NCBI GenBank assembly: GCA_900316145.1
Contig: ONBQ01000164.1
Location: forward strand, 1-33,560
Length of the DNA stretch: 33,560 nt
Direction: 5' to 3'
Source: an uncultured Eubacteriales bacterium
GTDB lineage: Bacteria; Bacillota; Clostridia; Lachnospirales; Bianqueaceae
Shown here: positions 1 through 33,560 of the stretch, in pieces
How the letters are laid out: each line of letters begins with the position of its first letter
Numbering within the stretch: position 1 is the first letter of the stretch
Program-made: the position numbers and the translations under genes
Notes under the pieces: model-generated
What the model was told of the DNA's origin: nothing
The model's input: the letters and a program-made list of their open reading frames with translations, nothing else
The model's database searches: none

Positions 1-535
1 AAAGAGCGATGTAGCCTGCGTTGCGTCCCATGACTTCTATGATGCTGCATTTTTCATGAGAGGCGCCTGTATCTCGAATATTATCGATGGCATGCATAGC
101 CGTGTTCACAGCGGTGTCAAAGCCGATCGTATATTCTGTGCAGGCGATGTCTCCATCGATCGTCCCAGGGATCCCGATCACGTTCAGACCTTTTTCCGCC
201 AGTCTTCTGGCTCCCTGGAAGGACCCGTCTCCACCAATGATGATCAGCGCGCTGATGTCATGTTTCCGGCAGATATCGACTGCTTTTTGCTGGTAACATT
301 CATCCTTCATCTCAGCGCAGCGTTCAGTTTCCAGCAACGTACCGCCATGCTGAAGGACATTGGAAACGCTTTCCGAGGTCATCTGCTCGATCTCTTCGCA
401 TAAAAGGCCGGCAAAGCCACGCTGGATCCCTTTTACCTGATAGCCTTTGGCCAAGGCGCGTCTTACAACGGCTCGTACGCAGGCATTCATGCCCGGAGAG
501 TCTCCTCCGCTAGTCAATACACCGATCGTAGTCAT
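1..535 (-). CDS. pfkA: ATP-dependent 6-phosphofructokinase, N-terminal 178 residues (3' end outside window)
   Basis: This enzyme phosphorylates fructose-6-phosphate to fructose-1,6-bisphosphate, the committed step of glycolysis, in the cytoplasm. The reading frame is open to the left edge, so about 178 of the usual ~320 residues are visible. Residues 8-15 form the TSGGDSPG nucleotide-binding start, GGDGS lies at 101-105, the catalytic stretch GIPGTIDGDI at 121-130 (Asp127 and Asp129), then IGFDTA and VMGRNAGYIA. The Gly residues in GGDGS and GIPGT are those of ATP-dependent rather than pyrophosphate-dependent enzymes, but the usual IDND is IDGD here. The start at 535 is set by an AAAGGAGGT ribosome binding site at about 541-548. 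Upstream lies a repeat array and then a promoter with a leader terminator. It may receive fructose-6-phosphate from the nearby NagA/NagB pathway. Confidence 0.95.
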   Translation of the reverse strand, partial: MTTIGVLTSGGDSPGMNACVRAVVRRALAKGYQVKGIQRGFAGLLCEEIEQMTSESVSNVLQHGGTLLETERCAEMKDECYQQKAVDICRKHDISALIIIGGDGSFQGARRLAEKGLNVIGIPGTIDGDIACTEYTIGFDTAVNTAMHAIDNIRDTGASHEKCSIIEVMGRNAGYIAL

Positions 536-552
536 GGTTTACCTCCTTTATT

Positions 553-579
553 GCCACGCTCACTCGTTATGCGCGTGGC
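553..579. repeat. Repeat unit 0, short form
   Basis: It keeps the 14-bp head GCCACGCTCACTCG and the tail GCGTGGC but has only a few bases between, as if the interior was deleted. It lies 18 bp upstream of the pfkA start codon. Confidence 0.7.
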
Positions 580-592
580 TCTATATATACTT

Positions 593-711
593 GCCACGCT
601 CACTCGCGCCTTAAAAGGCGCTCGTGGCGGCATTGTATGCTCTGCATATCCGCATAACCACTCGAAAGAACCACAGGCGTCCCACTCGCAAGCGGTGGTC
701 CTGTGCGTGGC
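593..711. repeat. Repeat unit 1
   Basis: A 119-bp unit. The first hairpin pairs 593-598 with 623-628 and 606-610 with 617-621. The second half, from ACCACTCGAAAGA onward, matches unit 3 up to GCGGTGGTCC and then skips to the terminal GCGTGGC, so its right stem is shorter than in unit 3. CACAGG and CCTGTG can pair instead. Confidence 0.8.
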
Positions 712-723
712 TTTATCTACTCA

Positions 724-821
724 GCCACGCTCACTCGCGCCTTACAGGCGCTCGTGGCGGCATTCGCCGCATACAGCCTCGAAAAGATTCATGCGGGTTC
801 ATTCGCAAGCGGTTGCGTGGC
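724..821. repeat. Repeat unit 2, diverged
   Basis: A 98-bp unit. The head and first hairpin are conserved (loop TTACA instead of TTAAAA). The right half is diverged (CCTCGAAAAGATTC, CATTCGCAAGCGG) but keeps the TCGCAAGCGG core and the terminal GCGTGGC. Confidence 0.75.
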
Positions 822-830
822 ATTCTACTT

Positions 831-955
831 GCCACGCTCACTCGCGCCTTAAAAGGCGCTCGTGGCGGCATTCGCCGCATAACCACTCGAAAGAACCACA
901 GGCGTCCCACTCGCAAGCGGTGGTCCGCTTGTGGTCTTTCGAGTGGTTGCGTGGC
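831..955. repeat. Repeat unit 3, most complete
   Basis: A 125-bp unit and the best formed copy. Positions 882-899 pair with 931-947 in a nearly perfect stem with one bulge, enclosing CCCACTCGCAAGCGGTGG. The outer GCCACGC (831-837) and GCGTGGC (949-955) close the whole unit. The outer stem and the first inner hairpin share bases, so they are alternative folds. Confidence 0.8.
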
Positions 956-960
956 TCATT

Positions 961-996
961 TTTTTCAAAAAAAATACCGGTTGTTTCTGCAACCGG
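961..996 (-). terminator. Intrinsic terminator upstream of pfkA repeats
   Basis: On the minus strand CCGGTTG-CAGAAA-CAACCGG (996 to 977) is followed by TATTTTTTTT. It sits about 80-110 nt downstream of a promoter at 1081-1109 and 430 nt before pfkA. It could end a short RNA or act as a leader attenuator. Confidence 0.75.
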
Positions 997-1006
997 CCAA
1001 AAGCTG

Positions 1007-1036
1007 TTTAATAAGAAAACGGGGATTCTTATTAAA
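1007..1036 (-). other. Perfect 11-bp inverted repeat in the pfkA leader
   Basis: TTTAATAAGAA (1007-1017) and TTCTTATTAAA (1026-1036) are exact complements around an 8-base loop. It lies between the palindrome at 1052-1069 and the terminator at 961-996. Confidence 0.7.
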
Positions 1037-1051
1037 ACGAGGTGAGCAAAC

Positions 1052-1069
1052 TCTATCATTAATGATAGA
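1052..1069. promoter_or_regulatory. 18-bp perfect palindrome, candidate operator
   Basis: TCTATCATTAATGATAGA is its own reverse complement. It begins about five bases downstream of the transcription start predicted from the promoter at 1081-1109, a typical repressor position. The cognate regulator is unknown and none is encoded next to it. Confidence 0.55.
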
Positions 1070-1080
1070 AGACATTAATT

Positions 1081-1109
1081 ATATTAACACCCTTTCCCCG
1101 AAATGTCAA
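1081..1109 (-). promoter_or_regulatory. Promoter upstream of the pfkA leader
   Basis: TTGACA (1109-1104), a 17-base spacer and TAATAT (1086-1081) form a sigma-A type promoter. An overlapping TATAAT at 1083-1078 would leave a 20-base spacer. Transcription runs toward pfkA. Confidence 0.7.
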
Positions 1110-1166
1110 TCATAATTTTTACTCTCCGGTGCTTTCTTGTTTTATTGTTATGGATGATACGATACA

Positions 1167-1199
1167 GGCCGTCTTTCGGAAAGGACGGCCTTGGTTTTT
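1167..1199. terminator. GC-rich hairpin after the DUF624-like gene
   Basis: GGCCGTCTTT-CGGA-AAGGACGGCC (1167-1190) can fold on either strand with one G-U pair. It lies 12 bp beyond the stop of the minus-strand gene. The T-rich tail (1191-1199) is on the plus side, so its efficiency on the minus strand is uncertain. Confidence 0.45.
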
Positions 1200-1201
1200 G
1201 C

Positions 1202-2125
1202 TTATTCGGTTTTTTCAGGATCTTCTTCTACTTTGACGACTTTGTAGTCTTCTTCACGGATCTCGGCGCCATTTTCATCGATCAGTACGACGCCGCCTTC
1301 ATCCTCGTCCTCTGTGGAACGTCCCAGATAGCGGTTGATGATGGCTTGACGCTCATCGCTGATGCTGAAATCACCCAGATCCTCATGCTCCAGCTCTTCA
1401 TCTTCATTGGGCATATAGTTGCGGAATACTCTTTCCAGAAGGGCAGCTGCCAGGTAGGAGTAGACCGAGACCAGAATGAAGACAAACGCGATGTGGACAT
1501 AATACACCAGAGCTGCGCAGCCGACAAAGATGGCCAAGATCAGCAGCGTAAACGGCAGGTGCTTATTGGACATCAGGAAAGAATTGCGGAACAGATCCTT
1601 GGTGGACATCTCAAAACGCGCCAGCATGGGGAAGAGATAGAGGAAAACAAACAACGCCTCCACCGCGACCAGCACTTCCAGCGGGATCACGATGTTCACG
1701 GAGATCCCAAAGAAAGAAGGATTCGTGTACAGGATCAAGATGTTGTAGCCCAGGAGCGCGAAGAATATAGTAAATATCGCGCTGCAGATAATGGACTGCT
1801 TGTAATCCGAACGATAGGCATGCCAGAAGTCACGGAAGGTATAGGAATCCGTACCGCGATTGCGCTTGCCAAAGGTGTAATACATGGCTGTAGAAGCCGG
1901 TCCCCAATGAATGATCAGCACGAACAGGATCGGATAAACGACAAACCACGGAAGGTTGCCCGCCGTTGTATTGCTGGTAAGAAAGAGGAACGCGATCGCC
2001 GGACCGATGCCGGATACGATGATCCACAGTATATTTGCGAAAATAAAATCGAATACAAGATTGCCAATGCGGATGAATGGGCCATCCATACGGAAAATGC
2101 CGCTCCCGCCGCCGCCTTTTGCCAT
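1202..2125 (-). CDS. DUF624 / YesL-like integral membrane protein
   Basis: A 307-residue membrane protein of the DUF624 type, whose members are often found near sugar transport and carbohydrate-use genes and have no proven function. Several hydrophobic segments are visible, including LVFDFIFANILWIIVSG near the N-terminus, FVVYPILFVLIIHWG, and later VEALFVFLYLFPMLARF and LPFTLLILAIFVGCAALVYY. The last 60 or so residues are soluble and rich in Asp and Glu. The start at 2125 (MAKGGGG) is preferred over an upstream ATG at 2161 because AGGAG lies ten bases before it. It has its own promoter and a palindrome over the -10 box, and follows nagB on the same strand, which suggests but does not prove a link to amino-sugar use. 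Confidence 0.75.
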   Translation of the reverse strand: MAKGGGGSGIFRMDGPFIRIGNLVFDFIFANILWIIVSGIGPAIAFLFLTSNTTAGNLPWFVVYPILFVLIIHWGPASTAMYYTFGKRNRGTDSYTFRDFWHAYRSDYKQSIICSAIFTIFFALLGYNILILYTNPSFFGISVNIVIPLEVLVAVEALFVFLYLFPMLARFEMSTKDLFRNSFLMSNKHLPFTLLILAIFVGCAALVYYVHIAFVFILVSVYSYLAAALLERVFRNYMPNEDEELEHEDLGDFSISDERQAIINRYLGRSTEDEDEGGVVLIDENGAEIREEDYKVVKVEEDPEKTE

Positions 2126-2158
2126 AGTTGTTTCACTCCTGTTTCTGGATTTAGGATA

Positions 2159-2173
2159 CATGTATTATACATG
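2159..2173. promoter_or_regulatory. Candidate operator over the -10 box of the DUF624-like gene
   Basis: CATGTAT-T-ATACATG is a perfect inverted repeat with a one-base centre. It covers the whole TATAAT box of the promoter at 2164-2192, so a bound protein would block RNA polymerase. Confidence 0.45.
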
Positions 2174-2192
2174 ATTTTCATAAAACATACAA
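2164..2192 (-). promoter_or_regulatory. Promoter of the DUF624-like gene
   Basis: TTGTAT (2192-2187), 17-base spacer, TATAAT (2169-2164). It is about 40 bp upstream of the start codon at 2125. Confidence 0.75.
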
Positions 2193-2207
2193 GGTAAAGG
2201 CCCGCCT

Positions 2208-2225
2208 GAAAATGTGAACATTTTC
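2208..2225. other. 18-bp inverted repeat after nagB
   Basis: GAAAATGT-GA-ACATTTTC lies between the nagB stop and the next promoter. It has no U tract. It could be a protein-binding site or a weak 3' hairpin. Confidence 0.35.
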
Positions 2226-2242
2226 CGAACTTTACAGAGGCT

Positions 2243-2980
2243 TTATCGGGACAGCAGTTTAGCCGCTTCCCGATCCGCCAGGATCGTCACATCCGGATGG
2301 AAACGCAGCGCCGAAGCCGGGCAGGCTGGGGAGATGGGTCCCTCCACGCATGCCTGGATGGCTTTTGCCTTGACGGCTCCATTGGCAATCAGGAGTATCT
2401 TCTTTGCTTTCATGATCGAACCGATCCCCATCGTGATCGCTTTGCGCGGCACCTCCGCTTCGGAAGCAAAGAAGCGGGAATTGGCTTTGATCGTGCTCTC
2501 TTCCAGATCGACCTGGTGCGTCTGATCCGCGAACGCTTCTGCCGGTTCATTGAACGCGATATGACCATTGCCTCCGATGCCCAGGATCTGGATGTCTACG
2601 CCTCCGGACCGGGCCAGCATCTTTTCATAATTCTGACACACCGCCTCTATATCTTCATCGTTTCCATGGGGAACATGGGTGTTTTCCAGGGGAATGTTGA
2701 TATGCTTAAAGAGGTTCTGGTTCATGAAATAACGATAGCTTTGCGGATTGTCCGGATCGATCGGGAAGTACTCGTCCAGATTGAAGGTGTGAACAAGGGA
2801 AAAGTCCAGTTCCTTCTTTTCATATCTTCGGACCAGTTCCCGATACAGTCCCAGCGGTGATGACCCGGTGGCCAGACCCAGGACGCAGGCTGGTTTCTGA
2901 TGGATTACTTCTGATACCAGGTCAGCCGCTGTCTGACTGATCTGTTCATACGTGTCAAAAATCTTGACTTGAATGGGCAT
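2243..2980 (-). CDS. nagB: Glucosamine-6-phosphate deaminase
   Basis: NagB converts glucosamine-6-phosphate to fructose-6-phosphate and ammonia in the cytoplasm. The 245-residue protein has the usual length of the short Gram-positive form. Visible motifs are the phosphate-binding LATGSSPLG (36-44), FNLDEY with the catalytic Asp69, and GIGGNGHIAFNEP with His140 and Glu145. The start has an AGGAGG site about ten bases upstream. Its 5' end overlaps the end of nagA by 26 bp, so the two are almost certainly co-transcribed and probably translationally coupled. Confidence 0.95.
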   Translation of the reverse strand: MPIQVKIFDTYEQISQTAADLVSEVIHQKPACVLGLATGSSPLGLYRELVRRYEKKELDFSLVHTFNLDEYFPIDPDNPQSYRYFMNQNLFKHINIPLENTHVPHGNDEDIEAVCQNYEKMLARSGGVDIQILGIGGNGHIAFNEPAEAFADQTHQVDLEESTIKANSRFFASEAEVPRKAITMGIGSIMKAKKILLIANGAVKAKAIQACVEGPISPACPASALRFHPDVTILADREAAKLLSR

Positions 2981-4124
2981 AGCAGAGTTTTCCTCCTACA
3001 AAGGTTTTATAGATTTGAACATCTTCATCGATCAGGATCAGGTCTGCATCTTTACCTGCTTCTATGGATCCCTTGCGGTCCGCGACTCCGATGGCTCGGG
3101 CGGGATGCAGGGACGCACAGGCTATGGCCTCCCACAGGTTCAGGTCGGTGTTCTGGTACAGGTTGCGTACTCCCTGGTTCAATCGCAGCACCGAACCGGC
3201 AATGGTCCCGTTCGGAAGCAGGCAATGGATCCCCTTCACTTCGACCGTCTGGCCGCCCAGATCATAGGAACCATCCGGAAGGCCGGCCGCCCGCATGCTG
3301 TCGGTGATCAGGACCAGGTGGTCTTTCTTGCAGTCCGCGACCAGCTGAAACAGACCTTTATGGATGTGGAAAGTATCCGCGATCAGTTCACAGTAAACAT
3401 CCTGTCGGGTAAGGGCCGCGCCGGCCGTGCCCGGATCCCGGTGATGGATGCCTGTCATGGCATTGAACAGATGGGTGACCTCCGTAGCTCCGGCGTCGAA
3501 GGCTTCATTGGCCAGGTCATAGCCTGCCGCCGTATGGCCGACCGCCAGACGGATATTCGTGGAAGAAGCGATGTCCCGGATAAAATCCATTCCTCCAGGA
3601 ACTTCCGGCGCGATGGTCAGCAGGCGGATGATGTCCTGATAAGGTTTCACATACTCCGCGTCCGGAGCCTGAATGTATTCCGGCACATGCGCGCCTTTCT
3701 TTTCTTTGCTGATAAATGGGCCTTCCATGTTGACGCCCAGGATCCTGGCGCCTTTCCAAGTGTCAGGGTGTTCATTGCAGTCATGATACAGCCTGCGGAA
3801 GCGCTCAAATGCCTGGGAAAGCTCCGGCAGCGGATAGGTCATGACAGTCGGCAGCCAGGAGGTGACGCCGTTGGTCGCGACGCTTTCACACATAGCCCGG
3901 ATGCCCTCTTCCGAGGAGGTCGTGGCATCCTCGCCAATGCAGCCATGACTGTGCACATCGATCAGGCCGGGGCTGACATACAAACCCTGTCCATCTATAT
4001 ATTCCACATCCGAAAGCGTCGAATCCGCCGGCAGGATGTCCCGGATGATGGAATCGAATAAGATCATGCAGTCTTCACGGATCCCTTGCGGCAAGATGAT
4101 TTTACAGTTGATCAGACATTTCAT
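2955..4124 (-). CDS. nagA: N-acetylglucosamine-6-phosphate deacetylase
   Basis: NagA removes acetate from N-acetylglucosamine-6-phosphate, giving the substrate of NagB. The 389-residue length is normal for this amidohydrolase family. It carries the metal-site GLIDVHSHG (His58, His60), NMEGPF with the metal-binding Glu, GHTAAGYD, THLFNAMTGIHHRDPG and LITDSMRAAGLPDG with the catalytic Asp. AGAGGAAA precedes the ATG. It is the first gene of a nagA-nagB operon with an extended -10 promoter. Sources of substrate could be imported amino sugars or recycled cell wall, in line with the NagZ-like gene at 28341-30038. Confidence 0.95.
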   Translation of the reverse strand: MKCLINCKIILPQGIREDCMILFDSIIRDILPADSTLSDVEYIDGQGLYVSPGLIDVHSHGCIGEDATTSSEEGIRAMCESVATNGVTSWLPTVMTYPLPELSQAFERFRRLYHDCNEHPDTWKGARILGVNMEGPFISKEKKGAHVPEYIQAPDAEYVKPYQDIIRLLTIAPEVPGGMDFIRDIASSTNIRLAVGHTAAGYDLANEAFDAGATEVTHLFNAMTGIHHRDPGTAGAALTRQDVYCELIADTFHIHKGLFQLVADCKKDHLVLITDSMRAAGLPDGSYDLGGQTVEVKGIHCLLPNGTIAGSVLRLNQGVRNLYQNTDLNLWEAIACASLHPARAIGVADRKGSIEAGKDADLILIDEDVQIYKTFVGGKLCYAHSSQDF

Positions 4125-4167
4125 GATGAAATTTCCTCTTTCTGTGTAAGTTCATTCTCTTTTTTCC

Positions 4168-4195
4168 ATTATAGCATTTGGGCATGAAAAAGCAA
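4168..4195 (-). promoter_or_regulatory. Promoter of nagAB
   Basis: TTGCTT (4195-4190), 16-base spacer ending in TGC, and TATAAT (4173-4168), an extended -10 promoter. TTGACG just upstream (4202-4197) is too far from the -10 box (23 bases). Confidence 0.7.
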
Positions 4196-4252
4196 GCGTC
4201 AACTTCCGGTTGCGATTTTTTCTTCCATCAGTTGCGCCTTGCTCTTGTAAAA

Positions 4253-4270
4253 GTATCGCTTTTGTGATAC
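4253..4270. promoter_or_regulatory. Inverted repeat upstream of the phosphohexomutase gene
   Basis: GTATCGCTTTTGTGATAC has 5-bp perfect outer arms (GTATC/GATAC), and a further outer-core match when purine/pyrimidine changes are allowed. It lies 30 bp before the start codon and could be an operator or leader hairpin. A clear promoter was not identified here. Confidence 0.3.
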
Positions 4271-4300
4271 CTTAAAGATAAGCAGTGAGAAGGAGGCTTG

Positions 4301-5719
4301 ATGAACATGATCCAATTCGGCACCGGCGGATGGCGTGCCAAGATCGGAGAAGATTTCTATATCGGCAATATCCGCAGGATCGCAGCGGCCTTGGCCTATG
4401 TCATCCTGGAGGATCACAAAGAAGACAAACCGGTCGTGATCGGCTATGATCGTCGTTTCTTATCCCTGGAGGCTGCCCGCTGGGTGGCTGAGGTATTGAC
4501 CGCGCAGGGCATCCATGTGCAATTTATGCAGCGCAGCGCCCCTACTCCTTTGGTCATGTTTCTGGTCAAGCAAAAGGACCTGCATTATGGCGTCGAGATC
4601 ACGGCGTCTCACAACCCGGCCACTTATAACGGTTTCAAGCTGATCGTCCAGGAAGGCCGTGACGCGCCGGTGGAAGAGACTTCTCGTCTGGAGCAGGTCA
4701 TTCTGGGCCTTCCCGGCGAGCTGAACATCCTGCCATTTGACCAGGCTGTGGCCCAGGGAATGGTAGAAATGCTGAAGAACCCCTTCAATGATTTCATTGA
4801 CAGCATCCTGAACGTTCTGGATACCGATGCGATCCGTGCCAGGGGACCTCGTATCTTGTTTGACTCCATGCACGGTTCCGCGACCTATCCTCTGACCGTC
4901 ATCTTTAATACCACCCGCTGCACCTTCGACCAGATCCATGGTGAAAAGGATGCCTTCTTTGGCGGTCTGATGCCGGCTCCGGCCGCCTCCACCCTGCATG
5001 AACTCAAAGAAAAGGTCATACGGGAAGGCTATGACCTGGGCATCGCGGTCGATGGCGATGGTGACCGGCTTGGCATCATCGATGGCAATGGCGACTATGT
5101 CAGCGCAAATGATATCCTGGTCCTTCTGTACTGGTATCTCCACGAGATCAAGGGCTGGAAAGGCCCGGTCGTGCGCAATCTGTCCACGACCCATCTTCTG
5201 GATCGTCTGGCGGAATCTTTTGGAGAAGTCTGCTATGAAGTTCCTGTCGGGTTCAAGTATATTTCCTCCAAGATCGATGAGGTGGATGCCGTTTTAGGCG
5301 GTGAATCCTCCGGCGGTCTTACGGTACGCGGCCACATCCATGGCAAGGATTCCGTCTATTCCTCCGCCCTTTTCGTAGAAATGATCTGCAAGACCGGCAA
5401 GCAGCCGGGTGAGCTCATGCGCGAGATCCATGAACGCTTCGGTGAGTATTACATGGAGGAGACGAACCTGAGCTTTGCCGCGAATCGCAAGCCCTCTCTG
5501 ACAAAGAAGATCATGGAAGAACGGATCCTTCCGGACTTTGATCAGGCGCCGGTCCGTGTTTCTTATCTCGATGGCTGCAAATGCTATTTCGCGGATGCTT
5601 CTTCTGTGACATGCCGCTTCTCCGGTACGGAGCCGCTTCTTCGCATCTTCGCGGAAGGACGGACTCAGGAACAGGCGCTTTCCTATATCGCAGCCTGGAG
5701 AAAGGCGCTGGATGTCTGA
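4301..5719 (+). CDS. Phosphoglucomutase / phosphomannomutase family enzyme
   Basis: A 472-residue member of the alpha-D-phosphohexomutase superfamily, which moves phosphate between C1 and C6 of hexoses. Residues 101-106 are TASHNP with the phosphorylated Ser103, 251-256 are the magnesium loop DGDGDR, 333-338 GGESSG is the sugar-specificity loop, and CRFSGTEPLLR near the C-terminus binds the substrate phosphate. All four signature loops are intact. GESSG is common to both glucose- and mannose-type enzymes, so the substrate is not decided; phosphoglucosamine mutase is less likely because the expected neighbours are absent. AGGAGG lies four bases before ATG 4301 and ten before an in-frame ATG at 4307, so the start may be either. 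It is divergent from nagAB. Confidence 0.9.
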   Translation: MNMIQFGTGGWRAKIGEDFYIGNIRRIAAALAYVILEDHKEDKPVVIGYDRRFLSLEAARWVAEVLTAQGIHVQFMQRSAPTPLVMFLVKQKDLHYGVEITASHNPATYNGFKLIVQEGRDAPVEETSRLEQVILGLPGELNILPFDQAVAQGMVEMLKNPFNDFIDSILNVLDTDAIRARGPRILFDSMHGSATYPLTVIFNTTRCTFDQIHGEKDAFFGGLMPAPAASTLHELKEKVIREGYDLGIAVDGDGDRLGIIDGNGDYVSANDILVLLYWYLHEIKGWKGPVVRNLSTTHLLDRLAESFGEVCYEVPVGFKYISSKIDEVDAVLGGESSGGLTVRGHIHGKDSVYSSALFVEMICKTGKQPGELMREIHERFGEYYMEETNLSFAANRKPSLTKKIMEERILPDFDQAPVRVSYLDGCKCYFADASSVTCRFSGTEPLLRIFAEGRTQEQALSYIAAWRKALDV

Positions 5720-5740
5720 TCTTTCTATCAAAAGCAAAAT

Positions 5741-5783
5741 ACCCGGACCCAAGGTCTTAAGGACCCTGGTCCGGGTGTTTTTT
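5741..5783. terminator. Bidirectional terminator between convergent genes
   Basis: ACCCGGACC and GGTCCGGGT (5741-5749 and 5768-5776) close a long stem with an inner AAGGTC/GACC pairing, followed by GTTTTTT on the plus strand. On the minus strand it is followed by ATTTTGCTTTT. It serves both the mutase gene and the GH2 gene. Confidence 0.85.
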
Positions 5784-5794
5784 CATTCTGTTTT

Positions 5795-8140
5795 TTACAA
5801 TTCCGGGATGACATCGGTCTCATAGGTCGTGATGAGTTCTTCGTCCCCTTCGATGTCACGGGCGTAGGCCCGGACGATGACATCCGCCCCATCCCGGTTT
5901 TCCAGGATTGCCTGACATCTGCCATGGAACAATCTCCGGTAATGAAGCCCGTCCGGCTCATGAGAGTTCGGATCTCCATTGCCGGTCCCGATGATCTCTC
6001 CTCCGCCTTCCGTCTCGAAAAAGACCAGTGTGTCAGCCGATGGGACGAAATTGCCCATAGCATCCACCGCCCACGCATTGACCGCGATGGCATCTTCCCC
6101 GTCATAGGCCAGGGTGCTTTTGCTGAGCGAGATCCGGATCCGGTCCGCTGCGCCAGGCGTGCGATGCATTTCATCGCAGACCGCTTCTCCATCTCTTAAA
6201 CCGACGGCCCTAAGCGTGCCCATCTCATAGGGAATGGTCCAGGAGACCATATCGTAAGGATCCACGGCCTTACGTCCAAGGGACCGTCCGTTGATAAACA
6301 GTTCCGCTTCCGGGCAATTGGTATAGACCTGGAAGACCGTCTCCGCGCCTGTATCGATCGGCTGATCCATATCCGGCAGCACATGGACAAAAGGCTCTTC
6401 CGTCCAGAACGCCTGATACAGGTAGGCAGCGTCTTTCTTGAAACCGCAGGAATCCAAGGTGCCGAATAAAGAAGCGATCGTTGGCCAGCGGTAGGGCGTG
6501 GGTTCTCCTCGGTAATCAAGCCCTGTCCAGACAAAGGTTCCGGATATAAAGGGCCGTTCATTGACCTGCTTCCAGCCATCTCTTACGGTGTTGCCCCAGG
6601 GAGCATGCGTCTCATCCCTATCCGATACAGTGTGATCCTCCTCGCTGGTGGTATATTCTCCCCGCACCATAAAGGAACTGATGGTTTCCGATCCTACGAT
6701 CGGTTTGTCCGGGAAAAGAGCGTGTACTTCATCATACCGGGCAGTATTGTAATTGATCCCGATCACATCCAGTACAGAGGCACAGCCATCCTTCTCGAGG
6801 AAGCCGTCATTCATAGCGCCGGTAAAGAGCCGGCTGTCATCCTCTTTCAGGATCTCTGTCTTCATGCGCCGGGCGATCCTTGCTCCTGTCCTGGTCCCTT
6901 GCAAGGGCTCCTCATTAAACAAAGAATACAGGATGACGGACGGATGATTGCGGGCCTTGCGCGCCATCTGTCTGATATCATACAGCGTCTCCGGATTGGG
7001 ACGGAAAGCCCGGCTCTCCTCCATGACCATCAGTCCGATGCGGTCTGCGATTTCCTGGATGTCCGGATCGGTATGATGGGCTGTCCGGATGGCGTTGGCG
7101 CCGATCTCTTTTAACAGTCTGAGCCGGTATTCCTTGATAGCATAGGGTACCGCGACTCCCACTCCTGTGTGATCCTGATGGATGCAGAAGCCTTTCAGCT
7201 TCTGATTCACGCCGTTTAAGTAGAAACCGGTATCCGCGTCGAACCGGACGCTGCGGTATCCATACCAAACTTTGCGATAGTCGATGATCTTGCCTGCCTC
7301 GTGGATCTCTGCCACCAGGCGATAGCGCTTCGAATGCTCGGTATCCCACAATTCCACCGGATCCACATACATAGGCACCTGCAAGGTATGCGTGCTTCCC
7401 GGAGCGCAGGTAAACCTGCGGGCAGAATCCGCGCATTCCCGTCCTTCCGGATCCAGGATATAGAGACGCAGCTGTCCGGATCTTGACTCATAGGCGGTAT
7501 TTTCGATCTCCACCTTCACTTCGGTCGTCCACCCTTCATCGGTAAGGACCGGCTTCACAAATACTCCATCTTCCGCGATATGCAGCGGAGCTTTTTTGAT
7601 CAGCCAGACCGGGCGGTAGATGCCGCAGCCCTCATACCACCAGCCTTCTCCCTCTTCGGGATCGATGGCGACGACCAGGACGTTCTCTTCCTCTCCGAAC
7701 CGGGCGATCTCCGTCATATCCACGGTGAAGGGGTGATAGCCGGAATGGCTCTGTCCCAGATAAGTTCCATTGACAAAAACGGACGCGTCACGGCTCATGC
7801 CTTCAAACTCCAGCAGCAGCTGCTTCGTTTTGTCCTCTTCCTGCAAGGTGAAATGACGCCTGTACCAGACCGGCTCTCTCGTCTTGCCGCCATGAAAGCT
7901 TCCGACATCGGAATCATCCGTAAACTCATGGGTCACGACGCTGTCATGGGGGACACGTACTCTGTCCCAGCCACTGTCATCGAATTCAATGGAAGTAGGC
8001 CCCCAGGTGGCATTGGCTTTTCCATAGAGGCCGCGCACCGCTTCATGCTGTCCTGCCGGTGCTTTTACCAGCTTTCCTTCATAAAACTGCCAGTCCGTCC
8101 GTAATCGGAACAGGCCGGGCTGCTGATCGAAATCTTTCAT
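5795..8140 (-). CDS. Glycoside hydrolase family 2 enzyme (beta-galactosidase-like)
   Basis: A 781-residue GH2 retaining glycosidase. It has an N-terminal sugar-binding jelly roll (about 10-185), an immunoglobulin-like domain (about 190-300), a TIM barrel (about 305-580) with SLFNEE (acid/base Glu410) and IVGSETISS (nucleophile Glu485), and C-terminal beta domains of the DUF4982/GH2-C kind ending in a typical GEIIGTGNGDP region. No signal peptide is present, so it should act on imported oligosaccharides. The start at 8140 has AAGGAGG seven bases upstream; a longer frame to 8185 overlaps pyrI and is less likely. It follows pyrI by about 40 bp and may be read from the pyrB promoter, an odd pairing. 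Beta-galactosidase is the likeliest activity, but beta-glucuronidase or another beta-glycosidase is possible. Confidence 0.88.
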   Translation of the reverse strand: MKDFDQQPGLFRLRTDWQFYEGKLVKAPAGQHEAVRGLYGKANATWGPTSIEFDDSGWDRVRVPHDSVVTHEFTDDSDVGSFHGGKTREPVWYRRHFTLQEEDKTKQLLLEFEGMSRDASVFVNGTYLGQSHSGYHPFTVDMTEIARFGEEENVLVVAIDPEEGEGWWYEGCGIYRPVWLIKKAPLHIAEDGVFVKPVLTDEGWTTEVKVEIENTAYESRSGQLRLYILDPEGRECADSARRFTCAPGSTHTLQVPMYVDPVELWDTEHSKRYRLVAEIHEAGKIIDYRKVWYGYRSVRFDADTGFYLNGVNQKLKGFCIHQDHTGVGVAVPYAIKEYRLRLLKEIGANAIRTAHHTDPDIQEIADRIGLMVMEESRAFRPNPETLYDIRQMARKARNHPSVILYSLFNEEPLQGTRTGARIARRMKTEILKEDDSRLFTGAMNDGFLEKDGCASVLDVIGINYNTARYDEVHALFPDKPIVGSETISSFMVRGEYTTSEEDHTVSDRDETHAPWGNTVRDGWKQVNERPFISGTFVWTGLDYRGEPTPYRWPTIASLFGTLDSCGFKKDAAYLYQAFWTEEPFVHVLPDMDQPIDTGAETVFQVYTNCPEAELFINGRSLGRKAVDPYDMVSWTIPYEMGTLRAVGLRDGEAVCDEMHRTPGAADRIRISLSKSTLAYDGEDAIAVNAWAVDAMGNFVPSADTLVFFETEGGGEIIGTGNGDPNSHEPDGLHYRRLFHGRCQAILENRDGADVIVRAYARDIEGDEELITTYETDVIPEL

Positions 8141-8181
8141 GCTCCGTCCTCCTTTCAGTATGGGTCCAGGCGATCTCAGGA

Positions 8182-8619
8182 TCAACGGCGATACTTATAG
8201 GGTGAGACCTCTCCGCAGTAAATGCAGCGATACACTTCTCCTTCGGCTTCACTTAAAGCAAAGACATGGTCCAGTTCCTGCTCGATCGAAGTGATGCAGC
8301 GGGGATTTTTGCACTTGATGATGTTGGTGAGACGTTTTGGCATCTGCAGCTCCCGCTTCTCCGCGATCACTCCATCGCGGATGATGTTGACCGTGATGTT
8401 ATGATCGATAAAGCCCAGGATGTCCAGATCGAGCAGATCGATGCCTCCCTCGATCTTGATGATATCCTTTTTGCCCATCTTATTGCTGCGGGCGTTTTTG
8501 ATGATAGCCACGCTGGAATCCAGTTTATCCAGCCCCAGATCATAGTAAATGGACATGCTCCGACCGGCCTGGATGTGATCCAGAACGACACCATTTTCCA
8601 ACTGTCCTACATTCAGCAT
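8182..8619 (-). CDS. pyrI: Aspartate carbamoyltransferase regulatory subunit
   Basis: PyrI binds nucleotides and tunes the catalytic PyrB trimers in the first committed step of pyrimidine synthesis. The 145-residue protein has an allosteric domain and a C-terminal zinc domain with four cysteines (103, 108, 132, 135) in the CxxxxC...CxxC arrangement. Its first seven bases overlap the end of pyrB, so translation is probably coupled. Many Bacillota lack pyrI, so its presence points to feedback control by CTP/ATP rather than only by transcription. Confidence 0.95.
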
Positions 8620-9560
8620 GTCGCTTCTCCTTCCTTTTCTTCCGGCTCTTTCAGTTCCAGCAAGGTCATGATCAAAGCCATGCGCGCGAAGACACCAAAA
8701 TGTGCCTGCTTGAAGTAGACGGCTCTGGGGTCATCGTCGACCTCCGTGGAGATCTCATTGACACGCGGCAGGGGATGCATGATCAGGCAGTCCGGACCCG
8801 CCATCTTCAGCTTCTCCTTGTCCAGGATATAACTGTCTTTTAAGCGCAGGTATTCATCCTCACTGAAGAATCGCTCTTTCTGGATACGGGTCATATAAAG
8901 GATATCCAGCTCGCTGATCACATCCTCCAGACGCTCCACTTCTTTGTATTCGATGCCTTTGGCCTCGAGCCCCAGCTGGCGGACTGATGACGGGATGCGC
9001 AGCTGCTCCGGAGAGATCAGCACGAAACGGATGCCCGCATAACGGGACAGCGCGTAGATGAGCGAATGCACCGTACGTCCGAATTTCAAGTCGCCGCAAA
9101 GGCCGATGGTCATATTCCCCAGGCGGCCTTTCAATGTACGGATCGTAAACAGATCCGTCAAAGTCTGCGTCGGATGCTGGTGGCCGCCGTCACCGGCGTT
9201 GATGACCGGGATGGAGGATTTGGAAGCCGCCACCAATGGTGCGCCTTCCTTGGGGTGCCGCATGGCACAGATATCAGCATATCCGGAAATGATCCGAATG
9301 GTATCCGCAACGCTTTCTCCCTTAGCAGCTGAACTGGAATCAGCCGAAGAAAAACCCAATACACTGCCCCCTAAATTGAGCATAGCGGCTTCGAAGCTCA
9401 AACGGGTGCGGGTACTGGGTTCATAAAAGCACGTCGCGATCTTTTTTCCTTTGCATACTTCCTGATAACGGGCCGGGTTTTGACGGATACGCTCCGCAAG
9501 GTCCAGGACCTGATCCAGCTCTTCAACGGTAAAATCCAACGGATTTAAAAAGTGACGCAT
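8613..9560 (-). CDS. pyrB: Aspartate carbamoyltransferase catalytic subunit
   Basis: PyrB condenses carbamoyl phosphate with aspartate to carbamoyl-aspartate. The 315-residue protein has the carbamoyl-phosphate loop EPSTRTR (STRTR at 49-53), a second-subunit loop with SSAAKGES, and the active-site HPTQTLTDL. Length and motifs are complete. AAGGAG lies about ten bases before the ATG. It heads pyrB-pyrI, with the GH2 gene close behind. No other pyrimidine genes are in view, so the pathway is split across the genome. Confidence 0.96.
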
Positions 9561-9613
9561 GCTTAGAATACTCCTTTTTTCCTGAATTACGGAATATCTT
9601 CCTTACGAGGAAT

Positions 9614-9642
9614 ATTATACGGGGTCACAAAGGAAAAAGCAA
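9614..9642 (-). promoter_or_regulatory. Promoter of pyrBI
   Basis: TTGCTT (9642-9637), 17-base spacer, TATAAT (9619-9614). An imperfect inverted repeat (AATATTCCT / AAGGAAGATATT) follows over the start site. There is no leader terminator, so PyrR-type attenuation is not indicated. Confidence 0.7.
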
Positions 9643-9651
9643 GAGAGAAAC

Positions 9652-10884
9652 TTAATTGAAATCTACAGCGCACCAGAAAGCCAGGCTCTCCTCCTGGTAA
9701 AACCAGTTCAGACTGAAGCCGGCTCCGGTAAAGGCGGCCGCGGCATCCATGTACTGTTGAGTATTGTTCAGGAAATCATCAAACTGATTCCTCGTTTCAA
9801 ATTGGAAGCTGAAGGAGTCCGTTCCGGTCTGATAGGCGTTTTGCACCTGGCGGATGAACATGTCATTGGTGGAATCAGCCGCGTAGACAAAGGTGCCCAT
9901 GCGGGCATGATAGCATCCGGACATATCTTCCGCTCCGGGGCAGTTGAACGCGTTATACAGGTCCCGGATCAGGTACTGGTCCCGGATGGTATAGCGGTCC
10001 ACATTCAAAAGGCCATAGATGAATGCGTCCTGATAATCCGTAAGGTCCATGTCATCGTGAGTGATATCGACATCATAAAACTGCCCGTCGATCTGGATGA
10101 CGTTCCATGCGTGCCCGTCCGAATGATCGTAAAGATCCCCGGTCAGGATATAATTCGGGATCCCGGCCATGTCCATGAGCCACTTAAACGTCAGGGCTAT
10201 ACCGTCACACTTGGCCTGGCCTTCAAACAGGAGGCCCCATGTATTCTCCGCGTTTTCTGCCGTCCGGTTGTAGGTGTTGGTATCGATGATATAACGATAG
10301 ACCGCGACCTCCCGGTCAAAATCGGAAAGGCCGGCCAACTCCTGATCCAGGCTGTTCAGCTCCGCCGTGATCTGAGCCATACGGTCCTGATACGTGGTCT
10401 GATCCATACAGTATACCAGCGTGCGGGAAGTGATCAGACCGCCGTCATTCGCATAATAGGTATAGGTCGCCTCCCGGTCATACATCATGTTTTCCGGGCA
10501 TTCATAGACCAGGAACTCGGAAAGAGCGTCATTCTCTTCTTTCGTAAGCGGATAGGGATAGGTGACCTCCTGCTCAAAATTCTGAACCGCGTTATAGAGC
10601 ACCAGGAAATCCGTCATCTGTTCCGTATTCAGCTGTTTCAAGAAATGCTTGGTCTCAAAATAAGGGATCCTGCCTGCCGCCTCGGCCCAGACATCACCAG
10701 AAGGGACGGTCGCCTGCGTATCCGAAGATTCCTCCGCCTGATGAGACGGATAATGGGAGGGGCTGTCCTCCGCGGAAGGAGAAGATCCTTCTTCTCCGGA
10801 AAATACGTCGCGGACTTCCGGGTACGCGCTGCAGCCCGTAAGCAAAAGCATAACGACAAGCAATAAAGCCCACAGATGTTTCAT
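9652..10884 (-). CDS. Transglutaminase-like lipoprotein
   Basis: A 410-residue exported protein. Residues 1-18 form a lipoprotein signal with the lipobox LLTGC (Cys18), followed by a Ser/Glu/Asp-rich low-complexity linker (about 20-65), so it should be anchored on the outer face of the membrane. The C-terminal half has a transglutaminase/protease core: EGQAKCDGIA with Cys226, DGHAWN with His258, and YDVDITHDD with Asp273, an intact Cys-His-Asp triad. The target is unknown; such proteins can act on surface proteins or peptides. The start at 10884 is chosen because AAAGGA lies nine bases upstream. It follows the YigZ gene by 32 bp, likely one operon. Confidence 0.85.
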   Translation of the reverse strand: MKHLWALLLVVMLLLTGCSAYPEVRDVFSGEEGSSPSAEDSPSHYPSHQAEESSDTQATVPSGDVWAEAAGRIPYFETKHFLKQLNTEQMTDFLVLYNAVQNFEQEVTYPYPLTKEENDALSEFLVYECPENMMYDREATYTYYANDGGLITSRTLVYCMDQTTYQDRMAQITAELNSLDQELAGLSDFDREVAVYRYIIDTNTYNRTAENAENTWGLLFEGQAKCDGIALTFKWLMDMAGIPNYILTGDLYDHSDGHAWNVIQIDGQFYDVDITHDDMDLTDYQDAFIYGLLNVDRYTIRDQYLIRDLYNAFNCPGAEDMSGCYHARMGTFVYAADSTNDMFIRQVQNAYQTGTDSFSFQFETRNQFDDFLNNTQQYMDAAAAFTGAGFSLNWFYQEESLAFWCAVDFN

Positions 10885-10916
10885 ATTCTTATCCTTTCGA
10901 ACCATATTTGATCCAT

Positions 10917-11582
10917 TTATAACGTTTTGGGCGTTTCATAATAGTGCCAGCTGCCCTGATGCCAGGCTGCCAGCACCTCGCTCTCCGGCTCCGGACGGAT
11001 CTTTCCATCACTTAGGCGTATCACGAGCTGCACGAACCGTTCCTGATCCTTCTCAGGCACCAGGACTTTCATCTCCACGCCATCGGTATAAAGCGTATCT
11101 TCGATGCGGTAATCCTCCTGCATCAGACCGTACTGAATGCGGCCCAGCAGGGTATATTCCATCTTCAAACTCATGCGCAGGTAGGATTCCTTGGTAATGA
11201 TCCCGGCCTGATCGAGAGCCATGCGTCCGGCCTGGGTATAGGCCCGGACCAGTCCGCCCGTGCCCAGCAATGTCCCACCGAAATAGCGGACAGTGACAAG
11301 CAGGGTATTACGCAGTTCCTCTCCCTGGATCAGATTGAGCAGCGGCATGCCGGCCGTATGCACCGGCTCCCCGTCATCGGAAAAGCGGCACGTTTCCTTG
11401 ACCGCTCCGATACTGTAAGCGTAAACATTATTATGAGAGGCATTCCAGTACTCTCGGCGGAGCTTTTCCAGAATGGCCAGGATCTCTTCTTCGGTCTCTA
11501 CCGGGAAAGCCATCCCTATGAAACGGGATTTTTTCTCGACAAATTCAGCTTCTGAGGCTTGAAAAACCGTCTTGAACAGCAT
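10917..11582 (-). CDS. YigZ / IMPACT family protein
   Basis: A 221-residue protein of the UPF0029/IMPACT family. The N-terminal domain carries the family signature around FSDDGEPVHTAGMPLL and VRYFGGTLLGTGGLVRAY; the C-terminal domain (about 140-205) has the small ferredoxin-like fold of the family. Bacterial YigZ proteins have no settled function, while eukaryotic IMPACT affects translation control. AAGGAAG precedes the ATG. It is the first gene of an operon with the transglutaminase-like lipoprotein and diverges from the penicillin-binding protein gene. Confidence 0.9.
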   Translation of the reverse strand: MLFKTVFQASEAEFVEKKSRFIGMAFPVETEEEILAILEKLRREYWNASHNNVYAYSIGAVKETCRFSDDGEPVHTAGMPLLNLIQGEELRNTLLVTVRYFGGTLLGTGGLVRAYTQAGRMALDQAGIITKESYLRMSLKMEYTLLGRIQYGLMQEDYRIEDTLYTDGVEMKVLVPEKDQERFVQLVIRLSDGKIRPEPESEVLAAWHQGSWHYYETPKTL

Positions 11583-11616
11583 TGAAACACTTCCTTAATA
11601 CTAATTTTATAGAAAT

Positions 11617-11645
11617 ATTATAACACAATTCTTCCCTTTTGTCTT
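11617..11645 (-). promoter_or_regulatory. Promoter of the YigZ gene
   Basis: AAGACA (11645-11640), 17-base spacer, TATAAT (11622-11617). It overlaps the divergent promoter at 11632-11660, so the two may compete. Confidence 0.55.
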
Positions 11646-11660
11646 TTTTTTTGCTATAAT
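11632..11660 (+). promoter_or_regulatory. Extended -10 promoter of the penicillin-binding protein gene
   Basis: TGC-TATAAT ends at 11660 with a weak -35 TTCCCT at 11632-11637, spacer 17. The extended -10 should compensate for the poor -35. Confidence 0.65.
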
Positions 11661-11705
11661 ATAGTTTGTATTTTTATACTTTGTCTTTAATGAAAGGAAG
11701 ATAGA

Positions 11706-14426
11706 ATGGATTTCAGTAAATCTTTAAACCGGACCCGGAGGCTGAACCGCTTTCATCATGCGGAAAAGCTCTATTCCCGTGTCTGGCTGTATGTCCTGCG
11801 TATTGCCTGTGTGCTGGTGCTGATCCTTGGCGTTTCAGCAGCCGGCATCCTGCTGGGCACTTTCATGGGCATTGTGAATGAAGCGCCTGAAATGTCTTTG
11901 GACTCCTTCACTTTGGAAAATTTCAATTCCTATGTGTATGACCGCGATGGCAATCAGATCGCACAGCTTAAGACCGAGATCAACCGCATTTATGTTCCTT
12001 TGAACGAAATGTCGCCGTATCTGATCCAGGCTGTCACCTCTGTTGAGGATGACCGCTTCTATGAACACAACGGTATCGATATCGAAGCGATCCTGCGTGC
12101 CGGTGTTTCACAGCTGCGCGGCGGTTCCGGCGGCGGCAGTACCATTACCCAGCAGTTGATCAAGAACATGGTCCTGTCCTCCAAGCAAACCCTGGCCCGT
12201 AAGTTCCAAGAGTGGTATCTGGCTCTCAATCTGGAACATTCCTTAAGGGAACAGTACGGCAAGAGCCGCGCCAAGGAAATGATCCTCGAAACCTACCTCA
12301 ACTATGTCAACTACGGCAACTCCGCCTATGGTCCGGAAGCTGCGGCACAACGCTATTTCGGCAAGAGCTGCAAGGATCTGACCATCTCAGAGGCAGCCGT
12401 CCTGGGCGGCGTCATCAACGCGCCTACCCGTTACGACCCCATTGCCAACCGGGACGGGGCCAGCCGGGAGCGTCAGGAATGGGTCCTCAAGCGTATGTTC
12501 GAACTTGGCAATATTACGGAGGAGGAATACCAGGAAGCCCTGAACGACAACGTCTTTGAACGCATCGCCAACTACAACGCCACTTATAAAGAAGAGAGCG
12601 AAGAGCAGATCTACGATTATTATATGGACGCAGCCATCAACCAGGCTATCGAAGATCTGAGCGAGCAAAAAGGCATTTCCTTATCCGAAGCATCCCGTCT
12701 GCTCTACTATGGCGGTTATAAGCTCTATATCGCGCAGGATCCGCATATCCAGCAGGTCATGAATGAAGTCTACGCGGATGATTCCAACTTCCTCGGCCCG
12801 AATTATACCTGGATCCAGGCCACCTATTATCTTTCCATTTTCGATGAAAAGAACCCGGATGATGGTTCCCTGACGCAGAACAAATACTTCGTCGGTCTGT
12901 ACCGCAACATGGATTCCGTCAACTACGCGGTCGAAGAATTCAAGGCCAAGTACCTGAAGGAAGGCATGGAAGCCGGTGTAGATTATGTGGAGCGTCTTGA
13001 GACATATATCGAGCCGCAGTCCACCGCCGTTCTCATGGATCAGCATACCGGATATGTTCTGGGCATCGTCGGCGGCCGTGGCGAGAAGACCTCCAGCCGT
13101 TCTTTGAACCGCGCTACGGATTCCCCCCGTCAGCCTGGTTCTACCTTCAAGGTCATCGCCGCCTTTGCCGGTGCCATCGATTCCGGCTACTCTACGCCGG
13201 CAACTGTCTATGATGACGCTCCATTCACCTATTATGGATGGACGGTCCACAACTGGTATGGAGACTATTACAAGGGACTGAGCACGATCCGCCAAGGTAT
13301 CGCGAACTCCATGAACGTTGTAGCTTCCAAGAGCATCATCGATTACGGTGTCGAGAACGCCTTTGAATATGTCAAGAGTTTCGGCTTCACCACGCTTCGT
13401 GAAGAGCCGGATGAGAATGGTATTACCGACGTCGTTCCGTCCCTGGCTTTGGGTTCCGGCAGTGTTACCAATCTGGAGCTTACCGCCGCGTATGCCGCGA
13501 TCGCGAACGGCGGTGTCTACATCGAGCCTATGTTCTACACCCGCATCGAAGACAGCGAGGGCAACCTCGTGCTGGAGAAGGTTCCCGAAACGCATCGTGT
13601 CATCAAGGAAACCACAGCCTGGCTCCTGACGGATATGATGGAAGATGTTGTTACCGGCGCCAATGAAGGTACCGGCACCTCCGCCCGCTTCAATTACAAT
13701 ATGGGCATTGCCGGCAAGACCGGTACTACCTCCGATGATAACGACCTTTGGTTCGTCGGCTACACTCCGTACTATACCATGGGCATCTGGGATGGTTTCG
13801 ACTACAACTCCTACAAGAATGTCAGCGATGATGAGTTTACCATGATCAACGGCTCCATCCATACCCGTCGCTGGGCCACCATTATGGCTCCCCTGCATGA
13901 GGGTCTGGAGGATAAACAGTTTGAAATGCCGGACGGCATCACTTCCGCCTATATCTGCACGGAATCCGGTCTGCTGGCCACCAGCCTTTGCAGCGCAGAT
14001 CCGCGTGGCGGCACCGTTCGTCTGGAATACTTCGATGTAAACAATGTACCTACTTCTTACTGCAAGACGCATGTAGGCGGCACTGTCTGCTCCGAGAGCC
14101 ATATGGCCCCCACCGAATATTGCCCGGAAACCACATCCGGTGTCTTCATTCAGCGTACGGAAGAACAGCTGGCTGAGATCGACATGAGCCAGGTCGGCAA
14201 GATCCAGGACTGGCAGTATGAAGTGCCTTCCGGCTTCAGCGCGGACTCTACACAGACCTGCAACATCCATACCAAGGAGTGGTATGAAGAGGAGCAGAAG
14301 AAGAAGGAAGAGGAAGAAAAGAAGAAGAAGGAAGAAGAAGAGGCCAAGAAGAAAGAAGAAGAGGAGGCGCAGAAACAGGAAGAAGGCGGCGAAAGCAGCA
14401 CTCCTGAAGCGACCCCGACCAATTAA
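11706..14426 (+). CDS. Class A penicillin-binding protein (PBP1-type)
   Basis: A 906-residue bifunctional peptidoglycan synthase. A cytoplasmic tail is followed by one membrane helix (about 27-52). The GT51 glycosyltransferase domain has TSVEDDRFYEH with catalytic Glu114 and GGSTITQQL. The transpeptidase domain has SxxK at Ser479-Lys482 (GSTFK), SMN at 535-537 and KTGTT at 671-675, all intact. The C-terminus (after about 850) is a run of Lys and Glu followed by a Ser/Thr/Pro-rich end, likely a charged extracellular tail. AAAGGAAG precedes the ATG. It is transcribed alone, from an extended -10 promoter to a terminator at 14438. Confidence 0.95.
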   Translation: MDFSKSLNRTRRLNRFHHAEKLYSRVWLYVLRIACVLVLILGVSAAGILLGTFMGIVNEAPEMSLDSFTLENFNSYVYDRDGNQIAQLKTEINRIYVPLNEMSPYLIQAVTSVEDDRFYEHNGIDIEAILRAGVSQLRGGSGGGSTITQQLIKNMVLSSKQTLARKFQEWYLALNLEHSLREQYGKSRAKEMILETYLNYVNYGNSAYGPEAAAQRYFGKSCKDLTISEAAVLGGVINAPTRYDPIANRDGASRERQEWVLKRMFELGNITEEEYQEALNDNVFERIANYNATYKEESEEQIYDYYMDAAINQAIEDLSEQKGISLSEASRLLYYGGYKLYIAQDPHIQQVMNEVYADDSNFLGPNYTWIQATYYLSIFDEKNPDDGSLTQNKYFVGLYRNMDSVNYAVEEFKAKYLKEGMEAGVDYVERLETYIEPQSTAVLMDQHTGYVLGIVGGRGEKTSSRSLNRATDSPRQPGSTFKVIAAFAGAIDSGYSTPATVYDDAPFTYYGWTVHNWYGDYYKGLSTIRQGIANSMNVVASKSIIDYGVENAFEYVKSFGFTTLREEPDENGITDVVPSLALGSGSVTNLELTAAYAAIANGGVYIEPMFYTRIEDSEGNLVLEKVPETHRVIKETTAWLLTDMMEDVVTGANEGTGTSARFNYNMGIAGKTGTTSDDNDLWFVGYTPYYTMGIWDGFDYNSYKNVSDDEFTMINGSIHTRRWATIMAPLHEGLEDKQFEMPDGITSAYICTESGLLATSLCSADPRGGTVRLEYFDVNNVPTSYCKTHVGGTVCSESHMAPTEYCPETTSGVFIQRTEEQLAEIDMSQVGKIQDWQYEVPSGFSADSTQTCNIHTKEWYEEEQKKKEEEEKKKKEEEEAKKKEEEEAQKQEEGGESSTPEATPTN

Positions 14427-14437
14427 GCTTATTCTCA

Positions 14438-14469
14438 AGAGAGTGCCACAGCGCGCTCTCTTTTCTTTT
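14438..14469 (+). terminator. Terminator of the penicillin-binding protein gene
   Basis: AGAGAG (14438-14443) pairs with CTCTCT (14456-14461), with inner GC pairs, followed by TTTTCTTTT. Confidence 0.8.
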
Positions 14470-14563
14470 GGAAGATCGTCCATGTTTTCAGAGAATCCTT
14501 CATTCTTCCCTCTGGGCGATCGGTGTAAAATAGGATCAGAGCATATTTGAAAGGAGCTTATTC

Positions 14564-17182
14564 ATGTTGATCGATCTTTCCGGACAGTGGACAGTTCGTC
14601 TTTCGGACGGTTCCACCTATCCCGTTCAGCTGCCCGGCACACTGGATGAAAACCATGTTGGTCATGAAGAAGAACCGCATATCCGCACACGCCTGACGCG
14701 CGTCTGCACCTATGAAGGCCCTGCCGCTTTCTCGTGCGTTTATGATAAGGATGTTCCCTCCGGCCGTCTGTTCCTGGAAGTGGAACGTTCCCGAGCCTTG
14801 TCACTGAGCCTTGATGGCCGGGATGTCTCTCCTCTGGACCCTCCCAACATCAGTACACCTTATGTTTTTGAGGTGACAGGACTTATGCGCAATGGATCCA
14901 GGATCACGCTGACTTGCGACAATTCCTATCCGGGCATGCCCCATGACAATATCGTCTACTCCTCCGCCGCGACGGATGAGACCCAGACCAACTGGAACGG
15001 ACTGCTGGGCTTCCTGCGTCTTCGCGCTGAAACCAGCGTATTCATTGAGAACGTGCGCGTTTTCCCGAAGGGAAACATGGTCGATATCGAGGTCGATATC
15101 AACGCCTCTGATGCCGCAAACGCTGGGATCCTTCTCTCCTCCTCTGTCTTCGAGCCGGTTTTCGGAACGATCGAGATCGAGGCCGGTCGCAAGACATATT
15201 TCTTCCCCAACGTGCCGGTCCTTCGCGATGCCGCGAAATGGGATGAATATGAGGGCAGCCTTCACGAACTGACCGTGACCCTTAGCATCGCATCGGGAAC
15301 CGTCAGCGAGAAAAAGACATCTTTCGGCCTGCGCGTTTTCTCCTCCAATGAAGAGGGTCGTTTCACTTTGAACGGCCGGGTCCTTTTTATCCGCAGCGAG
15401 GCCAACTGCGCGGAGTTTCCGGAGACCGGTCATGATCCGATGACCATAGAAGAGTGGCTAACCATTTTAAACACCTATAAGTCCTATGGTATCAACTGCG
15501 TACGTTTTCATTCCCACTGCCCGCCGGAAGCGGCCTTTGCCGCGGCGGATCAGATGGGCATCCTGATGCAGCCCGAATTATCGCACTGGAACCCGCGCAA
15601 TGCCTTCGAAAGCGATTTCAGCCGGGATTATTATTTTGCCGAAGCCTCCGCCATCGTGAAGCACCTGGCCAACCACCCGTCCTTTGTCATGCTGACCTTC
15701 GGCAACGAGCTGTGGACCGGCGAGGCAGGGCACAAGCTCATGCATGAGCTGATCGACCTGCTTCACAAGCAGGATCCGACCCGTCTTTACGCGGATGGAT
15801 CCAATGTTCATTACGGAACCATCGGCTGTGATCCCAACAGCGACTTCTATACCTCTCAAAAATATTTTGACATGGATCTGCGCGGCACCTTCGCGGAAAT
15901 GAAGGGATTCATCAACAACGAGTATCCTTCCGCTACGCATAACTATGATGACACCATGGCCGCCCTGCGCGAGACCTATAAAAAGCCTGTCTTCAGCTTT
16001 GAAGTGGGCCAGTTTGAGGTCCTTCCGGATTTTGATGAGATCGAAGATTTCCATGGCGTACGTCTGCCCGTCAACCTCGAGATCATTCGTGGCGGAGTCA
16101 AGGCCCAGGGTCTTCTGCCCCGTTGGAAGGAGTATGTCGAAGCCACGGGTGAAGTGTCCCTGCTGGGTTACCGGGCTGAGATCGAGGCGGTGCTTAGGAC
16201 GCCCGGCATGAGCGGCATTTCTCTGCTGGGCCTTCAGGATTTCACCGGCCAGGGCACTGCGCTTGTCGGCATGCTCAACAGTCATCTTCAGCCTAAACCC
16301 TTCTCTTTTGCGGATCCCGCCCGCTTCCATCGTTTCTTCAATGATGTCGTACCGCTGGCTCTGATGCCGCGCTTTACGATGTCCGAAGGTGAAACCTTGT
16401 CGATCCCCCTTCGTATCGCCAACTATGGCAAGCGTGATCTTAACGAATCTCTCCATTGGATGCTGAAGGCAGGTGACTGCGCCGCAGATCAGGGTGAACT
16501 GATAGCGGATGCCCCGATGGGACGCTTAAGCGATGTTGGTTCCATCACCCTGTCTCCTTGCGAAACCGGCCGGTTTGACCTGGTACTGGAGATCGGTGAA
16601 TGGAGCAATGAGTATCCGCTTTGGGTCTATTCGAACAGCGATGTCAAGGTCCCGGATGACGTACACATAGCCCGGACTTTGGACGAGGCGCTTCCCCTTC
16701 TTCAACAGGGCTGCAAGGTCTTTCTGAGCCCTGTCGCTGATAAGAGCGTTCTGCCTCATTCGATCCGTACCCAGTTCACCACGGACTTCTGGTCTGTCGG
16801 AACGTTCCCGAAGCAGGAAGGCGGCATGAGCTTTTTGATCGATAAGGATCATCCGGCACTGAAAGATTTCCCGACAAATACCCATACGGACTATCAATGG
16901 TGGGCCATGTCCAACGGACTGGGCGTGGAAGTGCCTTCCACTCTGCGTTCCATCGTGACCGTGATGGACAGCTACGCCTATCTTCGTCCCATGACCGCCT
17001 TGTTTGAGGCAAAAGTCGGTGGCGGACGTCTCCTGTTCTCTTCTATGGGACTCCTTGAAAACACCCGGTATCCGGAGGTAAAGGCTCTTTTGAACAGTCT
17101 CCTCTCCTATATGGACAGCGACGCTTTTGCACCGGATCAGGAGATGGATGCGGAGGCTTTAAGCCGTCTTTTTCAGGCCTGA
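14564..17182 (+). CDS. GH2-type glycoside hydrolase, substrate unknown
   Basis: An 872-residue protein with the GH2 layout: an N-terminal sugar-binding domain (about 1-165, starting LSGQWTVRL), an immunoglobulin-like domain (about 165-260) and a TIM barrel (about 265-560). MLTFGNEL gives the acid/base Glu382 after Asn381, and PVFSFEVGQFE gives the probable nucleophile Glu480. About 300 C-terminal residues form further beta-rich domains I cannot name; they contain a glutamine-amidotransferase-like stretch (LLQQGCKVFLSP, GGGRLLFSSMGL) seen in some large GH2 relatives. There is no signal peptide, so it should be cytoplasmic. It differs strongly from the GH2 enzyme at 5795-8140, so it is not a recent duplicate. 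AAAGGAG lies seven bases before the ATG. A TAAAAT box at about 14525 may be its -10, but a -35 is not clear. Confidence 0.8.
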   Translation: MLIDLSGQWTVRLSDGSTYPVQLPGTLDENHVGHEEEPHIRTRLTRVCTYEGPAAFSCVYDKDVPSGRLFLEVERSRALSLSLDGRDVSPLDPPNISTPYVFEVTGLMRNGSRITLTCDNSYPGMPHDNIVYSSAATDETQTNWNGLLGFLRLRAETSVFIENVRVFPKGNMVDIEVDINASDAANAGILLSSSVFEPVFGTIEIEAGRKTYFFPNVPVLRDAAKWDEYEGSLHELTVTLSIASGTVSEKKTSFGLRVFSSNEEGRFTLNGRVLFIRSEANCAEFPETGHDPMTIEEWLTILNTYKSYGINCVRFHSHCPPEAAFAAADQMGILMQPELSHWNPRNAFESDFSRDYYFAEASAIVKHLANHPSFVMLTFGNELWTGEAGHKLMHELIDLLHKQDPTRLYADGSNVHYGTIGCDPNSDFYTSQKYFDMDLRGTFAEMKGFINNEYPSATHNYDDTMAALRETYKKPVFSFEVGQFEVLPDFDEIEDFHGVRLPVNLEIIRGGVKAQGLLPRWKEYVEATGEVSLLGYRAEIEAVLRTPGMSGISLLGLQDFTGQGTALVGMLNSHLQPKPFSFADPARFHRFFNDVVPLALMPRFTMSEGETLSIPLRIANYGKRDLNESLHWMLKAGDCAADQGELIADAPMGRLSDVGSITLSPCETGRFDLVLEIGEWSNEYPLWVYSNSDVKVPDDVHIARTLDEALPLLQQGCKVFLSPVADKSVLPHSIRTQFTTDFWSVGTFPKQEGGMSFLIDKDHPALKDFPTNTHTDYQWWAMSNGLGVEVPSTLRSIVTVMDSYAYLRPMTALFEAKVGGGRLLFSSMGLLENTRYPEVKALLNSLLSYMDSDAFAPDQEMDAEALSRLFQA

Positions 17183-17187
17183 CTGAC

Positions 17188-17216
17188 TTGACAGTTTTTT
17201 AAGTTTCGAGTAAGAT
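17188..17216 (+). promoter_or_regulatory. Promoter of mnmA-larE
   Basis: TTGACA (17188-17193), 17-base spacer, TAAGAT (17211-17216). It starts six bases after the GH2 stop codon. Its expected start site, seven bases beyond the -10 box, falls at 17223, the A of the mnmA ATG. Confidence 0.7.
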
Positions 17217-17222
17217 AGGTCC

Positions 17223-18299
17223 ATGATGAAGAATAAAGCACTGATCGCGATGAGCGGCGGCGTGGATTCCAGCGTCGCCGCTTTTCTTATGACGGAACGG
17301 GGCTTCACGTGCATTGGCGCCACCATGAAGCTCTATGACAATGAAGATGTTGGCCTGAAGCGCTCTAACACCTGCTGCTCTCTGGATGATGTGGAAGATG
17401 CCCGCCAGGTGGCTTTTCGGCTGGGCATTCCTTATTATGTCTTCAATTTCTCCGATGCTTTTAAGGCTGAGGTCATTGGCCGGTTCATCGATGCCTATGA
17501 GCACGGGCGCACCCCCAATCCTTGTATCGACTGCAACCGCTATATGAAGTTTGAGAAGCTCTACCTGCGGGCCAGAGAACTGGACTATGATTATGTCGTG
17601 ACCGGGCATTATGCCCGCATCCGCAAGGATGAGACCGGCCGGTATCACCTGTACCGCGCAGCGGATGCATCCAAGGATCAAAGCTATGTCCTCTACTCCA
17701 TGACGCAGGAACAGCTGGCGCATACCATCTTTCCTTTGGGCGAGCTGACCAAGCCGGAGGTCCGCGCCATCGCGGCCGAACAAGGCTTTCTCAACGCGAA
17801 AAAGCATGACAGCCAGGACATCTGTTTTGTCATGAACGGCAGCTATGCCGAATTCATTGAACGATATACCGGTCGTTCCTACCCCTCCGGACAGTTTGTC
17901 GGAAAGGACGGGCAGGTCCTGGGTGAACACAAAGGCATCATCCGCTATACCATCGGGCAGCGAAAAGGATTAGGGATCGCGCTGGGCGAGCCCATGTTCG
18001 TGACCGATGTGGATCCGGATACCAATACTGTACGTCTCGGACGCAACGAGGAACTCTTTACTACGGTGCTGGAGGCGGATCAGGTCAATCTGATCCCGTT
18101 TGACCGGATCGAAGCGCCTATGCGGCTGGAAGCCCGGATCCGGTATCAGGCCAAGCCGGCCCTTGCAACCGTAACACAGGAAGGTGACCGCCTTCATATC
18201 GTCTTTGATGAGCCGCAGCGTGCCATTACTCTGGGCCAGGCCGTTGTGCTCTATCAAGGCGATGAAGTGATCGGAGGCGGCACGATCGTAACCAGGTGA
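17223..18299 (+). CDS. mnmA: tRNA-specific 2-thiouridylase MnmA
   Basis: MnmA uses ATP and a persulfide to thiolate uridine 34 of Lys, Glu and Gln tRNAs. The 358-residue protein has the PP-loop SGGVDSS (11-17), NPCIDCN with catalytic Cys104, TGHYAR, and SQDICF with Cys201; the YTIGQRKGLG stretch lies in the central domain. CC at 51-52 belongs to a form common in Clostridia. The ATG at 17223 or the next one at 17226 could be used; only weak AGATAGG precedes them. A good promoter predicts transcription from the start codon itself, hinting at leaderless translation. larE follows 10 bp downstream, so both are co-transcribed, and both handle sulfur. Confidence 0.95.
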   Translation: MMKNKALIAMSGGVDSSVAAFLMTERGFTCIGATMKLYDNEDVGLKRSNTCCSLDDVEDARQVAFRLGIPYYVFNFSDAFKAEVIGRFIDAYEHGRTPNPCIDCNRYMKFEKLYLRARELDYDYVVTGHYARIRKDETGRYHLYRAADASKDQSYVLYSMTQEQLAHTIFPLGELTKPEVRAIAAEQGFLNAKKHDSQDICFVMNGSYAEFIERYTGRSYPSGQFVGKDGQVLGEHKGIIRYTIGQRKGLGIALGEPMFVTDVDPDTNTVRLGRNEELFTTVLEADQVNLIPFDRIEAPMRLEARIRYQAKPALATVTQEGDRLHIVFDEPQRAITLGQAVVLYQGDEVIGGGTIVTR

Positions 18300-18309
18300 A
18301 AGGAGCAGT

Positions 18310-19116
18310 ATGGATACCTTACATCAAAAGTATCAACACCTGACGGATTACATTCAAAGTCTTGGTTCTTTAGCCGTAGGATTCTCCTCCGGCGTCGATT
18401 CTACCCTCATGTTAAAGGCCGCTCATGATGTGCTGGGCGATAAAGCCATCGCGGTAACGGCCTCTGCCTGCTGGTTCCCCTCCCGGGAGCGGACGGAAGC
18501 CATGGAATTCTGTCAAAAAGAAGGCATCCGGCACATTCTTGTAGAAGTATCTCCGGATCAGATCGAGGGATTCCGTGATAACCCGCCTGACCGGTGCTAT
18601 CTTTGCAAAAAAGCCCTTTTCTCTCGCATCGGTGAGATCGCGAAGGAATATGGCATCGAATACATTGCCGAGGGTTCCAATATGGATGATCTGGGCGATT
18701 ACCGTCCCGGCCTGAAGGCTGTGGAAGAACTGGGCATCGTCAGCCCCTTACGAGAGGCCGGGCTTTACAAGTCTGAGATCCGTGCCTTGTCTGCCGAGTT
18801 GAAACTGCCCACCTGGTCAAAACCTTCCTTCGCCTGTCTGGCTTCCCGTTTCGTCTATGGCGAGCGCATCACCGAGGAAAAACTGGCCATGGTGGAGAAA
18901 GCGGAAGACTATCTCATGAGTCTGGGTCTGGTCCAGTTCCGGGTCCGCATCCATGATAAACTGGCCCGGATCGAAGTTCCGCCGGAAGATATTCCTCGTC
19001 TGGCCTCTATGGCTTCCGATCTGAATGAAAAGCTGCGAAGCTTAGGGTTCTTGTATGTTTCCCTGGATCTTGGCGGCTACAAGATGGGCAGCATGAACCG
19101 CGCCATCGGAAAATAA
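18310..19116 (+). CDS. larE: LarE-type ATP-dependent sulfur transferase
   Basis: LarE adenylates a pyridinium carboxylate precursor and adds sulfur to it during synthesis of the nickel-pincer cofactor of lactate racemase and related enzymes. The 268-residue protein has the PP-loop SSGVDS (26-31) and ACLASR with Cys176, the sulfur-donor position of the sacrificial enzyme. It also has a CxxC at Cys96 and Cys99 (DRCYLCK). Three such cysteines mark the subtype known to hold a [4Fe-4S] cluster and to transfer sulfur catalytically; that assignment here is an inference. No larB or larC is in the window. AAAGGAG lies just before the ATG. Confidence 0.88.
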   Translation: MDTLHQKYQHLTDYIQSLGSLAVGFSSGVDSTLMLKAAHDVLGDKAIAVTASACWFPSRERTEAMEFCQKEGIRHILVEVSPDQIEGFRDNPPDRCYLCKKALFSRIGEIAKEYGIEYIAEGSNMDDLGDYRPGLKAVEELGIVSPLREAGLYKSEIRALSAELKLPTWSKPSFACLASRFVYGERITEEKLAMVEKAEDYLMSLGLVQFRVRIHDKLARIEVPPEDIPRLASMASDLNEKLRSLGFLYVSLDLGGYKMGSMNRAIGK

Positions 19117-19157
19117 AAAAATAACACGCGAGTCACTCCACTCGCGTGTTTTATTAT
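19111..19157. terminator. Bidirectional terminator between larE and the arginase gene
   Basis: AACACGCGAGT and ACTCGCGTGTT (19123-19133 and 19140-19150) form a perfect 11-bp stem. TTTTATTATT follows on the plus strand and ATTTTTTTATTT on the minus strand. It overlaps the arginase stop codon. Confidence 0.92.
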
Positions 19158-20014
19158 TTGCTCTTTACGGCTTCTTCGATCTGCTCCAGGATCCGGACCG
19201 CCAGATCCTCTGTGCGTCCGTTCAGATCTCTTAAGGGGTTGAGTTCGACCAGATCGAAGGATACGATCTTGTCGATATTCCTGGTCAGCTCCGCGACCAG
19301 GTCCATCGCTTCCTGCTCGCTGATGCCTTCTGTCTCCGGTACCGATACGCCCGGTGCTGTCTTAGGATCGATCAGATCCAGGTCATAGCTGACATGCGCC
19401 TTCTCCCCCGCTATGCGGAAGGCCCTCTCCATGACTTCGGAAGCGCCCATCAGCTGGATATCTTCTGTAGTAAATACAGTGACCCCGGCGTCTCTAAGGT
19501 TGGTCCACTCTTCCGGATCCACGGCACGTGCTCCTACGACGACCGCTTTATGCGGATCGATGACCGGCCCTTTATGAAAGGTCCTGAGTTCTTCACAATG
19601 ATACCCGGTGATGGCAGCCAGCGGAAGCCCGTGTATGTTGCCCGTCACAGTGGAAGCGAAAGTATTGAAGTCCGTATGCGCGTCCAGCCAGATGATGCCC
19701 AGATCGCCATGTACTTTGTTGCTGGCCAGCGCCGAAGCTACTGCTACGGAATGATCTCCCCCTAAAAGGATGGGAAAGGCACCATTCTGGATCTCTGTTA
19801 ACATAAGCTGATACAGCGCCGTATTATACTTTTCGATTTCCTTTTCATTTTTGCGCAGGTCGTCCGCCGCTTTGCTTTTGACAAAGTCAAGATCCTGCAT
19901 AAACAAACGGTGCGGCTGTTCTCCCGCCTTGCGGACCAGATGTTCGGCTCCGAAGGCCGCTCCATCTATGTGCACTCCCAGGTGAGAGCCCGCTCCGATC
20001 AGTATCGTTTTCAT
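19154..20014 (-). CDS. Arginase-family protein (probable arginase)
   Basis: A 286-residue ureohydrolase. Metal ligands sit in GGDHS (His88), DAHTDF (Asp111, His113, Asp115) and SYDLDLIDP. The TGNIHGLPLA stretch after the second motif resembles the substrate loop of arginases (GNxHGxP), so arginine to ornithine plus urea is the best guess; agmatinase or another guanidine hydrolase cannot be excluded. The start at 20014 is supported by GGGGAG nine bases upstream; a longer frame to 20056 would cover the leader hairpins. It has its own promoter and a structured 5' leader. Confidence 0.85.
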   Translation of the reverse strand: MKTILIGAGSHLGVHIDGAAFGAEHLVRKAGEQPHRLFMQDLDFVKSKAADDLRKNEKEIEKYNTALYQLMLTEIQNGAFPILLGGDHSVAVASALASNKVHGDLGIIWLDAHTDFNTFASTVTGNIHGLPLAAITGYHCEELRTFHKGPVIDPHKAVVVGARAVDPEEWTNLRDAGVTVFTTEDIQLMGASEVMERAFRIAGEKAHVSYDLDLIDPKTAPGVSVPETEGISEQEAMDLVAELTRNIDKIVSFDLVELNPLRDLNGRTEDLAVRILEQIEEAVKSK

Positions 20015-20020
20015 GTTCTG

Positions 20021-20068
20021 TTTCTCCCCAAAGAAACAGCCGCAGGTCAAAACCAACGGCTGTTTTTT
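20021..20068 (-). promoter_or_regulatory. Arginase 5' leader with two mutually exclusive hairpins
   Basis: On the minus strand AACAGCCG and CGGCTGTT (20064 to 20035) form a stem with an inner GGT/ACC pairing. CTGTTTCT (20039-20032) can instead pair with AGAAACAG (20025-20018) around a TTGGGG loop, which ties up the GGGGAG ribosome binding site. Both folds need the CTGTT segment. No known riboswitch class was recognised. Confidence 0.5.
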
Positions 20069-20079
20069 ATTGTCTGTTT

Positions 20080-20108
20080 ACTTTACCACAATCTACGGTA
20101 TTTGTCAA
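20080..20108 (-). promoter_or_regulatory. Promoter of the arginase-family gene
   Basis: TTGACA (20108-20103) directly follows the thioesterase stop codon; spacer 17; TAAAGT (20085-20080). The leader to the ATG would be about 60 nt. Confidence 0.7.
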
Positions 20109-20852
20109 TCAAAGAGCCTCTACCTTCGCGTCATTTTCAGAAACAGAATCCAGGAATTCAAAGTAAACATAGGGTTCACCCTGCGCGTCGGCCAGAACGC
20201 CTGTCACCTGATGCTCAGAAACGCTGATCTTCGGATAGATGATATCTCCCAGCGCAGCGGATCTGTGATAGGACACCCGCATGGAACGTACCTCAAAACC
20301 CTTCGGCAGGCACCCCTCGACCATCCGGATATACTGAGCATTATTGACATGGCGGTTGGAATCAAGATGATTCACCTGGATCTCGATCGGATCCAGAGAA
20401 GCAGCCTCCTCCGGTACTTCGATCCGCCCGTTGTCCGTGTCGATGGGAAGCGGTTCTGTCCGGCCATACGCATCGCCCTCTTCCGGCAATATGCGCACAG
20501 GCCGCCCGGTCAAGGTATCCAGCAGCGCCCATTTGGAAAAAGCCGCCGCCAGCATATGTCCGTTTTCATCCCTCAGGGTAAAATTGCGCAGTCCCTTAAA
20601 GCCCTTGCACAGGATCGCATCGGTGCGCACCTTGACCATTTCCCCGCAGATGGGGCGACGGAAGATCAGGATCTTCCAGGATGTCAGCACCCACATCTGG
20701 TGCTTCTGAGCCCAGTAATGCATGCCCAGGCCGACCTCAGCGTCATGGAAGACAGTGCAGTCCTGGAAATAATCCGCCAAGTGTTCTAAAGTGAGTTTTT
20801 CATGTTGATCGCACTCGCTGTAACGAATGCGGGAAAGGAATTCGTAGCCCAT
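20109..20852 (-). CDS. Acyl-ACP thioesterase
   Basis: A 247-residue double hotdog-fold protein of the bacterial/plant Fat-type thioesterase family, which hydrolyses acyl-ACP to free fatty acids. The first hotdog starts at YSECDQHEKLTLEHLADYFQD and includes MWVLTSWKILIFRRP; the second carries NHLDSNRHVNNAQY, with the Asn/His region typical of the active site, then VSYHRSAALGD. Length is normal. Its GGAGG ribosome binding site lies inside the 3' arm of a perfect hairpin that also contains its promoter. Confidence 0.92.
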   Translation of the reverse strand: MGYEFLSRIRYSECDQHEKLTLEHLADYFQDCTVFHDAEVGLGMHYWAQKHQMWVLTSWKILIFRRPICGEMVKVRTDAILCKGFKGLRNFTLRDENGHMLAAAFSKWALLDTLTGRPVRILPEEGDAYGRTEPLPIDTDNGRIEVPEEAASLDPIEIQVNHLDSNRHVNNAQYIRMVEGCLPKGFEVRSMRVSYHRSAALGDIIYPKISVSEHQVTGVLADAQGEPYVYFEFLDSVSENDAKVEAL

Positions 20853-20892
20853 AAAAATAACCTCCGAAAAGATATTGTACTCTTTTCGGAGG
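20853..20892. terminator. Perfect 12-bp hairpin that doubles as terminator and RBS mask
   Basis: CCTCCGAAAAGA (20861-20872) and TCTTTTCGGAGG (20881-20892) are exact complements with an 8-base loop. On the minus strand it is followed by TTATTTTT, so it can end the SPFH transcript; on the plus strand by CTTTTT. The minus-strand 3' arm contains the thioesterase ribosome binding site. Confidence 0.75.
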
Positions 20893-20902
20893 CTTTTTGC
20901 AA
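20874..20902 (-). promoter_or_regulatory. Thioesterase promoter inside the hairpin
   Basis: TTGCAA (20902-20897), 17-base spacer, TACAAT (20879-20874) in the hairpin loop. A start near 20867 would exclude the 5' arm of the hairpin and leave the ribosome binding site free. Confidence 0.6.
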
Positions 20903-20924
20903 GGGCTAACCCGCCTTGCTTTGA

Positions 20925-21809
20925 TCATTCATTGCCTTCTGACGCTTCAGATCCCGCCGTCTCATCGGGAAGCCCGATCATGATGCCAGCGCTTTCACCA
21001 CTGCCTACATATTTCGGCAAAGCACCATCCCATTTCTCCAGCTTCTCATGCTCCAGGACTTCCTTCGATAAGGATTCCTGCAGGGTGCGGTTGGCATCGG
21101 CCTGGCCTTGCGCGCGGATCCTTTCGGCCTCCGCATCGGCCTCAGCCTGAGTCCTCTTGACCTCGGCATCTGCTTTGGCTTTATCGATGGCCTTCTGGTT
21201 CTCGATCGCCTGCTGCTCCGCTTCCAGCGTCGCTTTCTGCTTGCTGGCGATGGCCTCATTGTAGCTTTCATCAAAGTCGGCGTTGTTGATAACGACCTTA
21301 TTGACCATGACTACATTTTCGCCATACTTCTCATCCAGCGCTTTCTGGATATTCTCCATGGCCTTCGGCTCAATGATGGAACGATTGGTCACATCGATAT
21401 CAGACAGTTCCTTACTGGTGCTTTTGATAGCGGACGCGACCAGATTCTCTGTTACCAGATTGTCCCGATAGTTGGACACATTGGCGTACACCCAGGCCGA
21501 CTTTTCAGGATTGATGCGGTAGGTGACCGTCACGTTCTCGAAGTAGACCGCGGTACGGGCTTTGGTCTCCGACCATACCTTATCGGAGAATTCGATATCC
21601 TGCTGCTTGTTGTTGACCTTTTCTACCGACTGGATGAAGGGAAGCTTGAAATTGATCCCGTTCGGCACGGTACGCTGGTCGATCTGGCCAAATGTAGTCT
21701 TTACACCGGAATAACCGGTCGGGATGACCACGATCGACTGGGACACGATGATGACTGCCGCGATGATGATAAGCAATACGGCTGTGACTTTGGATGATAG
21801 TTTTTTCAT
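20925..21809 (-). CDS. SPFH / prohibitin (HflC-like) membrane protein
   Basis: A 294-residue SPFH (band 7) protein. One membrane helix (about 8-30) is followed by the band 7 domain starting VVIPTGYSGVKTTFGQID, then a long Ala/Glu/Lys/Gln-rich coiled coil (about 185-255) with repeats such as KADAEVKRTQAEADAEAERI, and a short acidic tail. Such proteins oligomerise at the membrane and often modulate proteases or membrane microdomains. There is no partner such as hflK or ftsH beside it. AGGAGG precedes the ATG. Its leader is a yybP-ykoY type riboswitch, so expression should rise with manganese. Confidence 0.9.
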   Translation of the reverse strand: MKKLSSKVTAVLLIIIAAVIIVSQSIVVIPTGYSGVKTTFGQIDQRTVPNGINFKLPFIQSVEKVNNKQQDIEFSDKVWSETKARTAVYFENVTVTYRINPEKSAWVYANVSNYRDNLVTENLVASAIKSTSKELSDIDVTNRSIIEPKAMENIQKALDEKYGENVVMVNKVVINNADFDESYNEAIASKQKATLEAEQQAIENQKAIDKAKADAEVKRTQAEADAEAERIRAQGQADANRTLQESLSKEVLEHEKLEKWDGALPKYVGSGESAGIMIGLPDETAGSEASEGNE

Positions 21810-21840
21810 GTTTCTTCCTCCTGTGTTATTGATCCTTGGT

Positions 21841-21886
21841 ATAAAGAAAAGACTCTTACCAAGGAAAGTTCCTTGATAAAAGTCTT
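21841..21886 (-). terminator. Terminator of the riboswitch expression platform
   Basis: From 21886 downward, AAGACT...TCAAGGAA pairs with TTCCTTGG...AGTCTT, followed by TTCTTTAT. Its 5' arm includes the CTTTTATC strand that closes the aptamer, so terminator and aptamer stem exclude each other. Confidence 0.85.
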
Positions 21887-21975
21887 GCTGTTTGATCTGA
21901 TACGGAAGCTTGTCATAAGCTACGGTTGACGATCTCAGCCCCGGCAGATAAGCCGGTCAGCTACTCCCTTTTATC
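21875..21975 (-). promoter_or_regulatory. yybP-ykoY (Mn2+) riboswitch aptamer
   Basis: GATAAAAG (21975-21968) pairs with CTTTTATC (21882-21875) as the closing stem. Just inside is GGAGTAGC, then the hairpin CCGGC-TTATCT-GCCGG, then ATCGTCAACCG and the hairpin AGCTT-ATGAC-AAGCT. GGGAGUAGC plus CGUCAAC are the conserved sequence marks of the yybP-ykoY family, which senses Mn2+ and usually turns genes on. Ligand-stabilised closing stem would block the terminator, consistent with an ON switch. Confidence 0.85.
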
Positions 21976-21987
21976 GTTTGTGAGGAT

Positions 21988-22015
21988 ATTATAGCACAAA
22001 CAAGAGGGTTGTCAA
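21988..22015 (-). promoter_or_regulatory. Promoter of the riboswitch-SPFH transcript
   Basis: TTGACA (22015-22010), 16-base spacer ending TGC, TATAAT (21993-21988): a near-consensus extended promoter. It lies just after the DUF2804 stop codon. Confidence 0.85.
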
Positions 22016-22019
22016 GAGG

Positions 22020-23051
22020 TCAATACCGATTATGCACCTTTTCGGCGAAGCACAGCACATCTTTGATCATAAGCTCTGTCCCATCATCCAGCACTGCTTT
22101 GCCACTCATGCGGCCGAAGACCTGGTGCTGATCCGAGACCAGCACTTTGAAATCCAGTTTGGCCGCCCGGTCCAGGACCGGCTTAAACTCCATCTCAAAG
22201 CGTCCGTCGGAAGAGGTGAAGGTCCAGGGATCCATATAACCGTTCTCAGGAAGGTGGAAGGTCACATCGTCGAGCTTATGGACTTTACCATCGTAGAACA
22301 GGATATTTTCTGACGCGGCGGAAGTATTGCCGAAGCCATACCCGATGTTGAATCCGAAGGCATGACCATCCAGATCCGTGTTGCCGGATCCCCAGAACCA
22401 GGTATTGTCATAGGTCCACACACCGCGGCCCCAATCCAAAGTTCCGAAGTCGGTCTTCGGATCGAATGTGTAACGCATGCCACCATAGCTCATCCAGCCA
22501 TCGGCCCGCATGCAGTTGATTTTCTGATTGTAATAAAAGTGTTTCTTCTTGTCCCAAGGCGTGGCGATCACCATGCTTTCTTGAGGTTCCGGCGGAGCCT
22601 CAAGCCGGATGTCGCACTGGAATGGTTTCCCTTCATGGAAGTTTTTAAAGATGCACTGTAAGCGGCGGCTGCCATCCTCCTGCACCTGAAACCGCATGTG
22701 CAGGCGCTTGTCCTTGTACTCCGTGGTGCCGCTTCCGGAATCGGAAGGAAGCTTCATTTTGCCCATCGGAAGCACGTTCAGAATGGTCTCGGTATGTTCC
22801 CAGGGCTCATCGCCCAACTTCAGCAGAGAAACGGATTGCAGGCCGATATAGCCATCATCCGAGAGGGTGAAGGCGGCGCCAAAATCTTTTCCCAAGACCA
22901 GATAATAGTCCCACTCCTTGATGCGGAACTTCGGGGCTTTGATATCCGCCCGGTCATAGGAAAGCAACAGGTGGCGGGCCCAGCCAGGCTCTCTCAAGTT
23001 GCCTTCTTCGTTCAACAACGGTCCTTGTTCTGTGATCTCATGGTTTCTCAT
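22020..23051 (-). CDS. DUF2804 domain protein
   Basis: A 343-residue protein of the DUF2804 family, which has no established function. The family core is seen at LDWGRGVWTYDNTWFWGSG, with an N-terminal PLLNEEGNLREPGWAR and a beta-rich layout with many aromatic residues. No signal peptide or membrane segment is seen. Its ATG overlaps the stop of the MBL-fold gene by four bases, so it is co-translated with it and the aldo/keto reductase. A lipid- or hydrophobic-ligand role is sometimes proposed for related folds, but nothing here proves it. Confidence 0.85.
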   Translation of the reverse strand: MRNHEITEQGPLLNEEGNLREPGWARHLLLSYDRADIKAPKFRIKEWDYYLVLGKDFGAAFTLSDDGYIGLQSVSLLKLGDEPWEHTETILNVLPMGKMKLPSDSGSGTTEYKDKRLHMRFQVQEDGSRRLQCIFKNFHEGKPFQCDIRLEAPPEPQESMVIATPWDKKKHFYYNQKINCMRADGWMSYGGMRYTFDPKTDFGTLDWGRGVWTYDNTWFWGSGNTDLDGHAFGFNIGYGFGNTSAASENILFYDGKVHKLDDVTFHLPENGYMDPWTFTSSDGRFEMEFKPVLDRAAKLDFKVLVSDQHQVFGRMSGKAVLDDGTELMIKDVLCFAEKVHNRY

Positions 23052-23767
23052 AATCGGATCTCCATTCCATCAGTAGCCAGTTCCACCGGCACGTTGACCC
23101 GCTCTTTCAGCTTCCACACATCCGGCACCATCTTAGGCTGATAGTGAGTGATGAGCAGGTGGTCGATCTCGTTCTGATACAGGATCCCCAGATACTTGAG
23201 GGGTGAAAAATGCGCGCTTTCCGCCACGACCAGATGGGTGTGCTGCTGCACCGCCCCGATCGGAAAATCGATCTCCGGGTCTTTTAAGTCACCGGTAAAC
23301 AGGACCCGGCGGTTCTCCGCTTCTACAAGGTAGGCAAAGGAGGGTTCAATGTGTTGCGTCTTATAGGCCGTGACAGCGATCACGCCATCATCATAGACCA
23401 GGCCTTCTTTTGTCTGTTGAAATTCCAGGTCCTCGCGGAGAGTGTTGTGATTGACCATAAGCCAGGCCTTCATAACATCCACCCCGATCATTTCCGGTAT
23501 GACGATGCGGGGAGAGGCCTCTTTAAAATACCAGCTGCACAGGTCTACGAAGGAAATAAGCCCGTTCGTGTGGTCTCCGTGCATGTGAGTCAGGAAGATG
23601 CCTTTCACCACCTCCACCGGAATATGGCGCACCCTGAGGTCCTCGATCGCCTGCGTGCCCATGTCAATGAAATAGAATCTGTCCTCGACTTCGATCAGCG
23701 CGCAGGAGCACCGTCTTCCATCCACTTCCGGCACGCCATGACTGGTGCCGATCATCGTGATCTTCAT
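23048..23767 (-). CDS. MBL-fold metallohydrolase (RNase Z-like architecture)
   Basis: A 239-residue metallo-beta-lactamase-fold hydrolase. THMHGDH (about 80-86) gives the HxHxDH zinc site; HIEPSFAY, FTGDLKD and the late THYQ supply further likely ligands. The N-terminal IGTSHGVPEVDGRRCSC resembles RNase Z-related enzymes (GTSxGxP), but the tRNA-binding exosite is not obvious and the protein is short. The substrate is unknown. It lies 3 bp after the aldo/keto reductase gene and overlaps DUF2804. Confidence 0.85.
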   Translation of the reverse strand: MKITMIGTSHGVPEVDGRRCSCALIEVEDRFYFIDMGTQAIEDLRVRHIPVEVVKGIFLTHMHGDHTNGLISFVDLCSWYFKEASPRIVIPEMIGVDVMKAWLMVNHNTLREDLEFQQTKEGLVYDDGVIAVTAYKTQHIEPSFAYLVEAENRRVLFTGDLKDPEIDFPIGAVQQHTHLVVAESAHFSPLKYLGILYQNEIDHLLITHYQPKMVPDVWKLKERVNVPVELATDGMEIRL

Positions 23768-23770
23768 GCC

Positions 23771-24715
23771 TTATGCCTCCAGTAACGCGACCGCCTGGTC
23801 TAAAACTCTGATCTCTTCCGGATCCAGCTGCCAGTTGAAAGCCGCGGTGTTCTGTTCGATCTTGTCTCTTGTCTGGGCGCCGACCAGGCAGGTGCTGACA
23901 AACTCTTTCCTGGCCGTCCAGTTCAGGGCGACCTGCGCCACCGGCACGCCTCTCTTCTCTGCGATCTGATCCATCACGGCAAGCAGCTTCATGACGTTAG
24001 AGAACGCCGGCTCCTTAAAGAATTTATAGAAGCGGTTGCGGCTGTCCATTTCCGGATACTCCTGGGCCTTGCGATAACGCCCTGTTAAGATGCCGCCTCC
24101 CAAAGCTCCATATGCCATCGTAGCCAAACCATTCTCCACAGCCCACTGCATCAGCGGTTCCGCCTGTCGCACGACCATGGAATATTGCGGCTGGATCACC
24201 TCGATATCACAATACTGCGCGGCTTCCTCGATCTGCTCTTTTGAGAAGTTCGACACTCCGATGTGACGGATCTTCCCTTCCGTCTTTAACTGAGCAAGCG
24301 CCGGCATGGTCTCGGAAAACGGGACATTCGGGTCCGGCCAGTGGACCAGCATGATATCCACATGATCGGTCTTAAGGCGGTCCAGAGACTCCTCACACAA
24401 TGACAGGATTCGCTCCGGACGCCCGTTGCGCACATATTTCCCATCGATGAATTCATTGCCGCATTTAGTAGAAATATAGACCTGATCCCGCAGGCCATTC
24501 TTAGCGAGCGCCTCACCCACCAGCTTTTCCGCGGCTCCGGCATTATATGCCGGCGCAGTGTCGATCAGATTGACACCGTTTTCTATCGCTGCCAGGATCG
24601 CATCGATCCTTGTCTCTTTCGGATACTGATCCCATCCGGCACCGCCCATGCCCCATGTGCCCAAGGCCATCTTAGAAATGTTCAATCTGGTCTTTCCAAA
24701 GGGTTTATACTGCAT
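23771..24715 (-). CDS. Aldo/keto reductase
   Basis: A 314-residue NAD(P)H-dependent oxidoreductase with the TIM-barrel AKR fold. The catalytic tetrad is intact: Asp52 and Tyr57 in IDTAPAYN, Lys84 in ISTKCG, His125 in LVHWPDP. IGVSNFS and the later LVGAQTRDKIEQN (cofactor phosphate region) are also present. The substrate cannot be told. It is first in an operon with the MBL-fold and DUF2804 genes, driven by the promoter at 24739-24767. Confidence 0.93.
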   Translation of the reverse strand: MQYKPFGKTRLNISKMALGTWGMGGAGWDQYPKETRIDAILAAIENGVNLIDTAPAYNAGAAEKLVGEALAKNGLRDQVYISTKCGNEFIDGKYVRNGRPERILSLCEESLDRLKTDHVDIMLVHWPDPNVPFSETMPALAQLKTEGKIRHIGVSNFSKEQIEEAAQYCDIEVIQPQYSMVVRQAEPLMQWAVENGLATMAYGALGGGILTGRYRKAQEYPEMDSRNRFYKFFKEPAFSNVMKLLAVMDQIAEKRGVPVAQVALNWTARKEFVSTCLVGAQTRDKIEQNTAAFNWQLDPEEIRVLDQAVALLEA

Positions 24716-24738
24716 GATATGTACCTCCTGTTAGTTTT

Positions 24739-24767
24739 AGTATACTCCAAGGATCGAAAAGCATCAA
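24739..24767 (-). promoter_or_regulatory. Promoter of the AKR-MBL-DUF2804 operon
   Basis: TTGATG (24767-24762), 17-base spacer, TATACT (24744-24739) within the palindrome AGTATACT. It is very like the promoter at 28262-28290. Confidence 0.7.
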
Positions 24768-24862
24768 TAGAAAAAGGATAACATGTCCTGAGCAATACAG
24801 TACATTTTAAGTCTCATTTCAGACATAAGAGATGATGATCCATAACTTAACAATTTCAAATT

Positions 24863-24900
24863 GCCCTCAGTGATCAGATATTGCTCTAATCATTGAGGGC
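24863..24900 (-). terminator. Hairpin after the MATE gene, weak terminator
   Basis: GCCCTCA and TGAGGGC close a stem that continues with an imperfect TGATTA/TGATCA pairing. It lies 12 bp after the MATE stop. Only AATTTG follows, so termination strength is doubtful. Confidence 0.45.
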
Positions 24901-24912
24901 ATTCGTACTATT

Positions 24913-26301
24913 CTAATCGGTTTTCAACTCTTTATACGTCCCTTTGATCAGCATGGCCGCAATTATAAACGTCAGGATATCTGACAGAGGCATGGAATAC
25001 AAGACCCCGTCCAAGCCCCAGAACAACGGCAGAAGCAAGGCAAAGCCCACCCCAAAAACGATCTCACGGACCATGGACAGTATCGTGGAGGATACCGCCT
25101 TGCCCGTCGCCTGCAGGAAGATAAAGCAGGCCTTATTTATACATGCGCAGATCATCATACACAGGTAGATGCGGAAGGCTCTCAGCGCGAACTGTGTATA
25201 ATAAATGCTTTCATTGGCGGCACCGAAGATCCCGATCAAAGCTTTCGGGAAGACTTCCACGATAACCAACGCGATGGCGCCTACCAGGGCTTCTGCTGTC
25301 AGAAGTTTCGTAAACAATTCACGAACACGATTTTTCTTACCTGCTCCCATGTTAAAGCCGACCACGGGGATACAGCCGGCCGCCATGCCAACTACGATCG
25401 AGATAACGATCTGGAAGAATTTCATGACGATGCCGACGACCGCCATCGGGATCTGGGCGTACTGTTCCTGTCCAAAGACCGGATCCAACGCACTGTATTT
25501 GCGGATCATATTGTTGATCGCGGCCATGGCTGCTACCAACGAGATCTGGGAAAGAAAACTGGTCAGGCCCAGGACCAGGGATCGTTTAACGGTGTGACCG
25601 TCCAGTCTGAAGTCCCCTTTTGCCGGTTTGACCTGGCGCATACGTGTCAGATACCAGATGGCTAGCACGGCGGTGACTACCTGTCCCAGGACTGTGGCGA
25701 CCGCCGCTCCCATCATGCCCCACCGAAACGTGAAGATGAAGATGGGATCTAAAATGATGTTGATCACGGCCCCGGCCAGGGTCGAGATCATCGCAAAGCG
25801 TGGGCTTCCGTCCGCCCGGATGACCGGATTCATTGCCTGTCCGAACATGTAGAACGGGATACCTAATGTGATATAGAAGAAGTACTCCTTAGAGTGCCGA
25901 AAGGTCTCCGGGTTGACCGTGCCGCCGAACATGGCGATGATCGTATCGCTCGCAAGCAGGTAAATGGCGCTGAGCACCAGGCTGGCTCCAACGACCAGAA
26001 CGACCGCGTTGCCCACGCTCTTCTTCGCCGCATCCCGCTGTTCCCGACCCAGGCTTAAGGAAACGAACGCGCAGCACCCGTCGCCGATCATGACCGCAAT
26101 GGCCAGTGCTATGACCGTCAGCGGAAAAACGACAGTGTTGGCCGCATTGCCATAGGATCCCAGATAGGTGGCATTAGCGATAAAGATCTGGTCCACGATA
26201 TTGTATAAAGCTCCGACCAGAAGCGAAATGATACAGGGTACAGCATAACGGCGCATCAGCCGTCCGATCCGCTCTTCTCCCAGATAACGATTGTTTTCCA
26301 T
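24913..26301 (-). CDS. MATE family efflux transporter
   Basis: A 462-residue multidrug and toxin extrusion transporter, of normal length, with about 12 hydrophobic segments in two similar halves. The N-terminus (RIGRLMRRYAVPCIISLLVGALYNIVDQIFIAN) and GDGCCAFVSLSLGREQRDAAKKSVGNA are typical of the DinF/NorM-like clade. Substrates are unknown; drugs or metabolites exchanged for Na+ or H+ are usual. AAAGGGA precedes the ATG at about ten bases. Between it and the upstream radical SAM gene is a promoter followed at once by a strong terminator, which may either end the upstream operon or attenuate this gene. Confidence 0.93.
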   Translation of the reverse strand: MENNRYLGEERIGRLMRRYAVPCIISLLVGALYNIVDQIFIANATYLGSYGNAANTVVFPLTVIALAIAVMIGDGCCAFVSLSLGREQRDAAKKSVGNAVVLVVGASLVLSAIYLLASDTIIAMFGGTVNPETFRHSKEYFFYITLGIPFYMFGQAMNPVIRADGSPRFAMISTLAGAVINIILDPIFIFTFRWGMMGAAVATVLGQVVTAVLAIWYLTRMRQVKPAKGDFRLDGHTVKRSLVLGLTSFLSQISLVAAMAAINNMIRKYSALDPVFGQEQYAQIPMAVVGIVMKFFQIVISIVVGMAAGCIPVVGFNMGAGKKNRVRELFTKLLTAEALVGAIALVIVEVFPKALIGIFGAANESIYYTQFALRAFRIYLCMMICACINKACFIFLQATGKAVSSTILSMVREIVFGVGFALLLPLFWGLDGVLYSMPLSDILTFIIAAMLIKGTYKELKTD

Positions 26302-26331
26302 TGGATATTCCCTTTCTGAATGCAGACTGAC

Positions 26332-26388
26332 AAAAAAACAGCGCGTAGCCCACAGCCGGATTTATGCCGGTATTCGCTACACGCTGTT
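26332..26388 (-). terminator. Strong terminator in front of the MATE gene
   Basis: From 26388 downward AACAGCGTGTAGC pairs with GCTACGCGCTGTT (one G-U), with an inner CCGG-CATAAAT-CCGG hairpin and an asymmetric internal loop; seven U follow at 26338-26332. It could end the radical SAM transcript or act in the MATE leader. Confidence 0.85.
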
Positions 26389-26394
26389 GATAAT

Positions 26395-26423
26395 ATAGTA
26401 TCGCTTTTTCTGATTTTTTGCAA
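26395..26423 (-). promoter_or_regulatory. Promoter upstream of the MATE leader terminator
   Basis: TTGCAA (26423-26418), 17-base spacer, TACTAT (26400-26395). The predicted start, about 26388, is the first base of the terminator hairpin. Confidence 0.5.
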
Positions 26424-26462
26424 ATGGGAATTATCGCCAAATATTTTTGCCATTGAGCAGTT

Positions 26463-27362
26463 TTATTCGGGATCCGTTCCGATGAGATCCCTTAACCGGT
26501 TCCATACTCTCTTCTTATCCGTGCACCATTTCGGCGCGATGAGCAGCCGCCAGGGAGGATCCCCGGTCAGCCGATGGAGAACGGTTTCTTCAGGCAGCAG
26601 TCTCACGCATTCCGAAGCCAGTTCCACATACTCATCCATGGAAAGCAGGGGAAACGGCTCCTTCTCGTATGTCTTAGCCAGGCGGCTGCCTTTCAGAATC
26701 TGCAGCATCTGGATCTTGATACCATCCAGGGTCGGAGAGAGTGCTGCCAGATAACGGATCGTTTCCAGCATGTCTTCCCTTGTTTCTCCGGGCAGGCCTA
26801 GGATTACGTGCACAATGACCGTAAGACCGGCCTCTTTCAATCGCCGATAAGCATCTTCAAAGACATCCAAAGTATATCCACGACCGAAATCTTGAGCGGT
26901 CCGTTCATGGATCGTCTGCAGCCCCAGTTCTACCCAGACAGGCTTTTCCTGGTTCAGGTCGCTTAAGAAACATACCATTTCATCGGACAGGCAGTCCGGC
27001 CGGGTCGCGATGGACAGCACCACGATCTCCGGATAGGAAAGGGCTTCCTGAAACAAATGTTTGAGCCGGTCCTGGTCGCCGTAGGTGTTGGTGAAAGGTT
27101 GGAAATAGGCGATGTAACGGCGCTCTTCCACTGCCAGGTCTTTCGGAAACTTTCCGTCCACCTTTTTCTTGGCCTCCCGGATCTGCTCTGCTAACGGTGT
27201 AAACGCGGAGGCAAATTCACCGGAACCGCCTTCCGTGCAGAAACTGCAGCCGCCGTAACCTTTAGTCCCGTCCCGGTTGGGACAGGTGCACCCGGCGCTT
27301 AAGGATAGCTTCAGAACCTTGCTGCCGAACTGATCCTTCAGGACCTTGGATACCGTCTTCAT
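26463..27362 (-). CDS. YhcC-type (TIGR01212) radical SAM protein
   Basis: A 299-residue radical SAM protein. Cys25, Cys27, Cys39 and Cys42 lie in GCTCPNRDGTKGYGGCSFC, the family arrangement for the [4Fe-4S] cluster that cleaves S-adenosylmethionine. FCTEGGSGEF, VELGLQTIHERT and VHVILGLPGETREDM are further family marks. The reaction is not established for this family. It overlaps the PHP gene by four bases, so the two are translationally coupled. Confidence 0.9.
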   Translation of the reverse strand: MKTVSKVLKDQFGSKVLKLSLSAGCTCPNRDGTKGYGGCSFCTEGGSGEFASAFTPLAEQIREAKKKVDGKFPKDLAVEERRYIAYFQPFTNTYGDQDRLKHLFQEALSYPEIVVLSIATRPDCLSDEMVCFLSDLNQEKPVWVELGLQTIHERTAQDFGRGYTLDVFEDAYRRLKEAGLTVIVHVILGLPGETREDMLETIRYLAALSPTLDGIKIQMLQILKGSRLAKTYEKEPFPLLSMDEYVELASECVRLLPEETVLHRLTGDPPWRLLIAPKWCTDKKRVWNRLRDLIGTDPE

Positions 27363-28234
27363 CGGACCGGGATCGGGCTGGTCCAGGCGGTCCGCCCCTC
27401 GGAATCGACGATCTCCGCGCGCACGAAGGTCTCATGCGGCCGGATGCGGCACGTAGCCCGGGTCAGATCCTCGCCCGTCGTACACCGGTCATCGGAATAA
27501 ACTCCATCCGTATAGAACACGACGCGGCTGGCCGGTGAACACTCTACCACCGCGGTACTGCCTTCCATCCGGATCTGCGCCATCGGGCCCTGGGTCGCGA
27601 TAAAGTCGCCCCGACGAAGGGCGCTCAGGATCGCTTCTTTGGACAGCTCTTCTGCTTTTACCATCAGGTAGGAACGGCCCGCTTCCCCCTCATAGCGATG
27701 AGAATCATCCGCCGCCATGCAGGGCAGACGCATGCCCTCTGAGGCCAGAATGTCCACAAAATCCCCGGAATAGGGACGGGCATTCCACGGCACGCCCGAA
27801 AACGTGTTGTAGATCTCCGTCGCGTCGATATCTTTCAGCTGCAGCACTTTATCCGGACGGTTCAGGGACCAGGAAGGATGGGCCAGAATGGCATATCCAT
27901 TGTGTTCATGGATCTGGTCGATGATCTGCTGCGCATTTAGGTCCTTGCCTTTACGGATGAGTTCCGGCTCGCCCTCGCAGCCAATGGCGACGATGTGATA
28001 GATCCCCTCCGGCACCGACGCGCCTACATCATATTCGCAGCCCGCGATCCGCAAAAAGTCATCCTCTTTTATATCTTCGCTCCAGCGCCAGTGATCGGTG
28101 ACCGCCAGAAAATCATATCCCATCCCGCGATACAGCTCGACTGCGTCCTCATACGAAAGGTCGCCGTCCGACCGATGGGTGTGCAGGTGCATGTTGCCGC
28201 GGTACCAGGTATAGCCGTTTTGATCGATAAACAT
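27359..28234 (-). CDS. PHP-domain metallohydrolase (CehA/McbA-like)
   Basis: A 291-residue PHP-superfamily phosphoesterase-like protein. His16, His18 and His20 in NMHLHTHRSDG, then AVTDHWRW, AGCEYDV, ILAHPSW and AADDSHRY supply the expected metal ligands. The C-terminal 70 residues form a small beta domain. CehA/McbA-like members hydrolyse phosphoesters or carbamates; the substrate here is unknown. AAGGAGG precedes the ATG and the gene heads an operon with the radical SAM gene. Confidence 0.85.
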   Translation of the reverse strand: MFIDQNGYTWYRGNMHLHTHRSDGDLSYEDAVELYRGMGYDFLAVTDHWRWSEDIKEDDFLRIAGCEYDVGASVPEGIYHIVAIGCEGEPELIRKGKDLNAQQIIDQIHEHNGYAILAHPSWSLNRPDKVLQLKDIDATEIYNTFSGVPWNARPYSGDFVDILASEGMRLPCMAADDSHRYEGEAGRSYLMVKAEELSKEAILSALRRGDFIATQGPMAQIRMEGSTAVVECSPASRVVFYTDGVYSDDRCTTGEDLTRATCRIRPHETFVRAEIVDSEGRTAWTSPIPVR

Positions 28235-28261
28235 GAATATCCCCTCCTTGTTTCTTTTATC

Positions 28262-28290
28262 AGTATACTCCAGAGCAGGATGGACATCAA
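28262..28290 (-). promoter_or_regulatory. Promoter of the PHP-radical SAM operon
   Basis: TTGATG (28290-28285), 17-base spacer, TATACT (28267-28262), preceded by GGAG exactly as at 24739-24767. Confidence 0.7.
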
Positions 28291-28302
28291 GCGAAACACA
28301 TA

Positions 28303-28334
28303 GAAAAAGCCGTTACTGTACAGTAACAGCTTTT
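28303..28334. terminator. Bidirectional terminator after the NagZ-like gene
   Basis: AAGC and GCTT flank the 16-bp palindrome GTTACTGTACAGTAAC with one mismatch on each side. TTTTTC follows on the minus strand and TTTT on the plus strand. Confidence 0.8.
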
Positions 28335-28340
28335 AGCATA

Positions 28341-30038
28341 TCAAAGTCTGGTGTCCCACTTTCCGCAGAACGGATCGACCGGGCTTACTCCGGTGAACTC
28401 GCTCCGTCCGGTCAGTTTTTCCATGACGGCGTCCAGCACTTCCTGGTTGTTCGCGTACGCGTTGATGAAGGTTCGGATCCGCGGTACATCCTGCAGGTGG
28501 TACGGGTTGCCAAGAGAGATGAAGATCGTCGGGATGGTGGTCAGGAAATGCGGGCAGTTGGCGCCGAGCGGGTTGGTCCACTCGATCCGGACCACGGTCT
28601 CTCCGCTCTTGATCGGGTAATTGGCCACATAGACCATGGCGTCATACTTGCCGATAAAGTCCGTCGTCGGGGCCAGGCGGCCTTCTGTGGCTTTGCTGTC
28701 ATTGAAGGTGGTCACTTCAAAGCCCTCTTCCTTCAACATCTTCTCAAAGGTATCGCAGGCGTCCTCTTTGCCCGGTGCTGGCGGGTTGTAAGAAGCCTTC
28801 AACGGGAAGTACATGATCCTGGGGTACTTCTCCGGTGTCAGCGGCAGGACGTTCTTTTCCTCCTTGACCAGGGTGATGGCGCGGTCCGCGCACTCTTTGG
28901 CCCAGGCATGATGCTCCGGGGTACCGATCTGGGTATTCGCCTCTTCGATGGTGTAGGTCTTCTGAGGCTTGTTCAGACCCAGCGCGGCCTTCATGGCCAG
29001 AGAACGGGTCACCGCGTCGTTCAGGCGCTCCTGGGTGATCAGACCGGAGCGGACGCCCTCTTTCATGAACGCGGCATCCTCCTTCATATTGCGGGAGAAC
29101 AGGAAGACATCCGCGCCATTGGCGATCGCGGTCGGTACGGACAGGGAACGCGGCATCGGAATGGTGAAACCGGACATGGTGGTCGCATCCGTTACGATGA
29201 CGCCGTTGAAGCCCAGTTTCTCACGCAGCAGGCCGCCCATCAGTTCCTTGGACAGGGAAGCCGGCATCATATCCTTATCTTCGATCTCCGGATTGAAGTG
29301 GCGAATGTAGGCCGGCTGCACGATATGCGCGACCATGATGGACAGGGTCCCGGCCGCGATGGCAGCTTCGTATACTTTGCCATAGGTGTTATCCCACTCT
29401 TCGACCGACAGGGAATTGACGTTGGTCAGAAGGTGATGGTCACGCTCATCCACGCCATCGCCCGGGAAGTGCTTGCAGGAGGCGGCCATGCCGTAGGACT
29501 GCATTTTCTTTACATAAGCGGAGATCATCTTCGCGGTGAATTCCGGATCCGAACCATAGGTACGGCAGTTGGTGATCGGGTTGCGGAAGTTCAGGTCCAG
29601 GTCGCTGTCCGGAGCGAACGCCCAGTTGATGCCGACCGCGCGTCCTTCTTCGGCGCAGATGGTCGCAAGCTTCTCCGCCATCGTCACATCCTGCGTCGCT
29701 GCTGCTGCCAGCTGCGCGCCAAACAGAGTTCCGTTCGGCTCGATGATATTGCCGCCGTGTTCCAGGTCCGCGGCGATAAGCGCCGGTACTTTCAGCTGAT
29801 TCAGGTAATTGGTCAGTTCTACGCAAGTCTCAGCCGGCAGGGGACGGTACATAACACCGCCGAAAGGCGTGATATCCTGCAGATCCTTCAGCTCCTGGAT
29901 CGTGCCCTGACGTACGCAGGCACAGAACAGCTGACCGATCTTTTCATCCTCCGTCATCGCATCCCGGGTGCTTTCCACCCACGCGATCTGTTCGTCATTC
30001 AGAAAAAACGGATTCTGTTTCAATAATTCTCTCTCCAT
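28341..30038 (-). CDS. GH3 beta-N-acetylhexosaminidase (NagZ-like)
   Basis: A 565-residue GH3 enzyme that should release N-acetylglucosamine from muropeptides or other glycans. The TIM barrel has KHFPGDG at 189-195 with the Asp200/His202 dyad that marks NagZ-type N-acetylhexosaminidases, and VIVTDATTMSG with nucleophile Asp284. A C-terminal alpha/beta domain (about 385-550) follows, as in the Bacillota two-domain form. There is no signal peptide, so it acts inside the cell. It follows an MFS transporter by 15 bp, suggesting import then hydrolysis. GlcNAc released could enter the NagA/NagB route after phosphorylation. Confidence 0.9.
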   Translation of the reverse strand: MERELLKQNPFFLNDEQIAWVESTRDAMTEDEKIGQLFCACVRQGTIQELKDLQDITPFGGVMYRPLPAETCVELTNYLNQLKVPALIAADLEHGGNIIEPNGTLFGAQLAAAATQDVTMAEKLATICAEEGRAVGINWAFAPDSDLDLNFRNPITNCRTYGSDPEFTAKMISAYVKKMQSYGMAASCKHFPGDGVDERDHHLLTNVNSLSVEEWDNTYGKVYEAAIAAGTLSIMVAHIVQPAYIRHFNPEIEDKDMMPASLSKELMGGLLREKLGFNGVIVTDATTMSGFTIPMPRSLSVPTAIANGADVFLFSRNMKEDAAFMKEGVRSGLITQERLNDAVTRSLAMKAALGLNKPQKTYTIEEANTQIGTPEHHAWAKECADRAITLVKEEKNVLPLTPEKYPRIMYFPLKASYNPPAPGKEDACDTFEKMLKEEGFEVTTFNDSKATEGRLAPTTDFIGKYDAMVYVANYPIKSGETVVRIEWTNPLGANCPHFLTTIPTIFISLGNPYHLQDVPRIRTFINAYANNQEVLDAVMEKLTGRSEFTGVSPVDPFCGKWDTRL

Positions 30039-30053
30039 CGGTGTCTCCTTTTT

Positions 30054-31295
30054 TTACGATTTGGATCTTCTGACCTTAGCTGCGAGCAGGAAGATCAGAA
30101 GTAAAGATACAACTTCCATCAGCAGGCCCAGTACCATGGGTACCTGGTAAGAACCTGTCATGTCATACAACGCGCCAATGATCGTAACGAACGCGGCCGA
30201 ACCGATGCTCGTCATCATCGCGATCTTGGCATATACTTTATTATACTGCTCATTGCCATACAGGTAGCGGGTCAAGAGCGTCAATCCCAAAGACCCAAGG
30301 GAGAAGATCGTTCCATACAGATAGCCGCCCGCAAGCAGAGGAGCCGTAGACCCTTTGGAGATCAGGATCAGTCCGAATCCCAGGATCGAGATCAGCAGCA
30401 CGATGATAAATCCTTTGATGACGCCCCACTTATCGATGATCACACCCAGGATGAGCTTGAACGTCAGGTTGCCGATCATGGAAGCGGAAAGCAGCAGCGC
30501 TCCGGTATCCGCCGTAAAACCATTGTCCACGGCCAGGGATGGCAGATGGGAATTCAGTGACGTATCGCCTACGATCAGGATCGTTAACGCGCTTAAGATG
30601 ATCGCGGCGAACGAGATCGCCTTGTAAGGCAGATCCAGATAGCCTTCCTGTTTTTCTTTCTTCAGATCGGCAGCCTGTCCTTCGCCATAAGGCTTCAGGT
30701 CGATATTATCCGGCGAAAACGGAATAAACAGTGTCGGCACGATCATCAGCGCCGTGATCACGGCATACAGAACATAGACCTTTTGATACCCCAGGCTATC
30801 CATCAGACGGGTCACGATGGGGGAAGCGATGGCCGAACCGATGCCGGAAAAGGCAAACGCGATGCCGGTAAACGTTCCCAGATTCTTATGGAACCAATTG
30901 CCAAGGATGATCGTGATCAGCATGTAGGAAACGAGGGCCAGGCCGAAACCGGCGACGACCGCCAGCACATCGACCAGGATCAAAGACCGTGACCGGGAGA
31001 TCAGGATGCTGCTGACCAGATATAATACCAGACCGATCGGCATCGTCTTCTTAAGATCTATCCTTTTCTCCAGCAGGAGCGCGACTAATGGAGCCGCCAG
31101 GCCGGTGACCAGCGTACGCAAAGAGTAATGTAAGGTAACCGCGGCGCGGCCGGCATGCAAGGCTTCTCCCATCGGGGTGAAGAATACACCATACGCATTC
31201 AGCATACCCATCGTGCCCCATGCCATCAGGCATCCCGCGACCAGGACGATGATATGCATCTTTGTCATTTCACCATTAGGATTTGTTTTAGGCAT
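30054..31295 (-). CDS. MFS transporter
   Basis: A 413-residue major facilitator with 12 predicted membrane segments. The N-terminal NAYGVFFTPMGEALHAGRAAVTLHYS and GFGLALVSYMLITIILGNWFHKNLGTFTGIAFAFSGIGSAIASP resemble the oxalate/formate and monocarboxylate-type branch, yet its partner gene is a hexosaminidase, so the substrate is open. A soluble loop (about 205-225) separates the two halves. AAGGAG lies eight bases before the ATG. It is co-transcribed with the NagZ-like gene and divergent from a LysR regulator that probably controls it. Confidence 0.9.
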   Translation of the reverse strand: MPKTNPNGEMTKMHIIVLVAGCLMAWGTMGMLNAYGVFFTPMGEALHAGRAAVTLHYSLRTLVTGLAAPLVALLLEKRIDLKKTMPIGLVLYLVSSILISRSRSLILVDVLAVVAGFGLALVSYMLITIILGNWFHKNLGTFTGIAFAFSGIGSAIASPIVTRLMDSLGYQKVYVLYAVITALMIVPTLFIPFSPDNIDLKPYGEGQAADLKKEKQEGYLDLPYKAISFAAIILSALTILIVGDTSLNSHLPSLAVDNGFTADTGALLLSASMIGNLTFKLILGVIIDKWGVIKGFIIVLLISILGFGLILISKGSTAPLLAGGYLYGTIFSLGSLGLTLLTRYLYGNEQYNKVYAKIAMMTSIGSAAFVTIIGALYDMTGSYQVPMVLGLLMEVVSLLLIFLLAAKVRRSKS

Positions 31296-31343
31296 ATGTT
31301 TTACTCCTTCATTTTCTACTTATACTTTACAATAAAACCAAAA

Positions 31344-31355
31344 CATTGTACAATG
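31344..31355. promoter_or_regulatory. 12-bp palindrome in the MFS/LysR intergenic region
   Basis: CATTGTACAATG is a perfect palindrome 48 bp before the MFS start. It sits upstream of a TATAAG -10 candidate for the MFS gene (about 31318-31323) and overlaps a possible -35 (TTGTAC) for the LysR gene. Confidence 0.45.
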
Positions 31356-31363
31356 CCAATACC

Positions 31364-31378
31364 GATATCTGCTATATC
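31364..31378. promoter_or_regulatory. LysR-type operator (T-N11-A)
   Basis: GATAT-CTGCT-ATATC is an inverted repeat with the T-N11-A spacing bound by LysR regulators. It overlaps a TGC-TATATC -10 candidate of the lysR gene, so autorepression is likely. Confidence 0.55.
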
Positions 31379-31406
31379 AAAACCGCATACTCGGAAAGGA
31401 ATCGAT

Positions 31407-32264
31407 ATGATAGATCTAAGACTCTTGGATCAGCTGGCCACCTTTGCTTCTCTGGGCACCCTGTCCGCCGCGGCGGAAAAACTGCACACGTCTCAGCCGG
31501 CCTTATCCCGGTCTATGAAGCAGTTGGAAGAGGAACTGGGGGTCGCTCTGTTTTCACGCACCAAGAACCATCTGACGTTAACGGAAACGGGGCAGAAAGC
31601 GGCGGAATATGCCGCGCAGGTCCTGGCCGCCTCGCAAGACTTTGAGGCAAAAGTCAAAGCCTTTGACCGAAGCCTTCACACGCTTTCCATCGGATATTGC
31701 GCGCCGATCCCGCAAGCAGTGCTCACTCCCATCATCAGCGCCTGTTTCAGCGGTATGACATTGGCTTTTGACATGACCGATGACGTCGGGTTTTTAGATC
31801 TGCTCGATCAAGGCGTCTATCAATTATGTGTCGTCCATGAAGCTCCTGCCGATGAAAAATACCTCTGCAAAAAATGTGGCCACGAAGATCTGTATATCGC
31901 GGTGGTCCCGCAGCACCCTCTGGCCGCAAAAAAAGAGCTCCGTCTCAGCGACCTGGACGGGCTCTCTCTACTCTTATTACATGACATCGGATTCTGGCAT
32001 AATATGCACCAGTCGAAAACTCCCCACACACGGTATCTGCACCAGCACGACCGGATGGCCTTTACTGATATCGCGATCCACTCTCCTTATCCGATCTTTG
32101 CCTCCGGATACCAGATAAAGCGGGGCGAAGGCCCCGCCGGACGGGTATGCATTCCCATTGTGGATCCGGAAGCGCATACGGATTACTATCTGGTCTGTCT
32201 GCGCGCCGATCAGGACAAATACACGGATCTTTTCCGGCAAGTGAGTGCCTCTACGATCGATTGA
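31407..32264 (+). CDS. LysR-family transcriptional regulator
   Basis: A 285-residue LysR regulator. Residues 1-60 form the winged helix-turn-helix (LRLLDQLATFASLGTLSAAAEKLHTSQPALSRSMKQLEEELGVALFSR); the rest is a two-lobed ligand-binding domain with LSIGYCAPIP starting the first lobe. The start at 31407 is set by AAAGGA six bases upstream; a longer open frame begins upstream but the family start fits here. It is divergent from the MFS-NagZ operon, its likely target; the ligand is unknown. Confidence 0.92.
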   Translation: MIDLRLLDQLATFASLGTLSAAAEKLHTSQPALSRSMKQLEEELGVALFSRTKNHLTLTETGQKAAEYAAQVLAASQDFEAKVKAFDRSLHTLSIGYCAPIPQAVLTPIISACFSGMTLAFDMTDDVGFLDLLDQGVYQLCVVHEAPADEKYLCKKCGHEDLYIAVVPQHPLAAKKELRLSDLDGLSLLLLHDIGFWHNMHQSKTPHTRYLHQHDRMAFTDIAIHSPYPIFASGYQIKRGEGPAGRVCIPIVDPEAHTDYYLVCLRADQDKYTDLFRQVSASTID

Positions 32265-32283
32265 TCTCTTATTACAGCAAAGA

Positions 32284-32314
32284 GGAGCATGCTCTGCACG
32301 CTCCACCTTTTTTT
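32284..32314. terminator. Terminator between lysR and kbl
   Basis: GGAGC and GCTCC (32284-32288 and 32300-32304) with an inner palindromic part, followed by seven T on the plus strand. It sits between convergent genes; on the minus strand only TCTTT follows. Confidence 0.7.
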
Positions 32315-33497
32315 ATTCTTTATCCAGTTCTTCTTTGACTTCTTTGAAGCACTTGACGACGTAATCCAGGTCTTCCTTGCTGTGGGCGGCTGAGATCTGC
32401 ACGCGGATGCGGGCTTTGCCCTTCGGCACGACCGGATAGACGAAGCTGGTTACATAAACGCCCTTCTCCAGCATCTTCTCCGCGACCTTGCCGGCCACAT
32501 GCGCGTCATAGAACATGATCGCCACGATGGGGTGGGTGCTGTCGATGATGTCGAATCCGACTTCCTGGATCTTCTGACGGAAGTAGGCGGTATTCTCATG
32601 GACCTTATCACGCAGCGCGGTGCTTTCCTGCAGCATGGTGAAAGTCTCATAAGCCGCAGCCGCGATGGACGGGGCCAGCGTGTTGGAGAACAGGTACGGA
32701 CGGCTCTTCTGACGCAGCATATCGACGATCTCCTGTCTGGCGCTGGTATATCCGCCGGAGGCACCGCCCAGGGCCTTACCCAGGGTACCGGTGATGATAT
32801 CGACACGGCCTTCTACGCCGCAGGCTTCCGGCGTGCCCTTGCCATGCTCACCCATGAAGCCGATGGCATGGCTGTCATCGACCATGACCAGCGCGTCGTA
32901 TTCATCCGCCAGGTCGCAGATGCCCTTCAGGTTGGCAATGATACCATCCATGGAGAAGACGCCGTCGGTCGCGATCATCTTGATGCGGGCATCCTTAGCC
33001 TCTTCCAGACAACGCTTCAGGTCTTCCATATCATTATTCTTGTAACGGAAGCGCTTGGCCTTGCAAAGGCGGACACCATCGATGATGCTGGCATGGTTCA
33101 GCTCATCAGAGATGATGGCATCCTCCGGCCCCAGAAGGGTCTCAAACAGGCCGCCATTGGCGTCGAAGCAGGAGCTGTACAGGATGGTGTCATCTGTTCC
33201 TAAGAATTCACTGATCTTCTTCTCCAGGTCCTTATGCAGCTGCTGGGTGCCGCAGATGAAGCGTACGGAAGACAGGCCATAGCCCCAGGTGTCATAGCTT
33301 TTCTTCGCGGCTTCGATCAGGCGCGGGCTGTCAGACAGGCCCAGATAGTTGTTGGCGCACATGTTGATGACATCGCGTTTTACCGTGGTGTCGATGTGAC
33401 TGCTCTGCGGCGTCGTAATGACTCGCTCATTTTTATACAGGCCATCTTCCTTCAGCTGGTCCAGTGTTTCGGTGAAGTACTTGTAGGCTGATTTCAT
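32313..33497 (-). CDS. kbl: 2-amino-3-ketobutyrate coenzyme A ligase (glycine C-acetyltransferase)
   Basis: Kbl splits 2-amino-3-ketobutyrate, made from threonine by threonine dehydrogenase, into glycine and acetyl-CoA. The 394-residue PLP enzyme has the usual length for this alpha-oxoamine synthase family. [16 protein letters not shown] with the PLP-binding Lys241, SSCFDANGG and ANNYLGL are all present. AGAGG lies nine bases before ATG 33497. The same frame stays open for 21 codons to the window edge, so an N-terminal extension cannot be excluded. A tdh gene would be the expected neighbour upstream. Confidence 0.93.
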
Positions 33498-33560
33498 TTC
33501 ACTTTTCCTCTCTTTCTGCGCTTCTTCAATGATGTCCCGGATCTTGTTTCTGGCCGAGAT
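33498..33560 (-). other. Open frame upstream of kbl, unresolved
   Basis: In frame with kbl there are 21 codons without a stop ([18 protein letters not shown] and three more residues), reading like a charged helix. The other two frames end in stops at about 33494 and 33528. Either an upstream gene ends in one of those frames, or kbl carries a longer N-terminus. The edge of the window prevents a decision. Confidence 0.3.

Follow-up and report, generated by a model that had tools for sequence, protein, structure and literature searches.

The window, by which we mean the whole 33,560-nucleotide stretch of DNA analysed here, carries a phosphofructokinase gene (pfkA; PF00365 match) on its minus strand, and directly upstream of it, on the same strand and 17 bp from the start codon, lies an array of palindromic units. 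What is this array, and does it serve pfkA? The earlier note had offered a mobile palindrome family, a binding array or a structured RNA in the pfkA leader. Of these the mobile family is the best supported, on account of copies at other loci, covariation in the stems, and sites that are occupied in one genome and empty in others.

Four units at 553-955, with lengths of 27, 119, 98 and 125 bp as previously described, each end in GCGTGGC. The head GCCACGCTCACTCG occurs in four exact copies in the window (at 553, 593, 724 and 831), compared to a chance expectation of 0.29 matches with 2 mismatches tolerated. The parts of the array are listed below, with bit scores from two covariance models: R1, built from seven units, and R2, one of whose 31 training sequences is a member of the Rfam family Clostridiales-1 (RF01699).

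956..964, minus strand: AAAAAATGA, the window form of the 5' flank abutting the outer stem (consensus AGCAATGA), read from the sequence.
831..955, minus strand: unit 4, 125 bp, the most complete cloverleaf (R1 115.7 bits, R2 100.3 bits; fold z -10.2).
949..955, minus strand: unit 4 outer stem, 5' strand, GCCACGC (fold; compensatory change in relatives).
881..948, minus strand: unit 4 arm 1, a long hairpin with interior mismatches around CGC-TTGC (fold; opposite-strand self-match 881-948).
865..878, minus strand: unit 4 arm 2, the short hairpin GCGGCGAATGCCGC (repeated 14-mer; helix pairing).
839..864, minus strand: unit 4 arm 3, CAC-GA-GCGCC...GGCGC-GA-GTG, with mid-stem tandem G.A mismatches (helix pairing).
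831..837, minus strand: unit 4 outer stem, 3' strand, GCGTGGC (fold).
724..821, minus strand: unit 3, 98 bp, with an arm 1 that is shorter and has diverged (R1 94.9 bits; unit alignment).
593..711, minus strand: unit 2, 119 bp, with a shorter arm 1 and with 13 nt inserted into arm 2 (R1 89 bits; unit alignment).
553..579, minus strand: unit 1, 27 bp, an outer stem with only remnants inside (sequence and fold; unit alignment).

Read on the minus (pfkA) strand, a full unit folds into a cloverleaf, in which a 7-bp outer stem (GCCACGC/GCGTGGC) encloses three arms: a long hairpin with a CUUG loop (arm 1), the hairpin GCGGC-GAAU-GCCGC (arm 2) and an arm with tandem G.A mismatches (arm 3). Folding of the full units thus bears out the nested inner hairpins proposed before. 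Unit 4 folded as DNA reaches -50.5 kcal/mol (z -10.2), and the whole minus strand folded as RNA gives z -13.6 relative to shuffled sequence. The units do not differ by clean deletions alone, as had been claimed, since alignment to unit 4 as the reference reveals the insertion in unit 2 and the divergence of arm 1 in unit 3. Unit 1, which had been described as looking like an excision product, is probably an internal-deletion derivative; no excision was seen. In the three full window units an inner copy of GCCACG can indeed compete with the outer stem for the same partner. Family-wide, a second partner is present in 6 of 119 units, the window's three included; competition is therefore not a family property and was rejected as a switch.

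The 14-mer head itself has no occurrence elsewhere in the source genome. BLAST located diverged copies on contigs C160, C52 and C125 of that genome, while matches on C10, C27, C36, C34 and C135 were dismissed as chance upon inspection. The arm-2 14-mer GCGGCGAATGCCGC recurs exactly at three further places outside the window. A search of the whole genome and its relatives with R1, such as the earlier note had proposed, gave 17 matches in the source genome, 4, 2 and 4 in its three congeners (G001, G002 and G003, respectively), and 3 across two genomes of another genus in the same family. The tandem layout with its internal deletions would also be expected from local slippage of a chance palindrome, a reading that supposes no second locus and no covariation; the copies elsewhere in the source and related genomes, which do covary, effectively rule it out. 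Partial tandem copies are found on C75, C160 and C52, which indicates that local multiplication of the kind seen in the window is common. A plasmid or phage origin was searched for, with no match.

R2 recovers copies (E <= 0.001) in 114 of 392 genomes of the order, which we infer to be Lachnospirales. Among 398 phylum-wide genomes there was no match outside the order, the five matching genomes all belonging to it. The nearest named relatives of the window phosphofructokinase come from Lachnospiraceae and Clostridiales assemblies, several of them from ruminant gut, and one of these (RUG743, L095) carries a cloverleaf copy.

Across these copies the plan is constant: a 5' foot close to AGCAATGA, a 7-bp outer stem GCCAYGC/GCRTGGC, an arm 1 of ~28 bp with a G-CUUG-C loop, a short GC hairpin with a GNNA-like loop as arm 2, and an arm 3 with tandem G.A mismatches and often a C-GNA-G loop. 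The 5' flank, near TTTGCGTAAGCAATGA, is conserved, with A at position -1 in 85 of 91 flanks, and conservation of the 3' flank fades beyond three bases. Both the fold and the stem covariation on which the earlier note had hinged its proposal were found. The fifth pair of the outer stem changes from C-G to U-A in relatives, GCCACGC becoming GCCATGC as GCGTGGC becomes GCATGGC, and genome G017 has GAAAAGC/GCTTTTC. In 31 aligned matches, double changes occur at 36 of 43 pairs, and the covariation score is 0.343, compared to 0.117 for shuffled alignments and a maximum of 0.097 for a slid structure; the alignment was fitted to the model, so that the score leans towards the structure, and the slid controls and independent folds agree with it. 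Within the same 31 units the arm-2 helix is 95.7% paired, and the arm-3 helix 96.7% paired with double changes at 8 of 8 pairs.

In the source genome, copies begin their outer stem 0-7 nt past the stop codons of asnS, purL, a CPBP protease gene, ilvB, asnB and gapA, and one follows a 5S rRNA; in G016 a copy comes after a GroEL-like C-terminus. For 94 matches, mostly from the order-wide set, the nearest upstream feature (assigned approximately, from open reading frames, with tRNAs included) shares the strand of the element in 64 cases and lies on the opposite strand in 27. The median distance of the 64 is 17 nt, many of them stopping 0-18 nt short of the outer stem, and the upstream features include many tRNA genes. 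The location and strand of the window array could be taken to point to a regulatory leader of pfkA, i.e. an attenuator or riboswitch. The occurrence of the family at many unrelated gene ends, after tRNAs and a 5S rRNA, makes a pfkA leader highly improbable; R1 finds nothing at the pfkA paralogues and orthologues examined, and Rfam gives no match. As to the gene itself, three phosphofructokinase-like genes were seen in the source genome (window 2-535, G000:C69 and G000:C81), and in the three congeners no gene matching the window copy at >61% was found.

Three further arrangements were observed among the relatives. In L331 and L325 (G095:C21 and G365:C26) two copies in opposite orientation lie 10-50 bp apart between convergent genes. 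In L064 (1218-1622; G003:C241) the terminator of a T-box leader is directly followed by a cloverleaf copy. In L280 (G045:C9), L067 (G017:C13) and L271 the outer stem runs on into the flanks, the extension in L280 reaching the 3' end of a tRNA gene that is repeated, inverted, behind the element.

Comparison of orthologous gene ends suggests that there are both old and new sites. The source genome and its three congeners all carry a copy after gapA. Orthologues of five other genes with a copy at their end were recovered from the congeners: asnS in two (three copies), purL, CPBP and asnB in three, and ilvB in one to three, some lying at contig ends. No R1 match is present at the recovered congener ends of these five, where the next gene or an ordinary terminator is found in its place; in G003, ilvB and ilvN are contiguous. 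Hence some sites are old, and at the other five a copy seems to have been gained on the source genome's lineage, loss in all congeners being less likely. The copies thus appear, from these site comparisons, to have spread recently. The earlier note had suggested looking for a target duplication or a linked transposase, and neither was found: comparison by eye of occupied with empty sites showed no evident duplication, the flanks having diverged between species, and no cloverleaf copies lie near 18 Y1_Tnp loci.

To what extent is the element an RNA? Pairing statistics give a divided answer. In the arms of the 94 matches, every kind of mismatch being scored alike, the count for arm 1 is 74 G-U pairs to 9 A-C mismatches (p ~1e-13); R2 tolerates G-U, and its best matches may therefore favour G-U in the order-wide set, an eightfold bias of this kind being judged unlikely given that hit numbers are estimated to fall slowly with score. 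The corresponding counts are 1 and 0 for arm 2 and 8 and 2 for arm 3, and 6 and 6 for the outer stem in the model alignment. Taken together, the outer stem and arms 2 and 3 have ~15 G-U per ~2100 pairs; by comparison, among 680 pairs of tRNAs at the same loci, 35 are G-U and 0 A-C. The folding energy as RNA is lower on the element strand in 92 of 94 cases. In the genus-level set the arm-1 counts are near equal (8 G-U, 10 A-C), and a DNA-only reading that had been based on equal numbers of G-U and A-C in 31 sequences was revised after the order-wide arm-1 excess. Because of that excess, arm 1 looks to have been under selection as RNA on the strand of the element. The other three helices contain hardly any G-U, unlike typical RNA. 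The suggestion of a structured RNA is therefore partly supported, by arm 1 read on the minus strand.

Arm 1 also shows signs of a terminator. Its 3' side is T-rich, 57 of 89 elements having 6 or more T within 8 nt, and the polarity favours the element strand, the 3' side being richer in T than the 5' side is in A in 28 elements and the reverse in 7 (p 0.0005). A scan for a strict terminator pattern is satisfied by 3 of 93, and arm 1 in the window has no T-tract. These features are consistent with a terminator-like role of arm 1 at many sites, not all.

Rfam has no family covering the window or the order-wide copies tested, and the literature searched gave no description of the cloverleaf family. 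The closest known relative is Clostridiales-1, a probable RNA without a cis-regulatory assignment (Weinberg et al. 2010, PMC2864571). The window has no match to RF01699 at its gathering score of 48 bits. RF01699 recognises two cloverleaf elements weakly, one at C61 (30.4 bits) and one at G002:C59 (26.0 bits), both short of that threshold. The two families share an outer stem of ~7 bp enclosing three arms, a long arm 1 with a GCUUGC loop and an arm with tandem G.A (UGAG/CGAA, ACGAG/CGAGU). They also occur in the same genomes, the source genome having 12 RF01699 matches, and partly recognise each other: L073 is matched by R1 and, at gathering level, as Clostridiales-1, and R2 in turn picks up several members of Clostridiales-1, aligned in the same register. 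In contrast, RF01699 lacks the short arm 2 and has the tandem-G.A arm in second rather than third place (long, tandem-G.A, third hairpin, compared to long, short GAAU-loop hairpin, tandem-G.A), and the window family has a conserved outer-stem sequence. Given the common plan and the different arm order, we file the cloverleaf family, on these sequence features, as a putative sister of Clostridiales-1 and not as a member.

This kinship opens the reading that the element is purely a functional structured RNA, a 3'-end domain or small RNA like Clostridiales-1, copied by ordinary recombination. The shared plan, with both models matching some elements, speaks for it, as do the one-strand G-U excess of arm 1, the lower RNA folding energy on that strand and the position kept after gapA, tRNA-Lys and rpsI-like genes. 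We nevertheless regard it as unlikely in view of the near absence of G-U from the other helices, the five empty orthologous sites and the partial copies in tandem.

REP elements are dispersed short palindromes of intergenic DNA, whose stem contains G.A mismatches and whose 5' foot is conserved. The cloverleaf resembles REP/BIME elements in all these respects, and differs in being branched, in its length of 100-150 bp and in that no flanking RAYT gene was found. With MITEs (e.g. Correia-type) it shares being short, non-coding and dispersed, a terminal inverted repeat and insertion polymorphism; it differs in that its terminal repeat measures only ~7 bp and encloses three conserved inner hairpins, in showing no evident target duplication, and in a strong bias in gene-end position and orientation. 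A 5' foot, tandem G.A mismatches and GNA loops are features that resemble single-stranded-DNA substrates. This likeness keeps in play a REP-like element moved as folded single-stranded DNA by a Y1 transposase (RAYT or IS200/IS605-type) acting in trans, for which the conserved foot lies beside a hairpin, Y1_Tnp matches exist in 16 of 19 genomes of the family, the source genome included, and the compared sites show no evident duplication. However, none of the 18 Y1_Tnp neighbourhoods holds a cloverleaf or Clostridiales-1 copy, and copy-free genomes also have Y1_Tnp matches; as a full account we regard it as improbable. Separately, a protein of ~671 aa with an N-terminal Y1_Tnp (RAYT-like) domain is encoded in L233 (2041-4056; G000:C187), G001:C40 and G003:C138, its gene adjoining a tRNA gene in these three genomes of the genus; it may be a domesticated transposase.

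The explanation we consider probable as a whole is that of a dispersed cloverleaf repeat of transcription-unit ends, with arm 1 as terminator. The family, its fold, its dispersal and the empty sites are observed directly. Copies spread between loci within the genus and are retained chiefly where transcription units end, oriented as the upstream gene. At these places we infer that arm 1 serves as the intrinsic terminator of the unit before it, on the strand of the element. More tentatively, the other three helices (the outer stem, arm 2 and arm 3), lying beyond the arm-1 T-tract, may matter at the DNA level, possibly as a folded single strand mobilised by an enzyme acting in trans. The window array is a local tandem cluster that has multiplied and decayed; it has pfkA on one side and, on the other, a small transcription unit that possesses a terminator of its own. 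The ilvB copy counts against this explanation: it interrupts what in G003 is a contiguous operon, and strong termination there would do harm. A bolder version, which we put forward tentatively as possible and no stronger, is a large mobile-terminator family absent from Rfam and kin to Clostridiales-1, which would spread as folded single-stranded DNA and settle behind stop codons and stable-RNA genes, arm 1 taking over termination and the other arms serving mobility.

These results offer a new view of Clostridiales-1, an unexplained Rfam entry: elements of the same plan are multi-copy per genome, and its putative cloverleaf sister family has copies at species-specific sites. If this is confirmed, a major bacterial order would have a gene-end element that is portable. 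Pairs of occupied and empty sites are already available for questions of transcription and movement.

The small transcription unit preceding the array, on the minus strand, has a promoter at 1109-1081 and a terminator at 997-976. It would encode a candidate small RNA of ~115 nt (window 1109-968, minus strand; promoter TTGACA-17-TAATAT) with three hairpins, the middle one bearing the C-rich loop AUCCCCGUU, a CACCUCG stretch and an eight-T terminator. Rfam gave no match to it. The unit recurs with its own promoter in G017:C13 (L067), where no same-strand gene lies close behind it and a cloverleaf copy again follows directly.
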